A DNA stretch of 64,000 nucleotides from a bacterium HR28. GTDB taxonomy: Bacteria; Chloroflexota; Chloroflexia; Thermomicrobiales; Thermomicrobiaceae. Position numbers and translations under genes: made by a program. Positions 1 through 64,000 of this stretch are shown in pieces (the stretch's first letter is position 1; each line of letters opens with the position of its first letter). A model generated the notes under the pieces. It was given only the letters and a program-made list of their open reading frames with translations. It was not told the DNA's origin and ran no database searches. The DNA lies in contig BEIE01000001.1 of NCBI GenBank assembly GCA_002898255.1, positions 992,001-1,056,000 of the forward strand. Reading direction: 5' to 3'.

Positions 1-2
1 CT

Positions 3-629
3 GTGGGCGCACGGGCGTGGATGGATCTGTGGGTCGAGCAGGTGATCGCGCTTATGGATCACCTTGGCATCGAGCGGGCGCACCTGGTTGGGAACTCGAT
101 GGGTGGCGCAATCGCCCTGCATCTTCTGCACCGCCACCGAGAGCGGTTCGAGCGTGTCGTGCTCATGGGTACAGCGGGGGCACCGCACCGTATTACGCCG
201 CAACTCGATGTCGCCTGGGGATTCTACGAGGAACCGACTGCGGAGCGGCTCGCGCAGATCATACGGTGGTTCGTCTACGATCCAGCCAGTGTTGGGGGCG
301 ATCTGGACGCGATTGCGCGCGACCGCCTGCAGGCAGCGCTTGACCCGGTGGTACGTCGGAGCTACGAGGCCATGTTCCCAGCACCACGGCAGCAGCACCT
401 GGATGCGCTTGTGCTCCCTGAAGAGGCGTACGGCGCGATGGATCGGGCGATCCTCCTCGTGCACGGACGCGACGATGTGGTGGTTCCATTGGAGACCAGT
501 CTGTGGCTCTTGCCGCGGTTACCGCGAGTACAGCTCCACGTCTTCGGACAGTGCAGCCACTGGGTGCAGATCGAGAAGCGTGAGAGTTTCAACGCGCTTA
601 TTCGTGCTTTTCTCAGCGGAGCGCTCTGA
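3..629 (+). CDS. alpha/beta hydrolase, meta-cleavage type (5' end outside window)
   Basis: The visible 208 residues are the C-terminal three quarters of an alpha/beta hydrolase. The nucleophile elbow is G-N-S-M-G-G with Ser at visible residue 32. The acid lies in H-G-R-D-D-V-V-V-P and the catalytic His in C-S-H-W. The GNSMGG elbow and the following 'LMGTAG' are typical of 2-hydroxymuconic-semialdehyde hydrolases (XylF/DmpD/BphD group), which are about 280 residues long, so some 70 residues are missing upstream. The first codon shown is the window edge, not a start. It is followed within 13 bp by a 4-OT homologue and then two XylI/XylJ-type enzymes, which supports a role in cleaving ring-fission products of catechols in the cytoplasm. 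The exact substrate cannot be read from sequence. Confidence 0.85.
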   Translation: MGARAWMDLWVEQVIALMDHLGIERAHLVGNSMGGAIALHLLHRHRERFERVVLMGTAGAPHRITPQLDVAWGFYEEPTAERLAQIIRWFVYDPASVGGDLDAIARDRLQAALDPVVRRSYEAMFPAPRQQHLDALVLPEEAYGAMDRAILLVHGRDDVVVPLETSLWLLPRLPRVQLHVFGQCSHWVQIEKRESFNALIRAFLSGAL

Positions 630-642
630 CTGAGGTGCGACG

Positions 643-855
643 ATGCTGGTTCTCAAGATAACGATGGTCGAAGGCCGGACACCGGAACAGAAGGCTGAGC
701 TGATCCGCCGTCTCGCTGAGGCAGCGGCACGGCATTTCGACGTGCCAATCGGTGAGATCCGGACCATTATTTACGAGGTTGGTCGTCACGAGTGGGGCAT
801 CGGTCCGATGACAATGGCGGAGCGCGACGCTGTTCCGCCCCAGACAGGGGCATGA
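643..855 (+). CDS. 4-oxalocrotonate tautomerase family protein lacking Pro-1
   Basis: A 70-residue protein that aligns without gaps to 4-oxalocrotonate tautomerase (XylH/DmpI) from its first residue: the family segment E-G-R-x-x-E-Q-K is present (E10-G11-R12) and the later I-x-x-I-I-x-E and W-G-I-G blocks are in place. The family enzyme uses the amino-terminal proline left after Met removal as general base. Here the second codon is CTG (Leu), and no alternative start offers a Pro. It sits inside the meta-cleavage operon, 13 bp after the hydrolase and just before the decarboxylase (stop TGA at 853-855). The role is enol-keto isomerisation of 2-hydroxymuconate by homology, but the missing Pro-1 makes activity uncertain. 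Confidence 0.85.
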   Translation: MLVLKITMVEGRTPEQKAELIRRLAEAAARHFDVPIGEIRTIIYEVGRHEWGIGPMTMAERDAVPPQTGA

Positions 856-872
856 GGAGGGATGGGCTGACG

Positions 873-1601
873 ATGCTGAGCGAGCCGGAGAAAAAACTTC
901 TGGATGCCATTGTGAGCGCGCGGCGCGAGCGCCGGCCACTGACACCGTTGGCAGAATCGCTCGGTGTTGATCTGGCCGGCGCCTATCGTGTCCAGGCCGC
1001 TTCATTCGCTGGCCAGGAACTGATCGGCTATAAGCTCGGCTTGGTGAGTCCCGCCAAGCAGCGCCAGATGGGTCTCTCAAGCCCAATCTACGGTCGCGTG
1101 ACGCGAGGGATGCTCCGTGAAGGAACGGTTTCGCTCGGAGAGTTTGTCCAACCGCGTATTGAGCCTGAACTCGCTGTGGTCCTGAGAGATCCGGTGGCGC
1201 CTGATGCCTCACCCGGTGCCGTGATGTTGGCTGTCGGCGCGGTCTTCCTCGGGATCGACCTCTTGGATAGTGTCTGGGAGGGCTATCGCTTCACCGCGCC
1301 TGACGTCGTCGCGGATAATGCGTCGGGTGGTGCATTCTTCCTGGGCGATCGTGCGCTTCCTTGGCCGACGGAAGGTGAACTCACGCTTGCGCTTGACGGG
1401 GAACTCGTCGCGACGGGACCGATTGCTGCTCTTGAACCAATCGCTGAGCACATCGCGTGGCTGGCGAGTGCTGTTGGCGGGCTCGAGCCCGGTCAGGTGA
1501 TCTACCTTGGATCGCCAGCTGCCGCAGTGCCAGCCAAACCAGGACTACTCGAACTGCGTGGGCCGTGCGGGGCTGTCCTTCTGGCGCGACTGGAGGCGTG
1601 A
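873..1601 (+). CDS. dmpH: 4-oxalocrotonate decarboxylase (XylI/DmpH type)
   Basis: 242 residues of the fumarylacetoacetate-hydrolase-like hydratase/decarboxylase family. The segment 'GYKLGL.S.AK..QMG..SPIYG' near residue 50 and 'IEPELAVVL', 'LLDS' and 'VVADNASGGAFFLG' further on match 4-oxalocrotonate decarboxylases better than the hydratase next door; the acidic residues in the middle block bind the divalent metal. The likely start is ATG 873, with AGGAGG at 855-860 (12 nt spacing); an upstream in-frame ATG at 852 overlaps the tautomerase stop as ATGA and is an alternative. It converts 2-oxo-3-hexenedioate to 2-oxopent-4-enoate, normally in a complex with the hydratase encoded 1 bp downstream. 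Confidence 0.82.
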   Translation: MLSEPEKKLLDAIVSARRERRPLTPLAESLGVDLAGAYRVQAASFAGQELIGYKLGLVSPAKQRQMGLSSPIYGRVTRGMLREGTVSLGEFVQPRIEPELAVVLRDPVAPDASPGAVMLAVGAVFLGIDLLDSVWEGYRFTAPDVVADNASGGAFFLGDRALPWPTEGELTLALDGELVATGPIAALEPIAEHIAWLASAVGGLEPGQVIYLGSPAAAVPAKPGLLELRGPCGAVLLARLEA

Positions 1602-1602
1602 G

Positions 1603-2406
1603 ATGGCGGAGCAGGTCGTGACGGTGGACGTCCAGGCGGTGGCACAGCAACTCGAGGCGGCGCTCGTAAACAAGCAGACTATCCCGCCGCTGACAGAGAC
1701 GTTGGGGCCACTGACGCCCGAGCAGGCCTACGCGATTCAGACACGGTGGACCGAGCTCCGCGTCGCAGCGGGTGAACGCGTCATCGGACGCAAGATTGGC
1801 CTGACCAGTCGGGCAATGCAGGAGCAGCTTGGGGTGCGGGAGCCGGATTATGGCAGTCTCTGGGCATCCCGGTATTTTCCCGCAGCGGGCGGTCGCGTTG
1901 AGGTGCCTCGGGACCTTCTGATCCAGCCACGTCTGGAAGGGGAGATCGCGTTTCTTATCGGCCGCCGACTGCAGGGGCCTGGTGTTACCTTGCAGCAGGT
2001 TCTCGCGGCGACAGAAGCCGTGGCGCTCTCCGTCGAAATCGTCGATAGCCGCATCGAAGCGTGGCGTATCAAGCTGGCTGATACGATCGCCGATGATGCC
2101 TCGTTTGGCGCGTTCACGGTTGGCCCGTGGAGTCGTTCGCTCCTGCATGAAGATCTCCGGACGGTGGGTATGTTAATCCACAAGAACGGCGAGGTCGCAG
2201 CAGAGGGTGTCGGCGCCGCCGCACTGGGGCATCCGGCTCGATGCGTGGCCTGGCTTGCGAATAAGCTCGCAGAGTTCGGCGTTGCACTTGAGCCTGGGGA
2301 TATCGTCCTCTCAGGTTCGCTCGCACGTGCTGTGCCAGCTGAACAAGGAGACATCTTTGTTGTCGAGCTCCACGGACAGCCGCCGTTGACAGTGCGCTTT
2401 GTCTGA
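1603..2406 (+). CDS. dmpE: 2-oxopent-4-enoate hydratase (XylJ/DmpE type)
   Basis: 267 residues, paralogous to the preceding gene. Residues about 65-90 read 'GRKIGLTSRAMQEQLGV..PDYG', and later 'IQPRLEGEIAF', 'VEIVDSRIEAW', 'DTIADDAS' and 'LGHPARCVAWLA' give the hydratase signature with the conserved metal-binding Glu residues. The start at 1603 is one base after the decarboxylase stop, which indicates translational coupling. The enzyme hydrates 2-oxopent-4-enoate to 4-hydroxy-2-oxovalerate, the substrate of the aldolase step; no aldolase or acylating dehydrogenase follows in this window. The gene ends directly against the stop codon of the convergent lipoprotein gene, with no base between. 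Confidence 0.83.
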   Translation: MAEQVVTVDVQAVAQQLEAALVNKQTIPPLTETLGPLTPEQAYAIQTRWTELRVAAGERVIGRKIGLTSRAMQEQLGVREPDYGSLWASRYFPAAGGRVEVPRDLLIQPRLEGEIAFLIGRRLQGPGVTLQQVLAATEAVALSVEIVDSRIEAWRIKLADTIADDASFGAFTVGPWSRSLLHEDLRTVGMLIHKNGEVAAEGVGAAALGHPARCVAWLANKLAEFGVALEPGDIVLSGSLARAVPAEQGDIFVVELHGQPPLTVRFV

Positions 2407-3357
2407 TCACGTGCGTGCGTGTGGGGGCTGACACCCTCTTTCGTCTGGCAGTAGTGGGCGGAAGAAGGCCACGTAGGTCTGCTCTTGGCTCCTCCAGCGC
2501 GTGAGCTGGTTAGCTGTTTGCAGTTGCTCCAGAAGGCGAGGGAGTTCGTTACCGCTGGAAACAACGCCGCAGCGGGCAGTCGTCCCAAACCACGGAGCTG
2601 GCTCTCCAAACGCGGACAGTGGCGTTGGCAGCGGCCACGACCGTGTAGTTACAAGTTGCTCGTCTTCGGGGTGGGGGGCTTCAGGTGCATCCGCTGGGAG
2701 TACGACGACCTGAAGCCGGGTAATGGTGAAGGGTTTGTCGCGCTCCACCACTGTCTCTGGCGGAAGCCACGAGTAGAGATCGAGTGCTTTACGAGCGAAC
2801 TCGGCAAGTCGCTGCCGAGCGGCCCGCTGTTCAGGGGTAAGTCGCGGGTCACTTGGGTCTTCCAGGCCGAGAGCATAGACAGAGACGTGGGAGAGACGTC
2901 CTCCGGCATTGACGGTGAAAAATGTTGTCGGCGCATCGTAAATACCCTGCAGCGGATAATCTGCGTCGCCTGCAAGGAGACCAGCTGCGGCTGCCTCACG
3001 GAGGAGGAGCTGTAGTCCTTGCTCCGTAATACGGCCCTGGAGGACGTTGAGGAGGGCGGGTGGCGGGTAGATGGTGATCTGAGGGCCGAGTGTGACGACC
3101 GTGCCATCCCCGTACACCGAGAGCTGTGGGAATTCGGTTGGTAAGCGGAAAGGTGGGATAAGACCGCCACTAGTTTCGATGCGTAGGACTAGTTCGTCCG
3201 GACCGGTTGGATGAGGGATCGGTGTTGGCTCGGGTGTCGGCGGAGGGGCTCCAGGGGCACAGGTTGCAATGACCAAAAGCGCCAGAGCAGCAAAAATCGC
3301 TCGCTTGCCGTCTAACCCGCGTCTCTGTTGGGTGTCCCTTGCTTGTGCTGGATGCAT
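2407..3357 (-). CDS. putative lipoprotein, unknown function
   Basis: 316 residues. Residues 18-32 form a hydrophobic stretch ending in 'VIATC' (Cys33), which resembles a lipobox although Thr at -1 is unusual. It is followed by a Pro/Thr-rich spacer, as in many surface lipoproteins. The body contains 'GGLIPP', 'FPQLSVYGDG', 'PALLNVLQGRIT' and 'GLQLLLREA'; I recall similar strings in uncharacterised lipoproteins of Actinobacteria and Chloroflexota, but know no function. The transducer gene ends 76 bp upstream on the same strand and the leader between them folds into a nested hairpin that includes the Shine-Dalgarno site (separate entry). It is probably an exported, membrane-anchored protein; alternative functions cannot be excluded. 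Confidence 0.6.
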   Translation of the reverse strand: MHPAQARDTQQRRGLDGKRAIFAALALLVIATCAPGAPPPTPEPTPIPHPTGPDELVLRIETSGGLIPPFRLPTEFPQLSVYGDGTVVTLGPQITIYPPPALLNVLQGRITEQGLQLLLREAAAAGLLAGDADYPLQGIYDAPTTFFTVNAGGRLSHVSVYALGLEDPSDPRLTPEQRAARQRLAEFARKALDLYSWLPPETVVERDKPFTITRLQVVVLPADAPEAPHPEDEQLVTTRSWPLPTPLSAFGEPAPWFGTTARCGVVSSGNELPRLLEQLQTANQLTRWRSQEQTYVAFFRPLLPDERGCQPPHART

Positions 3358-3428
3358 GAGCGGGAACCTCCCGGTCGTGACGTCTCTTCTGAGGAGATAG
3401 ACGTCGCTCCAAACCGAGAGGTTCCCGC
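3358..3428 (-). promoter_or_regulatory. nested leader hairpin covering the lipoprotein ribosome binding site
   Basis: On the minus strand the outer arms are GCGGGAACCTC (3428-3418) and GAGGTTCCCGC (3370-3360), 11 perfect pairs. Inside them lies a second perfect 7-bp stem, GACGTCT (3405-3399) with AGACGTC (3385-3379). The Shine-Dalgarno GGGAGG lies partly in the outer 3' arm, 9 nt before the ATG at 3357. No U-run follows, so it is not an intrinsic terminator of the upstream transducer gene. It may limit translation of the lipoprotein or protect an mRNA end. Confidence 0.55.
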
Positions 3429-3433
3429 GACGA

Positions 3434-5275
3434 CTATTCGGCCGCGACCAAGAGCTGTCTGGTCGCAGACTGGCGGCCCCTCAGCTCTCCAGTTTCGGGG
3501 GCAAAGGCAGACGCTGCCTGACCGAGGGACTCCGATTGCTCCTCGATGAGTCTGGCGAGCCGGGCAGTCTCGCGGGCGACCTCGCGGAGGATGTCACCCT
3601 CGCTCGCAAGTTGCTCTGCGCGGATCACATTCGCTCGCAAATGGCCCTCAAGTTCTTGCCACTGGGCATGGACACTCTGCATGGTCGCCTGGAGTTCCTC
3701 AGCAGCTGCAGCGTGGTCACGGGTTACGGCGGACACGATCTCCAAGAGATGCGTGACTTGCCGGGCGGCTTGGCGTACTCGTGCTCCTTCCTGATCGATC
3801 GCAGCGACGGCCTCGACGAGTGCTCTGGCTCGCTCGACAATCTGGGTGACCGCTCGTTCAGCGTCACCCGCTAACTCGGAGCCATGCTCAGCTCGTTGAG
3901 CGCTCTGCCGCGCTGTGTGCGCTGCGCGGCCGATCGACGCAGTAATTGCCCCGACCAGGTTGAGGATCTCGCTCGTCGCATGCTTGGCGCGTTCCGCGAG
4001 TTTGCGCACCTCCTCGGCGACGACCGCGAATCCCTTCCCGGCCTCGCCGGCTCGCGCTGCCTCGATGGCAGCATTGAGGGCCAACAGATTTGTCTGCTCC
4101 GCGATCTCCTCGATCGCTTGTCCCATCTTGCCGACCTCATCGGCGAGTGTCGTCAGTTGCTCCACCTGCTCAGCCAATTCGCGCATGTCGCGAGTGAGTG
4201 CTCGGAGCTCCGCAAGCGTTGCGGTAACAACGCGGCCTCCGTTCTCAGCGGTTTGCAGTGCGCTGTGCCCGTCTTCGGCGCCGCGAGTAGCCTGGGTGAC
4301 GATAGCCTCTAAACGACTGGCCAGTTCGCCCATGGCCTCGTGGAGTTGCCGGATGGCGGCTTCCTGTTGTCCAGCTCCACGCGCAATGCTCGCTCCTGCC
4401 TGGTTGATCTGCTCGTGCAGAGCGGCGACACGGTCGACGAGCTGCTGGTCGCGGTGACTGGTAGCGGCGAGGTCGTGATTAGCCGAGGCGATTGCCTCAG
4501 CGATTCGCTCGAGGTCTGAACTGGTTCGAGCGAGCGAGTGACTCAAGGCCGCAGTACTGCTGCAGCTGCCAGTGAGCGTCGTCACTGCCTCGGAAAGCCG
4601 ACGACGCAGCTCTCCATGCTGATCGGTCAGGTCTTCACGACTGTCCTGTACTGGGATGGCATCCAGATCAAGGCCGACCGAGTGGAGATAGTCGAGAAAG
4701 AACGCTTCGGCGACAGCTTGCATGTCGTAATTGAATACGACGAAGAGCGCGCGTTCGGCCTGCGCGCGCAGGCGTGGACGAAAACGAAATGCACGGCGCA
4801 GCTCGTCACGGACGAGATCGAAGTAGAGCGCGTAACTCCCAAGGTACCACTTCAGCGGAAGGTTGATACGGTTGTGCACGGCGCCGATCTGAAGGCGCAT
4901 TGCGTAATACTCAGGGCCAAAGTTGCCACCCCGTGCAGCTTCCTCAAAGATCGACCGAAAGTAGGCTGCCTGCGTGCGCTCCAAGCCCTTGCGCAGCTCT
5001 TGGAGCGTGATGCCCTTACGGCGTGCGAATTGTTCAAAGAACCGGCGTGTCTCAGAAAAGGCGAACTGATGGTCGTAGAAGCGGCGCGCGATCCGCTCGG
5101 CGACCCGCTCTCCCCAGGGTGCTAGCTTGGCCAGCACAGCAATGTCGGCAGGCGTCAAGCGGATAAATTCTCGGCGGAGATCCAGATTGCGATCGTTAAC
5201 ACGTAGCGCGTGTGCCAGGCTCCATCCGGCTGAGACCCAACGCTCCCGGAATGAGACACTTTTCCCTGCGTTCAT
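3434..5275 (-). CDS. globin-coupled methyl-accepting chemotaxis transducer (HemAT-like)
   Basis: 613 residues without any membrane segment, so a soluble cytoplasmic transducer. Residues about 20-200 form a globin-coupled sensor domain; the block '[21 protein letters not shown]' style region places the proximal haem-binding His at residue 134. Residues about 230-600 form a methyl-accepting coiled coil with the signalling tip '[37 protein letters not shown]' near residues 385-430. Known family members sense O2 (aerotaxis) and signal to CheA through CheW. The start is taken at 5275, where AAGGAAGGAGCT stands 5 nt upstream, rather than at the ATG at 5299. It is divergent from hemEHY, an attractive link because the sensor needs haem. 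No che genes are in the window. Confidence 0.88.
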
Positions 5276-5476
5276 ACCGCAGCTCCTTCCTTGTCTCATG
5301 GTGGGGATTCGGGCGTGCTCACAGGGCCTGGTATAGCCAATCGTTCCTAGGATGCGTTTGGGAAAGAGGACAGCGACACGGTACGCACAGTGGTAGACTC
5401 CGAGCCCAGAGAGAGTCCTCGTTCGCGCGTCGTGACGGCGAGCGCGTGCGGGGAAGCTGCGAGGCAGGAGTACACA

Positions 5477-6511
5477 ATGACAGATTCACGATTCCTGCGT
5501 GCCTGTCGTCGTCAGGTGACGGACAAGACGCCAGTGTGGCTGATGCGACAGGCCGGCCGCTACCTCCCGGAATATCGTGCGCTGCGCGAGCGCTACAGCC
5601 TTCTTGAGCTCTGTCGGCACCCGGAGCTCGCTGCTGAGGTCACGCTGCAACCGCTCCGACGCTTCTCGCTGGACGCTGCGATTGTTTTCGCGGATATCCT
5701 CTTACCGCTACTCGCGCTGGGAATCGAGGTCACCTTCGCCGCTGGTGATGGCCCGGTAATCGGACAGCCCTTGCGTGATCCGGCTACAGTCTTGCGGTTC
5801 CCTGATCCGGATGAGACGGCACTTGTGCCAGTTGCCGAGGCGATTCGCATAGTACGCGGGGAGCTGCCAACTGAAATCGCGCTGATCGGTTTCGCCGGTG
5901 CTCCATTCACGCTGGCGAGTTATTTGATCGAGGGCGGTAGTTCACGCCAATTCCTGGCAACCAAGCGGTTCCTTCTCACGCATCGGACCGAATGGGAGTT
6001 GCTGCTCGATAAGCTAACTGAGCTCACGATCCGCTACCTGCGGTTGCAGGTAGCAGCTGGTGCCAATGCAGTGCAGCTCTTCGATAGCTGGGCAGGGGCA
6101 CTCGCTCCAGCGCTGTACCGAGAAGCAGTTCTCCCGTGGACACGACAGGTTGTCCGAGAAATCCAGTCCCTTGGCGTGCCGGTGATCTTCTTCAGCACGG
6201 GTACGGCGGGGTTTCTGGATCTGGTTGCCGAAACGGGTGCGGATGTCATCGGCGTGGACTGGCGCGTTGAGCTCGACCGTGCCTGGCAGCTGATTGGCGA
6301 CCGAGCTATCCAAGGGAACCTCGATCCGGCGTGGCTGCTCGCGCCACGGTCCGATATCGAGCGAGCTGTGCGGGACGTCCTGCGGCGGGCCGGTGGACGT
6401 CCTGGGCACATTTTCAACCTCGGGCATGGCGTTCTCCCGGAGACTCCGCCTGAAGCAGTCGCATATCTTGTGGAGTTGGTGCATGAGTGGCCTCTCGCGC
6501 CGCAGGACTGA
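5477..6511 (+). CDS. hemE: uroporphyrinogen decarboxylase
   Basis: 344 residues, the usual family length. The N-terminal signature '[16 protein letters not shown]' holds the substrate-binding arginines, and 'FADILLPL' carries the conserved Asp; '[17 protein letters not shown]' and '[11 protein letters not shown]' are also diagnostic. It decarboxylates the four acetate side chains of uroporphyrinogen III to coproporphyrinogen III in the cytoplasm. The ATG at 5477 with CAGGAG 6 nt upstream fits the family N-terminus; the in-frame upstream region is not conserved in type. First gene of hemE-hemH-hemY. Confidence 0.96.
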
Positions 6512-6531
6512 CCAAGGAAAGGGGAGTAGTG

Positions 6532-7488
6532 ATGACGCCGGAGCGAGTCGCGGTCTTACTTATGGCTTACGGTGGGCCGAACAGTTTGGACGATCTTCCC
6601 GCGTATCTGGCCGATGTGCGCCACGGTCGGCCGTACACACCCGAACTCCTGGCAGACCTTACCGAACGCTACCGTGCTATTGGTGGGCGCTCACCGATCC
6701 TTGAGTTGACGCGAGCCCAGGCGGAAGGCGTCGCGCGTGTTCTCCAGGAGACGGCGGCAGAAGACGGAGCGACATACCAGGTGTATGTCGGAATGCGGCA
6801 CTGGCATCCCTACATCCGCGAGACTGTCCCGCAGATCTTGCATGATGGAGCTGATCGTCTTGTCGCTGTGGTCATGGCACCGCACTATTCGCGGATGAGC
6901 GTCGGGGCATACCTGGCACGGCTCGAGGAGGCTCTGTCGGAGCACGGTGCGACCCTTCCGGTGCATGCTGTCGAGAGCTGGAAGGACGAACCGGACTTCA
7001 TCGCCGCGTGGGTGGATCGGATTCATACGGTGCTGCAGCGGATACCAGATACAGAACGCGATGAAGTTGTGCTCTTGTTCACGGCGCACAGCCTTCCGAC
7101 GCGGATTCTCGACTGGGGTGATCCATATCAAGAGGAAATCTTGACATCAGTGCGGCTCGTCGCCAGGTCTTTCCCAAACCAGCCCTGGCGATTCGCCTTC
7201 CAGAGCCAGGGCGCGAGTGAGGAACCGTGGCTCGGCCCGACTGTGGAGGAGACGCTGGACGAACTGGCGCGACTCGGCGTGCGGCGGGTGCTGCTCGTCC
7301 CGATTGGCTTTGTCTGTGATCACGTCGAGGTGCTCTACGACGTTGATATCGCGCACCGGTCGTACGCGGAGTCCTTGGGGATTGTGCTGGAACGACCAGC
7401 AATGCTCAACGACCATCCGTTGCTCTGCCGGGCGATCGCTGCGGCGGTCCGTCGCACCTTGCAGCAGGCTCGAGTCGGAACACCATGA
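6532..7488 (+). CDS. hemH: ferrochelatase
   Basis: 318 residues. 'LLMAYGGP' at the N-terminus, 'Y..IGGRSPI', the catalytic His in 'LLFTAHSLPTRI' and the Glu in 'GFVCDHVEVLYDVDI' are the ferrochelatase landmarks. It inserts Fe2+ into a porphyrin. With a HemY next door and no other late gene visible, the substrate may be coproporphyrin III (the route of many monoderm bacteria, where this enzyme is called CpfC) or protoporphyrin IX; sequence reading alone does not decide. GGGGAG stands 5 nt before the ATG at 6532; a GTG directly before it is an alternative. The gene overlaps hemY by ATGA. Confidence 0.94.
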   Translation: MTPERVAVLLMAYGGPNSLDDLPAYLADVRHGRPYTPELLADLTERYRAIGGRSPILELTRAQAEGVARVLQETAAEDGATYQVYVGMRHWHPYIRETVPQILHDGADRLVAVVMAPHYSRMSVGAYLARLEEALSEHGATLPVHAVESWKDEPDFIAAWVDRIHTVLQRIPDTERDEVVLLFTAHSLPTRILDWGDPYQEEILTSVRLVARSFPNQPWRFAFQSQGASEEPWLGPTVEETLDELARLGVRRVLLVPIGFVCDHVEVLYDVDIAHRSYAESLGIVLERPAMLNDHPLLCRAIAAAVRRTLQQARVGTP

Positions 7489-9017
7489 GCAGCCAGGTGG
7501 AGATCGCAGTCATTGGAGGCGGCATTGCCGGACTGGCCGCGGCGTGGGAGCTGGAGCGCCTCAGTCCGGCGGTGCGCGTGACGTTGGTCGAGGCAAGTGG
7601 GCGACTCGGCGGATGGATCCGGACAGAGCGCTGGGGTGAGGTACTCATCGAGCATGGCCCGGATTCCTGGGTTGCTTCGAAACCCAGCGCGACCGAACTG
7701 GTGTGTGCGCTCGGGCTAACACAGGAGCTTATTGGTCTGCGATCTGATCGGGCTGGCGCAAGCATTGTGCGACACGGGCAAATCGTTCCCTTACCGGACG
7801 GTTTGTCCCTTCTCGTGCCGACCCGCCTCGGATCATTGCTGGGCAGTCCGCTCCTTTCGCCATGGGGCAAATTGCGTGTTCTCGGTGAGTTTCTTGTCCC
7901 TCCGCGCCGCGATGAGGCAGACGAGTCACTCGCAGCGTTCGTGCGGCGTCGGTTCGGGCGAGAGTTCTATGAGCAGGTAGCTGAGCCGTTGCTGGCCGGT
8001 ATTTATGGTGGTGATGCCGAGCAGCTGAGTCTTCTCGCGACCTATCCACAGTTCCGCGAACTTGAACAGCGAGCGGGGAGCCTCCTCCGAGCGATCGTCC
8101 GTGGGGCGACCAGGTATGCCATGTCACAGCCTCGCGAGCCGTCCTCGGCGGCGCGTGAATTGGAGAAGTCCTCACTGAAGCGAGTGACAGTGCAGCGACC
8201 ACACGTGAAAGACCCACAGACTGTCCAGGAGTCGGTATCGTGTCTGCCGCGCTCGCCGTTTCTGACGCTGCGCGGTGGGATGGAACAGCTTGTCCTGGCC
8301 ACCGTGGCAAGTTTCCGTCACACGAACCTTCGCCTCGGTGTAGCGGCGACGAACATCCGAGCACGAGCGACGGGCTTCACGGTAGAGTTTGTCGACGGAA
8401 CAGAACTCGAGGTCGACGGCGTTGTCCTCGCGGTTCCCGCATGGAAAGCAGCGGAACTGTTGCAGGAGTTCGACCCCGAGTCGACAGAACTTCTCCGTGC
8501 GATTCCCTACACCTCAAGTGCTGCTGTGACGCTCGTCTATGAGCGTGAGGCGCTCGAACCGGTCGCTCGGAACCGGGGTTTTCTCGTCCCAGCGCGGGAA
8601 GGGCGCCCGATCTCAGCAGTGACCTGGGTAACGAATAAGTTCGAGGGGCGGGCGCCGGAGCATCTCGCGGTTGCGCGTGTTTTCTTCCGGGGAAATCGCG
8701 GCTGGTCGGCAGGCGATGCCGTCCCGGAGGCGCTCGTCGCGGTGGCGCTCCGGGAACTCCGCGCCTTGACCGGTGTTCGAGCAGAACCTCTCCATGCTGT
8801 GGTATCTGACCACGAGCGAGCTCTGCCACAGTACTTGGTCGGTCATCGTACACGGGTCACGACGCTGCGGCGGCGCTTGGCCAACTGGCCTGCGCTGGCG
8901 CTGGCTGGCGCGGCGTATGACGGGGTTGGGGTACCTGACTGTATTGCCAGTGGACAGCGCGCAGCGCGAGCGGTGGCCGCAGCGTTAGGACTGTGCCAAA
9001 CGCAGCGTCCGTCTTAG
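7485..9017 (+). CDS. hemY: protoporphyrinogen/coproporphyrinogen oxidase
   Basis: 510 residues. Residues 8-20 give the FAD-binding 'VIGGGIAGLAAAW' and 'GGWIRTE' follows. 'HGPDSW', 'EPLLAGIYGGDAEQLSLLATYP' and 'LRGGMEQL' are typical of HemY flavoproteins. It oxidises a porphyrinogen to the porphyrin used by ferrochelatase, with O2 as acceptor. A charged segment of about 35 residues before 'FLTLRGGMEQ' is common in this family as a variable insertion. Start overlaps the hemH stop (ATGA), so translation is probably coupled. Its stop overlaps by 4 bp the stop of the convergent phosphatase gene. Confidence 0.92.
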   Translation: MSSQVEIAVIGGGIAGLAAAWELERLSPAVRVTLVEASGRLGGWIRTERWGEVLIEHGPDSWVASKPSATELVCALGLTQELIGLRSDRAGASIVRHGQIVPLPDGLSLLVPTRLGSLLGSPLLSPWGKLRVLGEFLVPPRRDEADESLAAFVRRRFGREFYEQVAEPLLAGIYGGDAEQLSLLATYPQFRELEQRAGSLLRAIVRGATRYAMSQPREPSSAARELEKSSLKRVTVQRPHVKDPQTVQESVSCLPRSPFLTLRGGMEQLVLATVASFRHTNLRLGVAATNIRARATGFTVEFVDGTELEVDGVVLAVPAWKAAELLQEFDPESTELLRAIPYTSSAAVTLVYEREALEPVARNRGFLVPAREGRPISAVTWVTNKFEGRAPEHLAVARVFFRGNRGWSAGDAVPEALVAVALRELRALTGVRAEPLHAVVSDHERALPQYLVGHRTRVTTLRRRLANWPALALAGAAYDGVGVPDCIASGQRAARAVAAALGLCQTQRPS

Positions 9018-9829
9018 ACCCCGACCCACGTGCGCAGGCGCTCGAGGAATGTCGTGGGCGCAGCAAGGAGTTCCGGATCGGGATTGGGCGGTGGAACCTC
9101 GCGATCCTGCACGACGGCAAGCGCGGTATCCCGCAAGCGCTCGGCCGCCTCTGGACTCGCGAGTGTTGCGACGCGCTCGAGAGCATCCCGGAGACGGGGC
9201 GCTCGCCAGTCTGGACTGTGAGCATCGCTCGCCAGGATGCTGACTGCACCAGCACGCACCAAGCGAGCGGCAGCGTGCTGGGCAGCGTGACCGTTCTGTC
9301 CGAAGAGTGAGTCGGCATTAACCTGAAGAAGCGCGCCGGCCTGGATGGCCTCAAGGGCAAGTGCTGGCTCCCGCTGGATCGGGATGTATCGTTCGACATG
9401 AGCCAAGATCGGGCGAAAGCCAGCGGAGCGAAGTTCGAGGAGCTGTGCGGGGAGTGTCGTTGGCCACTGTGTCCAGTCGGGAAGCTCGACTAACACCCAT
9501 CGCGTGTCCCCGATTGGCAATGCGGCGCCACTCTGCAAGCGTTCCAGAAGATCGGGCAGGAGCTGTTCCTCCATACCGACAAGGAGTTCCAGGGGAAGTT
9601 CCTGTTGTGCCGCACTCTCACGCAGGAGTTCGGCGGTCACGCGAACCGTGTGTGCGTCGCAACGGCGAGCGTGCGGTGTGGCGACGAGGATGCTTGTCCC
9701 ATCCTGAACCGCAACGCGGAGCATCGCCAGCGCCTGATCAAGGTCTCGCGCACCGTCATCGAGACCGGGCAATACATGACAGTGGATATCGACTTGCACA
9801 GGCAACGATCGCTGCTCCACGAGACTCAC
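9014..9829 (-). CDS. CpsB/YwqE-type PHP-domain protein-tyrosine phosphatase
   Basis: 271 residues of the PHP superfamily: metal ligands appear in 'DIHCHVLPGLDDGA' (residues about 14-27), 'ATPHARR', 'GMEEQLL', 'HVERY' and 'ASDAHS'. The combination matches manganese-dependent tyrosine phosphatases that act on bacterial BY-kinases controlling capsule and exopolysaccharide synthesis. No kinase or glycan genes are adjacent, so the partner is unknown. The start is a GTG at 9829 with a purine-rich GGGGAAAGGGG run immediately before it. It is convergent with hemY and shares four bases with its stop. Other PHP phosphoesterase activities are possible. Confidence 0.82.
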   Translation of the reverse strand: MSLVEQRSLPVQVDIHCHVLPGLDDGARDLDQALAMLRVAVQDGTSILVATPHARRCDAHTVRVTAELLRESAAQQELPLELLVGMEEQLLPDLLERLQSGAALPIGDTRWVLVELPDWTQWPTTLPAQLLELRSAGFRPILAHVERYIPIQREPALALEAIQAGALLQVNADSLFGQNGHAAQHAAARLVRAGAVSILASDAHSPDWRAPRLRDALERVATLASPEAAERLRDTALAVVQDREVPPPNPDPELLAAPTTFLERLRTWVGV

Positions 9830-10252
9830 CCCTTTCCCCTATCAGTCTACGCTCCTACTGGGGGAAGACTATGGCAAATCGATGTCGATCTAATGCTCTG
9901 AGGCAAGGAGGGACGAGAGGGGATTCGTTCAGCCGTAAGGCGCGTGGCATTGGCGAACCCGACATTTGGTGATTCCACCGGCAGTAGTATGGATTTCGCT
10001 TAGGGGCTGTTTCGTGAAAGAGGGGAGCGGGAAGCTGGTGGTCTGGGGTCGGTGCGGGCGCGGGAGACATGCCGCGACCACCGTGGGATTGAGCCCGAAA
10101 TGGGCAGTCAAGAGCGGAGCATCTCGAGTCCTGGAAGCGAGGGGGCTATCATCGAGGTGAGCATGGTGGAACGGTTGCCAAGAGCGAGCAGCAGGTGTTC
10201 AATTGCCTCAGCGCGGGTGTGCCCGTGACGGCGGAGGAGGCAAAGGCGAACC
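9830..10252. other. intergenic region upstream of tatA and the phosphatase gene
   Basis: A 423-bp stretch between divergent genes with no convincing reading frame. It holds an inverted repeat GGTGGTC (10037-10043) with GACCACC (10076-10082) and a short GCCC/GGGC hairpin just after it. I see no clear promoter hexamers; it presumably contains the promoters of both flanking genes. Confidence 0.4.
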
Positions 10253-10447
10253 ATGCCCAATCTCGGATGGCAAGAGCTGCTGATCGTCCTGTTCATTATC
10301 GTGATCATTTTCGGCGCAGGGAAGCTCCCGGAGATCGGTCGCGGACTCGGGCAGAGCATCCGGGAGTTCCGGCAGGCGGCTCGCGAGGCGCAAGAAGCGC
10401 AGCAAGCCGAGCAAGCGCAGAGCAATCTGCCTGACAAGACTGCGTGA
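10253..10447 (+). CDS. tatA: Sec-independent protein translocase TatA
   Basis: 64 residues. One N-terminal membrane helix ('LLIVLFIIVIIFG') is followed by the hinge and amphipathic helix 'GAGKLPEIGRGLGQSIREFR', the hallmark of TatA/TatE, and a short charged tail. It forms the pore-side component of the twin-arginine export system for folded proteins. A purine-rich GGCGGAGGAGG stands about 12 nt upstream of the ATG. No tatC is in the window, so the rest of the system is elsewhere. A strong terminator follows at 10528. Confidence 0.93.
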   Translation: MPNLGWQELLIVLFIIVIIFGAGKLPEIGRGLGQSIREFRQAAREAQEAQQAEQAQSNLPDKTA

Positions 10448-10527
10448 AGCGCTTCGTTTGTTGTTCCTGTCGGATCTGATCGGCGTTGGGCGCTACCGCA
10501 AGCGTCAATGCGTGATGTGCTGATTCC

Positions 10528-10554
10528 GACTCCTGCGGTGCGCAGGAGTCTTTT
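10528..10554 (+). terminator. rho-independent terminator after tatA
   Basis: Stem GACTCCTGC (10528-10536) and GCAGGAGTC (10542-10550), nine perfect pairs with a 5-nt loop, followed by TTTT. It ends the tatA transcript about 80 bp after the stop. It lies only 42 bp before the fluoride channel gene, so an attenuator role for that gene is also possible. Confidence 0.8.
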
Positions 10555-10595
10555 CGTGCCTTTCGTCGAACGAATGGGTGGATTGGGACGCGAAG

Positions 10596-10964
10596 ATGGA
10601 GTTCCTGCTCGTTGCTGTGGGCGGGGCGATCGGTGCGACTTTGCGCTACCTTGTGACGAGTTGGATCCAGCAGCGTGTGGATTTCTTTCCCTGGGGTACA
10701 CTGGCGGTCAATCTGGTCGGGAGCTTGCTCATCGGTATGATTCTCGAGATGACACTCCGCGGATATCTCTCAGGCCAGGCGCGACTGTTTATGGCGGTTG
10801 GCATCCTCGGCGGCTTCACAACTTTTTCTTCCTTGAGTTGGGAGACACTCATGCTGCTCGAAGAAGGCGACATGATCCCTGCGCTACTCAATGCACTCGG
10901 CTCGATAATTGCTGGTGTCTTGCTCGCCTGGCTCGGCAGCGTGCTTGTACGGTGGATGCTCTGA
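10596..10964 (+). CDS. crcB: fluoride ion channel CrcB/Fluc
   Basis: 122 residues with four membrane helices. The family motifs are present: 'GGAIGATLRY' (residues 8-17), 'WGTLAVNLVGSLLIG' with the conserved Asn, and 'GGFTTFSSLSWE' with the pore Phe/Thr/Ser track. The protein works as a dual-topology dimer that exports fluoride across the cytoplasmic membrane. A GTG at 10578 would add six residues; the ATG at 10596 fits the family N-terminus better. It begins an operon with the DUF190 gene 10 bp downstream. I found no convincing fluoride riboswitch upstream. Confidence 0.93.
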   Translation: MEFLLVAVGGAIGATLRYLVTSWIQQRVDFFPWGTLAVNLVGSLLIGMILEMTLRGYLSGQARLFMAVGILGGFTTFSSLSWETLMLLEEGDMIPALLNALGSIIAGVLLAWLGSVLVRWML

Positions 10965-10974
10965 GAGGCGAACG

Positions 10975-11343
10975 ATGCGGCTGGTGGGTCCGGCGAAGTG
11001 GCTGCGTATCTACGTCGGAGAGCGTGATCACTGGCATGGGAAGCCGCTGTACGCGGCGATTGTCGATCTCCTGCGACACGAAGGCATCGCCGGGGCGACC
11101 GTGCTCCGGGGCATGGCGGGATATGGTGCGAGCGGGCTCTTGCATACCGCGCGGATCGTGCAGCTCTCAGTCGATCTTCCTGTTGTCATTGAGGTGATCG
11201 ACACCGCAGAACGGATTGCCCGCGTGTTGCCGAAGATCGATGAGATGGTCAGTGAGGGGCTCATTATTGTGGCGGACTGTGAGGTCGTCGCCTATCGTTC
11301 TCGGCGCCAACGAGGTGAGGTGACTGGAGGAGCAGAGAGCTGA
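10975..11343 (+). CDS. DUF190 (PII-like) protein
   Basis: 122 residues matching DUF190: 'LRIYVGERDHWHGKPLYAAIVDLLR.EGIAGATVLRGMAGYG' (residues 9-50) then 'DLPVVIEVIDTAERI'. DUF190 proteins are small alpha/beta proteins resembling PII signal proteins and are often found next to crcB, as here. A role in fluoride response or in regulating the channel is inferred from context only. The start ATG at 10975 follows the crcB stop by 10 bp. Confidence 0.85.
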   Translation: MRLVGPAKWLRIYVGERDHWHGKPLYAAIVDLLRHEGIAGATVLRGMAGYGASGLLHTARIVQLSVDLPVVIEVIDTAERIARVLPKIDEMVSEGLIIVADCEVVAYRSRRQRGEVTGGAES

Positions 11344-11370
11344 CCGCGTGGGTTTCATGGGGCCCCGGTA

Positions 11371-11871
11371 GTGTGCGAGAATTGCGGTGCGTCACCGCGC
11401 GGATCTTCAGAGCGGGTGGTGAACGGCGGGGGACGCAGAGTGGACGAGGCGCAGCGGTTGCTGCATTATCTCGCCGAGCACTATACCGGCCGCGAGGAGG
11501 CGAAAGATCTCGAGCGGAGCTCCGCGGGGCTCGAGGAACACGAGATCGCGGCCGAGCAGCGGCGTGTGATGCGGCGAGAGCATCAGCTCGCCGAAAAACT
11601 TGCGCGTGCGTTCCAGCGGGGGCTACGCCGGGCCTACGCGGCGTACCTGGCCGGTGGCAACGCGATCACGCTCGATGACCGCAAGCGCGACGAGAACGAG
11701 ATGGCAGAGGCGCTGATCCACTTTCTTGTCGGCACTGGTTTGGCGAAATCGACGACGCGTGAAACCGAGCCTCTGCATTACCTCTACATCATCGCAGTCG
11801 ACTGGGATGCCTTAGCCCGCGTCGCCCGGGAAGCACAGATCGACTTGGCAGCGCTGCTTGAGGTTCACTGA
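11371..11871 (+). CDS. hypothetical protein between DUF190 and rnc
   Basis: Up to 166 residues; I do not recognise the family. The open frame from GTG 11371 begins with a C-x-x-C pair, but a GTG at 11440 behind GGCGGGGGA gives a more natural 143-residue protein beginning 'DEAQRLLHYLAEHYTG'. The body is helical and highly charged, with many Arg/Glu, and ends 'LHYLYIIAVDWDALARVAREA', which suggests a small globular domain. It lies 3 bp before rnc and is probably co-transcribed with crcB, DUF190, rnc and prs. Confidence 0.65.
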   Translation: MCENCGASPRGSSERVVNGGGRRVDEAQRLLHYLAEHYTGREEAKDLERSSAGLEEHEIAAEQRRVMRREHQLAEKLARAFQRGLRRAYAAYLAGGNAITLDDRKRDENEMAEALIHFLVGTGLAKSTTRETEPLHYLYIIAVDWDALARVAREAQIDLAALLEVH

Positions 11872-11874
11872 AGG

Positions 11875-12633
11875 ATGGGTGAGCACGAAACGGCGCGAGC
11901 AGAAGCCCCAGCTCGCGACGAGCGGCTCGAGCGAGCAATGGAGTCGCTTGGGATCCGGTTTCGGCGCCCTCACCTTCTGCGCCAGGCGCTCACCCACCTT
12001 TCCTATGTTCACGAACGAAGCCGCAGCCTTCGCACAGCGGTCGAAGAGGCCAACGAGCGACTCGAGTTCCTCGGCGATGCAGTGCTCGAACTCGTGGTGA
12101 GCGAGTTCCTTTACCGACGCTTCCCGCATGCCAGCGAAGGCGAACTCACTGCGTATCGCGCGGCGCTCGTCCGTACGCCAACACTTGCCCGCTGGGCGCG
12201 TCGGCTGGGGCTTGAATCGTTGCTTTACCTCGGACGCGGGGAGGAACCGCGGCCCGGACGACCAGTCCGGGAGCGCATTCTGGCTGGGGCCTTCGAGGCG
12301 GTCTTGGCGGCGATCTACCTCGATCGCGGGATCCGGGCCGCGCGAGCCTTTCTGCAGCGGCTTCTTGTCGAGGAAGCTGAAGGGCTTATTGTTCTCGGTC
12401 AGGACGAGAATTACAAGGGAAGACTCCAGGAACTCACCCAGGAACGGTTGCACATCACGCCGGTTTACCGCACCATTGCAGTGACGGGGCCGGCGCACCA
12501 GCGTACGTTCACGGCCGAGGTGCTGATCGGCGAGCGTCCGTACGGAGTGGGACACGGTCCCAGCAAGCGAGCCGCCGAGCAAGAGGCAGCTCGGCGTGCA
12601 CTCGAACGATTGCGGGCGGAGGGGATCGGCTGA
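11875..12633 (+). CDS. rnc: ribonuclease III
   Basis: 252 residues. The nuclease domain shows the signature 'NERLEFLGDAVLELVVSEFLY' (residues about 60-80) and the second catalytic Glu in 'GAFEAVLAAIYLD'. The C-terminal double-stranded-RNA-binding domain begins at 'DENYKGRLQELTQER' and ends with 'GPSKRAAEQEAARRALERL'. It processes rRNA precursors and structured mRNAs in the cytoplasm. The start is four bases after the upstream stop, and the prs start is four bases after its own stop, so the three genes are tightly coupled. Confidence 0.95.
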   Translation: MGEHETARAEAPARDERLERAMESLGIRFRRPHLLRQALTHLSYVHERSRSLRTAVEEANERLEFLGDAVLELVVSEFLYRRFPHASEGELTAYRAALVRTPTLARWARRLGLESLLYLGRGEEPRPGRPVRERILAGAFEAVLAAIYLDRGIRAARAFLQRLLVEEAEGLIVLGQDENYKGRLQELTQERLHITPVYRTIAVTGPAHQRTFTAEVLIGERPYGVGHGPSKRAAEQEAARRALERLRAEGIG

Positions 12634-12637
12634 CCAA

Positions 12638-13612
12638 ATGGGTGGACTCTACGACCAGCTGACGATCTTCGGCGGGAATTCGAATCCCGAACTCACCCGG
12701 GCGATCTGCGCCTATATCGATATTCCTCCTGGGCGCATTGAGGTCTTCAAGTTCAGTAATGAGAACATTTTCGTCCGCATCGGTGAGAGCGTCCGCGAGA
12801 ATGACGTCTTCGTCATTCAGTCCTTCTCAAGTCCGGTAAACGAGAGTATCATGGAGTTGCTCATTATTATCGATGCACTGAAACGCGCCTCCGCCGGACG
12901 GATCACGGCGGTAATCCCCTACTATGCCTATGGTCGGACTGACAAAAAGGATCAGCCGCGCGTACCGATCACTGCGCGGCTGATCGCGGATATGATCACC
13001 GTCGCGGGGGCAGACCGGATTCTGACGGTCGATCTACATGCTGGTCAGATCCAGGGTTTCTTCAACATTCCCGTCGATGAGATGACAGCACTCCCGATCT
13101 TGGCGCGGTACTTCCAAGAGAAACGTCTACAGAACCCGGTTGTGGTCTCGCCGGATCTCGGAAGTACCAAGCGTGCCCGTAACTTCGCCGAGGAGCTCAA
13201 TGCGCCGCTCGCCATCATCGAAAAACGGCGACTTGGCAATGATGACCGGACGGAGGTCTTGAACCTGATTGGGTCAGTGGACGATGCTCAGGTTATCTTG
13301 ATCGACGACGAGATCGATACGGCTGGGTCGATCACCCAGGCTGCGGAGCTCTGCATCGCTCGTGGCGCTCGCGAGGTCTATGCGGCCTGCACGCATGCTG
13401 TCCTGAGTGGCCCAGCAGTCGAACGACTCGCGCTGAGTCCGATCAAGGAGATCGTCGTCACTGATACCATTCCCTTGCCGCCGCACAAGCGGTTAGACAA
13501 GATCACTGTTCTCTCGGTAGCACCGCTCCTCGGGGAGTCGATCCAGCGGATCCACACTGGAGCGAGCGTCAGCCTGGCCTACCGGAGTGCTGGGCGTTTG
13601 CCTCTGCGCTGA
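12638..13612 (+). CDS. prs: ribose-phosphate pyrophosphokinase
   Basis: 324 residues. 'FSSPVNESIMELLIIIDALKRASAGRITAVIPYYAYGR.DKKDQPR' (ATP site), 'VDLHAGQIQGFFNIPVD' and the PRPP-binding loop 'LIDDEIDTAGSI' are all in place; Glu replaces the usual Met in the loop. It makes PRPP from ribose 5-phosphate and ATP for nucleotide, His and Trp synthesis. The ATG at 12638 overlaps no upstream coding sequence and leaves the family N-terminus intact. Last gene of the crcB-rnc-prs run; 530 bp without genes follow. Confidence 0.95.
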   Translation: MGGLYDQLTIFGGNSNPELTRAICAYIDIPPGRIEVFKFSNENIFVRIGESVRENDVFVIQSFSSPVNESIMELLIIIDALKRASAGRITAVIPYYAYGRTDKKDQPRVPITARLIADMITVAGADRILTVDLHAGQIQGFFNIPVDEMTALPILARYFQEKRLQNPVVVSPDLGSTKRARNFAEELNAPLAIIEKRRLGNDDRTEVLNLIGSVDDAQVILIDDEIDTAGSITQAAELCIARGAREVYAACTHAVLSGPAVERLALSPIKEIVVTDTIPLPPHKRLDKITVLSVAPLLGESIQRIHTGASVSLAYRSAGRLPLR

Positions 13613-14142
13613 TTACGCCATCCGGTGGTCTGGGCACAATCGAGAGTTCCCCGGGGCCCGAGTTCACGGCGTGAGGAGCGGAGCGGCTTCGTCCACTCTG
13701 GTTGTCATGAGTGGACCAGCATTGGTTGCAGCCCAGCCCGCAAGGCGCCATCACTGGCACTCCGAGCATCGCCAGGATTGAAGGCGCTCACACAGGCGTT
13801 CGGTAGAGGTTTCCGGTGTCCAGGGCGGGATGTAAGCGGTTGCCAATATCAGGCTGCCCCGCCCTCGGCCGTACATCTGCAAGGACGTTCGCCCTACCTG
13901 ACACGAGGAGCGGGAAGACTTTCAGCTCAGGGTGAGCGAGGATGGCGAGTTTATCGCGTGACGGGCTGCCCCAAGACGGTGGAAGGAACTGTGCCGCCGA
14001 GCGGCAGTGTGCTTGGACTGCAGGCAGTCGCCCGGGAGGAACTTCGCGAGCCGGATTCCGGCTCGCTGCTTGACGATACGCAAGGGAACGTGGAACGATT
14101 CTCGGGCGCTTGGGCGGGCGAGTAGCTGGTGAGGTGTGAACA
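13613..14142. other. 530-bp intergenic region with several perfect hairpins
   Basis: No convincing gene. Perfect inverted repeats include GTCCACTC/GAGTGGAC (about 13691-13716), GGGCGGG/CCCGCCC (about 13823-13864), TGCCGC/GCGGCA (about 13992-14006) and GCGAGCCGG/CCGGCTCGC (about 14046-14066). It may be a long structured 5' leader of the penicillin-binding protein gene or hold a small RNA. I found no tRNA, RNase P or tmRNA motif. Confidence 0.4.
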
Positions 14143-16314
14143 ATGTCCCGCTCTCCTTTCCGGTCTCCGAGACGGCGGCGGAACCTTGGCCCACTGCTCG
14201 CCGGTTTCGTTGCCTTCCTGGTCGTGACAGGAGGCCTCGTCGCGGTGGCCCTTCAGTACGGGGCAGCAACACGCGGGACAAACAGCACTACCACTGGTGT
14301 TCCTGCGACCGTATCTGCTTCTCCCCAGCGAGAAAGCCCCCAGACAGCGAAGGAGGCTGCTGAAGCCTTTGTCCGCGCTTGGGAATCAGGTGATTACCGA
14401 TCGATGTACGCACTGATTACTCGCGCAGCGCAGCAAGAGATTGATGAGGACTCGTTCGTCGCGCGCTATGAAGGCATCGCCCGCGAGATTGGTCAATTGT
14501 CAATCGAAATTACGCTCGGTGAACCGCTTCCTGGGACCATGCGGTTTCCCATTCATGTAGTTCGGGAATCTGCACGTGTCGGTCGGCTTGAGGAAGATAA
14601 CGCGATACCAGTGATTCGCGAGGGAGATGGATACCGGATTGACTGGACGCCCTCACTGATCGTTGCGGATTTGGGTGACGGGCGTGTGCGCTGGATTCCG
14701 ACGGTGCCACAGCGGGGGCGAATCCTGGACCGCAAGGGGCGGCCGCTCGCGGAACTCGGTCTGGTCAACAAGATCGGGGTGATTCCAGGACAGATCCAAG
14801 ACGAGAAGCTGCTGCTCGAGCGGTTGAGTCAGCTCTTGAACGTACCGCCGGAGACGATCCGGCAGCGGTATGCTGGCGGGCAACCGGACTGGTTTATGCC
14901 TGTCGCGACACTCCCGGATCCGATCGATCCCCAGCTCTTGCAGCAACTCGCGGGGATTCCTGGGGTCGTCGTCCGTCAGTGGCCGGAACGCGTCTATGCG
15001 CTGGGACCAGCTGCGGCTCATGTGACCGGCTATCTCTCTGAGGTAACGGCTGAGGAGCTCCAGACACTCGCTGGTGAAGGATACGAACCTGGCGATCGAA
15101 TTGGCCGAACCGGGATCGAAGCCTGGGCCGAAGACTGGCTCCGCGGGCGGCGAGGAGGACGTCTTGTGATCGTTGGCCCCGATGGGCGCGAGCGGCGCGT
15201 GCTCGCTGAGGTCCCTGCCCAACCGGCCGCTGATGTCGTCACCACCATCGATCTGGATCTCCAGCGTGCAGCCTACGAAGCTTTGGGTGATCGGGTTGGG
15301 AGCGTCGTTGCTATTGATCCCAAGACGGGAGCAATCCGCGCGCTCGTCAGTCGCCCGAGTTTTGACCCGAATCGTTTCATCCTCGGTCTACGCCCGGACG
15401 AGTGGCAAGCGCTCAACGACGAGCAGCAGCGACCGCTCCTGGATCGGGCAACGCAGGTTGGCTATCCAACTGGCTCGACCTTTAAGATCGTGACCATGGC
15501 AGCGGGAATGGAATATCTGGGGCTCGATGCGGAGCGCGTGTTTGATTGTCCGCCCACGTTCAGCTTACCGGGGAGCTCTGTCGTGTGGCGGGATTGGAAC
15601 CCGCAGGGACAAGGGCGACTCACGCTCCACAACGCGCTAGTTCAGTCGTGTAACACGGTCTTCTTCCAGGTCGGGGCAGCGCTTGACGAACGTGATCCAA
15701 ACCTGTTGCCGCAAATGGCACGTGCCTTCGGTTTTGGCTCGGAGACTGGCCTGCCTGAACTTCCCGAGAATCCTGGTCTCGTCCCGGATCCGGCCTGGAA
15801 GCTGCGCGAGCGGGGTGACTACTGGGCCCGCGGCGACGCGGTGAACCTTTCAATTGGGCAGGGATTCTTTCTTGCTACACCACTCCAGGTCGCGGACGCC
15901 TATGCGGCTGTTGCCAACGGGGGTACGCTCTGGCGACCGTATCTCATCGAACGGGTGACAGCGATCGACGGAAGTGATCGTGAACGGACAGAGCCGAAGG
16001 CGCGTGGTACGCTTCCCATTTCGGCCGAACACATTGCGGCGATTCGCTCGGCACTACGCGATGTCGTGGCACGACCCAATGGGACGGCGTACAGCGTGTT
16101 CCAGGGCTTTCCGTTGCCGGTTGCAGGGAAGACAGGAACGGCCGAGTCGGGCCAAGATGCTCCACACGCTTGGTTCGTGGCGATTACGCCCGCAGACAAT
16201 CCGCAACTGGTGCTCGTGGTGATGGTAGAACACGGGGGAGAGGGATCGCGCGTGGCAGCCCCGATCGCACGGCAGATTTTGGACGCAGCGGTTCGCTCTG
16301 GCTTTTTCGAGTGA
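14143..16314 (+). CDS. class B penicillin-binding protein with MecA-like N-terminal domain
   Basis: 723 residues. A membrane anchor at about 17-39, an NTF2/MecA-N-like domain at about 65-165 ('AKEAAEAFVRAWESGDY..MYALIT'), a dimerisation domain beginning 'RGRILDRKGRPLAELG', and a transpeptidase domain with S445-T-F-K, S502-C-N and K663-T-G. It cross-links peptidoglycan outside the membrane. The domain order is that of MecA/PbpA-type proteins. In staphylococcal MecA this architecture goes with low beta-lactam affinity, but resistance cannot be inferred here. The next two genes, on the other strand, also act on the envelope. Confidence 0.93.
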   Translation: MSRSPFRSPRRRRNLGPLLAGFVAFLVVTGGLVAVALQYGAATRGTNSTTTGVPATVSASPQRESPQTAKEAAEAFVRAWESGDYRSMYALITRAAQQEIDEDSFVARYEGIAREIGQLSIEITLGEPLPGTMRFPIHVVRESARVGRLEEDNAIPVIREGDGYRIDWTPSLIVADLGDGRVRWIPTVPQRGRILDRKGRPLAELGLVNKIGVIPGQIQDEKLLLERLSQLLNVPPETIRQRYAGGQPDWFMPVATLPDPIDPQLLQQLAGIPGVVVRQWPERVYALGPAAAHVTGYLSEVTAEELQTLAGEGYEPGDRIGRTGIEAWAEDWLRGRRGGRLVIVGPDGRERRVLAEVPAQPAADVVTTIDLDLQRAAYEALGDRVGSVVAIDPKTGAIRALVSRPSFDPNRFILGLRPDEWQALNDEQQRPLLDRATQVGYPTGSTFKIVTMAAGMEYLGLDAERVFDCPPTFSLPGSSVVWRDWNPQGQGRLTLHNALVQSCNTVFFQVGAALDERDPNLLPQMARAFGFGSETGLPELPENPGLVPDPAWKLRERGDYWARGDAVNLSIGQGFFLATPLQVADAYAAVANGGTLWRPYLIERVTAIDGSDRERTEPKARGTLPISAEHIAAIRSALRDVVARPNGTAYSVFQGFPLPVAGKTGTAESGQDAPHAWFVAITPADNPQLVLVVMVEHGGEGSRVAAPIARQILDAAVRSGFFE

Positions 16315-16481
16315 TCGGGACGGCTGGAGTGGAGACCCCGGAGAAGGATTCTTTCCTGCCACGGGTCGACTGTGACCGCCCGCGAAGGGCGTTGGCCAGT
16401 AGCCATCCTCGGGAATGATTACCCCTTACCGCTTTTCGAGCCCACTGGGTATCTTCGCTGGCGATTGCGGAATTCGCCAGT

Positions 16482-16510
16482 GGAGGCAGGGAATCAAGTT
16501 CCCTGCCTCC
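16482..16510. terminator. hairpin between convergent PBP and transpeptidase genes
   Basis: GGAGGCAGGGAA (16482-16493) pairs perfectly with TTCCCTGCCTCC (16499-16510) over 12 bp with a 5-nt loop. A second hairpin CTGGCGA/TCGCCAG lies directly before it (about 16458-16480). There is no U-run on either side, so if it ends transcription from either gene it is not a textbook rho-independent site. Confidence 0.5.
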
Positions 16511-16542
16511 GGAGCAGCGACCGAGTGTATGGAACACGGTCA

Positions 16543-17913
16543 TCAGTAATGGATGCTGACCACCGAGCCGATATTGAGGAAGTTCCAGAACCACTCGGCG
16601 TCACTGTTCTGAAGACCAACACAGCCGTTGGAGGTAAAGCCACCGAACTGTGAGGGCGGAGTCCAGTAGTTCCCGTGGAGTGCATAACCACCTGACTTAA
16701 AGTATTGTGTGAACTGCACGTTCGTCAGGTAGTAGTAGCCCGGCGATCCCGGTGGGATGCCCACGGTGGCCGCGTCCATCGTCTCGTTGCGGACACGGTA
16801 GAAAATCTGGAAGACCCCAACGGGTGTTTTGCCATCACGTCCCGCTGTGATGATCGCGACGTAGACTGGCCGGTCTCCGTCATAGGCGACGGCGTAGAAG
16901 GAGCGGAGGCTCACATCAACCCAGTGACCACCAAAGCGTTGGGGCGGGATGTCCGGCACCAGGGGTTCCACCCATGCCGCTGCTACGTAGCGGCCGTCAC
17001 CGACTTCGTACCAGATCGGATTACCCTCAACTGGATCGCCGAGGGTGAGACCACGGATCGGCACTGGGTGACGAGCGTACGTCCAGGCGAGGATCGGAGC
17101 GCTATTACTGGGTGCGCTGCGGATAGCCAAGGTCGTCGCGGTCACTCGGCCAAATACTGCTCCGTCATCCGTTGCCACGGCCCGCGACCATCGGTAGTCC
17201 AAGAGCTGTGGTGGCACCTCGATCGCGTCCGGGCGTTTGGGGACTGGACTGGTATCGACACCGCGTGCCTGCGCATACTGCGCACCTAGCCGACCAAGGA
17301 GCACTTCGAACGGTGTGCCCTTGTTTTCTGGGTGGTACTCAAAGCGCGCTCGTTCGAAGTACTGAACGGTATAGTACTGTCCTGTATCAGGGTTCCATTC
17401 GGTAAATTCCTCCGAAATCGGGTAGCCGAACGTGTACAGGCCGCCGTTCGCTTCCCAATACGCTTTGAAGCCGTACGCAAGTGTGTGTCCGGTTTCCGGA
17501 AAGTATCGCCGCTGCGGATCGGTGTTGGCGATCTGTGGGTCGATCTGGATCGGACGGAAAGCCGCCTCCTGACGCCGTGCTTCGGTCAGCCAGTTTCCAA
17601 GAAGGGTCGCCAGCACGACGTATCGTGTGCCCTGATTTTGTGGATGGTACTCGAAACGGGCACGCTCGAAGTACTGGACCACCAAGCCATCCTGCGTGAA
17701 CGGCTCGGTGATGGGGAAGCCAAAGGTCATCAGCCCACCGTTACTGATCCAGGCCCACAGGAAGTCACCGCTCAGGTGGTGCCCCGTCTGGGGGAAGTAC
17801 AGTACAAGTTCATGCCAGTCGGCAGCAGCAGTGGGTCGGGTTGTTGGAGCACTGAGCGAGACTAGAAACAACACAAGGAACGCCACCGAGCTGGATACCA
17901 GGCGACGAGGCAT
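16543..17913 (-). CDS. secreted L,D-transpeptidase with two FERARFEYHP repeats
   Basis: 456 residues. A signal peptide (residues 1-30, ending 'TAAA') is followed by two copies of a roughly 75-residue module (about 37-110 and 134-213) with the pattern 'YFP.TGH.L...F..YW..NGGL.TFGYPI...F......VQYFERARFEYHP.N.GT..V', an SH3-like segment (about 250-320) and a YkuD domain (about 330-456). The active site has His413 and S428-N-G-C431; the common form is S-H-G-C, so Asn replaces His. The family forms 3-3 cross-links in peptidoglycan or anchors proteins. The modules probably bind the cell surface. Convergent with the PBP gene. Confidence 0.88.
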   Translation of the reverse strand: MPRRLVSSSVAFLVLFLVSLSAPTTRPTAAADWHELVLYFPQTGHHLSGDFLWAWISNGGLMTFGFPITEPFTQDGLVVQYFERARFEYHPQNQGTRYVVLATLLGNWLTEARRQEAAFRPIQIDPQIANTDPQRRYFPETGHTLAYGFKAYWEANGGLYTFGYPISEEFTEWNPDTGQYYTVQYFERARFEYHPENKGTPFEVLLGRLGAQYAQARGVDTSPVPKRPDAIEVPPQLLDYRWSRAVATDDGAVFGRVTATTLAIRSAPSNSAPILAWTYARHPVPIRGLTLGDPVEGNPIWYEVGDGRYVAAAWVEPLVPDIPPQRFGGHWVDVSLRSFYAVAYDGDRPVYVAIITAGRDGKTPVGVFQIFYRVRNETMDAATVGIPPGSPGYYYLTNVQFTQYFKSGGYALHGNYWTPPSQFGGFTSNGCVGLQNSDAEWFWNFLNIGSVVSIHY

Positions 17914-17949
17914 CCGTAACCCCTTCCCTACCCTGTTGGAGGCGAACGA

Positions 17950-17967
17950 GGAGGTCGTCTGACCTCC
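17950..17967 (-). terminator. weak terminator-like hairpin
   Basis: GGAGGTC/GACCTCC, 7 bp with a 4-nt loop, downstream of the secreted repeat protein gene on the minus strand. Only a few U follow, so the call is tentative. Confidence 0.35.
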
Positions 17968-18012
17968 CTCTACTAGTCTAACGCAGTATCGTGCCGATCG
18001 GTTCCATCTCGT

Positions 18013-19509
18013 TTAGGAAGGGGCAGTAAACTCGCGGAGCTGCGCGGCATACTGGTTGGTCGTCCACTGAATAATGCCCAGGTTTGGGCTGAACCAAAGC
18101 GTACTGTTGAGATAGGAGAGGACGAGCGTTGGTGGGTCACTCGACTGGAGAGTGAGTCGCCAGGCGGGCACGACGCCATAGGGGGTACCGACGAGCGTCT
18201 GCTCGTCGACCTGGACACGGAGCGTCAGGGTATGTGCAGTTACCCGTGTCGAGAGATACGTGACGGTTGTCTCTTGGACAGTCCCCTCGACGAGGTCACT
18301 GGCACCAAACAAACGCAAGGCTGGCCAAAAGACAACCGTCTCAATGAAGGTACCCGCGCGGGTGAAGCGTTCCCACCCGCAGAGCGCAATCCCGTTCTCC
18401 GTGACTGCCCAGTACGTGATCCAGCGGCTCGAACCGCGAAGTTCCTCGCGGACAACCAGCTCCGAACCGGCGATGAAGCTCTGGTTCGGCCCACTGACCT
18501 GCCAAGTCTCATCAAGGCGACTGCTGGATGCGAAGACTGCTCGCGTCCCTGGCTGCAAGCCGAAGTACCCAGCGCTTGGGTGGACACGAACCGGCGGCGT
18601 AAACTGGTAGCGCCACCGCCAGTAATGCTGGCCAATGTTTCCCATTTCCACTTGCCAGCCGGGGGGATTACTCGGGGTATACGTTAGGATACGGCGCTCA
18701 AACGGCTGAACCAGTACCCATGTGGGCTCGCCGCGGAGACGCACCTGAACCCAAAAGGGATCGGCAATCGGATAGCCAAGCACAAAGAGCCAGTCAAATA
18801 GCGGATCGACTGGCGTGGGCGCACCGTTTTGCCAGGCAAGCCCCGGTTGTGTCATGAAGGCCCAGAACACTTGCGGGACGTTGTAGCCAACCGGATTGCC
18901 TACCGGGCCGGTATAGGTAACATAACGGACAAATGTCACTCCGGGATCGCTCGCTGCCTCTGGCCGCTCCCGCCAGCCTTCCGGCGTGAGCCAACTCGTT
19001 GCTGCTTGACCGGTTCGATCTGGTTGCGTTTGATCAACGACAGTTGCCAGATCAGCATAGGTAGGAAACGGATTGTCGGGATCGCCAGCGATTGGGATTC
19101 GTGCCCCGGAGCCGGCATTCAGGAACAGTTCGTCGCCGAGCTGGATTGTGCCACTGACCAGTTCGCGGGTGAGCAGTCCGCCGGTGACATACCAGGGGGA
19201 GGTCGGGTCACCGGAGGGTTGCGTCAACTCCATGCGTCCCTTGTCGAAGTATTGGACGAGACGGGCACGTTGTGGCGACTCTTGATAGCGCTCGGTCAAC
19301 GCACCACTCAGCGGTGCTGGTCCCCAGATCCAGGAGCGCTGTGCGACTCCTGCGGCAACTGGGCGATCGACGTATTCCCAGCGTGCCGCGAAAGCGGGAT
19401 CGGCAAAGAGCGGCTCAGCACGTGCTGGGGGAGGGGGTACTCTCGGCTGGCCGAACACGCCGACCAGGATGAGGAGGACCAACCATCGTAAGGAGCGGCC
19501 GTGCACCAT
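18013..19509 (-). CDS. secreted protein with divergent FERARFEYHP-like repeats
   Basis: 498 residues with an N-terminal signal peptide ('LVLLILVGVFG' then a Pro/Ala-rich cleavage region). The middle contains weakened copies of the module seen in the neighbouring transpeptidase: 'LVQYFDKGRMEL' near residue 88 and 'WVLVQPFERRILTYTP' near residue 275, with 'LGYPIADPF' before the latter. The C-terminal half ('YLSTRVTAHTLTLRVQVDEQ', 'VPAWRLTLQSSDPPTLVLSYLNSTLWFSPNLGIIQW') looks like a beta-rich lipocalin or LolA-like fold, but I cannot name it. Probably a cell-surface protein. SD GGGGAGG stands just before the ATG. Confidence 0.7.
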   Translation of the reverse strand: MVHGRSLRWLVLLILVGVFGQPRVPPPPARAEPLFADPAFAARWEYVDRPVAAGVAQRSWIWGPAPLSGALTERYQESPQRARLVQYFDKGRMELTQPSGDPTSPWYVTGGLLTRELVSGTIQLGDELFLNAGSGARIPIAGDPDNPFPTYADLATVVDQTQPDRTGQAATSWLTPEGWRERPEAASDPGVTFVRYVTYTGPVGNPVGYNVPQVFWAFMTQPGLAWQNGAPTPVDPLFDWLFVLGYPIADPFWVQVRLRGEPTWVLVQPFERRILTYTPSNPPGWQVEMGNIGQHYWRWRYQFTPPVRVHPSAGYFGLQPGTRAVFASSSRLDETWQVSGPNQSFIAGSELVVREELRGSSRWITYWAVTENGIALCGWERFTRAGTFIETVVFWPALRLFGASDLVEGTVQETTVTYLSTRVTAHTLTLRVQVDEQTLVGTPYGVVPAWRLTLQSSDPPTLVLSYLNSTLWFSPNLGIIQWTTNQYAAQLREFTAPS

Positions 19510-19518
19510 CTCCTCCCC

Positions 19519-20289
19519 TCACACCCAAACTCGCAATCCATCGTACGCCAAGAAGACACCATCCGGTAGCCGCTCGCTCCACTGGGCATGAACAACCTCG
19601 TGGCTCACGTGAGTGAGATAGGTTTGTCTTGGCCGAAGTTCCTCGACAATGGCCAAAGCTTCCGCCAAACTCAGATGCGTCGGGTGCGGCCGGTCGCGAA
19701 GCGCGTTCAGCACCAGAACCTCGACGCCACGCAGCAGCGCGAGTGATGCGGGCGGTATCGTTTTCGCGTCAGTGACGTAGGCGAGCGGCCCACAGCGGAA
19801 TCCGTAAACCGTCCAGCCGCCATGCAGAACTGGTACCGGGATAATGGGGTAGCCGAAGAGCTCGAAGGGGCCGTCGAACTCATGCAGGCGCAAGTCTGGT
19901 TTCCCGCCGTAGAACGGCAATGGATCGCTGAATGCGTACCCGAAGCGCGTGCGCAGTTCACGCGCTGTTTTCGGATCGGCGTAGACTGGCAAAGGGGCTT
20001 GCGCCAGGTAGTTGAACTGGCGGAGATCGTCGAATCCTCCGACATGATCGGCGTGAGCGTGGGTGAACAGGACAGCGTCAACACGGGTCAACCCACAAGC
20101 GAGTGCCTGGAGCCGGAGCTCCGGCGCAGTATCGATGAGGATATTCCGTTCGCCGAGATGCAGGACGGCCGAGCAGCGTGTCCGCCGGTCGCGCGGGTCG
20201 ACCGACGTACAGGCGTGGCAGTGACAACCGATCACCGGTATTCCGTTCGAGGTTCCCGTTCCCAGAAAGGTCAGTCCCAGCACAGTCAT
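19519..20289 (-). CDS. MBL-fold metallohydrolase, PhnP-like
   Basis: 256 residues. It begins 'LTFLGTGTSNGIPVIGCHCHAC', the Cys-rich signature shared by PhnP-type phosphodiesterases, and carries the metallo-beta-lactamase motif 'FTHAHADHVGG' (residues about 75-85) plus later His residues in 'VLHGG' and 'THVSHE'. PhnP opens 5-phosphoribosyl 1,2-cyclic phosphate, but relatives act on other cyclic phosphodiesters. No phosphonate genes are near, so the substrate is open. Gap of 9 bp to the next minus-strand gene. Confidence 0.82.
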   Translation of the reverse strand: MTVLGLTFLGTGTSNGIPVIGCHCHACTSVDPRDRRTRCSAVLHLGERNILIDTAPELRLQALACGLTRVDAVLFTHAHADHVGGFDDLRQFNYLAQAPLPVYADPKTARELRTRFGYAFSDPLPFYGGKPDLRLHEFDGPFELFGYPIIPVPVLHGGWTVYGFRCGPLAYVTDAKTIPPASLALLRGVEVLVLNALRDRPHPTHLSLAEALAIVEELRPRQTYLTHVSHEVVHAQWSERLPDGVFLAYDGLRVWV

Positions 20290-20444
20290 CGTCTCACTTG
20301 CCGGTCCCCTTTTCCGACGAGGTTGTGGCTCGCGGAGGACCAGCCTCCCGTCCGGACCGGTACCGATGATACTCGTTTTCTCTCTCGATACTGTCGATCG
20401 TTTTGATGAGCGCGGTGGAGTGGCCGCGACTGTAGGGTCAGAAC

Positions 20445-22643
20445 ATGAGCGATCGCCGTCTGCGTTGGCTGAGCCGGGAGAAGGTCATACCGCGAGAGGG
20501 CGCAGTGCGTGGCCCCGATACTGCACTGCCATCCTGGTTCGACCACTTGGTAGACCTTGTGGTGCGCATTCCGGTCCAGGGTCTGGCCTGGGGCGAGGTT
20601 GCAGGACTCGTGCGGCAGGCACTGGCTGCCGATCTGGTTCGTCTCTGGACCTACCGTCCAGAGGAGGGGCTTCGTCTCCTCGCGCAGAGTGGTGAAGCGA
20701 CCGAACTTCCCAAGGAAGTGACCCGCCCAGCCCCGGTGGGCTTCGAGAGTTTGCCACCGCGGACGCTTGTCACCGGTCCCCTCGCTGGTACATCGTGGGA
20801 AACTGTACTGAGCCAAGTGGATCAAACCGAGTTCTGGCGGGACAAGATCGCGCAGGTCCTCGTGCTGCCGCTTCATACCGGAGGGCGTGTCGTCGGTCGA
20901 CTAGATGTCGGCCGCCGACTCGCGCTGGCGTTCGCTGAACCGGACCGTGCGCATGCAATGCTCCTGGCCGGTATGCTCGGTCTTCTCATCGGGCAATTGG
21001 TAAGCCGTCCAGAACCCAGCGCATCCGAACGAGCGGCGCTCCTTCTCCGTGACGCACTCGCCACGGCCACTAGCGCACGTGAGGCGACTGTGCGTCTTCT
21101 GGAGGCAGTGCGCTGGCGAAGTCGTGCTGAGACCATGTTGCTTGTGCGCTGGACGCGTGAGGAGCGGGCAGAGCTCGTAGCGAGCGTTGGTGCCCCGGGA
21201 GTACAACCGGACCCAGCCGCCTTCGCGAGTGCCCGCATCGCAATGATCCTGCGCGGGGTATTTCTACAGGGGCGAGCTCAGGAGTGGCGTGAGGGGACGA
21301 CAGTCGGTCTACTCTTCCCCACCGGCGTCTCCTCTGTCCTCGCGGTGCCACTTCCAGAGCATGTTGAGACGACACGGGGGCTCATTCTCGCTGCCTGGCG
21401 TGAGAGCGATGCGGAAGGCGAGGAGGAGGCACGCGCGCTCTTGGCGGCACTCGGAGCCGACTTTATGTCGCTACTTGTTCTGATCAATGGTGAAGAGCAA
21501 CTTTCTGGCGCACGCGCACACGCTCAATGGTTAGAAGCGGTTGCAGGAGCACTTGTCGAGCAGGGTGAACCAGGAGCGGTGGCTCGTGCACTTTGGTATC
21601 TGCTTGCTGGACGCTTTTCGGTCTCGGCGGTCGGGCTTGTCCTCCGCCGAGGCACTGAACTCGCCTGGCTCTGGGTGGCTAATGGGAGACCACAGGCGCT
21701 CCGCCGGGACGTCGCTGGGGACTCACCTCTTGCTCCGTATCTGACAGCAGGACGAGTGGCCCGCCTTGACACGGAGCAGTGGGAGCGCTGGCGTGCAGTC
21801 TTGCCGCAGGATCTTCGACCGGTCAGTGGGCTTGTCGCTCCCTTCCCGAATGGTGAGGGAGCAGTGGTTGTGTCCAGCGAAAGAACGTTGGAACCGGAGA
21901 TTGAGGGCTGGCTGGAGCGTCTCGCAGCGGCGATCGGCCCACACGCGCAGGCACTCAGCCAGCGTGTAGATGAGAGTGTGGCCCGCGAGCGCCGGGAACG
22001 TGCACTCGTTGACACACTAACTACGGAAGAGCGGGAACGGCGGGAACTCGTCGAGGCGATCCATGACAGAGTTCTGCAGGGATTAGCTTCCAGCCTCTAT
22101 CGCATCGAATTAACTTTGCGGCGAGCTGAACAGCAACCGATCGAACAGACGGTGCTCGAACTGGAACAGGTTCGTGATCTCCTGGCGGATCAGATCGCGA
22201 CGCTACGCGATACAATCTTCCGGCTCCGACCTGCATCGTTGGACCATTTGGGCCTGGTGGCTGCGCTGCGTGACTATTTCTCCCAGCTCGAGCGCACACG
22301 GGGGATCGATGTCGAGTTCTTGGGCGAGCTGCGTGAGCGGCCTGCATCGGACATTGAAGAACGACTCTATCGTATTGTGCAGATCGTGATCGAGCAGGCA
22401 CGGCTGCCAGCCGGGATCAGTCGGCTTGCCATTCGATTGCGACAGCGGCGGGATGGGGCAGTTCTGCTTGTGCTCGCCGATGACGGGCGGTGGTTGGGGC
22501 AGGAGATGTGGGAGCGTCTGCCTGGAATCGCGCTTGCTGAGGAATGGGTGCGCCTGAGCGGGGGAACGATGCAAGCCACAGGTTTAGCGGACGGCGGGAC
22601 TGCAGTGGCAATTGCGATGCCGGCCCGTCGCGAACGAACCTGA
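20445..22643 (+). CDS. soluble NarL-family sensor histidine kinase with three GAF-like domains
   Basis: 732 residues with no membrane segment. Three successive GAF-like regions (about 20-185, 200-350 and 360-510) precede a HisKA_3 dimerisation helix 'ERRELVEAIHDRVLQGLAS' with the phospho-acceptor His near residue 540. A C-terminal ATPase-like domain follows. Its N-box is unusual: where relatives have 'YRIVQEALTNA.KHA' this protein has 'YRIVQIVIEQARLPA', with no Asn, while 'LADDGRW' and 'GTAVAIAMP' remain. It forms a two-component pair with the regulator 110 bp downstream. The signal is cytoplasmic or diffusible and not identifiable. Confidence 0.85.
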   Translation: MSDRRLRWLSREKVIPREGAVRGPDTALPSWFDHLVDLVVRIPVQGLAWGEVAGLVRQALAADLVRLWTYRPEEGLRLLAQSGEATELPKEVTRPAPVGFESLPPRTLVTGPLAGTSWETVLSQVDQTEFWRDKIAQVLVLPLHTGGRVVGRLDVGRRLALAFAEPDRAHAMLLAGMLGLLIGQLVSRPEPSASERAALLLRDALATATSAREATVRLLEAVRWRSRAETMLLVRWTREERAELVASVGAPGVQPDPAAFASARIAMILRGVFLQGRAQEWREGTTVGLLFPTGVSSVLAVPLPEHVETTRGLILAAWRESDAEGEEEARALLAALGADFMSLLVLINGEEQLSGARAHAQWLEAVAGALVEQGEPGAVARALWYLLAGRFSVSAVGLVLRRGTELAWLWVANGRPQALRRDVAGDSPLAPYLTAGRVARLDTEQWERWRAVLPQDLRPVSGLVAPFPNGEGAVVVSSERTLEPEIEGWLERLAAAIGPHAQALSQRVDESVARERRERALVDTLTTEERERRELVEAIHDRVLQGLASSLYRIELTLRRAEQQPIEQTVLELEQVRDLLADQIATLRDTIFRLRPASLDHLGLVAALRDYFSQLERTRGIDVEFLGELRERPASDIEERLYRIVQIVIEQARLPAGISRLAIRLRQRRDGAVLLVLADDGRWLGQEMWERLPGIALAEEWVRLSGGTMQATGLADGGTAVAIAMPARRERT

Positions 22644-22753
22644 TCAGGGAATAGGACGATCCGGTGATGACAAATGGGCGGGTGGTGGGGTTGAATGAAG
22701 CAGGGCTTGGACTGTCCCTGAGCACGACCAGAGCAGGTAAGCGGGAGCGAGAG

Positions 22754-23431
22754 ATGGCAGGCGAGCAGCGGATTCGGGTGCTCATCGTGGACGATCATGA
22801 CCTCTTCCGTGAAGGGCTGCGGCAACTCATCGAGAGTGACGAAACGATCGAGGTGGTTGGAGAGGCGGCGAACGGCCAGGAAGCTTTACGGCTCGTCGCG
22901 GAGCTCCAGCCGGATGTGGTGCTCATGGACATCAACATGCCTGGTATGGATGGTATCCGGGCGACTGAGGCGATTGTCCAGCAGCACCGTCACGTGCACG
23001 TCATCATGCTCACGATGTACGACGACGAGGAGTATGTGCTCCACGCAATCCGTGCCGGTGCACGAAGCTATCTCGTCAAAAACAGTAAACCGGAGGAACT
23101 GCTCCGCGCGATCCATGTCGCAGCCGAGGGTGGAGCCACTATTGACCCCGAACTCGCGCCGATCCTGATGCGTGAGTATCAGCGTCTGCTCGCCAAAGCA
23201 CCGACACGAGGCCAGGAGCTTTCGGATCGTGAGTTGACGATGTTGCGGCTCCTGGCACAGGGATACAACAACCGCCAGATCGCCGATGCATTGAACTTGG
23301 CCGAAAGCACAGTGAAGAACAACCTTTCGGCGCTCTTTCAAAAGCTGGGTGTCCGTGATCGCACCCAGGCGGTCATTTACGCGATCTCGCATGGCCTCGT
23401 CCCGCGTCCGACGGACGTCCCGCGACGGTAG
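22754..23431 (+). CDS. NarL/FixJ-family response regulator
   Basis: 225 residues. The receiver domain shows 'IVDDHDLFREGL' at residues 11-22 and the phospho-acceptor Asp59 in 'LMDINMPGMDG', with Thr in 'MLTMYDD' and Lys in 'YLVKNSKPEE'. The LuxR-type helix-turn-helix is 'LSDRELTMLRLLAQGYNNRQIADALNLAESTVKNN' split over residues about 152-200. ATG 22754 follows GGGAGCGAGAG. It is presumably phosphorylated by the upstream kinase; the targets are not apparent. Confidence 0.93.
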   Translation: MAGEQRIRVLIVDDHDLFREGLRQLIESDETIEVVGEAANGQEALRLVAELQPDVVLMDINMPGMDGIRATEAIVQQHRHVHVIMLTMYDDEEYVLHAIRAGARSYLVKNSKPEELLRAIHVAAEGGATIDPELAPILMREYQRLLAKAPTRGQELSDRELTMLRLLAQGYNNRQIADALNLAESTVKNNLSALFQKLGVRDRTQAVIYAISHGLVPRPTDVPRR

Positions 23432-23473
23432 AGATCTAGCGCCTGGCGAGTGGATATGGCAGAGTAAGAGCGG

Positions 23474-23494
23474 CGCCACCGGGGAACGGTGGCG
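23474..23494 (+). terminator. hairpin after the response regulator gene
   Basis: CGCCACCG/CGGTGGCG, 8 bp with a GGGAA loop, 43 bp after the regulator stop. The tail TTCGTCGTTG is only moderately U-rich, so termination is likely but not certain. Confidence 0.5.
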
Positions 23495-23532
23495 TTCGTC
23501 GTTGCGGTTGGATGGGTGGGAGGCAAGCGAGG

Positions 23533-24723
23533 ATGGAGCGACTTCCTCTGAGCGGTGTCCGCGTTGTCGATCTCACGCGTGTGATGGCTGGCCCATACTG
23601 CACGATGCTGCTCGGTGATCTCGGCGCAGATGTCATCAAGATCGAGCGACCGGGTACGGGTGATGATACCCGGGCCTGGGGCCCGCCGTTCATCGATGGC
23701 GTGAGTGCGTACTATCTCTCGGTCAACCGCAACAAGCGCAGCATCACGCTCGATCTCAAGCATCCAGCGGGGCAAGAAGTCTTTTGGCGGCTTGTGGACC
23801 AGGCTGACGTTGTCGTCGAGAATTTCAGCCCGGGAACCGTCGATCGGCTGGGTATTGGATATCAGGCTGTGCGCAGTCGGCGGCCAGAGATCATCTATTG
23901 CTCGATTTCTGGCTTTGGGCAAACAGGCCCGGGCAAGGATCGTACGGCATATGACCTCATCGTCCAAGGCATGTCGGGCCTCATGAGCGTGACGGGTTTT
24001 CCTGATGGCGAGCCGGTTCGTTTCGGTGTGCCGATCGCCGATATCGGCGCGGGCATGTTTGCCGCGCTCGCGATCGTCGCGGCGCTCTATCATCGAGCGC
24101 AGACCGGTGAGGGCCAGTACATCGACACGTCGATGCTTGGTGGCCAGGTAGCTCTCCTGACGTATCAGGCTGGGATCTACTTCGCAACTGGAGAAGTGCC
24201 GAAGCGCACCGGGAATGCGCATCCGATTGTCGCGCCCTACCAGACCTTTCGAAGCGCTGATGGTCACGTGAACATCGCTGCAGGTAACGATGCCATCTTC
24301 ACTCGCATGTGCCGAGCGTTGGGACTCGATGACTTACTTGACGATCCTCGGTTCGCGACCAATGCTGGTCGTATCACGAATCTGCCCGAACTCGTCGAAC
24401 GAATTGAGGCAGTGACGCGTACCCTCACGACCGCTGAGATTGTTGCCCGCCTCGATGCAGCGCAAGTTCCGTGTGGGCCAATCTACACTGTGCCAGAGGT
24501 CTTTGCGGATCCCCAAGTACAGCACCTGGAGCTTCGCCAGCGCATCCCGCACCCGACTTTAGGGACAGTGGATCAGACAGGCTTCCCCTGGCGGTTCTCG
24601 CGAACACCTGCGGTGATCCGGCGGCATCCACCATTGCTCGGCGAGCACACTGACGAGGTCCTGCAGGATCTCGGCTACACCAGTGATCAGATCGCGGCGA
24701 TGCGCCAAGCGGGAGCGATCTAG
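23533..24723 (+). CDS. CaiB/BaiF-family (class III) CoA-transferase
   Basis: 396 residues. 'GVRVVDLTRVMAGPYCTMLLGDLGADVIKIE' at the N-terminus, 'YYLSVNRNKRSITLDL', 'ISGFGQTGP', 'AYDLIVQGMSGLMSVTG' and 'PYQTFRSADG' identify a class III CoA-transferase of the formyl-CoA:oxalate/succinyl-CoA type. It moves CoA between carboxylic acids; the acid pair cannot be read from sequence and there is no informative neighbour. ATG 23533 has GGGAGG 10 nt upstream. The stop overlaps by four bases the stop of the convergent ECF gene. Confidence 0.9.
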   Translation: MERLPLSGVRVVDLTRVMAGPYCTMLLGDLGADVIKIERPGTGDDTRAWGPPFIDGVSAYYLSVNRNKRSITLDLKHPAGQEVFWRLVDQADVVVENFSPGTVDRLGIGYQAVRSRRPEIIYCSISGFGQTGPGKDRTAYDLIVQGMSGLMSVTGFPDGEPVRFGVPIADIGAGMFAALAIVAALYHRAQTGEGQYIDTSMLGGQVALLTYQAGIYFATGEVPKRTGNAHPIVAPYQTFRSADGHVNIAAGNDAIFTRMCRALGLDDLLDDPRFATNAGRITNLPELVERIEAVTRTLTTAEIVARLDAAQVPCGPIYTVPEVFADPQVQHLELRQRIPHPTLGTVDQTGFPWRFSRTPAVIRRHPPLLGEHTDEVLQDLGYTSDQIAAMRQAGAI

Positions 24724-25535
24724 TCGGTCGCAACGAGCTCGTGCCACGGCCGCCAACCGAGACGGTCTCGCCACCGTTCGAGCGCCTGGCACACGGCCTC
24801 ACCCAGGAGTAAGGCCAGAAGGGCGTTCCCGAGGGCGCGTGTGCCGTCGAAAAGCAGTGAGGTGGTGAGATAAAAGCGGGCATAGGCGTGGAGGGTTTCG
24901 CTGAGCGACATCCCTGGCGTCCAGTAGAGCCCACCACTTTCGGTGATGCCTGGCGCGGCGAACGGCCAGAACCAGAGGTTCATCAGTGCGCCGAAGAGGA
25001 AGCCCCAGAAGGCGCCAAACGCAGCCAGCCAGAATCGCCGGGTTCTTCCTGAACGCCGTGGTAACCATCCGGCTGTGGCACCCATCCAGCCAGCGGAGAG
25101 CATTTGAAACGGTAACCACGGGCCTATGCCACCGGTGAGGGCAGCTGAGATCAGCAATGTCAGCGAGCCCATTAAGAAGCCAAATCGTGTGCCAAAGACG
25201 TAGCCGCTCGCGATGATCAGCAGAAAGATCGGGCTTGCACCGATCAGACTGGGAATGAACCGCAAAACGGAGTCGATCGCAACGAGCACCGCGAGCAGAG
25301 CGACCGCACGCGAGTGCTCCGCCTGGGCGAAGCGCTCATCGGTGAGCTGCGTGAGGAGCACAACGAGCGAGGCGATCGCAAGGAGCGCGAAAAGCAAGAC
25401 GATTTCGACACCACGTTGCCGTGGGACTTCTGAGCCGAGTGCCGCGAGCAGGAAGGGATAGAGGAAAGCCACAATTCCACCGATGGTGGCAAGTGCGAGG
25501 CTCAGATGGCTCGTGAGGGTTGCCACGCGACTCAT
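24720..25535 (-). CDS. ECF-type transporter S component, probably for a corrinoid
   Basis: 271 residues with about six hydrophobic helices. The segment 'SPIFLLIIASGYVFGTRFGFLMGSLTLLISAALTGGIGPWLPFQMLSAGWMG' is characteristic of energy-coupling-factor substrate-binding membrane proteins. The start at 25535 overlaps the stop of the upstream B12-type binding protein gene (ATGA), so the two are coupled. ECF S components need the EcfA/EcfA'/EcfT energising module, which is not in the window. Cobalamin or a precursor is the likely ligand because of the partner gene. Confidence 0.75.
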   Translation of the reverse strand: MSRVATLTSHLSLALATIGGIVAFLYPFLLAALGSEVPRQRGVEIVLLFALLAIASLVVLLTQLTDERFAQAEHSRAVALLAVLVAIDSVLRFIPSLIGASPIFLLIIASGYVFGTRFGFLMGSLTLLISAALTGGIGPWLPFQMLSAGWMGATAGWLPRRSGRTRRFWLAAFGAFWGFLFGALMNLWFWPFAAPGITESGGLYWTPGMSLSETLHAYARFYLTTSLLFDGTRALGNALLALLLGEAVCQALERWRDRLGWRPWHELVATD

Positions 25536-26470
25536 ACCGATGGAAAGAGATGCATAGGCCGAACCGGTGCGGCGTGCCGCTGGGGATCCAGGACGCAGCG
25601 CTCGGGGTGAAAGAGTGCGGCAAGAATTTCGACGCCGTGTATCACTCGTGGACCAGGACGACTGAAGAAGTTCGTTGCATCGACAGCCCAAACCGCGTCC
25701 CTGATGACTGCCGGTGTCAGGCGCAGTGCCGGATGCGCGAGGAGTTCGCTGCTCAGCCGCCGTGTTTCCTCGAGATCGTAACCACAGGGCATCGCAACAA
25801 GGATATCCGGGGCCACTTCGGCCACGCGTTCCCACGTCACCGTGAAGGAGGGACGTCCGGGGATGCCGAGCACGTCCACACCGCCAGCGTGCGCGACCAT
25901 CTCTGGGACCCAGTGGCCGGCGACGATCGGCGGATCGAGCCACTCCAAGCAAACGACGCGCGGTCGGGTTGCTGGCTCACCAACGCGCTCGGCAATCCAA
26001 GCGAGTCGCCGCTCAAGTGCGGAGACCACAGCATGCGCAGTGTGCGGGCGATTAGTGGCCTCCCCGACCGTGAGAATCGAGTCGAAGATCTCTCGCAGGG
26101 TCGTTGGCTCGACGGAGACAACGCGCGGTGGTCGTGGAAGTGTGGCGGCGAGTCGGCAGACGTCGTCGACCGAGACAGCACAGACCGGGCAGAGTGCTTG
26201 GGTAAGAATCAGATCGGGCTCGAGCGCTCGAAGGAGTGCAGTATCGAGTTCGTAGAGGGGGAGTCCAGCGGCAACGCGTTCTCGCACGGCGGCGTCGATC
26301 TCCGCTTGACTCAGTCCAGGCGGAAGTAGGCTGCGCGTGACGCGCGGCTTGGAGCGTACAGCAGGCGGATAGTCACACTCATGCGTGACGGCGACGAGTT
26401 GGTCGGCTAGGCCGAGCGCCCAGACAATCTCGGTCAAGCTCGGGAGCAGCGAGACGATGCGCACTGGCAC
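25532..26470 (-). CDS. BtuF-like cobalamin/metal-chelate-binding protein without signal peptide
   Basis: 312 residues of the ABC periplasmic-binding fold used for B12 and siderophores: 'RIVSLLPSLTEIVWALGLADQLVAVTHECDYP' opens the protein, with 'LEPDLILTQALCPVCAVS', 'PRVVCLEWLDPPIVAGHWVPEMVAHAGG' and 'PDILVAMPCGYDLEET' following. The conserved part starts directly at the first residues, leaving no signal peptide; the GTG start is at 26470 (or GTG 26464). Either the protein acts in the cytoplasm or the annotation misses an export signal. It precedes an ECF S component with an ATGA overlap and follows the HxlR gene by 13 bp on the same strand. Confidence 0.78.
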   Translation of the reverse strand: MPVRIVSLLPSLTEIVWALGLADQLVAVTHECDYPPAVRSKPRVTRSLLPPGLSQAEIDAAVRERVAAGLPLYELDTALLRALEPDLILTQALCPVCAVSVDDVCRLAATLPRPPRVVSVEPTTLREIFDSILTVGEATNRPHTAHAVVSALERRLAWIAERVGEPATRPRVVCLEWLDPPIVAGHWVPEMVAHAGGVDVLGIPGRPSFTVTWERVAEVAPDILVAMPCGYDLEETRRLSSELLAHPALRLTPAVIRDAVWAVDATNFFSRPGPRVIHGVEILAALFHPERCVLDPQRHAAPVRPMHLFPSV

Positions 26471-26483
26471 GAATCCTCGTCGT

Positions 26484-26864
26484 TCATGTGGTGGGCGCAC
26501 CAGATGCGTTGTGGGGTATTCTCTCGTCCTCAGCGGACAGAGGCTCCGGCGCAAGCCACCGTTCACCGTACTCGCGCAGCTGCTCTATGACTGGTAGCGC
26601 AGCCCGTCCCTTCTCCGTCAGTGCGTACTCCACACGCGGAGGAACCTCGGCATACGCATGCCGTGTTACAAGCCCCTCCGCCTCCAGATAGCGCAGCCTC
26701 TGGGACAAGACAGCGGGACTAATCCCGGTGCCGATCAGGAGTTCCTGAAACCGGCGGTTCCCTTGTGCCAGTTCGCGCAGGATCAGGAGTACCCAGTGGT
26801 CGCCGAGTAGACGTGCCGCGCGGGCGATCGGGCAAGTCGCTTCTTGATGAGTGTCGCGTCGCAT
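26484..26864 (-). CDS. HxlR-family winged-helix regulator
   Basis: 126 residues. 'CPIARAARLLGDHWVLLILRELAQGNRRFQELL' begins with the Cys common in the family and is followed by 'GISPAVLSQRLRYLEAEGLVTR' (recognition helix) and the wing 'PPRVEYALTEKGRAALPVI'. HxlR proteins bind as dimers and often react to aldehydes, thiol stress or other small molecules. It is divergent from yceI, and a perfect inverted repeat lies on the yceI promoter (separate entries). The B12-type binding protein gene lies 13 bp downstream and may be co-transcribed. Confidence 0.9.
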   Translation of the reverse strand: MRRDTHQEATCPIARAARLLGDHWVLLILRELAQGNRRFQELLIGTGISPAVLSQRLRYLEAEGLVTRHAYAEVPPRVEYALTEKGRAALPVIEQLREYGERWLAPEPLSAEDERIPHNASGAPTT

Positions 26865-27186
26865 CGTTCATCCTCGCTCCGTCATTGTACCGTATGAGGA
26901 TCATAGAGACGTGTCCGCCGCATCTCGACACCCACAGCAAAGTGTTGAACAGCCGAAAGCAATACCGCGCTCGTCGTTGCCTGTCTCCGCTCGGCGACGT
27001 TCTACCAAGAGGTGTGGGGGACAGATGCGCATGCGGTTTTTTTCCGTTCACCGAGCGCAGACCACTCACGACAAGGCTGTAACGCGCCAGCGGAGCTCGT
27101 GCTTCACGCGTCGCAGCGCTGGCGTGCAGGTGGACGCGGATTGCCGCGTAGGTGCACCAAGAACGGTGCCGGGTGTGACTGGATCC

Positions 27187-27215
27187 TTGACAACCGGTCA
27201 CCCCGATACTATGAT
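27187..27215 (+). promoter_or_regulatory. sigma-70 promoter of yceI
   Basis: TTGACA at 27187-27192, a 17-bp spacer and TATGAT at 27210-27215: a near-consensus housekeeping promoter, the best one seen in the window. Transcription would begin near 27223, within or just before the inverted repeat that follows, and run 50 nt to the GTG of yceI. Confidence 0.85.
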
Positions 27216-27223
27216 ACTCGTAG

Positions 27224-27244
27224 TTGCTACGAAGTGCGTAGCAA
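27224..27244 (+). promoter_or_regulatory. probable HxlR operator over the yceI transcription start
   Basis: TTGCTACG (27224-27231) and CGTAGCAA (27237-27244) form a perfect 8-bp inverted repeat with a 5-bp centre. It begins 9 bp after the -10 box, so a bound dimer would block initiation. The divergent HxlR gene is the natural candidate for the binding protein; this is inference from position and symmetry. Confidence 0.7.
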
Positions 27245-27272
27245 GTGGCGTGTCAACGGAAGGAGGACGGGA

Positions 27273-27836
27273 GTGACAACCGTTGCACCGGAGCTAACGG
27301 GTCTCGCACGCTGGGAGATCGATCCCACGCACAGCCAGATCACCTTTGCCGTTCGGCACCTTATGGTGACGACGGTTCGCGGTCAGTTCAAGAACTTCTC
27401 CGGTTGGGTCGAGTTTGACCCGGCACATCCGGAGAACGGGAAGGTGGAAGTGACCATCGATGCTGCGAGCATCGATACACGTGAAGAGCGGCGTGATGCA
27501 CATCTGCGGTCGGCTGACTTTCTGGATGTCGAGCACTATCCAACGATCACCTTCGTGAGCAAGCGGATCGAACCACTCGGTGGGAATCGTTTTCGTGTGA
27601 TCGGTGATCTCACGATCCGTGGTGTCACAAAGGAAGTTGCGCTCGACGCGGAGTTCCACGGCGTTGCCAAGGATCCATGGGGTGGCGTACGAGCGGGTTT
27701 CGAGGCGCGCACGAAGATCAACCGACACGACTTTGGCGCGAGTTGGAACGTAGCGCTCGAGGCTGGTGGTTGGCTGGTCGGTGACATGGTGGATGTCTTC
27801 ATCGAGGTGGAGCTCGTCCGCAAGGAGGCAGCCTGA
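27273..27836 (+). CDS. YceI-family protein
   Basis: 187 residues. 'WEIDPTHSQITFAVRHLMVTTVRGQF' and 'DAASIDTREERRDAHLRSADFLDVEHYPTITF' are the two YceI signatures; 'DLTIRGVTKEV' and 'INRHDFG' complete the lipocalin-like barrel that binds isoprenoid chains in known structures. There is no signal peptide, so it is likely cytoplasmic, as in a branch of the family linked to HxlR regulators. The GTG at 27273 with AGGAGG 6 nt upstream is a clear start, so an upstream open frame is not used. Controlled by a near-consensus promoter with operator; a strong terminator follows. Confidence 0.92.
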   Translation: MTTVAPELTGLARWEIDPTHSQITFAVRHLMVTTVRGQFKNFSGWVEFDPAHPENGKVEVTIDAASIDTREERRDAHLRSADFLDVEHYPTITFVSKRIEPLGGNRFRVIGDLTIRGVTKEVALDAEFHGVAKDPWGGVRAGFEARTKINRHDFGASWNVALEAGGWLVGDMVDVFIEVELVRKEAA

Positions 27837-27843
27837 GGCTTTA

Positions 27844-27881
27844 GAACGGGGCAAGAAGAACCTTGCCCCGTTCCATTTTCC
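27844..27881 (+). terminator. rho-independent terminator of yceI
   Basis: GAACGGGGCAAG (27844-27855) and CTTGCCCCGTTC (27862-27873) make a perfect 12-bp stem with a 6-nt loop, followed by CATTTTCC. It starts 7 bp after the yceI stop. Confidence 0.85.
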
Positions 27882-28724
27882 AAAGAGCGCGAGGCGGGGC
27901 GGGAAGCTGCTGTGTGAGTGAATGGTGCTCCCGCCTCGACTCATGGTGAACGGAATTGATGAGTTCGTGCATCGTTGCGTAATGGCTCGCTCCGCAGCTC
28001 GGAGAGCGTCCTTGCGGGGCAGCAGATGGTCATCGTAAGTGAGGTTGCTTTTCGACAGTGCGAGTGTCATGACCGGATGTTCGCCAGGAGTCGAGAACGT
28101 GTCCTGGCGTATCCCGCGTGCCGGTCACCTCTCGGATGGGCAACGCTCGGGCGGAGAGCGGATCTGGTCGCTGGGCTCGGGAAGTGCGGTCGCTAATGGA
28201 TCACGACCGGTTGGTTAGCTCTCGCGGCTATGACGGGTGTCGCTGGTGCCCTGGTCACTGGGGTGCAATGGAGAAGTGAATGGGTGGCTCGTGTCTGATA
28301 CGCTGCAGGATGGACGCTCTAATACCCTGGCTCGGGACAATCGCCGGAAGTGTCGGCAGGGGTCTCGTCCTGAGGAACTTGCAAACTTGCCACAAGAGGC
28401 GCGACGTGAGTGCATCGTCAGAACTGCGGCAAGAGAGCTCGACCGGATACTCTTGGCTGGTCTACAGAGCGAACTAATCGCTCCCTGGTTGCTGGGTTCA
28501 TCAAGTGTGACGACAGCTCGCGTCGTTACCGGCACGCTCGCGCGGTGCTATCGATTGCGGTCGCTCTCTGCCATGAGTGTATGGCTGGCGGCAAATGTTC
28601 CTGACCGAGAGCGGACGCGGGTACAGGCCGGTGAACGTGCTCAGAAAGCGGCCCAATTTGCCGGCAATTGAACAGGAGCAGGGTCGGGTTGTCTGAGTTC
28701 GAACCGCCGAGAACGGAGAACCGA
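27882..28724. other. 843-bp stretch without a convincing gene
   Basis: Between the yceI terminator and the next start. Open frames of 60-144 codons exist in all plus frames, but none shows a ribosome binding site with a family resemblance or a protein-like composition. It could hold a decayed gene or a long leader for the downstream oxidoreductase. I see no tRNA or repeat. Confidence 0.35.
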
Positions 28725-29639
28725 ATGAGCACAGAACGCACGATACGGTTCGGGCTGAATATCGATCCGGTGGTCGATCGTCCGGAGGAGACAGCTGCCC
28801 TCGCGACACTGGCAGACGAAGCTGGCCTCGCACTGATCGCGATGCAGGATCATGCCTACAACCCACGTTTCGCTGAGACCTGGACAATGCTGACGGCTGT
28901 TGCGCTGCGGACGCAGCGTGTCCACGTGCTCACGAACGTGGCCACACTCGCCCTGCGTCATCCGGTCATGCTGGCCAAGGCTGCGGCGACGCTCGATCGA
29001 CTGAGTGGTGGGCGTGTAGAGCTCGGCCTTGGTGCGGGTGCCTTCTGGGACGGGATCGCGGCAATGGGTGGGCCGCGCTGGTCGCCGCATGAAGCGCTGA
29101 CTGCACTCGAGGATGCATTGCGACTCTGCCGTCTCCTCTGGGACTCTGCGGGTACCGGACGGCCAGTAACCTACGAGGGACGCATCTTTCGAGTCAGTGG
29201 ACTCACGTTCGGTCCAGCTCCAGCGCATCCGATTCCGCTCTGGGTTGGTGCCATCCGACCGCATGCGCTCCGCCTCACCGGAGCACTCGCGGATGGTCTG
29301 ACGATCTCCACGCCGTATGTCCTGCCCGAACGGTTGGTCGAGGTGAATCGTCTGGTTGACGAAGGTGCAGTGAGGGCTGGCCGAGATCCGCGATTAGTCC
29401 GCCGGCTCTATAACCTGCTCGGGGTCCTCGACGTACCGGGAAGTCGCTCGCTACGGGTGAATCGCCCCGGCTTCCTCAGTGGCTCGGTGGATGACTGGGC
29501 CGACGCGATTGCCCGATTCGCGGAAAGTGGGATGGACACCTTTATCTTCTGGCCGGTCGCTGGGGACTATGTCACGCAGGCGCGTCGCTTCATCGAAGAG
29601 GTGATTCCGCGCGTGCAGGCGCTGCTTGGCCAGCGTTGA
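28725..29639 (+). CDS. LLM-class (F420-type) flavin-dependent oxidoreductase
   Basis: 304 residues of the luciferase-like monooxygenase superfamily: 'LADEAGLALIAMQDHAYNPRFAETWTMLTAVA', 'VHVLTNVATLALRHPVMLAKAAATLDRLSGGRVELGLGAG' and 'PIPLWVGAIRPHALRLTGALADG' are typical of F420-dependent members. It probably transfers hydride between F420H2 (or FMNH2) and an unknown substrate. GGAG stands about 8 nt before the ATG at 28725. It ends two bases from the stop of the convergent PIG-L gene. Confidence 0.85.
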   Translation: MSTERTIRFGLNIDPVVDRPEETAALATLADEAGLALIAMQDHAYNPRFAETWTMLTAVALRTQRVHVLTNVATLALRHPVMLAKAAATLDRLSGGRVELGLGAGAFWDGIAAMGGPRWSPHEALTALEDALRLCRLLWDSAGTGRPVTYEGRIFRVSGLTFGPAPAHPIPLWVGAIRPHALRLTGALADGLTISTPYVLPERLVEVNRLVDEGAVRAGRDPRLVRRLYNLLGVLDVPGSRSLRVNRPGFLSGSVDDWADAIARFAESGMDTFIFWPVAGDYVTQARRFIEEVIPRVQALLGQR

Positions 29640-29641
29640 AC

Positions 29642-30361
29642 TCACTCGAGGTCGACCCAAAGAAATGCCTCGGCGAGTTCCAAGCCGACGGGAGCCCCAG
29701 CCTCACGTGCTCGCGTGCGGACGCGCGTTTCCATTCCCCCTGGGAAAGCGCCCAACTGGCTCGTGTGGCAGCGGAGTGCTGCCAGTTTGCGCTCAAAGAC
29801 CGGCGCGATGTCAACGAACGTATCGGGGCGGTCGGAGCCAAAGAGCAAGGCGATCCGCACCACGTGCGGTTGCAGACCCGCCGCACGTTGTTCGGGGAAG
29901 AACGTTGCCAATCGACTGGCGGGAAACGCTGCAGCGAGTGCTGCCGCGCCGACCGCCCGATGATCAGGATGTTGGCGGTAAAGGCGTGTCAGGGGATCAT
30001 GCGTCACCACGATATCGGGCCGGAAACGGCGGATTTCCGCGGTGAGCTGTGCGCGGAGCGCAAGCGAGTCGAAGACCTCCCCGTCCGGAAGGCGCAAGAA
30101 GGTCACGCCTTGGACGCCGAGCTCGCGAGCTGCCGCGAGTTGCTCGGCCTCGCGGACTTCGGCGAAGGACTCGTGGGTGCCCCAGTCTTCAGGCATACCC
30201 TTGTCGCCAGAGGTCACAACGACATAATGCACGCTCGTGCCTGCCGCGACCCAGCGAGCAACTGTCCCAGCGCAGAAGAATTCCGGATCGTCCGGATGGG
30301 CACCAATGATGAGGACGCGTTCCGCAGTTGGTGGCTCACCGACATGACGTGGCGTGGTCAT
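29642..30361 (-). CDS. PIG-L/LmbE-family deacetylase
   Basis: 239 residues. 'VLIIGAHPDDPEFFCAGTVARW' near the N-terminus carries the A-H-P-D-D zinc motif, with 'VVVTSGDKGMPE', 'RLPDGEVFDSLALRAQLTAEIRRFRPDIVVTHDP' and the later His of 'HPDHRAVG'. The family removes acetyl groups from N-acetylglucosaminyl compounds such as mycothiol or bacillithiol precursors and glycolipids; the substrate here is not known. It lies 21 bp after the lactamase-like gene on the same strand. Confidence 0.88.
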   Translation of the reverse strand: MTTPRHVGEPPTAERVLIIGAHPDDPEFFCAGTVARWVAAGTSVHYVVVTSGDKGMPEDWGTHESFAEVREAEQLAAARELGVQGVTFLRLPDGEVFDSLALRAQLTAEIRRFRPDIVVTHDPLTRLYRQHPDHRAVGAAALAAAFPASRLATFFPEQRAAGLQPHVVRIALLFGSDRPDTFVDIAPVFERKLAALRCHTSQLGAFPGGMETRVRTRAREAGAPVGLELAEAFLWVDLE

Positions 30362-30382
30362 TGATTACTCTTGCTCCTCTCA

Positions 30383-31192
30383 TCAACTGTCGGATGGCTT
30401 ACGGTTCGTCTCCATCCACCACTCGTCATAGACTGCACGAGCCAGATCGGCGAGTGCGCGGCGAGTGAGCTCTGCATCGTGGACATCGCGGGCGAGAAGC
30501 ACGAGTGTGGCTCGGCCGTGCGGGGCCCAAAGTAGCGCGGCATCATGGAGAAAACCTGGTAAACTACCGGTCTTGTTCCCCACGCGGACATCAGCCGGGA
30601 GTCGCGCGGGGATGATGTCGCGAAACTGCTGCGCAGTCAGAATCGTCCGTAGATCCTCAAGCCATGGCCCTTCCGGGACGATCTTACCCTTTTCCAGGGA
30701 TGCCAGGAGCTGAGCGAGATCGCGGGCACTCGTCACGTTTTCTTCCTCGCCAGGGAGCGCAGCACGTCCGGCGAAGCGACGGCGGAGGGCGGTCTGGGCA
30801 AGACCGAGTTCGGTCGCCAGCGCTGCGAAGGCTGACCAACCCAGACGCTCGATGAGCAGGTTTGACGCTGTATTGTCGCTGACAATCACCATCAAGACAG
30901 CTAGGTCGCGCAACGTCAGGGTTGGCCGGTGTCGCAGCCAACGGAGGACGCCACTGCCGGGAACTACCGCGTCTGGCGTGAGCGCTATTGACTCGTTAGG
31001 GTCAAGGTCACCACGGGCGAACGCGCGGTAGAGGGTCACGAGCACAAGCAGCTTGATGGTGCTCGCAGCAGTGACAGGGTGATCAGCGTCGTGTGCGATC
31101 TTCCACTGACGATCGAGATCGCAAAAGGAGAGGCTGACACGAGCCGGAACCTGCTCCAGAGCCAACCGTATTGCTCGGGGAAGGGACAGCAT
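30383..31192 (-). CDS. class-A-beta-lactamase-like serine hydrolase without signal peptide
   Basis: 269 residues. It has S44-T-I-K47, 'SDN' in 'VMVIVSDNTASNLLIERLG' and 'KTG' in 'VGNKTGSLPGF', the three active-site elements of class A beta-lactamases. The omega-loop ExxLN motif that carries the deacylating Glu166 is not recognisable: that region reads 'RAALPGEEENVTSARDL'. No export signal is seen with the ATG at 31192; upstream in-frame codons overlap the divergent gene leader and look non-coding. It may be a penicillin-interacting or esterase-like hydrolase rather than a lactamase. Its start lies 80 bp from the divergent DUF711 start. Confidence 0.8.
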   Translation of the reverse strand: MLSLPRAIRLALEQVPARVSLSFCDLDRQWKIAHDADHPVTAASTIKLLVLVTLYRAFARGDLDPNESIALTPDAVVPGSGVLRWLRHRPTLTLRDLAVLMVIVSDNTASNLLIERLGWSAFAALATELGLAQTALRRRFAGRAALPGEEENVTSARDLAQLLASLEKGKIVPEGPWLEDLRTILTAQQFRDIIPARLPADVRVGNKTGSLPGFLHDAALLWAPHGRATLVLLARDVHDAELTRRALADLARAVYDEWWMETNRKPSDS

Positions 31193-31271
31193 GGCCGTCC
31201 GCACCTTCCGCTTCAGTGGCAGTATAGCGATGTCGACACGGTGGGTGCGGCCAGGTTGGGAGGGAGCGACA

Positions 31272-32480
31272 ATGCGTGTGCGAGCGGTGACTATTGGGTG
31301 GAAGGCGATCTGGCGCACCGGGACGATCACGAATGGGGAGGAGATCGCGGGGCTTGCCGCACGGGTGCGCGAGTATTTGGTGGGAAAGGTGCTCGAGCTT
31401 CAGACCGTGCGGTTAGCGACCCAGCCTTTCCCGACCATTGTGTCACCGACTGAGGTACCGGAGTTCGCACGGCAGCTGTGTGAACTGGCCAGTACGCTTG
31501 GCTTCGACTATGTCTCCATGGGACCAGCTCGACCGCACGAACGTGCGTGGATACCAGGGATGCTCGAGGCACTGGTTCGAGAAGAGCGGCTCTTCGCCGC
31601 ACTCGCGGTCACGGACGAGGTGGGAGCGATATCGTTGCCGGCTGTTGGTGAGTGTGGACAGGTTATAGCGACCCTCGCCCAGCAGACTCCAGAGGGCTTC
31701 GGGAACTTGCGCTTTGCAGCGCTTGCCCTTTGTCCACCAGGTATCCCGTTCTTCCCAGCAGCATATCACGATGGGGGATCACCCGCGTTGGCGATCGCTT
31801 GGGAAGTGGCGGATGAGGCAGTCGAGGTCTTAAGCAAGGCGCCGAATCTCGTGGACGCCGAACGGCGATTAGAGGAGCGCTTGACGGAAGTGGCTACGCG
31901 CGTGGTACGCGCGGCTCAGGAACTCGCTGAGGCATTGGGTGTGCGCTTCCTCGGACTTGACTGTTCCCTGGCTCCCTATCCGGAGGAACGGCGAAGTGTC
32001 GCCGCAGCATTCGAGCGGCTGGGGTTGGTCCCGTTTGGGGGACCAGGCATGCTCGCGGTGGCGGCGATGATCACGCGTGTCCTGCAGCGACTCCCGGTGC
32101 CGCGTACTGGCTTCTGCGGTCTCATGGTACCGGTGTTAGAGGACGCTGTCCTAGGTACGCGAGCGCGGGAAGGCCGTTTGCATCTTCACAGCCTCCTCTT
32201 GGTTTCTGCGGTCTGTGGTGTCGGGTTAGACGTTGTTCCTTTGCCCGGCGACGTTACGGCGGCGCAGCTGAGTGGTATCGTGCTCGATATGGCCACACTC
32301 GCGACACGTCTCGGCAAGCCGCTGACAGCGCGCCTGATGCCCATTCCGGGTCATCGTGCCGGAGAGGGTGTACGTTTTGATTTTCCTTTCTTTGCTCCAG
32401 CCGGAGTCTTGGCAGTAGAAGGCTCGGTGCCGACGCAGTGGTTCGGAAACGATTCTGGACAGAATACTGAGGCAGGTTGA
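31272..32480 (+). CDS. DUF711 family protein
   Basis: 402 residues. 'RVRAVTIGWKAI' at the start, 'NLRFAALALCPPGIPFFPAAYHDGGSPALAIAWEVAD' in the middle and 'FLGLDCSLAPYPEERRSVAAAFERLG' match DUF711, a family related to UPF0210 and the pyruvate formate-lyase-like fold. No biochemical role is established to my knowledge. The ATG at 31272 follows GGGAGGGAG; upstream codons to 31191 lie in the divergent promoter region. Confidence 0.8.
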   Translation: MRVRAVTIGWKAIWRTGTITNGEEIAGLAARVREYLVGKVLELQTVRLATQPFPTIVSPTEVPEFARQLCELASTLGFDYVSMGPARPHERAWIPGMLEALVREERLFAALAVTDEVGAISLPAVGECGQVIATLAQQTPEGFGNLRFAALALCPPGIPFFPAAYHDGGSPALAIAWEVADEAVEVLSKAPNLVDAERRLEERLTEVATRVVRAAQELAEALGVRFLGLDCSLAPYPEERRSVAAAFERLGLVPFGGPGMLAVAAMITRVLQRLPVPRTGFCGLMVPVLEDAVLGTRAREGRLHLHSLLLVSAVCGVGLDVVPLPGDVTAAQLSGIVLDMATLATRLGKPLTARLMPIPGHRAGEGVRFDFPFFAPAGVLAVEGSVPTQWFGNDSGQNTEAG

Positions 32481-32508
32481 GACGGCAGAGGTACGATGTG
32501 AGTGGGGC

Positions 32509-32537
32509 TTGCACGAGCTCTTGTGAGAGAGTAGAAT
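32509..32537 (+). promoter_or_regulatory. promoter of the small wHTH-like gene
   Basis: TTGCAC (32509-32514), 17 bp, TAGAAT (32532-32537). The start codon at 32582 lies about 38 nt after the expected +1, with GGAGG at 32571-32575. Confidence 0.65.
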
Positions 32538-32581
32538 GCTGATGTTGACAGTGTAAGTTGGTGTTTTGACGGAGGATGACG

Positions 32582-33049
32582 ATGGCTCGGATCGTGATCA
32601 CTATCGAGGGTGATTCTCAGGAAATCGGTGCGATTCAAGAAGTTCTCCAGCGTCTCGCTGGCTTGGCGGCAGGAGAACTCGAAGTGAGTGAGATGCCCCG
32701 GGTTCCTGGTGAGCGAGAAGCTTGGACGTTCGAAGAGTTCCGGCAGTTCTGGAGTCGGCTGCAGGACGGGGCCCGACAGATCTTGGCTGAGATTGCGAAA
32801 CGTCCCGAAGGGTATCCGATGGTCGAACTCGAGCGAGCGCTCGGGGTGCCGGCTCGGGTTATTGGGGGGCGCTTGAGTTCGGTCGGGCATGCGATGCGGC
32901 GCTTCCCACACAAGGAGGAGCCGGTCGAGTTCCGTACTGGCGGCGACGAGGCGCCAGGCCGGCGGATCTACTTTATGAAGCCAGAAATTGCACGGATGAT
33001 CCGGCGCTTGGCCAGTGAAGGAGCTGCTGAGGAAGCAGCCGACTCATGA
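32582..33049 (+). CDS. hypothetical protein with a possible winged-helix domain
   Basis: 155 residues, family not recognised. The first 30 residues ('ARIVITIEGDSQEIGAIQEVLQRLAG') suggest a beta-alpha unit. Residues about 50-140 read 'TFEEFRQFWSRLQDGARQILAEIAKRPEGYPMVELERALGVPARVIGGRLSSVGHAMRRFP', which has the spacing of a small winged-helix domain with a recognition helix at 'ARVIGGRLSSVGHAM'. It may be a DNA-binding protein. The ATG at 32582 rather than 32576 is chosen because the SD spacing is then 6 nt. It has its own promoter. Confidence 0.65.
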   Translation: MARIVITIEGDSQEIGAIQEVLQRLAGLAAGELEVSEMPRVPGEREAWTFEEFRQFWSRLQDGARQILAEIAKRPEGYPMVELERALGVPARVIGGRLSSVGHAMRRFPHKEEPVEFRTGGDEAPGRRIYFMKPEIARMIRRLASEGAAEEAADS

Positions 33050-33204
33050 GCGGGCGCTGTGCAAAGAGCGAGCTCGCCCGGTGCTTCCCCACGTGGACGG
33101 CTGCAACGTAGTGCCGTCGGCGACGTTCGCTGCCTCATCGGGGCTGACCAAGGTTCCTGCTCGCGCCTGAGTCTGGTGGTGCAGCGTCTGCCCGTTAGCG
33201 CATT

Positions 33205-33233
33205 TTGACGCGTGGCGACGGTGCGTGTTATCG
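33205..33233 (+). promoter_or_regulatory. possible metE promoter
   Basis: TTGACG (33205-33210), 17 bp, TTATCG (33228-33233). The expected leader is about 65 nt. The -10 box is weak and the spacer overlaps a GCGACG/CGTCGC hairpin. No SAM or B12 riboswitch consensus is visible. Confidence 0.45.
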
Positions 33234-33304
33234 TCGCCCACAAGGGGCGAGTGTCGCCTCGGTTTCTCTGAACATGCGTGGGCTCCAAAGGGGGGAAGCG
33301 TCCC

Positions 33305-35596
33305 ATGGCCAAGAGTTCTCTCCTCGGCTACCCTCGGATCGGGAAGCAGCGCGAACTCAAGCGCGCGTTGGAACGGTACTGGGCCGGCGAGAGCGACGAG
33401 GCGAACCTGCTTGCGACTGGGCGCGCAGTACGCGAAGCTGCATGGCGCGTGCAACGCGATGCGGGGATCGATCTCATCCCGTGTAACGATTTCAGCTTCT
33501 ACGACCACGTGTTGGACACGATCTGCCTGGTTGGTCTCGTACCGGAGCGCTTTGGCCCACCGGAACCAGAGGTGAGTTTCCGAACGTACTTTGCGATGGC
33601 GCGCGGCGCGCCCGGCATTCCCGCGCTGGAACTGACCAAATGGTTTGACACAAACTATCACTATTTAGTACCGGAATTCGATGCTCCCGGGCCGCGCTTG
33701 GCCAGCGCTAAGCCGTTTGAGGAGTTTGCTGAGGCGACGGCGTTCCTCGGCCGCCCGGCCAAGCCGGTTCTACTCGGGCCGCTCTCCCTCCTGCTCCTTG
33801 GTAAGCGGCACACACGTCCTCTGGTTGAGCATCTCGATCAGCTCATACCGATCTACATTGAGGTTTTGGAGCGCTTGGCTCGTGCTGGCGCGGAATGGGT
33901 CCAGATCGACGAGCCGGTGCTGGTCCAGGATCGGACCGAGGAGGAACTCCAGCTTCTTCGCCGGGCCTACCAGTCTCTCGGTCATGCGAGCACGCGCCCG
34001 CGGATCATGTTACAGACCTACTATGGGAGCCTGGACGACGCCAGTTGGGACGTCGTCACTGGCCTGCCGATCGAGGGGATCGGCCTCGACTTCGTCCGCG
34101 ATGATGGGAATCGTGCCTTGTTGAACCGGCACGGCTTCCCACAAGGGAAGGTGCTCGGCGCCGGGGTGGTCAATGGGCGGAACGTCTGGCGGACGAATCT
34201 GGTCGAGGCGCTAGAGAAGCTGGAAGAGATCGCCGAGCACGTCACGCCGGATCGAATTTGGGTGCAACCATCCTGCACGCTCCTGCATTTGCCGCACGAT
34301 GTCCGGCTGGAGACCTCGCTTCCCGAACCAGTACGCGCACTCTTGGCGTTCGCGGAGCAGCGCCTCGAGGAACTCGTCATTCTTACCCGCGCCATGAACG
34401 AGGGACGACAGGCGATCCTCGAGGAACTGGAACGGAACGCGGAGGCCTTCCGCGTTGCACTGGACGGGGCGCGTCTGTACCGCCGCGATGTGCGCGAGCG
34501 TCTTGCCGCGTTGACCGAAGACGACTTCCGGCGCTCGTCTCCCTATGAGGTGCGTGAGCCTCTCCAGCGGGCACGCTTCCAGCTCCCGCTCTTTCCGACG
34601 ACAACTATCGGGAGTTATCCGCAGACCCCCGACATACGGCAGGTGCGGGCTCGCTGGCGGGCCGGTAAGCTGAGCGACGAGGAGTACTGGACGTTCATTC
34701 GCGAGCGGATCGCCGACGTGATCCGGCGGCAAGAAGAGATTGGTCTTGATGTCCTGGTACATGGTGAGTTCGAGCGGCCGGACATGGTCGAGTATTTTGC
34801 CGAGCAGCTCGAGGGGTTCGTCCTCACTGAGCATGGCTGGGTGCAGTCGTACGGGAGCCGTGTCGTACGACCGCCGATCATCTTCGGCGATGTCGCGCGT
34901 CCCAAACCAATGACTGTCGAGGTAAGCCGCTATGCACAGTCGCTGACACAAAAGCCGGTCAAGGGGATGTTGACCGGACCGGTTACGATCCTGAACTGGT
35001 CTTTCGTGCGAGAGGACATTCCACGTCGTGAGGTCGCTTACCAGATCGCGCTGGCGTTGCGGGATGAAGTGCGTGACCTGGAGGCGGCGGGAATCAGCAT
35101 TATCCAGATCGACGAGCCGGCTCTACGGGAGGGATTGCCGCTGCGGCGTGCCGGCTGGCCGGAGTATCTCGACTGGGCAGTGCGTGCCTTCCGGCTCGCG
35201 AGCTCCGGAGTGCGGGACGACACGCAGATCCACTCTCACATGTGCTACAGCGAGTTCAACGACATCATCGAGGCGATCGATGCTCTCGACACTGATGTGA
35301 TCTCCATCGAGAATAGTCGTAGTCACGGTGAACTCCTCCAGGCTTTCCAGGACTACCAATACCCACGGCAGATCGGACCCGGCGTCTATGACGTGCATTC
35401 AGCACGTGTCCCAAGCGTTGAGGAGATCTTGCAGCTCCTTGAGCAGGCACTACAGTATCTGCGTCCTGAGCAGCTTTGGGTGAATCCGGACTGTGGACTG
35501 AAGACGCGCCGGCCGGAGGAAGTCTGGCCGTCACTGCAGAATATGGTCGAGGCGGCTCGTCGCCTGCGCGAGCGGTATATAGTGACGGCTCATTGA
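33305..35596 (+). CDS. metE: cobalamin-independent methionine synthase
   Basis: 763 residues, full family length. The N-terminal repeat begins 'LLGYPRIGKQRELKRALERYW', and the catalytic C-terminal half contains 'PTTTIGSYPQT', 'VHGEFERPDMVEYFAEQL', 'KGMLTGPVTILNWSF' and 'QIDEPALREG'. The zinc and homocysteine site is H-M-C-Y-S near residue 645 and 'NPDCGLKTR' near the end. It transfers methyl from 5-methyltetrahydropteroyl-triglutamate to homocysteine. GGGGGG stands upstream of the ATG. A 14-bp terminator follows. Confidence 0.97.
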   Translation: MAKSSLLGYPRIGKQRELKRALERYWAGESDEANLLATGRAVREAAWRVQRDAGIDLIPCNDFSFYDHVLDTICLVGLVPERFGPPEPEVSFRTYFAMARGAPGIPALELTKWFDTNYHYLVPEFDAPGPRLASAKPFEEFAEATAFLGRPAKPVLLGPLSLLLLGKRHTRPLVEHLDQLIPIYIEVLERLARAGAEWVQIDEPVLVQDRTEEELQLLRRAYQSLGHASTRPRIMLQTYYGSLDDASWDVVTGLPIEGIGLDFVRDDGNRALLNRHGFPQGKVLGAGVVNGRNVWRTNLVEALEKLEEIAEHVTPDRIWVQPSCTLLHLPHDVRLETSLPEPVRALLAFAEQRLEELVILTRAMNEGRQAILEELERNAEAFRVALDGARLYRRDVRERLAALTEDDFRRSSPYEVREPLQRARFQLPLFPTTTIGSYPQTPDIRQVRARWRAGKLSDEEYWTFIRERIADVIRRQEEIGLDVLVHGEFERPDMVEYFAEQLEGFVLTEHGWVQSYGSRVVRPPIIFGDVARPKPMTVEVSRYAQSLTQKPVKGMLTGPVTILNWSFVREDIPRREVAYQIALALRDEVRDLEAAGISIIQIDEPALREGLPLRRAGWPEYLDWAVRAFRLASSGVRDDTQIHSHMCYSEFNDIIEAIDALDTDVISIENSRSHGELLQAFQDYQYPRQIGPGVYDVHSARVPSVEEILQLLEQALQYLRPEQLWVNPDCGLKTRRPEEVWPSLQNMVEAARRLRERYIVTAH

Positions 35597-35622
35597 GTGC
35601 GTGCCACAGCTGAACGACCCAT

Positions 35623-35663
35623 GGCTCGCAGGCCTCTGCTGCAATGGAGGCCTGCGAGCCTTT
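35623..35663 (+). terminator. terminator between metE and the convergent MFS gene
   Basis: GGCTCGCAGGCCTC (35623-35636) pairs perfectly with GAGGCCTGCGAGCC (35647-35660), 14 bp with a 10-nt loop, then TTTCG. It starts 26 bp after the metE stop and could work in both directions. Confidence 0.75.
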
Positions 35664-35683
35664 CGCGGTGCTTACTGGACATG

Positions 35684-36892
35684 TCAGCGGCTCGTTGCCG
35701 TCAGGCGCTCGCCGGAAGCGCTGGCGAGTGCTGGGCGGCGGAAGACCCAGGCGGGTACGACCCAACAGAGTGCGAGTGCAGCGAGGAGAGCCGTTGCGTT
35801 TGAGGCCAGCGCGAGCTGGAGACCGATACGGTCGGCAATCCAACCGGTCACGGGCGCGCCGATGCCCCCAGTGACGAATCCCATACCGAGGATGAAGCCG
35901 GAGGCGACGCCGGTTCGCCCGGGTAACAGTCGCTGCGCTGCCACCAGTGTGATCGAGATTGAGGCGTCAGCGAGTAAGCCGAAGGCCGCCGCAGCGATCA
36001 GCCCGAGCGGACCACCGCTCGCGGCGAAGGCCAAGAGAGCGGGGACGGCAAGGAGGAGCGAGCCCAGGAGGACCCGCCAGGAGCTCAGACGATCGGCCAG
36101 GATCCCTCCCAGGAGCGTTCCTAGTGCACCACTAGCCACGATGACAGTTGCAACCACGCCGTACAAGAGTTCATACCCCATTTCTCGATACCAGACAGGG
36201 GCGAAGGTCGCGACGGTCATGAACGTCCAGCTGCGCAACATGACAATCGCCAGGATCGGCGCGAGAGCGCGCCAGTCTGTCCGATGTGGGGAAGCCTGGT
36301 GAGACCGCTGGCTGGACGAAGCCTCAGTGAAGCGACCGAGTCCCCAACGGACGAGTATGGCGGCGAGGAGTCCAAGGGGGAGCGCGACCAGTGTTCCGGC
36401 CGACCCAAAGGCGCGAAACACCAGGGCACCAACCAACGGACCTAGCGCGTACCCCACGGTGCCGCTGACGGTGTAAACGGACATTGTCGTGTTCCGATGC
36501 TGTTCGGGGGCAAGTTGTGCGGCACGGGAGGCACCGACCGGGTGGTACGCTCCCGAACCGAGGCCGGCCAGAAACGCCACCGGATAGAGGAGCTCTGGAT
36601 GATGGACAAACCCGTAGAGACTCAGGAGGAGTCCGGACCAGGCCAGGCTCAACGGCGCGAGATGTCGCACGCCCCAGCGGTCGGCAAGATACCCGAAGAG
36701 CGGCTGGGTCAGGGAGACAGCGGCGGTATAGGCGAGGGCGAGTGCGCCGATCGCCCCGTAGTCGAGCTTGAGCTCGAGTGCTAATAGCGGGTAGAGCGCT
36801 GGCAGAAGTCCACTCATAAAATCGACGCTGAAGTGCCCGAGCATAAAGGTCGCCAGTCGAGCACGCTGCCAGTAGCCTCGAGCGAGGTGCAT
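35684..36892 (-). CDS. MFS transporter, fosmidomycin-resistance-like
   Basis: 402 residues with about 12 membrane helices. 'LGHFSVDFMSGLLPALYPLLALEL' and 'GSGAYHPVGASRAAQLAP' resemble the Fsr group of major facilitator exporters. It probably exports a small molecule by proton antiport; the substrate is unknown. GGGAGG stands 6 nt before the ATG. The 363 bp upstream separate it from a divergent oxidoreductase gene. Confidence 0.8.
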   Translation of the reverse strand: MHLARGYWQRARLATFMLGHFSVDFMSGLLPALYPLLALELKLDYGAIGALALAYTAAVSLTQPLFGYLADRWGVRHLAPLSLAWSGLLLSLYGFVHHPELLYPVAFLAGLGSGAYHPVGASRAAQLAPEQHRNTTMSVYTVSGTVGYALGPLVGALVFRAFGSAGTLVALPLGLLAAILVRWGLGRFTEASSSQRSHQASPHRTDWRALAPILAIVMLRSWTFMTVATFAPVWYREMGYELLYGVVATVIVASGALGTLLGGILADRLSSWRVLLGSLLLAVPALLAFAASGGPLGLIAAAAFGLLADASISITLVAAQRLLPGRTGVASGFILGMGFVTGGIGAPVTGWIADRIGLQLALASNATALLAALALCWVVPAWVFRRPALASASGERLTATSR

Positions 36893-37255
36893 CTCGAACC
36901 TCCCGCGCGATCCTAACGCAAGAAGAGGAAGATGCGTACGGGAGAGCGCCAGTTTCTTGGCCGCTCTCTGCTCCTGGAACCTGTCGCTACACTGGGCACG
37001 GTGATCGCATGACGATGGTCAAGCGTGCCTGGAGTACCGCTATCGTGGGGGACAGGGTGAGGAGATGGGGCACGAAGATCTGGTCCGAGGAAAAAGCTGC
37101 TGGACTGAACAGCGCAATCCTCTGTGTTGCGCGTGTAGCGGATGTTGTTCGGCGAAGTTCTTCGCCCCTCCGTGGTCTTGCCCCCTTGTCGATGGTGACG
37201 TTCTCGGCGAAAAAGTGAGGTGCGCGCTTTGACGTGCCAGAAGGGAGGGGGCGAG
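36893..37255. other. intergenic region between divergent MFS and LLM genes
   Basis: 363 bp without a supported gene. A short GGCGAA/TTCGCC hairpin lies near 37151-37165, but I see no strong promoter pair. It presumably contains the promoters of both flanking genes. Confidence 0.35.
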
Positions 37256-38188
37256 ATGCCTGAGTCGTCGCGTCGAAGGCCACTTGAGGTCGGTATCCTC
37301 GTGCCACAAGGCGAATTTCGCTGGAATGGACGGCTTCCGCGGTGGACTGACCTCAAGGCGATGGCTCGTCTGGCCGAGGATATCGGTCTGGACTCACTGT
37401 GGGTTGTGGATCACCTGCTGTATCGAACGCCGGATGGTGAGCCAGAGGGGATCTGGGAGTGTTGGTCCTTGCTTTCCGCCTTTGCCGCTGTAACCGAGCG
37501 GATCACACTGGGAACGCTCGTTGTCTGTACGAATTGGCGCAACCCTGCGCTCATCGCCAAGATGGCCGAGACGGTCGACGAGATCAGCGGTGGTCGCCTG
37601 ATCCTCGGCCTCGGCGCCGGTAACACCGAGCAGGAGTTCCGCCGGTTCGGCTTTCCTTGGGAGCGACGTGTGAGTCGTTTTGCTGAGGCGCTCCATATAA
37701 TCCATGGCCTGTTGCGGAATGGCTGGATCGATTTTGCTGGGGAGTTCTACACCGTACGTGACTGTCTGCTACGCCCCCGTGGTCCGAGGCCGCAAGGTTT
37801 GCCGATCCTAATCGGTGGTAACGGGCCACGGGTTCTGCGTCTAGCTGCACGCTACGCGGATATTTGGAACACGTACTACGACTTCACTGGGAATCGCGCG
37901 GCTGGCCTTGGTCCACAGTTGGAGGCGTTCCGCGCTGCGTGCGTGGCCGAGGGACGGGATCCGAGCACGGTGACGCTATCTGCCTCCGCACTTGTCGCTT
38001 TTCCTGGTCATGGCCGCATCTACGGGGTGGTTGCTGATCCAGTCCGTGGGACGCCGGAGGAGATCGCAGAAGAATTCCGGGCCTACGCGCGTGCTGGCGT
38101 CCGCCACTTGCAGCTTCGCATCGAGCCCAATACGCTCGAGGGACTTGAGCAACTCGGCCGGGTGCTGGAGGTGCTTGACCGCGGGTGA
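37256..38188 (+). CDS. LLM-class (F420-type) flavin-dependent oxidoreductase
   Basis: 310 residues of the luciferase-like superfamily: 'LAEDIGLDSLWVVDHLLYR', 'ERITLGTLVVCTNWRNPALIAKMAETVDEISGGRLILGLGAGN' and 'LPILIGGNGPRVLRLAARYADIWN' are clear. Probably F420- or FMN-dependent; substrate unknown. It is not a close copy of the protein at 28725. The ATG at 37256 follows AAGGGAGGGGG. Confidence 0.85.
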   Translation: MPESSRRRPLEVGILVPQGEFRWNGRLPRWTDLKAMARLAEDIGLDSLWVVDHLLYRTPDGEPEGIWECWSLLSAFAAVTERITLGTLVVCTNWRNPALIAKMAETVDEISGGRLILGLGAGNTEQEFRRFGFPWERRVSRFAEALHIIHGLLRNGWIDFAGEFYTVRDCLLRPRGPRPQGLPILIGGNGPRVLRLAARYADIWNTYYDFTGNRAAGLGPQLEAFRAACVAEGRDPSTVTLSASALVAFPGHGRIYGVVADPVRGTPEEIAEEFRAYARAGVRHLQLRIEPNTLEGLEQLGRVLEVLDRG

Positions 38189-38489
38189 GGTGTGTCTCAC
38201 CTCTCACGAACGTGCCTGCCCGTGTCACCGAAAGACGATGAGCATTTCGTCTCCGTTCTGCGCCACTAGATTGCACAGTGGCAAGGGTAAGAGTGTTTGC
38301 CTCCTCAACGGGAGCAGATTGGGTAAATGATGCTCAGGATGTGCGGTATATTGAGAATATTTCGTGCCCTTCAGTGTGCATAAAGCATTGCAGTTTGCCC
38401 AGTGGTGAATGGCTTTCAGAGGAGCAAGGTTCACACGATGTCGGTTTGTGCCCGGAACGATCCGTGCTCGGCCAGCAAAACGCACTGTC
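38189..38489. other. gap between two convergent genes with an AT-rich patch
   Basis: 301 bp between two 3' ends. The centre (about 38330-38400) is clearly richer in A+T than its surroundings and contains the perfect inverted repeat ATATT-GAG-AATAT (38348-38360). No reading frame or promoter pair is convincing. A small RNA, a vanished gene or a protein-binding site are possible. Confidence 0.35.
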
Positions 38490-39146
38490 TCACGGCTGTT
38501 CCCTTTGGCCTGCTTCCTGGGGGTAGCGATCTGGCGAGAGCGGTCGCTGCCGGCGCGTACGCCAGTAGCGATATGTGAGGAGAGCCAGGACGATGCCAGC
38601 GACAGCGGCGAGCCCTGCGACAATCGTGGTGTAACGGTCTACCCAAATGACGACGGATTCCCAATTTTCCCCGAGTAACCAGCCGCTCCCGATAAGGAGT
38701 GTGTTCCACACCGCGCTTCCGACAATCGTCAAGAGGCTAAAGCGCCAAAACGGCATGCGGAATGTCCCGGCGGGAACAGACACTACGCTCCGTGCGACAG
38801 GGACTAACCGTCCCCAGAGGACGAGCAGTGGTCCCCAGCGGAGAAACCAACGATCCGCAGTGCCCAGCTTGCTTGCATCGAGTCGTAGCCAGCGCCCGTA
38901 GCGAAGAAGGAGGGAGCGTCCGCCATAACGCCCAGCCGCGTAAAGGATCAGGGCACCCGTGTAGGATCCGAGCGTAGCAATTCCAACGGCAAAGCGGATA
39001 TCGAGGTGGCTGCGGCCAGCGAGGAACCCAGCCAAGGGAAGGATCACCTCAGAGGGAATCGGCGGAAAGACGGTTTCCAAGACAAGTAGGAGGAACAAGC
39101 CCAGATAGCCAAGCGTGATGAGGATCTCGGTGATCCAGCTATCCAC
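38490..39146 (-). CDS. DedA-family membrane protein
   Basis: 218 residues with four to five hydrophobic helices. 'LLLVLETVFPPIPSEVILPLAGFLAGR' and 'RWFLRWGPLLVLWGRLVPVARSVVSVPAGTFRMPFWRF' hold the conserved Glu/Pro and Arg residues of the DedA (SNARE-associated) family. Members act as lipid scramblases/flippases, for example for undecaprenyl phosphate, and support membrane homeostasis. The GTG start at 39146 is preferred because the upstream 37 codons lack family resemblance. Confidence 0.85.
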   Translation of the reverse strand: MDSWITEILITLGYLGLFLLLVLETVFPPIPSEVILPLAGFLAGRSHLDIRFAVGIATLGSYTGALILYAAGRYGGRSLLLRYGRWLRLDASKLGTADRWFLRWGPLLVLWGRLVPVARSVVSVPAGTFRMPFWRFSLLTIVGSAVWNTLLIGSGWLLGENWESVVIWVDRYTTIVAGLAAVAGIVLALLTYRYWRTRRQRPLSPDRYPQEAGQREQP

Positions 39147-39587
39147 GTCTGTTCCGTCCTCTCTCCCCCGCTCCTGTTCGCTCGCGCTGCCACGTGTCCC
39201 AATTGGCGGACAGAACAAGAAGCGCTGTGTGGCGATGCGCCGCGCGTGTCTTGCCAAGCTTACAGTCTATGACGAGCAGAGACGTATGGCAGAGGAACTA
39301 AGGGAGAGCCTAAACGCACCCCAAACGGGCTGGTGGAGCCGGTGCCGCCCACTCACACCGCTGCGTTTTCCCGTGGCAACGGGTTGCGTCTGGCGGGCGG
39401 ATACCGTCCCTGTGCCTCGGCGTGAGAGGCGAAGAAATCCTGACCAGCATCGTACTTGATGCGAGGCGAAGGATGAGAACAGTGGTGGATGCGCCTCAGC
39501 CACGTGTGACGCTTGCGTCTGTCACACTTCGTCTCACGGGGGAAGAGTGCATGACGCAGCTGCCGGGACGCTACGCACGCGATCTGC
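39147..39587. other. 441-bp gap upstream of the DedA gene
   Basis: Lies between the DedA start and the stop of the sugar-acid dehydratase gene, both minus strand. It contains a CCCGT/ACGGG hairpin near 39370-39383 and no clear gene. The DedA promoter should be here, but no consensus pair stands out. Confidence 0.3.
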
Positions 39588-40787
39588 CTAGTTATCCCAG
39601 GCGAGTTCTCGCTCCTCGTCAATTTTGGCAGGATCGAGCTCAACTCCCATCCCGGGGCGCTCTGGTACATGGATTACCCCATTTTCTGGCTGAATCGGCT
39701 CTCGGAAGAAGAACTGCAAGAGCTCGTTCCATTTGAGCAGGTACTCTACCCAGGGTGCGACCGGTTCGGGGAGAGCGGCGAGCAGCTGTACCGTCGCGGG
39801 AACTGAATGGCCGTGCGGGATCATCGGGATGCCATGTGTACTTGCCAGCACGGCGATCTTCAGGGTCTCTGAGATTCCCCCGGCCCAGTAGATGTCAGGT
39901 TGGATGACGTCCACAGCGCCACGCACGAGCCAGGGCAGGAATCCCCAGCGGGTGTATTCGTGTTCACCGCCGGCAATTGGGATCGGTGATCGAGCACGGA
40001 GCGCCGCGTACGCCTCGAGCTGATCGGGCAGGAATGGCTCTTCGATCCAATAAAGACGCAACGGGGCTAGTTCGCGAACCGCGGCGAGCGCGTAAGCCCA
40101 GTCCCAACTCATCCAGGCGTCGAGCATAAGCTCCACTTCTTCCCCGACTGCGTCCCGCAACGCGCTGAAGAGTGCCAGAGTGCGGCGCAGCCCCTCGCGG
40201 CCGTCGGCTGGTCCCCAGCGCGGGAACCACTTCTGCGCGCGAAAACCTTCGGCTTTGAGCTGACGGGCGAGTGCCGTTGCGCGATCCAGTTCAAGTGAAA
40301 AACCGAGCGTACTGGCGTAGACGGGTAGTTCCGTGCGGACTGGCCCCCCGAGCAACCGGTGGACTGGAGCATCGTCCCAGCGCCCGCGCAGATCCCAAAG
40401 AGCGCAGTCGATCGCCGAGATCGCCATCATGACGGCCCCTTTGCGTCCGTGCACTTGGGATCGGTAGAGTACATCCCACCGGCGCTCAATGGCGAGCGGA
40501 TCGGTGCCGAGAAGACGTGGGCGGAGCTGTGTGCCGATCACCAGTGCAACGTCACGGGTGAGTGGGCCAGCCAGGCCGTGTACTCCCTCGTCCGTCTCAA
40601 TTTCAAGGAAGATTTGGCGCAGCCGGTACGGGCCGGGACCGTCCTGTTCGGGGAGCCACCACTCGCGTGGGTCGGCCCGATGTTCGGGGTAGATATCGAG
40701 TGGCCGCGCCAGGCGCTGCTCCCAGAACTCGCCGCGGTAGTGGAAGGTCCCCGTAACTTCGCGTAGTCGTACTCTGGTGATCCGCAT
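39588..40787 (-). CDS. enolase-superfamily sugar-acid dehydratase, L-rhamnonate-dehydratase-like
   Basis: 399 residues of the mandelate racemase/muconate lactonising group. Metal ligands appear in 'LMLDAWMSWDW', 'YWIEEPFLPDQ' and 'PIAGGEHEYTRWG', with the catalytic His in 'MIPHGHSVPATVQLL'. The N-terminal 'PLDIYPEHR' and C-terminal 'NGVIHVPERPGMGVEL' resemble RhmD. It would dehydrate an aldonic acid such as L-rhamnonate to the 2-keto-3-deoxy acid. The upstream gene, 6 bp away, encodes a tartrate/malate-type dehydrogenase, so the real substrate may be another hydroxy acid. Confidence 0.8.
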   Translation of the reverse strand: MRITRVRLREVTGTFHYRGEFWEQRLARPLDIYPEHRADPREWWLPEQDGPGPYRLRQIFLEIETDEGVHGLAGPLTRDVALVIGTQLRPRLLGTDPLAIERRWDVLYRSQVHGRKGAVMMAISAIDCALWDLRGRWDDAPVHRLLGGPVRTELPVYASTLGFSLELDRATALARQLKAEGFRAQKWFPRWGPADGREGLRRTLALFSALRDAVGEEVELMLDAWMSWDWAYALAAVRELAPLRLYWIEEPFLPDQLEAYAALRARSPIPIAGGEHEYTRWGFLPWLVRGAVDVIQPDIYWAGGISETLKIAVLASTHGIPMIPHGHSVPATVQLLAALPEPVAPWVEYLLKWNELLQFFFREPIQPENGVIHVPERPGMGVELDPAKIDEERELAWDN

Positions 40788-40793
40788 GGGATC

Positions 40794-41855
40794 CTACTCC
40801 GTTAGGAGCTCGATGATCCGCTCGGCGACCTGGTCGGTTGTTGCGTTTCCACCCAAGTCTGGCGTTAAGACCTTCCCTTCCTGGGTTAGCCGCTCGAGTG
40901 CCCGCATGATGCGCGCTGCTGCGGTGTGGAGTCCGAGGTGCTCGAGCATCATTGCCCCGGCCCAGATGGTGCCGATGGGGTTGGCGATTCCTCGCCCTGC
41001 GATGTCGGGGGCACTGCCATGCACCGGCTCAAAGAGGGAGGGGTACCGTCGATCGAAGGCGAGGTTAGCACTGGGTGGCAGGCCCAAGCTACCCATGAGT
41101 GCGCCGCCAAGATCGGTGAGGATGTCAGCAAAGAGGTTACTCCCCACGACGACGTCGAAGCGCTCTGGCGCTCGGACCATGAGGGCGGCTGCGGCATCGA
41201 CGAGCAGGGACGTGACGGTGACATCGGGGTAGTCGCGTGCGACCTCGTGGACGACCTCATCCCAGAGCACCATGCCGAAGCGCTGGGCGTTGGACTTGGT
41301 GATGCTGGTCAGATGCTTGCGTCGTGTGCGGGCAAGCTCGAAGGCGTAGCGGACAACCCGTTCGACGTTGAAGCGGGAGAAGACAGCGGTTTCCAGAGCG
41401 ACCTCGTGAGGCGTTCCTTCATGGACGCGTCCACCGACACCGGCGTACTCGCCTTCGGTGTTCTCGCGGATGAAGACCATGTCGATGTCCTGTGGGCCCT
41501 TGTCGCGGAGTGGTCCGCGGATGCCGGGGAGGAGCCGGATGGGACGGACATTGACGAACAGGTCGAAGCGCTTGCGGATTGGTAGAAGGAGGCCCCAGAG
41601 CGTGACATAGTCTGGGATGCGCGGGGGGTCGCCGACGGCGCCGAGGTAGATCGCATCGAACTGGCTGAGTTGATCGAGTCCGTCTGGGGGCATCATGGCG
41701 CCGGTGGCGCGGTAGTAATCGGATCCCCAAGGGAAGACATGCCAGGTGAGCACCGCCTGGCCAGCCACGGCTGCTTCCAGAACGCGTTGGCCGGCAGGGA
41801 CGACCTCCTTACCCACGCCGTCACCAGGAATCACAGCGATGCGAAACTGTTGCAT
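40794..41855 (-). CDS. isocitrate/isopropylmalate-family dehydrogenase, tartrate or D-malate type
   Basis: 353 residues. 'IAVIPGDGVGKEVVPAGQRVLEA' at the start, 'FDLFVNVRPIRLLPGI', 'FIRENTEGEYAGVGGRVHEGT' and 'FEPVHGSAPDIAGRGIANPIG' place it among NAD- and Mn-dependent hydroxyacid decarboxylating dehydrogenases; the 'VNVRPIRLLPG' block is typical of tartrate/D-malate dehydrogenases rather than LeuB. ATG 41855 follows AAGGAGG by 5-6 nt, so an upstream extension is not used. Operon with the dehydratase 6 bp downstream. Confidence 0.82.
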   Translation of the reverse strand: MQQFRIAVIPGDGVGKEVVPAGQRVLEAAVAGQAVLTWHVFPWGSDYYRATGAMMPPDGLDQLSQFDAIYLGAVGDPPRIPDYVTLWGLLLPIRKRFDLFVNVRPIRLLPGIRGPLRDKGPQDIDMVFIRENTEGEYAGVGGRVHEGTPHEVALETAVFSRFNVERVVRYAFELARTRRKHLTSITKSNAQRFGMVLWDEVVHEVARDYPDVTVTSLLVDAAAALMVRAPERFDVVVGSNLFADILTDLGGALMGSLGLPPSANLAFDRRYPSLFEPVHGSAPDIAGRGIANPIGTIWAGAMMLEHLGLHTAAARIMRALERLTQEGKVLTPDLGGNATTDQVAERIIELLTE

Positions 41856-41948
41856 GGAACCTCCTTGCTCGATCGAGCCACTCTCCTGCATTTCGGCGGC
41901 ATCATACCGAGCGTGTGGCTTTGGGGGAAGCACGTGTGGGTACCCGGA

Positions 41949-42473
41949 TCATGAAGCGACTGCTTGGCGGAAGGCCTCAGCTGCCTCCTCATTGCGCACC
42001 ACGAAGACGATGCGCTGAGGGAGGTCTGCGCCGCTGGCAGCGTGGTCGTGCACGGCGCGGACCATGGCCTGAGCGCAGGTAGCCAGGTCGAGCCCGCCGA
42101 CGCCGGTGCCGAGAGCTGGGAAGGCAACAGAGCGCAAGCCTCGTTCTGCGCAGCGCGTCAGTGCGGCACGGGTTGCGGCGTAGACGTGCTCCGCAGTGGC
42201 GGGGATCAGCGAGCCGTCGTCTGCGTAGCCCATTGCTGCAGCGTGGATCACGGCGCGGTAGGGCAAGCGACCGGCGCTGGTGACGACTGCCTCTCCCACA
42301 CGGATAGGGCCTTGGGCCACTGCCTCGCGCTCGATCTCTTCACCCCCAGCACGCTTGATCGCACCAGCCACGCCTGATCCCATCCACAATCGATTATTCG
42401 CGGCATTCACAATGGCTTCCGTATCGACCGTCGTGATGTCGCTGATCTGGATTTCGATGGTCGGCTGGGTCAT
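41949..42473 (-). CDS. macro-domain protein (ADP-ribose binding)
   Basis: 174 residues forming a single macro domain: 'DTEAIVNAANNRLWMGSGVAGAIKRAGG' (residues about 17-45), 'GRLPYRAVIHAAAM' and 'SVAFPALGTGVGGLDL'. Such proteins bind ADP-ribose and often hydrolyse O-acetyl-ADP-ribose or remove ADP-ribose from proteins or nucleic acids. The ATG at 42473 with GGGGGA upstream matches the domain start; earlier in-frame codons are not domain-like. It precedes the dehydrogenase gene by 93 bp on the same strand. Confidence 0.88.
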   Translation of the reverse strand: MTQPTIEIQISDITTVDTEAIVNAANNRLWMGSGVAGAIKRAGGEEIEREAVAQGPIRVGEAVVTSAGRLPYRAVIHAAAMGYADDGSLIPATAEHVYAATRAALTRCAERGLRSVAFPALGTGVGGLDLATCAQAMVRAVHDHAASGADLPQRIVFVVRNEEAAEAFRQAVAS

Positions 42474-42912
42474 GGCTGTCCCCCGTTCTTTGGTGGCAGT
42501 GTTGCTCGACAACCCTGTCAGCCGAATCGTACCGCGTGGGAGCAGGCTGAGGGTGATCATCCGACCCTAACATGTGGCAGGGATGCAGGCTGTTTCCTCG
42601 TTGCACAGTGGAGCGTAGTGCTACCGGACGCGCCGGAGAATATGAGACGCGAGGGTTGTTCTCAAGCCGGTGAGCACTGGTGTGTGAAAGGAGTTGCATT
42701 GCGCAGGGACACCATGTCTAGCCGTCACCATCGCACCCCTGATCAGGCACGTGAGGAAGCACCGTACCTCCTAACCGTTGAACGCAGGCTACAAGTCAAG
42801 CGATGCATGGTGGGTTGTCGACCAAGCGGTCCCACGCTGAGGGCTCGACAAGGAAGTGAGTCCATGCCTAAATCATGGGCGGGTGGCAGGAGCATTCATG
42901 GGGGAGGTTCAC
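42474..42912. other. divergent region between macro-domain and acyl-CoA dehydrogenase genes
   Basis: 439 bp without a supported gene; it should contain promoters for both sides. On the minus strand TACGAT near 42529-42534 could be a -10 box, but no good -35 box matches it. No repeats or RNA genes seen. Confidence 0.3.
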
Positions 42913-44088
42913 ATGGACTTCACGCTGACACCTGAGCAGGCGGAGCTCCAGGCTCGGGCGCGTCGCTTCGCTGAGACGGTTGTCAAGCCCATCGCTGCGA
43001 TCTACGACCAGGAAGAGCGACATCCGCACGAGCTGATTGTGGAGGCACGTCGCGAGGGATTGACCGAGATCACCATCCCGCGGGAATACGGGGGCCGGGG
43101 GCTTGGTGTCATGGAGTTGGTGTTGGTCGCGGAGCAGCTGGCGTGGGCCTGCGCAGGCTTCACTGCGGCGGCGTGCTCCAGCTGCCTGGCAGGCGAGCCG
43201 ATCGTCATCGCCGGAACGGAGGAGCAGAAGCAGCGATGGCTTTCGAGACTCGCGGCAGGTGAGTATGCGAGCTTTGCTTTGACGGAGCCTGACGCAGGCT
43301 CGGATGTGGCAGCACTTACGACGGTCGCCGAGCGGCATGGTGATACATATGTCTTGAACGGACACAAGCGCTGGATCGGGAATGCGCCGATCGCCAGCTT
43401 CTTCGTTGTCTTTGCCAAGACCGACCCAACTGCCGGGCGGAACGGGATCAGCGTCTTTGTCGTTGAGCGTGAGAGCCCGGGGATCACGACGAGACCACTT
43501 CGCAAGCTGGGGCAGCGCGCTATCTCCAACGGGGAGATCGAGTTCCACGATGTCGTCGTGCCGGCAGCAAATTTGATCGGGCGCGAAGGGGATGGGTTCG
43601 CCATCGCCATGCAGACCCTGCGGCGGACCCGGCCCATGGTTGCTGCCTTTGGCGCGGGGATCATTCAGCGATGCTTGGACGAGTCGTTGGCGTATGCCCA
43701 GCATCGGCGGACCATGGGCCAGCCGATCATTCGTCATCAGGCGATCGGCCATAAGCTAGCCGACATGCGGATCCGGCTTGATGCGGCTCGCCAGTTGACG
43801 TATCTCGCGGCGTGGTTAGCAGATCGGGGCGAGGACAATACGCTCGCTGCGGCAGTGGCCAAGGCTTTCGCTGCGGATGCGGCAATGTGGGCGGCGACCG
43901 AAGCGGTACAGATCTTCGGCGGGAATGGATACAGCCCTGACTATCCAGTGGAGAAACTCTTCCGGGATGCAAAGCTACTTCAGATCTACGAGGGAACGAG
44001 CGAGATTCAGCGCAACGTGATCGTGCGGGAGTTGGTCCGGCTCGCTGGAAATCGGCGGCGGCAGCTCGGTCCGGAAGGAGAGGCGTGA
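42913..44088 (+). CDS. acyl-CoA dehydrogenase
   Basis: 391 residues. '[25 protein letters not shown]' at the N-terminus, '[16 protein letters not shown]' and '[13 protein letters not shown]' (FAD and substrate contacts), '[34 protein letters not shown]' with the catalytic Glu in 'YEGTSE' near the end. It introduces the 2,3 double bond in an acyl-CoA, passing electrons to ETF. Chain length is not readable. GGGGGAGG stands 6 nt before the ATG at 42913; an ATG at 42898 is an alternative. Confidence 0.93.
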
Positions 44089-44652
44089 CAGCGACGCTAC
44101 TCGCTGCACTCCGCAATCTCGGCGGGGGACGTGCGTGGTCGCTCTGGGTGAGGTGATGTTCCCAGTGTGACCGTCGTGCGTCCCCTCACCGTGGTTGCGA
44201 TGACACGTCTCATCGGGACAGTGGGACACCAGTGCATCCTGGCCAGGAGCCGCCGTCGTGGTGCCATCGGCGTCGAACGACAGGGGCGAAAACGGTGGCC
44301 GAGGCAGAATGCACAGCAAGGTTGAGCAGCAGTACCGGATGAATGATCGCGCACTGGTCTCGGGCGACCGTCGGCTGCAGGCTTCGACCTGAGGGTGCTG
44401 TGGCGCGGGCGTTTCATCGGTGGCTCTGGGATCTTGGGTGCCAGCTGCCAAGCCGGCTCTTTGCTATTCGCGACGCGTGAGGTGGTATGGACAGAACGGC
44501 AGTATGGTTCGCCCTACCGAGAGGCGCGAGCCTGTGGGGCGTCTGGGAGCAGGCCGCGCGGATGAGTGGGTAGGCTTGTCGCGGTCGTCCGGTGTGTCGC
44601 TGCGCGACGCGTCGAGTGTGGCAGACAAGCAAGTGATGAGAGAGGGAGCTTT
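44089..44652. other. 564-bp gap before the threonine-synthase-like gene
   Basis: No convincing reading frame, no tRNA and no leader with attenuator-like run of Thr codons. It may hold the promoter of the downstream gene. An AGAGGGAG ribosome site lies at its end (44641-44648). Confidence 0.35.
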
Positions 44653-45771
44653 ATGGAATGGTCGTACCGCTGCACGCGTTGTGCAGTATTGCTGGTACCC
44701 GAAGCGACAACATGGTGCTGTCCACGTTGTGGTGGTGTGTTGAGGATCGATCCGCCACTCCGACTTGTCACGGACGCAATTGATGCCGAAGAGACGACAC
44801 TGTGGCGCTATGCTGCAGCATTGCCGGTCGGACGATCACCGCGCACACTCGGCGAAGGCATGACGCCTTTGGTCGAGGGAGAACTCGATGGGGAGTCGGT
44901 GCGCTTTAAACTGGACTTTCTGTTGCCAACCGGTTCCTTCAAAGACCGCGGGGCAAGCGTGCTTCTCGCCTTCTTGGCTGCCCACGGTGTGCGCAGGGTG
45001 ACAGTGGATTCGTCCGGGAATGCCGCGGCGGCTTTTGCCGCCTACGCGGCGCTGCACGGATTGGAGGCATCGGTCTTTGCTCCAGCTGGAACCTCGCCGG
45101 AGAAGATCGTCCAGGCCCGTGCCTACGGAGCGGAGGTCGAGTTCGTCGATGGGCCGCGTGAGACGGTCGCCGCTGCGGCGCAGGCGGCGGGACGAGCTCC
45201 AGCGACGGCTTATGCGAGTCACAATTGGCATCCTGTCTTTGTAGAAGGCACGAAAACATGGCTCCTCGAGGTGTGGGAGCAACTCGGTCGACGTTGGCCG
45301 ACAGCGTGCTTCATGCCGGTCGGTGGGGGAAGTTTACTGCTCGGGGCGCACCTAGCTGTCCAAGCCCTCGGCGGGAATGGGCCAGCTCTGGTGGCTGCCC
45401 AGCCGGAAGCCTGTGCACCGCTGGTGCGGGCCTGGATGCGTCCAGATCAGGCGTTGGAGCCAGTAGAGCCAGGGGCGACGCTAGCGGAGGGGACACGGAT
45501 CGGCCGACCACCAAGAGGGGAGCTCCTGCTCGAGACGCTTCGGATGAGCGGTGGTTGGCCAGAAGCAGTGCCCGAACCGTTGCTGGTCGAGACTACTCGG
45601 CTGCTGTGGCGGCAAGGCCTTTACGTGGAACCAACCGCAGCGCTGGGAGCGGCGGCTTATCGGGCGGCACGACGACGTGGTTGGACGCCAGTGGAGCCGG
45701 TTGTGATCGTGCTCACTGGCAGCGGGCTGAAAGCAGCGGGTGCAGTGAGGCACATTCTGGATCAGAAGTGA
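44653..45771 (+). CDS. threonine-synthase-like PLP enzyme with N-terminal zinc ribbon
   Basis: 372 residues. A zinc ribbon C7-x2-C10 and C23-x2-C26 opens the protein, then 'TLGEGMTPLVEGELDG' and 'LPTGSFKDRGASVLLAFL' with the PLP lysine at K97, 'VDSSGNAAAAFAAYAALHGLEASVFAPAGTSPEKIVQARAYGAEV' and 'MPVGGGSLLLGA'. This is the fold-type II threonine synthase layout, which makes threonine from phosphohomoserine. Related cysteate or diaminopropionate-type enzymes share the layout, and the lack of neighbouring thr genes leaves the reaction unproven. SD AGAGGGAG is 4-5 nt upstream. Confidence 0.8.
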   Translation: MEWSYRCTRCAVLLVPEATTWCCPRCGGVLRIDPPLRLVTDAIDAEETTLWRYAAALPVGRSPRTLGEGMTPLVEGELDGESVRFKLDFLLPTGSFKDRGASVLLAFLAAHGVRRVTVDSSGNAAAAFAAYAALHGLEASVFAPAGTSPEKIVQARAYGAEVEFVDGPRETVAAAAQAAGRAPATAYASHNWHPVFVEGTKTWLLEVWEQLGRRWPTACFMPVGGGSLLLGAHLAVQALGGNGPALVAAQPEACAPLVRAWMRPDQALEPVEPGATLAEGTRIGRPPRGELLLETLRMSGGWPEAVPEPLLVETTRLLWRQGLYVEPTAALGAAAYRAARRRGWTPVEPVVIVLTGSGLKAAGAVRHILDQK

Positions 45772-45782
45772 CTGGGGCGGAG

Positions 45783-45811
45783 CAAAACCGGCCTCATAGT
45801 GCCGTGTTTTG
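45783..45811. terminator. terminator after the threonine-synthase-like gene
   Basis: CAAAACCGGC and GCCGTGTTTTG pair with a single bulged T and an 8-nt loop, starting 12 bp after the stop. The TTTT lies inside the 3' arm, a common compact terminator form that can act in both directions. Confidence 0.55.
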
Positions 45812-46210
45812 ATCGAAGCATTGTCCGGCCGCACAGATTGCTGCGTACCACTACACCGTGAACCTCGTCGTTCGTGAGTAGGGGGCTCCTCAACAGGCGT
45901 GTCAGGAGAGCCCATGGCATTGCCAGGAACTTGCGGGCGCGCCAAGCCGTTGCAGCCGCCTGGTCGGATCGTGAAAAGCGGTGCAGATCGGTCAGGGTGA
46001 TCGCCGACCATATCACTGGCGACATGGTACCAGCGATCGCACTCCCCATTCCTCGCTTGGCCAGCGGGTCGTTACCCGCGTCGGATCGTCACACACAGAG
46101 CAGACCAGCGCAAGTGACGATGCGGGAATGTCGGCTGAAGGGTGGCTCGTCTGTGTCCATTGGCCAAGGAGATAAAGCCGGGTGTTGGTCTGGGAGAACA
46201 GCGGCGGCGG

Positions 46211-46242
46211 AAAAAGCGGTTCCGACGAGCCCCGGTTCCCGC
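46211..46242 (-). terminator. 3' end of the candidate RNA
   Basis: On the minus strand GCGG (46242-46239), CCG/CGG and CCGC (46219-46216) can pair locally, followed at once by TTTTT (46215-46211). The same 3' arm can instead pair with the 5' end of the RNA. Confidence 0.6.
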
Positions 46243-46412
46243 CCCTCCGTGAGCCGTGACGAGGTTTCACCTCCCCACTCGGCGCCGTTCAGGATCATCA
46301 CCGCGCACGTTCCAGGGCCATGCGCGGGATGAAACCGTCCGGTTGTCCGGAGCAGTCACTCAGCTTGCGCTGAGTGCTTCCGAGCGGGCCGTTACCGACT
46401 CCTCGGAACCGC
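46211..46412 (-). ncRNA. candidate free-standing structured RNA, about 200 nt
   Basis: The 5' end GCGGTTCCGAGGAG (46412-46399) pairs with the 3' end CTCGTCGGAACCGC (46229-46216) at 13 of 14 positions. A second helix continues inward (46388-46382 with 46244-46238). Inside are a perfect 8-bp hairpin with a GCAA tetraloop (46376-46357), TCCGG-ACAA-CCGGA (46351-46338), a 7-bp CCGCGCA/TGCGCGG hairpin (46327-46301) and a two-part hairpin with GAGGT/ACCTC (46283-46253). TTTTT follows the closing arm. A near-consensus promoter places the start at about 46412. It resembles neither RNase P RNA, tmRNA nor SRP RNA; a divergent 6S RNA cannot be excluded. Function unknown. Confidence 0.65.
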
Positions 46413-46418
46413 ACTCTC

Positions 46419-46447
46419 AGTACAGCACATCAGTGACCGGTTGTCAA
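46419..46447 (-). promoter_or_regulatory. promoter of the candidate RNA
   Basis: Minus strand: TTGACA (46447-46442), 17-bp spacer, TGTACT (46424-46419). The expected start, 6-7 nt further, coincides with the first base of the RNA's closing stem. No protein gene lies downstream in this direction. Confidence 0.7.
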
Positions 46448-46782
46448 GAGGGTCTTGCGTAGCGGAGATCTAGGCCAAGAGTTGCCTGCGCACTGGTGTG
46501 GCTTGAGATGTTGAGCAGCCGGACAACTCGCTCCTGGCATGCCCCGAGTGCTTGTGGTCTAGAGGGACTACCGCAGAAGGTGGCAGCACTTGCGCTACTG
46601 GTGTTCTCTGCGCGGGCCGGGGAGCTTTCCCGTACCGGGTCAGACGTCGCGATCAGCCGCGTGTGCGCGTTCTGCCCCGCTCGTTCGGTTCCATTGGGAC
46701 TGATCGTTCTGCAAAGCACTGGCTGGTGAGCGAGCCGAGGGCTGCTTGTGTGCGTCCGGCATTGCGGAAGTCTGCTGCTCAT

Positions 46783-47610
46783 TTAGGGACGCGACGTGCG
46801 GAATGTGGCGATGTACTGAAGCAGTGCACGAAGATCGGCTTCCGAAAGGACGTCGGTCGAGTACGCTGGCATTCCTTCCTCGGTTCCTTCCCGGATTGCT
46901 CGCACCGCCCGCTGGTCGGTGGCACGAAGTTCAAGGCGACCCGGTGCATTGCCGACGGCACCGTGGCAATTGACACACCCGAGTGCCGTATAAAGCGCGG
47001 CGCCGCGACTTGCCCCGGTCTGTGTTGAGTCAGCGCCAGCGAGTTCCTGCGTTGTGGGAGTAGGTATGACGGGAACGGGCGCCAGAGTGTTGGGACTGAG
47101 ACTGCGGAGATAGGTCACGACAGCCCAGATTTGCTCGTCCGAGAGCCGATCGCCAAAACCGGGCATGCCAGTAAAGCTCAAGCCATTGGCGATGATCCAA
47201 TACAGTTCTGCATCGGAGCGTGCCTGGGTGTCGGCGTCGTTCAGCGCGCTGGCCGGTGGATAGCTGAGCATACCGAGCCATCCTTTGCCATCGGCATCAG
47301 CTCCGTGACACTGGGAGCACGCGCCGAGATAGACGATGCGTCCCGTCTCGAGCGCTTGTGGACGAGCGCTGCTCGGAGGAGTCAGCTGCGCTGCACCCTG
47401 TGCGGCGGCCCGGTCGATCATCGTGCGTCCGAGTTGGCGCTCGAAGGGCCAGTCGGTGCGGTGCGCAAGCAGGGAGGGTCCCCAGAGCCAAGCACTGAGG
47501 ACAAAGAGGAGAAGCGTCAGAAGGCTGCCAGCAAGCAGCCAGAGGACCCGTCCGAGCCATACCCGTATCCTCTGGCTACGCGGCGTCATTGTCTCGATCT
47601 GTTCGGCCAC
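46783..47610 (-). CDS. membrane-anchored dihaem cytochrome c
   Basis: 275 residues. A single N-terminal membrane helix (about 21-43) and two c-type haem sites, C98-S-Q-C101-H102 and C212-V-N-C215-H216, each followed by a candidate Met ligand ('TGMPGFG', 'EGMPAYS'). The two cytochrome domains lie outside the membrane and are joined by a Pro/Thr-rich linker at about 178-200. It carries electrons in respiration, perhaps to an oxidase or alternative complex III. The start is a GTG with AAGGGA 8 nt upstream; the promoter at 47683-47655 fits. Confidence 0.9.
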   Translation of the reverse strand: MAEQIETMTPRSQRIRVWLGRVLWLLAGSLLTLLLFVLSAWLWGPSLLAHRTDWPFERQLGRTMIDRAAAQGAAQLTPPSSARPQALETGRIVYLGACSQCHGADADGKGWLGMLSYPPASALNDADTQARSDAELYWIIANGLSFTGMPGFGDRLSDEQIWAVVTYLRSLSPNTLAPVPVIPTPTTQELAGADSTQTGASRGAALYTALGCVNCHGAVGNAPGRLELRATDQRAVRAIREGTEEGMPAYSTDVLSEADLRALLQYIATFRTSRP

Positions 47611-47654
47611 CGTTTCGATCCCTTCGCGGCCCTACAGGCTTGTCCTCTGCGAGG

Positions 47655-47683
47655 ATAATGTTCTTTGGTTACCCGAATGTAAA
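47655..47683 (-). promoter_or_regulatory. promoter of the cytochrome c gene
   Basis: Minus strand TTTACA (47683-47678), 17 bp, CATTAT (47660-47655). The leader to the GTG at 47610 would be about 38 nt. Confidence 0.55.
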
Positions 47684-47772
47684 CGCGGTTGGGCATCGGT
47701 ACCGCTGTCGGTCGTAGAGTGCCGCAGTACGGTAAGATCACTGAAATGTCACTCCTAGTTGGAGGCGAAGGG

Positions 47773-49401
47773 ATGGGGTGTGAGCCTGTGGGGCGCAGCT
47801 CGCCGCTGGTTAGCCACACAGCGGCGATCAATCAGCGCTCTCCTCGCGTTCGCGCGTTCTTCGCCGCCCTTCTGACAGTTCTGTGGCCGGGCATCGGTCA
47901 CCTTGTGGTCGGGCGCTGGCGACGCGGCCTCACAGTCGCCATGCTGCCTGCGCTCGTGCTCGGCGTAAGCGCTGGGCGAGTGGTCCTCTTTCCGGCTTGG
48001 GGCATCATGATGTTTCTCCGTCCGGGGACGATCGCACTCCTCCTGCTCGCCAATGGCGCTCTCTTTGCCTATCGGCTCATTGCGTTGCTTGATCTCGCTC
48101 GTCTAAGTGGTTTGTGGCATCGTCAAAGGCCAACGTGGCAGCGTCTGGTGTGGGCTGGCGGCTGGCTCGTTCTGTTCCTCCTGCTTGCTCTTCCGCACGT
48201 TATGGTCGGCTATGGGCTTCTCCGGTGGCACCGTTTCCTCACGGCAACGTTCCCGACTGGGCGCACGACCGCGCTCCCGGCCAGCTGGAGCACAGCACCA
48301 GTCCTCTTGGTCACACCAGCGATGCCCCGGCAGCGTTTGTCACCCACCCCCTTCACCCGGATGGTTGTCCCGGCGGAAGATGGCGCGGGTTTGCCACCGG
48401 CCCGTGAGCTCGCACCACCGCAACCCACAAACGAGCCGCCTGCAACTCCGACAGTACCTCCAACGGCGGTGCCGACACCTGTCCCAACACCAGTCCCCGA
48501 TCCACTTGCAGTGGCACTCGACGATGGACGTCTGGTGCTCTTGCTCGTTGGGACTGATGCCGGTCCGGGTCGTTGGAGTGCGCGAGCGGACACGATCATT
48601 GTCGCTGTCGCCGATATCCGTACCGGACGCGCAGCGCTCTTCGGTGTGCCGCGCAATTTCGTTAGGCTTCCAATACCACGAGAGTTCGCTGCGGACTATC
48701 CACAGGGATACTGGCCCGATCTGGCCAACGCACTCTACACAGCAGGCTTGCAGCGGGCTGACCGATTCCCTGGTGCGGTCGACCCGGGAGCGGCGGCGTT
48801 AGCCAGCTCACTCGCGCAGCTTCTGGGCCTGCCGATCGATTACACGGCGACGGTTGATATGGGTGGCTTTGTGCGCGTGGTCGATGCGCTCGGCGGCGTG
48901 ACGATCGACGTCCCACGCCCGGTCGCGACATGGCTCTCGCCGCCACTTCCGGGCGAAGACTGGCGCTATTATGAGATTCCAGCTGGTCGGCAACACCTCG
49001 ACGGGCATCAAGCGCTTGCGTATGTGCGGTCGCGCACCGGGACGAGCGACTACGACCGGATGCAGCGGCAGCGATGCGTCCTGGCGGCGCTCTACCGCCA
49101 GGCTGAGCTCCCCGCCGTCCTCCTGCGACTCCCGCAAATCCTTGACGCCGTGCAGGGGGCGGTCCGGACTAATGTGCCGCTGGATGCGCTTCCCTCCCTC
49201 GTGGAGCTCGCGCTCACCATTGAGCCTACGGCAGTCGTGACCGTCGGATTTACGCCGCCCACCTATAGCAGGGGCTGGGCGGCCGGGGGATACCCAATTC
49301 CGGACCCGGCACGCATCCAAGAGGCAGTCGAGCGTGCGCTAACTGACGAGACGGTCCCGCCTGCTGAGACACTCCCCACTGCCTGTGCCTGGATGCCGTG
49401 A
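47773..49401 (+). CDS. LytR-CpsA-Psr (LCP) family protein with polytopic N-terminus
   Basis: 542 residues. The first about 170 residues contain four hydrophobic helices, beginning 'FFAALLTVLWPGIGHLVVGRWRRGL', instead of the usual single anchor. A Pro/Thr-rich extracellular linker follows (about 215-245), then the LCP domain (about 255-480) with 'LLLVGTDAG....ARADTIIVAVAD', 'GVPRNF', 'YTATVDMGGFVRVVDALGGVTIDV' and 'LDGHQALAYVRSRTGTSDYDRMQRQ'. LCP enzymes attach polymers from lipid carriers to peptidoglycan. ATG 47773 with GGAGG 7 nt upstream is chosen over earlier in-frame starts. Confidence 0.88.
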   Translation: MGCEPVGRSSPLVSHTAAINQRSPRVRAFFAALLTVLWPGIGHLVVGRWRRGLTVAMLPALVLGVSAGRVVLFPAWGIMMFLRPGTIALLLLANGALFAYRLIALLDLARLSGLWHRQRPTWQRLVWAGGWLVLFLLLALPHVMVGYGLLRWHRFLTATFPTGRTTALPASWSTAPVLLVTPAMPRQRLSPTPFTRMVVPAEDGAGLPPARELAPPQPTNEPPATPTVPPTAVPTPVPTPVPDPLAVALDDGRLVLLLVGTDAGPGRWSARADTIIVAVADIRTGRAALFGVPRNFVRLPIPREFAADYPQGYWPDLANALYTAGLQRADRFPGAVDPGAAALASSLAQLLGLPIDYTATVDMGGFVRVVDALGGVTIDVPRPVATWLSPPLPGEDWRYYEIPAGRQHLDGHQALAYVRSRTGTSDYDRMQRQRCVLAALYRQAELPAVLLRLPQILDAVQGAVRTNVPLDALPSLVELALTIEPTAVVTVGFTPPTYSRGWAAGGYPIPDPARIQEAVERALTDETVPPAETLPTACAWMP

Positions 49402-49413
49402 CAGCTGTCACAG

Positions 49414-50154
49414 TCAGGAGAGTCGTCGTCTAGCTGCCCATGCGCTCGTCACTCCTCCTGCAAGGAGCAGTGCTAGGCCGACGAGTGCTACGAGTGTGCT
49501 GCTGCCGCGCTGCGCTCTCCCTGTTGCAGGCACCACCTGGGGGCGAGACGTCGGAGTTGCGCTCGGTCGCGGCGGAGGTGTCGGCGAGGGGACAAGAGTC
49601 GGCGCAGCTGTCGGGGATGGCCCCGGGGCTGCAGTCGGCGACGGGGTCGGTGTGCCCGCTGTCGGTGTCGGTGTTGCCGGCTGCGGTGTGGTGGTTGGCG
49701 CAACGGTCGGTGTTGGTGTGGCGGCTTGGGCGACGCTGATAGTGCCCTGCATACCGAGTGCGCGATGGTTACCAACCGGACAGTACATAATCCATTGCCC
49801 GGGCGCGGTGAAGGTGAAAGTCGCCTGACGTGTCTCGCCGGGCATCAGGTTCGTGTCAAAGAGTCGTTGTTCGATCCCCTGGGCTTCGAGTTCGACTTCG
49901 AGATTGTGTTGCGCTCCTCCCGTGTTCGTGACGATGAAGGTGACCGGCTCACCAAGTGGGACAGAAAGCGACGATGGAGTAATCGAAAACTCGGTGAGCG
50001 TGATTGTGACCGTGACATCGGGTGCTCCTTGGAAGCGCGTTTCCACGCCGAGGCGTGATCGTGCAGCAGATGCGGGAGAAGGGACGAGGAGCGCTAGCAA
50101 TCCGACAATGGCGAAGACAGCGAGATGGCTCCACCGGTTGCGAACGATTGTCAT
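49414..50154 (-). CDS. secreted cupredoxin with Pro/Thr stalk and C-terminal anchor
   Basis: 246 residues. Signal peptide to about residue 31 (S-P-A-S-A-A), then one cupredoxin domain with the type 1 copper ligands H83, C125, H130 and M135 ('AQHNLEV', 'MYCPVGNHRALGMQG'). A low-complexity Pro/Thr/Ala stalk of about 65 residues leads to 'VPATG', a membrane helix and 'ARRR', the layout of a sortase substrate although Val replaces the usual Leu. It is probably an electron-transfer protein displayed on the surface. Start ATG 50154 (GTG 50157 possible). It lies 90 bp after the TSUP-B gene and may belong to that operon. Confidence 0.87.
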   Translation of the reverse strand: MTIVRNRWSHLAVFAIVGLLALLVPSPASAARSRLGVETRFQGAPDVTVTITLTEFSITPSSLSVPLGEPVTFIVTNTGGAQHNLEVELEAQGIEQRLFDTNLMPGETRQATFTFTAPGQWIMYCPVGNHRALGMQGTISVAQAATPTPTVAPTTTPQPATPTPTAGTPTPSPTAAPGPSPTAAPTLVPSPTPPPRPSATPTSRPQVVPATGRAQRGSSTLVALVGLALLLAGGVTSAWAARRRLS

Positions 50155-50161
50155 CACATGA

Positions 50162-50223
50162 CCTCCCCTCGATGTGGCATCGACTCGACGATGAGTGCAC
50201 CCGCACGCAATACGTTCGAGGGG
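50162..50223 (-). promoter_or_regulatory. leader stem overlapping the cupredoxin ribosome binding site
   Basis: On the minus strand CCCCTCGA (50223-50216) pairs perfectly with TCGAGGGG (50172-50165). The last four G of the 3' arm are part of the Shine-Dalgarno GGGGAGG (50168-50162). The loop is 43 nt. It may modulate translation of the cupredoxin. Confidence 0.4.
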
Positions 50224-50243
50224 CGATCATGGTTCGCTGGAAG

Positions 50244-51086
50244 TCAGCGAGTTCCGGGGACCGGAACACCGAGGGCCTGCAGAAGAAGCGTCGTAGCGAG
50301 ATAGAGCAGGATGACCATGAGGACGCGCTTGAGCCAGCGACCATGGACACGACGGCCCAACCGTGATCCGACTTGCGAGCCGAGGAAGACACCGAGCGCA
50401 GCAGGCACCGCAACCTGGGGGACAAAAAGCTCGTTCGCGTAGTAGAGCAGCACACTGCCAACAACAGTGACGCCGATCATGTAGGCGCTCGTCGCGGCGG
50501 CCGCTTTCACAGGGACGCGCATCAGGACATTCATCAGGGGGACTTGGACAAAGCCGCCACCCACTCCGAGGAGACCAGAGAGTAACCCGGCGACGGTACT
50601 CGAAGCAGTGCCCAGGAGCACGCGTTGAGGGATGTAAGAGACGAGGCCGCCGACAGCGGGATCGAAGAAGCTGGCCGCGAGTTGAAATCGGTCAGGGCCG
50701 GTCGTGACCGGGTGTGCGGTGGCACGCTGGAGACTGAGCAGGACGATCATCGCGTAGAGCGCCAGCGAGAAGACAAGTCGTAAGGCGTTGACCGGTGCTG
50801 AGGCGACGAGGAGCGCGCCGACGATCGCACCGAGCGCTGTGGCGACCAGCATCACGAGGGCAAGCCTGAGGTTGACCATACGGTGTTGCAGATAAACAGA
50901 TGCACCGCCGAGCGAGTTAACGATAACGGCGAGTGCGCTCGCAGCAATCGCGAATTTGATCGGTACCCCGAGGAAGGCGGAGAAGATCGGCACCATGAAG
51001 ACGCCTCCACCCAGCCCGACCATAGCGCCGAGTGTCCCTGATAGCGCAGCAACAAGGAGAATGGCGAGCTCGGTCCAATGACTCAC
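50244..51086 (-). CDS. TSUP (TauE/SafE) family membrane protein, copy B
   Basis: 280 residues with about eight helices in two related halves: 'ALSGTLGAMVGLGGGVFMVPIFSAFLGVPIKFAIAASALAVIVNS' and 'VAGLLSGLLGVGGGFVQVPLMNVLMRVPVKAAAATSAYMIGVT'. The two GLGGG/GVGGG loops are typical of the sulfite/sulfoacetate exporter and thiosulfate transporter family. GTG start at 51086, one base after the stop of a DUF1634 gene, with GGAGGA inside that gene's end as ribosome site. Likely carries sulfite, thiosulfate or a sulfonate. Confidence 0.85.
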   Translation of the reverse strand: MSHWTELAILLVAALSGTLGAMVGLGGGVFMVPIFSAFLGVPIKFAIAASALAVIVNSLGGASVYLQHRMVNLRLALVMLVATALGAIVGALLVASAPVNALRLVFSLALYAMIVLLSLQRATAHPVTTGPDRFQLAASFFDPAVGGLVSYIPQRVLLGTASSTVAGLLSGLLGVGGGFVQVPLMNVLMRVPVKAAAATSAYMIGVTVVGSVLLYYANELFVPQVAVPAALGVFLGSQVGSRLGRRVHGRWLKRVLMVILLYLATTLLLQALGVPVPGTR

Positions 51087-51087
51087 G

Positions 51088-51459
51088 TCAACGTCCTCCG
51101 ACTGAGCGAGCGATCGGTAGTGCAGCAACAACCAACAGCACCAACGCCGCCAATGCTGCTGTCCGCCGGTCACCCTGCCGGAAGCAGCTCACGATGATGG
51201 CGAGGAGCCCAGCAACCGGCCCGAGTGCGACGATGAGCAGTGCCATGCTCTCGAACGCTGCAGGATCGGCATGCGCAAGCGCCACTGCGAGATCGCGAAG
51301 AGGAATCGTCTCTGTGGCCATTTTCCCGTCTTCGGCAAGGTCGAGGACTGTCCCGAGGCCGAGGAGGATAAGCGCGAGTGTCAGCCAGATCCGATAGAGG
51401 CGGGCGACGTGTTCAGAAAGGCGACCAAGCGTCTCGTTGTCACAAGAACTGGAGGTCAT
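51088..51459 (-). CDS. DUF1634 membrane protein, copy B
   Basis: 123 residues with three helices: 'LARLYRIWLTLALILLGLGTVLDL'-type helix 1, 'FESMALLIVALGPVAGLLAIIVSCF' and 'TAALAALVLLVVAALPI'. The helix 2 block 'LGP.AGLLAIIVSC' and the preceding 'LRDL' match DUF1634, a family almost always next to TSUP genes. Function unknown; a small partner subunit of the transporter is a reasonable guess. The start at 51459 has GGAG-poor context but fits the family length. Confidence 0.75.
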   Translation of the reverse strand: MTSSSCDNETLGRLSEHVARLYRIWLTLALILLGLGTVLDLAEDGKMATETIPLRDLAVALAHADPAAFESMALLIVALGPVAGLLAIIVSCFRQGDRRTAALAALVLLVVAALPIARSVGGR

Positions 51460-51621
51460 CGGTGATAGCCTCGGACGCACCCGCTGCACGGTGACGCCTC
51501 TCCTCCTGAGAGTCGGCCTGTTCCCCACCCGGCCCCACGTCGAGCCGGTACGAGCCATCGTAACACAAGCAGTGTTGGCGCGGTTTTCTGATCACAACAC
51601 CCGGAGGAGGCCCGAAGAACG

Positions 51622-52056
51622 TTATCCTCCAACGATGCCCACGAATCCCAACAGCAGGATCAGAAGGACGATCGCTGAGATGATCACGAAGACAAAGTCG
51701 CGCTCGAGCAGGAAAAGGATCAGGGTAAGCGCAACCCGTGCAGTCGGTGTCAGGATGAGAACGAGTAGGCCAACTCGCATGATGTCCTCGGGCTGACCAG
51801 TAAGGAGGCCTTTGAGCAGCTGCTGCGGGCTCGTGGCCAGCGAACCGGCGCGCAGCGTGAGGAGTTCGTGGAGTGACTGCGGTTCCCCAGGCTGAGGGCC
51901 GCGCACGAAGAAAAGTACCAACCCCACCGCCCCGATAACGGCTGCGACCATGACACCCAGCCGGAGGACACGGCTGATCAGAAGATCGAGTCGCTCCTGG
52001 GCCGCGCTTTGTCCGAGCGAGGTACCAGGGGACAAGGTGGTTCCATGCTCGTCCAT
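51622..52056 (-). CDS. DUF1634 membrane protein, copy A
   Basis: 144 residues with three helices: 'RVLRLGVMVAAVIGAVGLVLFFVR' (about 32-55), 'IMRVGLLVLILTPTARVALTLILFLLERD' and 'FVIISAIVLLILLLGFVGIVGG'. The motif 'L.RVGLLVLI.TP..RVA' is the DUF1634 core. It starts one base after the stop of TSUP copy A, so the two are translationally coupled. Confidence 0.8.
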   Translation of the reverse strand: MDEHGTTLSPGTSLGQSAAQERLDLLISRVLRLGVMVAAVIGAVGLVLFFVRGPQPGEPQSLHELLTLRAGSLATSPQQLLKGLLTGQPEDIMRVGLLVLILTPTARVALTLILFLLERDFVFVIISAIVLLILLLGFVGIVGG

Positions 52057-52057
52057 C

Positions 52058-52903
52058 TCACCACACTCCCAGTCCACGGAGCAGCATCTGTAGGGCAATG
52101 ACAAGAAGAATTGGGATGAAGAGCTGACGAACACGACGATTGGTGAGGCGGAGCAACAACTGCGCCCCAACCAGCGATCCGGCCAACACACCCAGCATCA
52201 CCGGTGTTGCGATGACCGGAACAACGTCGCCGCGCCAGAAGTAGATGCCTGCGCTGGCCGCTGCTGTGACGCCGATCATGAAGTTGCTGGTTGCGGTCGA
52301 GACTTTCATCGGCATCCGCATGCCCCAGTCCATCGCGAGTACCTTGAGCGCTCCCGCGCCGAGCCCGAGCAGTGCTGAAGCGAGCCCGGCGACGAACATC
52401 ATGGCGAACCCGACCGGCACCCGCGTGACCTCGTATGTCACGACGCGCCCGAGCACACGATCGGGATACGCCCCGCCAAGCCGCAGATGCCGTGCCAGCC
52501 AGTCTGGGCGTACCCCACTCGGAACTTCCTCGCCTAACCGCCGGGCCATTGGTCCGAGCGACAGGAGAAGAAATGCGGCGAACAAGAAGTAGAGCATCCG
52601 ACTCGACAAGAATGGGACAAGCAGTGCTCCGAGCACGGCACCCGTGCTGGTTGCGAGCTCAAGGAAGATGCCGGCACGGACATTGGTGAGGTGGTCCCGC
52701 ACGTAGGCAGCCGCTGCACCGCTCGAGGTGGCGATGATCGAGACGATGCTTGCACCAACAGCCAGGTGGATGTCCAGACGGAAGATCAAGGTGAGGACTG
52801 GTACAACGAGGATCCCTCCACCGAGACCGATCAGCGATCCCAGCAATCCGGCGAGGAACGAAACGGCAAAGAGGACAAGAACAAACAGTTCGATGCCAGC
52901 CAT
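52058..52903 (-). CDS. TSUP (TauE/SafE) family membrane protein, copy A
   Basis: 281 residues with about eight helices. 'SFLAGLLGSLIGLGGGILVVPVLTLIFRLDIHLAVGASIVSIIATS' and 'VAGLASALLGLGAGALKVLAMDWGMRMPMKVSTATSNFMIGVTAA' are the paired family repeats. It resembles copy B in layout but is well diverged, so the duplication is old. First gene of the TSUP-A/DUF1634-A/DUF1634-B/TSUP-B run. Probable exporter or importer of sulfite, thiosulfate or a sulfonate. Confidence 0.85.
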   Translation of the reverse strand: MAGIELFVLVLFAVSFLAGLLGSLIGLGGGILVVPVLTLIFRLDIHLAVGASIVSIIATSSGAAAAYVRDHLTNVRAGIFLELATSTGAVLGALLVPFLSSRMLYFLFAAFLLLSLGPMARRLGEEVPSGVRPDWLARHLRLGGAYPDRVLGRVVTYEVTRVPVGFAMMFVAGLASALLGLGAGALKVLAMDWGMRMPMKVSTATSNFMIGVTAAASAGIYFWRGDVVPVIATPVMLGVLAGSLVGAQLLLRLTNRRVRQLFIPILLVIALQMLLRGLGVW

Positions 52904-52994
52904 ACTCCCTCCCGCAAATCACGGACTGCAACACAAGATCCTGTCGTTGCGGAAGGGGGGCGAGCGCTCGGCGCAACTGAACACAGCACTGCCC

Positions 52995-54695
52995 TCAGTC
53001 CAAGCCAATCGCTATCGCTGGATAGTACGGGTTCGCTCCGCCGTGGAGCACTCCCTCGCGGTCGCGGAGAATGCCGACTGGACTTGCGAAGGGCGAGTCC
53101 GCAAAGTCCTCGCGGACGACCAGCAACTCGTGCCCGCGCTCGCGGAGCTGTGCAATCACGGTGGAATCGAGCCGAGCGCTCACTGCGGTCGGCTGGACGC
53201 TGCAGTCGATCCGGGGTGCCGTGATGGCTGCCTGGATTCCCAGTCCGTGGTCAATCACGTTGCTCACAATCTGCGCGATCGCATTGATGATCCGTCGTCC
53301 GCCCATCGCGCCGAGGACCAGGAAGAGCTCCTTCTCGGCGAAGACAAGTGTCGGTGTCATATTCGAAAGCGGTCGCTTCCCGGGCTCGATCGAATTGGCA
53401 TGCCCTGGCTCCGGATCGAACCAGAACATGCCATTGTTCAGAAGGATGCCGGTGTCGGGTGCGACGACGCGCGAGCCCCAGGCGGACAGGAGCGTCTGGG
53501 TCAGCGAAACCGCATTACCCCAGCGGTCGACGACACAGATATGGGTCGTCGCGCCACCGCCATAGTTCGGCAGCGAGCGCGCGAACACTCGCTCCACGCC
53601 AAGTCGTTCTGGCATGCCTGGGGTGATCACCGGGCGGGCTCGCTCACCGATCTCCGTAGCACGTTCCTGTGCATACGCTGGGTCGGTCAGCGCGTCGACT
53701 GGCACAGGAACGAAAGCTGGGTCGGCAAGGTAAGTGAAGCGGTCGACGAAGGCCTGGCGGAACGCCTCAATCAGAACGTGTAGCGTCCGTTCATTGTTGT
53801 GTCCCCAGGAAGCAAGATCGAAGCAGGCCATCAGATTGAGCGATTCGAGCAATGTAGGGCCGCCACTCGGGACAGGAGCGGTCGCAATGCGAAAGCCACG
53901 ATACGTACCCCACAACGGCGGTCCGATACGAACTGTGTAGGCTTGTAAGTCCTGTTCGCTGAGAATTGCACCAAGACCCCTGAGCCCCTCGATAAGGGTC
54001 TTACCGAGTTCACCGCGGTAGAAAACGTCTGGCCCTCCAATGGCGATCGCTTCGAGCGAGCGGGCGAGATCCGGCTGACGCAAGACAGTTGGCTGCAGGT
54101 CGGTGAATACTGGCAATGGTAGGCCGTCACGGGTGAAGATGGCGCGGGTGGAGGGATAACGGGCGAGCAACGCAACATCCTGCGCGATCTCGAAGCTCGT
54201 GTGCCAGCTCACTGGGAAGCCCTCACGAGCGAAGCGGATCGCTGGCTGGAGGAGTTCGGCAAGTGGTCGCGTTCCGTACCGCTGGGCTGCTGTAGCAAGC
54301 CCAGCTACCGTCCCAGGGACGGCAATTGAAAGTGGCCCATGAAGATTCGCGTCGTCCTTGACCGCCCGCCAGCCGAAGCGGGTCGCGCTCTGGCCAGGTA
54401 GGAGTTCATAGAGATCGGGCCGGGCAGCGAGTGGCGCGCACATCCCAAAGTCGATTGCCACCGTCTCATTGCGCTCAGCGAGAAAGACAAGCATGAGTCC
54501 TCCGCCGCCAATCCCGCTCATGAAAGGTTCGACCACGCCAACGGCGAACGCAGTGGCGACGGCGGCGTCAACCGCGTTCCCGCCATCTTCCAGAACGGCC
54601 ACGCCGACCTCTGCGGCGAGTTCATGTTTCGCCGCCACCATGCCGTTTCTTCCGAGCGCCTCGACGCGGTCGATCACCCACTCGCTGCGGCTCAT
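52995..54695 (-). CDS. ggt: gamma-glutamyltransferase
   Basis: 566 residues of the Ntn-hydrolase family. 'AAKHELAAEVGVAVLEDGGNAVDAAVATAFAVGVVEPFMSGIGGGGLMLV' opens it. The autocleavage and nucleophile Thr lies in 'YGGGATTHICVVDRWGNAVSLTQTL' near residue 380, and 'GKRPLSNMTPTLVF' and 'LGAMGGRRIINA' follow. It cleaves gamma-glutamyl bonds, for example of glutathione, or transfers the group. No signal peptide is visible, unlike many bacterial homologues, so it may be cytoplasmic. ATG 54695 is 5 nt after AAGGAGG; an ATG directly before it is an alternative. Confidence 0.92.
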   Translation of the reverse strand: MSRSEWVIDRVEALGRNGMVAAKHELAAEVGVAVLEDGGNAVDAAVATAFAVGVVEPFMSGIGGGGLMLVFLAERNETVAIDFGMCAPLAARPDLYELLPGQSATRFGWRAVKDDANLHGPLSIAVPGTVAGLATAAQRYGTRPLAELLQPAIRFAREGFPVSWHTSFEIAQDVALLARYPSTRAIFTRDGLPLPVFTDLQPTVLRQPDLARSLEAIAIGGPDVFYRGELGKTLIEGLRGLGAILSEQDLQAYTVRIGPPLWGTYRGFRIATAPVPSGGPTLLESLNLMACFDLASWGHNNERTLHVLIEAFRQAFVDRFTYLADPAFVPVPVDALTDPAYAQERATEIGERARPVITPGMPERLGVERVFARSLPNYGGGATTHICVVDRWGNAVSLTQTLLSAWGSRVVAPDTGILLNNGMFWFDPEPGHANSIEPGKRPLSNMTPTLVFAEKELFLVLGAMGGRRIINAIAQIVSNVIDHGLGIQAAITAPRIDCSVQPTAVSARLDSTVIAQLRERGHELLVVREDFADSPFASPVGILRDREGVLHGGANPYYPAIAIGLD

Positions 54696-55200
54696 CATTG
54701 CCTCCTTGCCCCATATCTCCTGAGCCCGCACCAGCCTACTCCCAGTCGAGGAGAGGAGCAAGGCAAGAGTTCGACGAGGGTCAGGGCGCAACGCAGTGCT
54801 TGCAGAGGGTGTGTCGTGTCCCCGCGACGCCGGACGTCATGTGGTGCAGTGGCTGACCAATGCGCGACGGTGTGGCCCATGCCCGCCATTTGTTCGCCTC
54901 CTACGGCACGTGGAGATCGAGCAGTGCCTGCGAGGTCGAGCCTCGCCTCACGAAGCCTGCGCCTTCCGATCTCGATTCCACGTGCCGGGCAGCACCACAA
55001 GTCGCGACAGGCAAGGGAGAGAGAAGTCCACGGCCAGAATCGCGGTGCGTTCAAGGGTGGACCGGAGAAGAATCGGGAGACTGCCAGCCGACAGAGCTCT
55101 TCTCATGCTGCTGTTTTGGGATGAGCACTTTCCTTGACATCGGCGTGTGTCGTCGAGTACTCTGCCTACGAGCAGAACATTTGTGCGCCGGGAGGGCGGA
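54696..55200. other. divergent region between ggt and the recombinase gene
   Basis: 505 bp without a supported gene. It holds a promoter for the recombinase gene at its right end (separate entry). No att-like direct repeats are visible. Confidence 0.4.
55134..55163 (+). promoter_or_regulatory. promoter of the recombinase-like gene
   Basis: TTGACA (55134-55139), 18 bp, TACTCT (55158-55163). The -35 box is consensus, the -10 box weak. The GTG start at 55201 lies about 30 nt after the expected +1. Confidence 0.5.
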
Positions 55201-56163
55201 GTGCAGCGCGACGGAGAGCAGCGACCAGCGGTTATACAACCTCCGCTGTTCGAGCTCGGACGTGATGGCAAGCTGCGCGGAAGTGTGGGGCTCTTGCCGG
55301 TCCTTACCCCTGAGTCCTCGCTCGACGTCGCACGCTTCTGGTTCCGGCGGTATCTCGAACAGTCGGGGCATCCGCCGAATACTGTCAAATCGTATAGTTA
55401 CGATCTCTCGGTCTTCGAGTCGGTCGTTGGGCCGAAACCGATCTGCCAGATTGACGAGCGTGATGTAGCGACCTTCTTGAACGAGAGTCGGGGGCGCTCG
55501 ACTCGTAAGCGCCGCCTCACCACGCTATCTAGCTTCTTCAGGTTTCTCATCACCCGGGCTAAGGTGCTGGAGCACGACCCAACAGCAGCGTTTTATTCGG
55601 ACCGAATCCCGCTCAAGACGCCGCAGCCGCTCTTCCCCGAGGAGCAAGCGCGCCTGCTGGCTGCGGCAGCCGCAGAGAGTCCGCGAACGCATTTGGCAAT
55701 CTGGCTTATGCTGCGTCTGGGTCTTTCTCGCCATGAAGTGTTGGCACTGCGTGCTTCACATATCGACTGGAGTGACCCGGATCGACCGATCGTTTACATC
55801 TTTGCTGAGGGGCAGAAGCGTCGTCTGCGCGAGCGCAAGTTAGCCGGGAGTCGCGAGCTGACAGAGATTTACCAGACACTCGTTGCGCAGGAAGGGGAGC
55901 TGGATCGCTTAGTTCCCATCCTGCCACAGTCTTTGAACAAGATGGTGGAGCGGGTTGCCGCTGCGGCGGGGATTGCCAAGCCCGTCACGCCGCAAACGTT
56001 GCGGCACACGTTCGCCGTGGAGCAAGCAAAACGGGGTGCGAGCGAAGACGAGCTCCTCGAACTGCTTGGTCTCGCTGATGATGCGCGGAACCGTCTCAGT
56101 GTGCGACGCTATCTCCGACTCGCCGCGCCCCCGCTCGACCCGTTAACGCGCGTGCAGCCTTGA
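55201..56163 (+). CDS. tyrosine-recombinase-family protein with altered catalytic residues
   Basis: 320 residues. An N-terminal SAM-like core-binding domain ('RFWFRRYLEQSGHPPNTVKSYSYDLSVF', 'FLNESRGRSTRKRRLTTLSSFFRFLI') precedes a catalytic domain. The nucleophile Tyr304 is present in 'SVRRYLRL', and Arg in 'TLRHTFAV'. Other residues differ from XerC/XerD: the first Arg of 'G-L-R-x-S-E' is Ser (here G-L-S-R-H-E), the His of H-x-L-R-H is Gln, and the His of 'L-G-H' is Leu. Strand exchange may therefore be impaired or follow a variant scheme. GTG 55201 with GGGAGG 5 nt upstream. No mobile-element context. Confidence 0.8.
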   Translation: MQRDGEQRPAVIQPPLFELGRDGKLRGSVGLLPVLTPESSLDVARFWFRRYLEQSGHPPNTVKSYSYDLSVFESVVGPKPICQIDERDVATFLNESRGRSTRKRRLTTLSSFFRFLITRAKVLEHDPTAAFYSDRIPLKTPQPLFPEEQARLLAAAAAESPRTHLAIWLMLRLGLSRHEVLALRASHIDWSDPDRPIVYIFAEGQKRRLRERKLAGSRELTEIYQTLVAQEGELDRLVPILPQSLNKMVERVAAAAGIAKPVTPQTLRHTFAVEQAKRGASEDELLELLGLADDARNRLSVRRYLRLAAPPLDPLTRVQP

Positions 56164-56171
56164 CACGCTCG

Positions 56172-57788
56172 TCAGAGCCGCTCGCGAAGCGGGAGCGAAG
56201 CCAGAACGTCATCGAGCACCAGGGGAAGAGGTTGGCTACTGTCGACGACGAGGTGCCGGAGGCCGGGCAAGGACTCCATCTTCTCACCGAATCGTGCTCG
56301 CTGCTCCAAATAGATGGTCCACGTCGCCTCGCTCACCTGCCCTGGTTCCTGCGGGCGATAACGCAACCGCCGTTCGACGATATCGGCTGGGCAACGACAT
56401 TCGACGAGGATGGCAGTCACCGCGCAGCGCGCAGCGAGCGCGGCTGCTGCTTGACGCCACTGCGGGTCAAGAAAGGTTGCGTCGAGGATGACAGACCTGC
56501 CGCTGGTCAGGGTGCGCTCAGCTCGAGCCAGCAGCGTCTCATAGGTAGCGCGGGTAAGTTCAGGACCGTAGATCTCAGCCCCGTACGGAAGTTCTTGGCG
56601 CCGCTCGAGCGCGACGCCGGCAAGTTCCTTCCGGACAACGTCAGAGGAGTGGACGGGCACCCCGAGGCAACGGCCAAGCCGGCGAGCAAGGACGCTCTTG
56701 CCAGTGCCGGAGAGACCACCGATGAGAATCAGCAGCGGTTCACTCGGTTCGACCAGGTACGAGGTCGCGAGGTCGATATAGCGTTCAGCCTGAACGCGAA
56801 CAGCGGTATACTCGTCGCTCTCCGGCGCGAGCTCGTCAAGGCGAAAACAGTTGACCTTGGCCCGCACGTGCGCACGGTAGACACTGTAGAAGTGCACAAG
56901 CAGCGGAAGTTCTGGGTCATCGAGCGCGTCGCTCGAACGGAGAACGAACCACCGTGCGAGATCGCTGCGTCCGTGGTGATCGAAGTCCATGCTCAGGAAG
57001 GCGAGATCGACCGCGACATCACCGCAGCGGAGCCGGGGATTGAACTCGATGCAGTCGACGATCTGGAAGCGCGGCGGCTGCTCTGACTCGACGAAGATAT
57101 GCGCGAGATGCAGATCGCCGTGGCCTTCGACAATCCGTCCTTCAGCAAGCCGGCGCTGAAAGAGCTCCAGCCGCTCGCGCAGGAAACGCTCACTCGTCAC
57201 GCTAATCCAGTGGTGCTGCAACGGCGCAAGCACGATGCCGATGTAGGGCTGGGTCTGTTCCAGATTCTCGCGGATGTTGAACCAGACAGCCTCCGGTGTG
57301 CCCCACTGATCGATCTCGGGTCCGCGCGCTGCATCGCGGTAAAACGCAGCCAGGCGGTCGGCAAGCGCCGCGACGAGCTCGGTCGAGACGGCATCGCGTT
57401 GGAGCCGCCGCAGGAGTGTCTGATCAAAATCCAGCCGGCGCATCTTGACCGCGTATTCGACGACTTCCCCCTCCCCTTCGAACTGTAAGTGGTCGCCGAT
57501 CCGAACGATCGGGACGACGCCCAAATAGACGCCTTCAGTGAGTCGCTGATTGAGCAGGACTTCCTGTTCGCAGAAGTAACGACGTTGCTCGAGCGTTGTG
57601 AAGTCGAGGAAACCAAAGTTCACCGGTTTCTTGACTTTGTATGCGTAGTTGCCCGCGAGAAATACCATAGAGATGTGGGTTTCCTCGATGTCGATTCGAT
57701 CGACAGGAAAAGGATAGGCCTCGGGCCGGCTCAGCTCGCTGAGCAGCCAGGACTGGTGCGCTCTTCGTTCGTCGTCATGCACCGTCAT
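56172..57788 (-). CDS. fusion of APH-like kinase domain and P-loop (zeta-like) kinase
   Basis: 538 residues. The first half (about 30-335) resembles aminoglycoside phosphotransferases: 'YAYKVKKPVNFGFLDFTTLEQRRYFC' and the catalytic 'GHGDLHLAHIF' with 'IVDCIEFNPRLRCGDVAVDLAFL'. The second half begins with a Walker A 'ILIGGLSGTGKSVLARRLG' (about 355-372) and resembles AAA_33/zeta-toxin-type small-molecule kinases. Homologues of this fused form are widespread and uncharacterised. It probably phosphorylates a small molecule in the cytoplasm. SD GAGGGAG 5 nt upstream. Convergent with the recombinase gene, 8 bp apart. Confidence 0.85.
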   Translation of the reverse strand: MTVHDDERRAHQSWLLSELSRPEAYPFPVDRIDIEETHISMVFLAGNYAYKVKKPVNFGFLDFTTLEQRRYFCEQEVLLNQRLTEGVYLGVVPIVRIGDHLQFEGEGEVVEYAVKMRRLDFDQTLLRRLQRDAVSTELVAALADRLAAFYRDAARGPEIDQWGTPEAVWFNIRENLEQTQPYIGIVLAPLQHHWISVTSERFLRERLELFQRRLAEGRIVEGHGDLHLAHIFVESEQPPRFQIVDCIEFNPRLRCGDVAVDLAFLSMDFDHHGRSDLARWFVLRSSDALDDPELPLLVHFYSVYRAHVRAKVNCFRLDELAPESDEYTAVRVQAERYIDLATSYLVEPSEPLLILIGGLSGTGKSVLARRLGRCLGVPVHSSDVVRKELAGVALERRQELPYGAEIYGPELTRATYETLLARAERTLTSGRSVILDATFLDPQWRQAAAALAARCAVTAILVECRCPADIVERRLRYRPQEPGQVSEATWTIYLEQRARFGEKMESLPGLRHLVVDSSQPLPLVLDDVLASLPLRERL

Positions 57789-58242
57789 TCTGCTCCCTCG
57801 CTGGCGCCAACGCTAGCGCATACGCGACGTCACGGCAAGTCATCAACGTGTCGAGTGGTTGGGTACGGAGTAATCTGCCCGGGTACTAGAGCTGCAAGGA
57901 CGACCGAGCGGTTTGGCGATCCTGTATGACTACGTCCAGCCCAGCTGGCACGTCCGCGTCGCTGCTTCATCGGGCAACCGAGAAAGAGATAAATCGTTTT
58001 GATGAGCGCTCAACGACTTCATGCCTGCAGGAAGGATGGGTTCGGTGGATCCGATGTGGTTTGCAACCATTGTTGTGGTGGCTCCTTGTAGCCCTTATAG
58101 TCCCGTCCTATACTTCTCCGGGATTGTCCCACCCGGCTCGAACGGCGGGCGGTAAGATGAAGAGACGGATCACGATCGCCCGCGCAAGTGCCGAATTGGC
58201 CGGAAGATCACAGATCGAGTGGTCGATAGTGGAGGATTGTGC
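57789..58242. other. 454-bp divergent region with an operon promoter
   Basis: No supported gene. It contains the promoter of the five-gene operon to the right (separate entry). The 5' leader of that operon is about 120 nt and shows no obvious riboswitch. Confidence 0.4.
58086..58114 (+). promoter_or_regulatory. promoter of the 58-64 kb operon
   Basis: TTGTAG (58086-58091), 17 bp, TATACT (58109-58114). The start codon of the first gene is about 120 nt downstream. Confidence 0.65.
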
Positions 58243-59010
58243 GTGGAACCGACCGTAGTCTCGACTGTGCCGCTTGACGACATTCGCGACGAGGTGCGAC
58301 GCATTCTTGAAGCAGCCGAGGCGCGTGGCATCACACTCCGTGCGCTCGGTGGCGTCGCAGTGTTTTTGCATTCGCCGAGCGCGACGCATCGCCAACTGCA
58401 GCGGACCTACCGTGATGCGGATCTGGTTGGGCTCTCGTCCCAGAAGCGTGGTATTGAGACGCTCTTTGCGGAGCTGGGGTATCAAGCGGACCGTGAGTTC
58501 AACACGCTGCATGGTCACCAGCGGCTGTTCTTCTGGGATCCACACCATGAGCGGCAGATCGATGTCTTTCTCGATCAGCTGCGCATGTGTCATACCCTCG
58601 ATCTGCGGCAGCGTCTGACACTCGATCGCTGGACCTTGCCGCTCGCTGACCTGCTGCTCACCAAGTTGCAGATCTGGGAGGCGAACGAAAAGGATCTCGT
58701 GGACATCGTTGCGTTGCTGCACGACCATCCGCTCGGCTATGGGGACGAGGAAACGATCGACATTCAGCGGATCATCGAGGTGCTGGCGAATGACTGGGGC
58801 TGGTACCGGACAGCGAAGGAGAACGTCGAGCGTGTTCGTGCGCTGATCCTCGAGCGTGACCTCAGCGAGGAGTTCGTGTCGTTGCGTCGTCTGGAAGAAC
58901 TCTGGCGAGCCGTCGAGGAGGCGCCAAAGAGCCGGAGCTGGAAGCTCAGAGCGATGGTGGGGGAGCGCAAGCGCTGGTACGAACTCCCGGAAGAGGTCAG
59001 ACGCGACTGA
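58243..59010 (+). CDS. nucleotidyltransferase-like protein
   Basis: 255 residues. 'ARGITLRALGGVAVFLHSP' followed by 'YRDADLVGLSSQKRGIETLFAELGYQADREFNTLHGHQRLFFWDPHHERQIDVFLD' has the arrangement of the minimal nucleotidyltransferase fold (L-G-G-x-A, then D-x-D-like and a later D). The C-terminal half is helical and Glu/Arg-rich. The substrate is unknown; it is not clearly an antitoxin or resistance enzyme. GTG 58243 with GGAGG 7 nt upstream. First gene of an operon with a metallophosphoesterase 30 bp downstream. Confidence 0.7.
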   Translation: MEPTVVSTVPLDDIRDEVRRILEAAEARGITLRALGGVAVFLHSPSATHRQLQRTYRDADLVGLSSQKRGIETLFAELGYQADREFNTLHGHQRLFFWDPHHERQIDVFLDQLRMCHTLDLRQRLTLDRWTLPLADLLLTKLQIWEANEKDLVDIVALLHDHPLGYGDEETIDIQRIIEVLANDWGWYRTAKENVERVRALILERDLSEEFVSLRRLEELWRAVEEAPKSRSWKLRAMVGERKRWYELPEEVRRD

Positions 59011-59040
59011 GCATCGAGGAAACGGTGAGGGCGAGGAACG

Positions 59041-60021
59041 ATGGTCTGGTTCCGCAAGGGAAAAGAGCGTGCATCACGGCGGCTAGCGCTGTATTACACG
59101 AGCGATGTGCACGGCTCAGAGCGCTGCTTTCTCAAGTTCCTGAATGCTGCCAAGTTCTACGGTGTCGATACATTGATTCTTGGGGGTGATCTCACCGGAA
59201 AGGTTCTTGTCCCAATCGTCCAGACTGACGGGCGTTGGGAGATGACCTTCTTGGGGCGACATGAGGTGCTGAGGAGTGTGGAGGAGGTCGAAGAGGCAGA
59301 AAAGCGCATCCGGTTCAATGGCTTCTACCCCTACCGCTGCGATCCAGATGAACTGGCACGTATGGAGGCTGACCCCGCCTATGCAGAACGGATCTTCCGG
59401 CGGGTCATGCGGGAATCGGTCGAACGCTGGGTGCGTCTCGCCGAAGAACGCCTTCGTGGTACCGGGGTACGATGCTTCGTCATGCCGGGCAATGACGACG
59501 AGTTTGAGATCGACGAGGTCTTGAACCGGAGCGACGTCGTGATCAATCCCGACGGAGCGGTCATTGAGATCGACGGCTACCAGCTGCTAAGTCTTGCCTG
59601 GGCCAATCCGACCCCGTGGAACAGTCCACGTGAGCTGCCGGAGGAGGAACTTGCAGCGCGGATCGAACGGCTGGCACGCGAGCTCGATCCTCACCGACCC
59701 ACCATCTTCAATCTGCACTGTCCTCCCTATGATTCCACTTTAGACAGTGCGCCGCAGCTGCGTGAGGATCTCTCGATTGTGATGGTTGGGGGACAACCTA
59801 ACCTGATTCCGGTGGGAAGCCGAGCTGTCCGTGACGCGATCGAGCGGTACCAGCCGGTGCTGAGCCTACACGGGCACATTCATGAATCGCGGGGTGCCGT
59901 GCGAATCGGCCGGACACTCTGCATTAATCCGGGATCAGCCTATGGGGAGGGGGTGTTACACGGAGCCCTTGTCGTGCTGGAGGACGATCGCGTCGCGAGC
60001 TATCAGCTCGTCAGCGGATGA
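59041..60021 (+). CDS. metallophosphoesterase
   Basis: 326 residues of the calcineurin-like family: 'YYTSDVHGSERCFLKFL' (D-x-H), 'TLILGGDLTGK' (G-D), 'CFVMPGNDDE' (G-N-D), 'FNLHCPPYD' and 'LSLHGHIHES' (G-H-x-H) give the full set of dimetal ligands. It hydrolyses a phosphomonoester or diester; the substrate is unknown. Its stop overlaps the start of the cyclase gene by ATGA, indicating coupling. Confidence 0.88.
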   Translation: MVWFRKGKERASRRLALYYTSDVHGSERCFLKFLNAAKFYGVDTLILGGDLTGKVLVPIVQTDGRWEMTFLGRHEVLRSVEEVEEAEKRIRFNGFYPYRCDPDELARMEADPAYAERIFRRVMRESVERWVRLAEERLRGTGVRCFVMPGNDDEFEIDEVLNRSDVVINPDGAVIEIDGYQLLSLAWANPTPWNSPRELPEEELAARIERLARELDPHRPTIFNLHCPPYDSTLDSAPQLREDLSIVMVGGQPNLIPVGSRAVRDAIERYQPVLSLHGHIHESRGAVRIGRTLCINPGSAYGEGVLHGALVVLEDDRVASYQLVSG

Positions 60022-60698
60022 GTGCCATGCGATGCTACGACCTATCACAGCCGATCGAGAGCGCGATGCCGGTCTTTCCAGGAGATCCGGAAGTGCGGCT
60101 GGAGCCGTCGAGTGCGCTCGCCCCGTGGCGGGTCACGCGTCTGACACTCGGGAGCCACTCTGGGACGCATGTCGATGCGCCGGCTCATTATTTTAGCGAT
60201 GGACGATCGATTACCGATTATCCTGTCGAGCGCTTTTTCGTGCCGGCAGTTGTCATTCCGTTTCCGGAGCTCGGTGAAGACGAGCCGATCCCCGCGGCAC
60301 CGCTCCTCAGGATGCAGGAGCGGCTGCGGCCGGGTAGTGCCGTGCTGCTCGCGACCGGCTGGGATCGGTATTGGGGGACGGAGCGGTACTTTCGTCATCC
60401 GTTTCTTTCCGAGGAAGCAGTGGACGTCCTTGTCGCTGCGGGAGTGGGACTGGTAGGGATCGACGCATTGAACGTCGATTCGACCGTCCGGGGGACAGAG
60501 CACGCTCATGCCCGCTTGCTCGGGGCGGATGTGCTGATTGTCGAGAATCTGCGTGGGCTGGCCGAACTCCCACCGAGTCAGAACTACCTCTTTGTCTGCC
60601 TGCCGCTGGCCGTGCGTGGTGCTGATGGTGCACCGGTGCGTGCGGTGGCCTGCGAGTGGGACGGTGAAGCGGAACGAGTGAGCGGCACGTCGGGATGA
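60018..60698 (+). CDS. cyclase-family metal-dependent hydrolase (KynB-like)
   Basis: 226 residues. 'YDLSQPIESAMPVFPGDPEV' at the start and 'LGSHSGTHVDAPAHYFSDG' carry the H-x-G-T-H-x-D-x-P-x-H zinc motif of the arylformamidase/isatin hydrolase/cyclase family; 'GLVGIDALNVDS' and 'LLGADVLIVENLRGL' follow the family pattern. Formylkynurenine is one known substrate, but no other tryptophan-degradation gene is near. The two following genes encode amino-acid-type permeases, which may bring in its substrate. Confidence 0.85.
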   Translation: MSAMRCYDLSQPIESAMPVFPGDPEVRLEPSSALAPWRVTRLTLGSHSGTHVDAPAHYFSDGRSITDYPVERFFVPAVVIPFPELGEDEPIPAAPLLRMQERLRPGSAVLLATGWDRYWGTERYFRHPFLSEEAVDVLVAAGVGLVGIDALNVDSTVRGTEHAHARLLGADVLIVENLRGLAELPPSQNYLFVCLPLAVRGADGAPVRAVACEWDGEAERVSGTSG

Positions 60699-60713
60699 TG
60701 GGAGGAGGAGCAG

Positions 60714-62351
60714 ATGCGGGAGTCAGGGCAGGGACGAGGGCCACGCGTCTTCACGCGGGCAGCCACTGGACTCGTCCGCGAGGCGGGATTGTTCGACGCG
60801 CTGATCTACAATGTGAACTTCATCTCGATCGGCCTGATGGTCGCGTTGATGTTCCTCTACATGCCGTCGTATGGTGGGGTTAACCTGCCTCTTTCCCTAG
60901 TGTTCTGTGCGTTGCTCGCGCTCCCGACGGCGGCCACCTATGGAATGCTTGCTGCCATCATGCCGCGGAGCGGTGGGGACTATGTCTATGTGAGCCGTGT
61001 CCTGGGTCCAGCCTGGGGCATGATGTCCAACTGGAATACGACCGTCTGGTGGATTCTTTATGGTGGTGTACCCTCGGCGTTTCTCGCTAGTTTCGGTATT
61101 GCCCCGTTCATGCGTATTCTCGCTGCCTTTACTGGAAATGAGAGTCTCCTGCGCTTTGCTGACTGGGCAGCCTCAGCTACCGGTATGTTTGTGATCGGTG
61201 CACTACTGATTGTCGTGCTGGTTGGACTCTTCATCCTTGGCCTGGGTGTCTACTTCCGCGTGCAGAACGTGCTCTTTGCCTTTGCCATGCTCGCGACGGT
61301 CCTGGTGATCGTGGTGGCGCTGTTGCGCTCGCCGGCGGTTCTCCAGTCGAGTCTGGCGCAGCAGCTGGCAGCACTGACTGGGCGGGGTGACATCCTCGAG
61401 GCGCTGATCCGCGAGAGTGGCTATCAGCCGCAGCCGTTCAACTTGCGGAACACCCTCATCACCATGACCTGGATTTATCTGACGATGGGGTTCAGTTTCT
61501 CCAGTGCTTACATCGGTGGTGAGGTGAAACAGGCGAGCAAGATCCAGATCTGGGTGATTCCGGGAACGGTCGTGTACGCGCTCGTGTGGGGGCTGCTCCT
61601 GGTTTGGAGCGTCTCCCGGGCGTTTGGTGAGGATCTCATCGGTGCCATCAGCACTCTCGGAGATGCTGGAGCCAGTGCGGTCGGATTGGCGGCAGCCCCG
61701 CGCTTTCACGAGCTCGTTGCGCTCGGGAGCGGAAATCTCCTGCTCGCATTCTTGATCGGGTTCGGCTTCATCTTCTGGAGCTACGCCTGGCTACCTGGAC
61801 AGATCTTAAATGCGTCACGGAACCTGGTGGCCTACGCGATCGATGGCTTGATGCCCTCAGCTCTTGCTGCAGTAAGCCCGCGGTTCCATACACCGATCGT
61901 CAGCTTGGTGATCATGGGGGCGCTTTCCATTGTCTCTCTGGCGATCTATGTCTTCACGCCGTACTTTGCGACTCTTGTCGGGATTTTCGGTTTCTTACTG
62001 ACCTTCATCATGGTGTCGCTCAGCGCGGTGCTGCTTCCGTATCGGCGGCCGGAACTGTTTGCAAGTTCGCCGGTTGCCTGGCGGTTGGGTCGGCTGCCGG
62101 TAGTGAGTGTGGTGGGTGCTCTTTCGATTGTGGCCTGTTTGATCATGCAGTGGGCGTACTTGAACGACCCGTATTCGGGGATCAGTCTGGATCCAAGCAC
62201 GCTTCGCGAGGGCATTCTTGGGTTTGGGATGTTCTTGTTGAATGTGGGGATTTTCCTGTCTGGGCTCGTGATCTATGGGATTGCACGGTGGTGGCGAGGC
62301 CGACAGGGGATTGATCTCTCGCTGGCCTATCGGGAGATCCCGGTGGAGTGA
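60714..62351 (+). CDS. APC-superfamily amino acid permease, copy 1
   Basis: 545 residues with about 12 helices. 'MPRSGGDYVYVSRVLGPAWGMMSNWN' is the helix 3 signature of amino acid/polyamine/organocation transporters, and 'SSAYIGGEVKQASK' follows in helix 6-7. A charged N-terminus ('GPRVFTRAATGLVREAGL') and a C-terminus 'LSLAYREIPVE' are shared with the next gene. The substrate is unknown. It starts 15 bp after the cyclase stop with GGGAGGAGGAG upstream. Confidence 0.88.
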   Translation: MRESGQGRGPRVFTRAATGLVREAGLFDALIYNVNFISIGLMVALMFLYMPSYGGVNLPLSLVFCALLALPTAATYGMLAAIMPRSGGDYVYVSRVLGPAWGMMSNWNTTVWWILYGGVPSAFLASFGIAPFMRILAAFTGNESLLRFADWAASATGMFVIGALLIVVLVGLFILGLGVYFRVQNVLFAFAMLATVLVIVVALLRSPAVLQSSLAQQLAALTGRGDILEALIRESGYQPQPFNLRNTLITMTWIYLTMGFSFSSAYIGGEVKQASKIQIWVIPGTVVYALVWGLLLVWSVSRAFGEDLIGAISTLGDAGASAVGLAAAPRFHELVALGSGNLLLAFLIGFGFIFWSYAWLPGQILNASRNLVAYAIDGLMPSALAAVSPRFHTPIVSLVIMGALSIVSLAIYVFTPYFATLVGIFGFLLTFIMVSLSAVLLPYRRPELFASSPVAWRLGRLPVVSVVGALSIVACLIMQWAYLNDPYSGISLDPSTLREGILGFGMFLLNVGIFLSGLVIYGIARWWRGRQGIDLSLAYREIPVE

Positions 62352-62376
62352 GAGTGCTGTAGAGGAGGGGTGATTG

Positions 62377-63996
62377 ATGAGCGAGAAGGGAGTGGGGAGT
62401 CGTTTGCCGGGTCGACCACGCGTGTTTGTGCGTGAGGCGACGGGCTTGACGAAGGAACTCTCCCTAGTCGACATCTTTATTTACAACACGAACAACCAGA
62501 ATATTGGACTCGGCGTATTGTTCATTCTGCTCTTTGTACCGGCCTTCTATCCTGGTGCGAGTATGCTTGGTGGTGCACTTGTTGCTGGGATTCTTGCGCT
62601 TGCGCACGCGACGACGTATGCGCTGTTTGCGGCGGCGATGCCGCGCAGTGGTGGTGACTACGTGTACATTAGCCGGACGCTGTCCCCGGTGCTGGGATTT
62701 GTTAGCAGTTTCAACTGGCTCGTCTGGCTCAGCGTTTACATTGGTATTCCCGCGGCCTATTTCGGACAGTACGGGCTGTCCTCACTGTTCCGAATGCTCG
62801 CTGCAAATGCCGGAGAACCTGATCTCATGCGTTTTGCAGACTTCTGGCAGACGCCACTCGGTATCTTTGTAGCTGGGACAGTGTTGATTGTCGGATTCGG
62901 TGCAGTCTTCGCCCTCGGCACCAAACTGTACTTCCGCATTCAGAACATCACCTTTGTGATCGCGACGATCGCCGTGGCGATCGCTGGGCTCATCGCGCTG
63001 ATTACCCCGCGCGAAACATTCATCGTCCGGTTCGATGAGTACGTGCAGGCTGTCGGTGGGGTAGCGAATGCCTTTCGGGTGGCCCAAGAAGCTTCGGGCT
63101 ATCAACAGCCCCAACCGTTCGATGCATATCAGACATTCCTCTCACTTAGCCTGCCACTCTACATTGTCCTCTACTCGATCACGTCGAGCATCATCGGCGG
63201 TGAAGTAAAGAATGCGCGGCGCGCGCAACTCTTCGGGATGCCAGGCTCAGTCATTTACTGTACGTTGTGGATCCTTGTGCTCGTGGCGGCATTCCAGAAG
63301 ATGGTTGGCTATGAGGGTCTGGCAGCAATTGGGGCAGCCGACCCGGCTGCGCTAGGACTCGCCTTCACTCCGACGTTCGTGGAGCTCGCCGGGGCGGTGG
63401 TGTACCGGAGCTTGCCCCTCGTTCTCTTTTTGGGAATTGGGTTCCTCCTCTGGACCTACGTGTGGTTGCCGATCAATTACTTGGCTTCGACCCGCATACT
63501 GCTGGCTTGGTCGTTCGACCGACTGATGCCGGAACGGCTGGCATATGTGAGTCCGCGTACCCACACGCCGCTGGTAGCAATTCTCGTCGTCGGGATCCTT
63601 GGTGAAATCTGCCTTGCGCTCTATGCGTGGAAGATCGTGCTCGCGAGCATCGTGGGAATCTTCGGATGGATTATTTCCTTCCTGCTCACCGCTGTCGCAG
63701 CGATCGTCTTCCCGTACCGGCGACGGGCCGATTTCGAGGCGTCACCTGTGCGCTGGCGGTTGGCTGGGATTCCCTTGATGTCGCTCGTCGGGGCATTGGC
63801 CGTGGTGAGTCTGGTCATCTGTGAGGTGGTATTCTGGCTGGATCCGTTTGTGGGGCTTGCGTACTTCCCGAATGTGCAAGTTCTGACGGTTGGCGTCTTT
63901 GTGGTGGGAGCATTGCTGTACTGGGGTGCCCGCATGATTCAGGCGCGGCGGGGGATTCGCATTGAGTATGCCTTCCGAGAGATTCCTCCGGAGTGA
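62377..63996 (+). CDS. APC-superfamily amino acid permease, copy 2
   Basis: 539 residues with about 12 helices and clearly paralogous to the preceding gene: 'RPRVFVREATGLTKELSLVDIFIYNTN', 'MPRSGGDYVYISRTLSPVLGFVSSFN', 'IIGGEVKNARRAQ' and the terminal 'IEYAFREIPPE'. The tandem copies may form a heteromer or have different substrates. ATG 62377 has GAGGAGGGG 6 nt upstream. It ends just before the window edge; whether the operon continues is not visible. Confidence 0.88.
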   Translation: MSEKGVGSRLPGRPRVFVREATGLTKELSLVDIFIYNTNNQNIGLGVLFILLFVPAFYPGASMLGGALVAGILALAHATTYALFAAAMPRSGGDYVYISRTLSPVLGFVSSFNWLVWLSVYIGIPAAYFGQYGLSSLFRMLAANAGEPDLMRFADFWQTPLGIFVAGTVLIVGFGAVFALGTKLYFRIQNITFVIATIAVAIAGLIALITPRETFIVRFDEYVQAVGGVANAFRVAQEASGYQQPQPFDAYQTFLSLSLPLYIVLYSITSSIIGGEVKNARRAQLFGMPGSVIYCTLWILVLVAAFQKMVGYEGLAAIGAADPAALGLAFTPTFVELAGAVVYRSLPLVLFLGIGFLLWTYVWLPINYLASTRILLAWSFDRLMPERLAYVSPRTHTPLVAILVVGILGEICLALYAWKIVLASIVGIFGWIISFLLTAVAAIVFPYRRRADFEASPVRWRLAGIPLMSLVGALAVVSLVICEVVFWLDPFVGLAYFPNVQVLTVGVFVVGALLYWGARMIQARRGIRIEYAFREIPPE

Positions 63997-64000
63997 GGTT

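Follow-up and report, generated by a model that had tools for sequence, protein, structure and literature searches.

A predicted structured noncoding RNA gene in bacterium HR28 and its proposed RNA family in the Thermomicrobium/Sphaerobacter lineage

What does the gap between two convergent genes in the genome of bacterium HR28 encode? Within the window, i.e. the whole 64,000-nucleotide stretch of DNA analysed here, a PALP/threonine-synthase-like gene (44566-45771, plus strand) and a cytochrome c gene (46783-47610, minus strand) both point into this gap. Between them the minus strand reads, from 46447 to 46211, as a promoter (TTGACA-17-TGTACT), a closing helix and TTTTT (Table 1). The 5′ arm of the helix (GCGGTTCCGAGGAG) starts at 46412, 6 nt past the −10 hexamer, and the 3′ arm (CTCGTCGGAACCGC) ends at 46216, immediately followed by the T-run at 46215-46211. 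Pairing is complete at 13 of 14 positions, with a single G·G mismatch; the helix in full, termed P1, comprises 16 positions. An earlier note on this DNA had described a minus-strand RNA gene between inward-pointing neighbours, and direct reading found each element where it was said to be: the promoter and closing helix, the 13 of 14 pairs, a perfect 8-bp stem with a GCAA loop (46376-46357) and the TTTTT after the 3′ arm. Its view that this agreement is hard to get by chance is supported by a sharp island of conservation running from promoter to U-run in five Thermomicrobium genomes. Three points were absent from it: two divergent paralogues per genome as a rule, a closing helix constrained in sequence, and a second general helix, P2.

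Table 1 Features of the predicted RNA gene (copy A) in window coordinates
Feature	Position	Strand	Evidence
−35 hexamer TTGACA	46442-46447	−	TTGACA or TTGACG in 36/36 members
−10 hexamer TGTACT, extended −10 (TGC) ahead, 17-nt spacer	46419-46424	−	Geometry conserved across members
ncRNA copy A, ~197 nt + U-run	46216-46412	−	Fold z −6.05; covariance model R1 142.9 bits; conservation island; 5′ end 46412 inferred
P1 5′ arm GCGGTTCCGAGGAGTC	46397-46412	−	16-pair P1; pairing in 93.7% of cells (27 sequences), both sides changed at 4 pairs
P1 3′ arm GGCTCGTCGGAACCGC	46216-46231	−	Same 27-sequence P1 alignment
P2 5′ arm CCCGCTC	46382-46388	−	P2 90.6% paired; 6/7 pairs with double changes
P2 3′ arm GGGCGGG	46238-46244	−	Same P2 pairing data
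P3 hairpin, 8-bp CACTCAGC-GCAA-GCTGAGTG	46357-46376	−	Several compensatory changes, five congeneric species
P5 hairpin, loop GCCCTGGAA	46301-46327	−	Compensatory stem changes, invariant loop, five species
P6 hairpin GTGGGGAGGTGAAACCTCGTCAC	46256-46278	−	Lies where the crown is best conserved (93-96%); 10-nt match to Shine-Dalgarno consensus (complement of 16S tail)
TTTTT run, terminator-like 3′ end, directly after P1 3′ arm	46211-46215	−	Read directly

From the sequence evidence we regard it as very highly probable that the locus is a gene for a folded noncoding RNA and that this RNA represents a new family. The predicted fold of this gene, hereafter copy A, has a minimum free energy of −117.4 kcal/mol, compared with −88.7 ± 4.75 kcal/mol for shuffled sequences (z = −6.05), and none of 200 shuffles did as well. 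When copies from the genus were aligned with several hundred bases of flank, identity was 0.7-0.96 from about −50 to +200 and only 0.15-0.63 in both flanks, which points to selection on the promoter and the RNA rather than on their surroundings. A coding gene was rejected, as no frame is open in every member (18 of 36 carry stops in all three frames) and the indels among members are not multiples of three.

The earlier note had suggested looking for homologues in related genomes and asking whether the closing helix is kept there. DNA, pattern and covariance-model searches yielded 36 distinct members, with RNA lengths of 185-284 nt, and P1 covaries among them. The DNA search returned orthologues at 80-92% identity in four congeneric species; in further genera of the family the match was confined to the promoter and first bases. 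Altogether, 18 of the 21 genomes of the family carry the RNA, whose members score 102-150 bits against the model; the three genomes without a member are 54%, 62% and 78% complete. In a sister family of the same order, four out of five genomes carry a longer version (about 256-284 nt). The rest of the class and a sample of 400 genomes from across the phylum gave no credible member when scored with strict filters, which a distant form could escape. The family of copy A appears limited to the Thermomicrobium/Sphaerobacter lineage and the sister family, and previously undescribed. Carriers with names are Thermomicrobium sp., Thermalbibacter longus, Sphaerobacter sp., bacterium HR26 and Chloroflexi MAGs; among them are the named strains Thermomicrobium sp. 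CFH 73360 and Thermalbibacter longus CFH 74404. No neighbouring gene is constant; neighbours vary between genera, which argues for action in trans.

The architecture common to the members is a stalk, formed by P1, an internal loop and then P2, below a multi-hairpin crown. P1 is kept in all 36 members, with the consensus GRTYCCGANGAGTY / GGCYYGTYGGRRYC, in which N pairs as G·G, U·G or C-G, and P2 is likewise general. Over 27 sequences, 92.8% of the P1 and P2 cells are paired and 10 pairs are doubly changed (54 such cells), a result equalled by none of 500 shuffles; sliding P1/P2 by one column reduces pairing to 36-48%. The alignment pairs 5-380, 28-357 and 31-354 were outscored by just 2, 2 and 9 of 20,077 background column pairs, respectively. 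Within the genus alone we counted 14 doubly compensated pairs, located in P1, P3, P5 and other crown helices. Kinship among the sequences is not fully corrected for in these counts. Besides pairing, the stalk is constrained in its letters (CCGANGAG/CUCGUCGG): the inner P1 pairs CCGA/UCGG and GAG/CUC plus a U·G are near invariant in the 27 sequences, the U·G pair being present in 26 of them.

This U·G pair also bears on the reading that no RNA is made and that the locus is a DNA-level element, with the arms of the closing helix serving as inverted repeats at the ends of some mobile or recombination element. The helix does resemble terminal inverted repeats. DNA repeats would not, however, keep U·G pairs, and their conservation favours an RNA; moreover, copy A is single per genome, the promoter and the U-run sit exactly at the ends, and searches gave no plasmid match and no real match in viral contigs. 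No true relative among phages, plasmids or mobile elements remained, and we consider the chance of a DNA-level element negligible.

A second, divergent copy lies outside the window in the same genome (copy B, G000:C1:612004-612208, plus strand; locus L073:1495-1699), with its own promoter (TTGACA-17-TATCCT) and T-run. It scores 139.7 bits against the model, the training set of which included a related copy B. The sole stretch shared by the two copies in blastn is a 10-nt exact match in P1 (best E 0.047), which marks the stalk as the conserved portion. Two copies are likewise present in other genomes of Thermomicrobium, in those of Sphaerobacter and g3, and in two from the sister family; genera g4 and g5 yielded one copy each. 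Weak candidates for a second copy in g5 were discarded, since they look like coding sequence and have neither promoter nor P1. The copy B of one congener (G005, locus L141, contig G005:C57) is cut at the contig end, so its partial match is an assembly effect.

Which known class, if any, could account for such an RNA? A cmscan of the locus against the 4227 families of Rfam 15 gave no match at the gathering threshold or at E ≤ 5, and 11 divergent members gave nothing relevant, so that the novelty suspected in the earlier note stands. That note had been unable to assign the RNA to RNase P, tmRNA, SRP or a riboswitch, rightly in each case. The RNase P RNA gene (rnpB) of the genome is at G000:C4:234371-234726, away from the copy A locus; tmRNA is at G000:C1:5861-6213, and ARAGORN finds none within the window; the bacterial SRP RNA is at G000:C5:98030-98129. 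A riboswitch or mRNA leader is ruled out because there is no fixed neighbour gene: the downstream gene is convergent, and the neighbours differ between genera. In some members CCGANGAG ... GAAAC ... GUC recalls the core letters of the hammerhead ribozyme. These letters nevertheless pair with each other in P1, the needed core U is a C in every member, GAAAC is present in some members only and Rfam gives no match, and the hammerhead was rejected. A literature search found no description of the family; it did not cover a 2017 survey of 224 candidate RNAs, most motifs of which are reportedly in Rfam. The genome paper of T. roseum counts just one small RNA gene on each replicon (PMC2615216).

The case of 6S RNA (RF00013), which the earlier note had kept open with the caution that copy A has more internal hairpins, requires closer comparison. 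Like 6S RNA, the new RNA is stand-alone, about 200 nt long and closed by a helix, and it might be a 6S-like partner of RNA polymerase that substitutes where 6S has been lost. Indeed, the Rfam model found no 6S RNA in the seven Thermomicrobium genomes G000-G006 (searched to E ≤ 10 in the own genome), where 6S may have been lost or have strongly diverged. It is present, however, elsewhere in the order, in Sphaerobacter and g5 as well as in other families; in G007, G010 and G012 true 6S RNA has a locus of its own, and both Sphaerobacter and g5 carry a 6S gene together with the new RNA, the two at different places. The new RNA has no covariance-model match to 6S, and all groups are predicted to have a multi-hairpin crown instead of a rod with one large central bubble. 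We therefore rejected 6S RNA as its identity, and a 6S-like function seems improbable to us.

Among orphan RNAs, raiA, OLE and Chloroflexi-1 (RF01698) resemble the new RNA in their complex conserved fold and in a function that is difficult to infer, but the new RNA matches no Rfam model and is narrower in distribution than raiA and OLE. Its novelty lies at the level of the RNA family only, since stand-alone structured noncoding RNAs of unknown function are already known. Even so, the new family falls outside every one of the 4,227 Rfam families, and there are strong grounds for regarding it as a near-universal gene of an entire bacterial lineage; its stalk is backed by covariation, and a ready covariance model results.

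The closest parallel in design is offered by Y RNAs, the partners of Ro60, which combine a conserved terminal helix with a variable interior and a U-run 3′ end and may occur in several copies. The new RNA meets this description: its ends pair in a sequence-conserved helix, its interior varies, it has a U-run 3′ end and it usually occurs in two copies. It has no Rfam match, however, and the sequence of its helix is presumably unlike the Ro site. None of the 26 genomes in the two families with this RNA has a TROVE/Ro gene (PF05731), so a classical Y RNA is excluded. TROVE/Ro proteins are present in G023, G027, G033 and G039, which belong to families of the order other than the two that carry the RNA.

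What the sequence displays is a strong sigma-A-type promoter, a stalk of P1, internal loop and P2, a multi-hairpin crown and a U-run end. Copy A is likely an independent gene for a structured noncoding RNA of about 200 nt that acts in trans. On the mechanism proposed here, this RNA would be one component of a ribonucleoprotein, with a single partner common to both paralogues. Transcription would start at 46412, the first pair of P1, a position inferred in the absence of transcript or 5′-end data, and the RNA may be made constitutively, although no transcript has been seen. The stalk is proposed to bind a protein present throughout the lineage, on the grounds that the inner bases of P1 vary less than pairing alone would demand, whereas the crown differs from one genus or paralogue to another. 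This variable crown would bear the copy-specific business end. With neither a protein partner nor a phenotype seen, we advance this stalk-centred mechanism only tentatively, at somewhat short of even chances. The sequence conservation of P1 could instead stem from the needs of RNA folding, from contact with another RNA or from the way transcription is initiated. It is rather unlikely, though conceivable, that the two paralogues of a cell form a Thermomicrobia-specific ribonucleoprotein of unknown type, in which their common, sequence-specific stalk serves a single unidentified protein and the crown has a copy-specific job that is new among bacterial noncoding RNA classes. The mechanism of the new family could still prove ordinary.

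Not all conservation resides in the stalk. Within Thermomicrobium the most conserved part is the P6 region of the crown (0.93-0.96), from which we infer that the crown matters too. Two alternatives place the function there. The RNA might be a base-pairing regulatory sRNA, in which crown loops such as the P5 loop GCCCUGGAA seed mRNAs and the stalk merely protects the ends. Such a role would fit the trans location and the crown stems that change compensatorily around an invariant P5 loop in five species; since loops are not kept between genera or paralogues, whereas the P1 sequence is, we hold it to be unlikely, though by no means dismissed. Alternatively, the RNA might be directed at the ribosome through a segment, GGGGAGGUGA / AAGGGGGUGA, that pairs with the anti-Shine-Dalgarno of 16S rRNA. 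Complementarity of 10-11 nt to the 16S tail is found in all Thermomicrobium copies (A and B), in copy A of Thermalbibacter/g3 and in g4, and the segment sits in the most conserved crown region (46256-46278). It is partly within a hairpin stem, however, and no match longer than 8 nt exists in Sphaerobacter, g5, the second g3 copy or the sister family. Being confined to some genera, anti-Shine-Dalgarno pairing was rejected as a family-wide function, and we give a ribosome-directed RNA little credence. In copy B the complementary segment lies at about 1638-1648 of L073.

Returning to the preferred reading of a stand-alone gene, its promoter is conserved in detail. The exact 17-nt spacer, together with 6 nt from the −10 hexamer to the first base of P1, recurs in 31 of the 35 members tabulated. 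A simple sigma-70 scan did not list the promoter of copy A, because TGTACT lacks the A at position 2. Within the spacer (window 46425-46441), position 5 is G in 28 of 31, position 7 C in 29, position 8 A in 26 and position 16 G in 29; among the stretches fetched, this GNCA...G pattern occurs in the family promoters and otherwise in one unrelated stretch. It is possibly a regulator site or a signature of strong promoters. We did not call an operator in the spacer, the sample of fetched stretches being too small. A TG ahead of the −10 hexamer is usual among family members, and 28 of the 36 have at least four consecutive T residues within 14 nt after P1.
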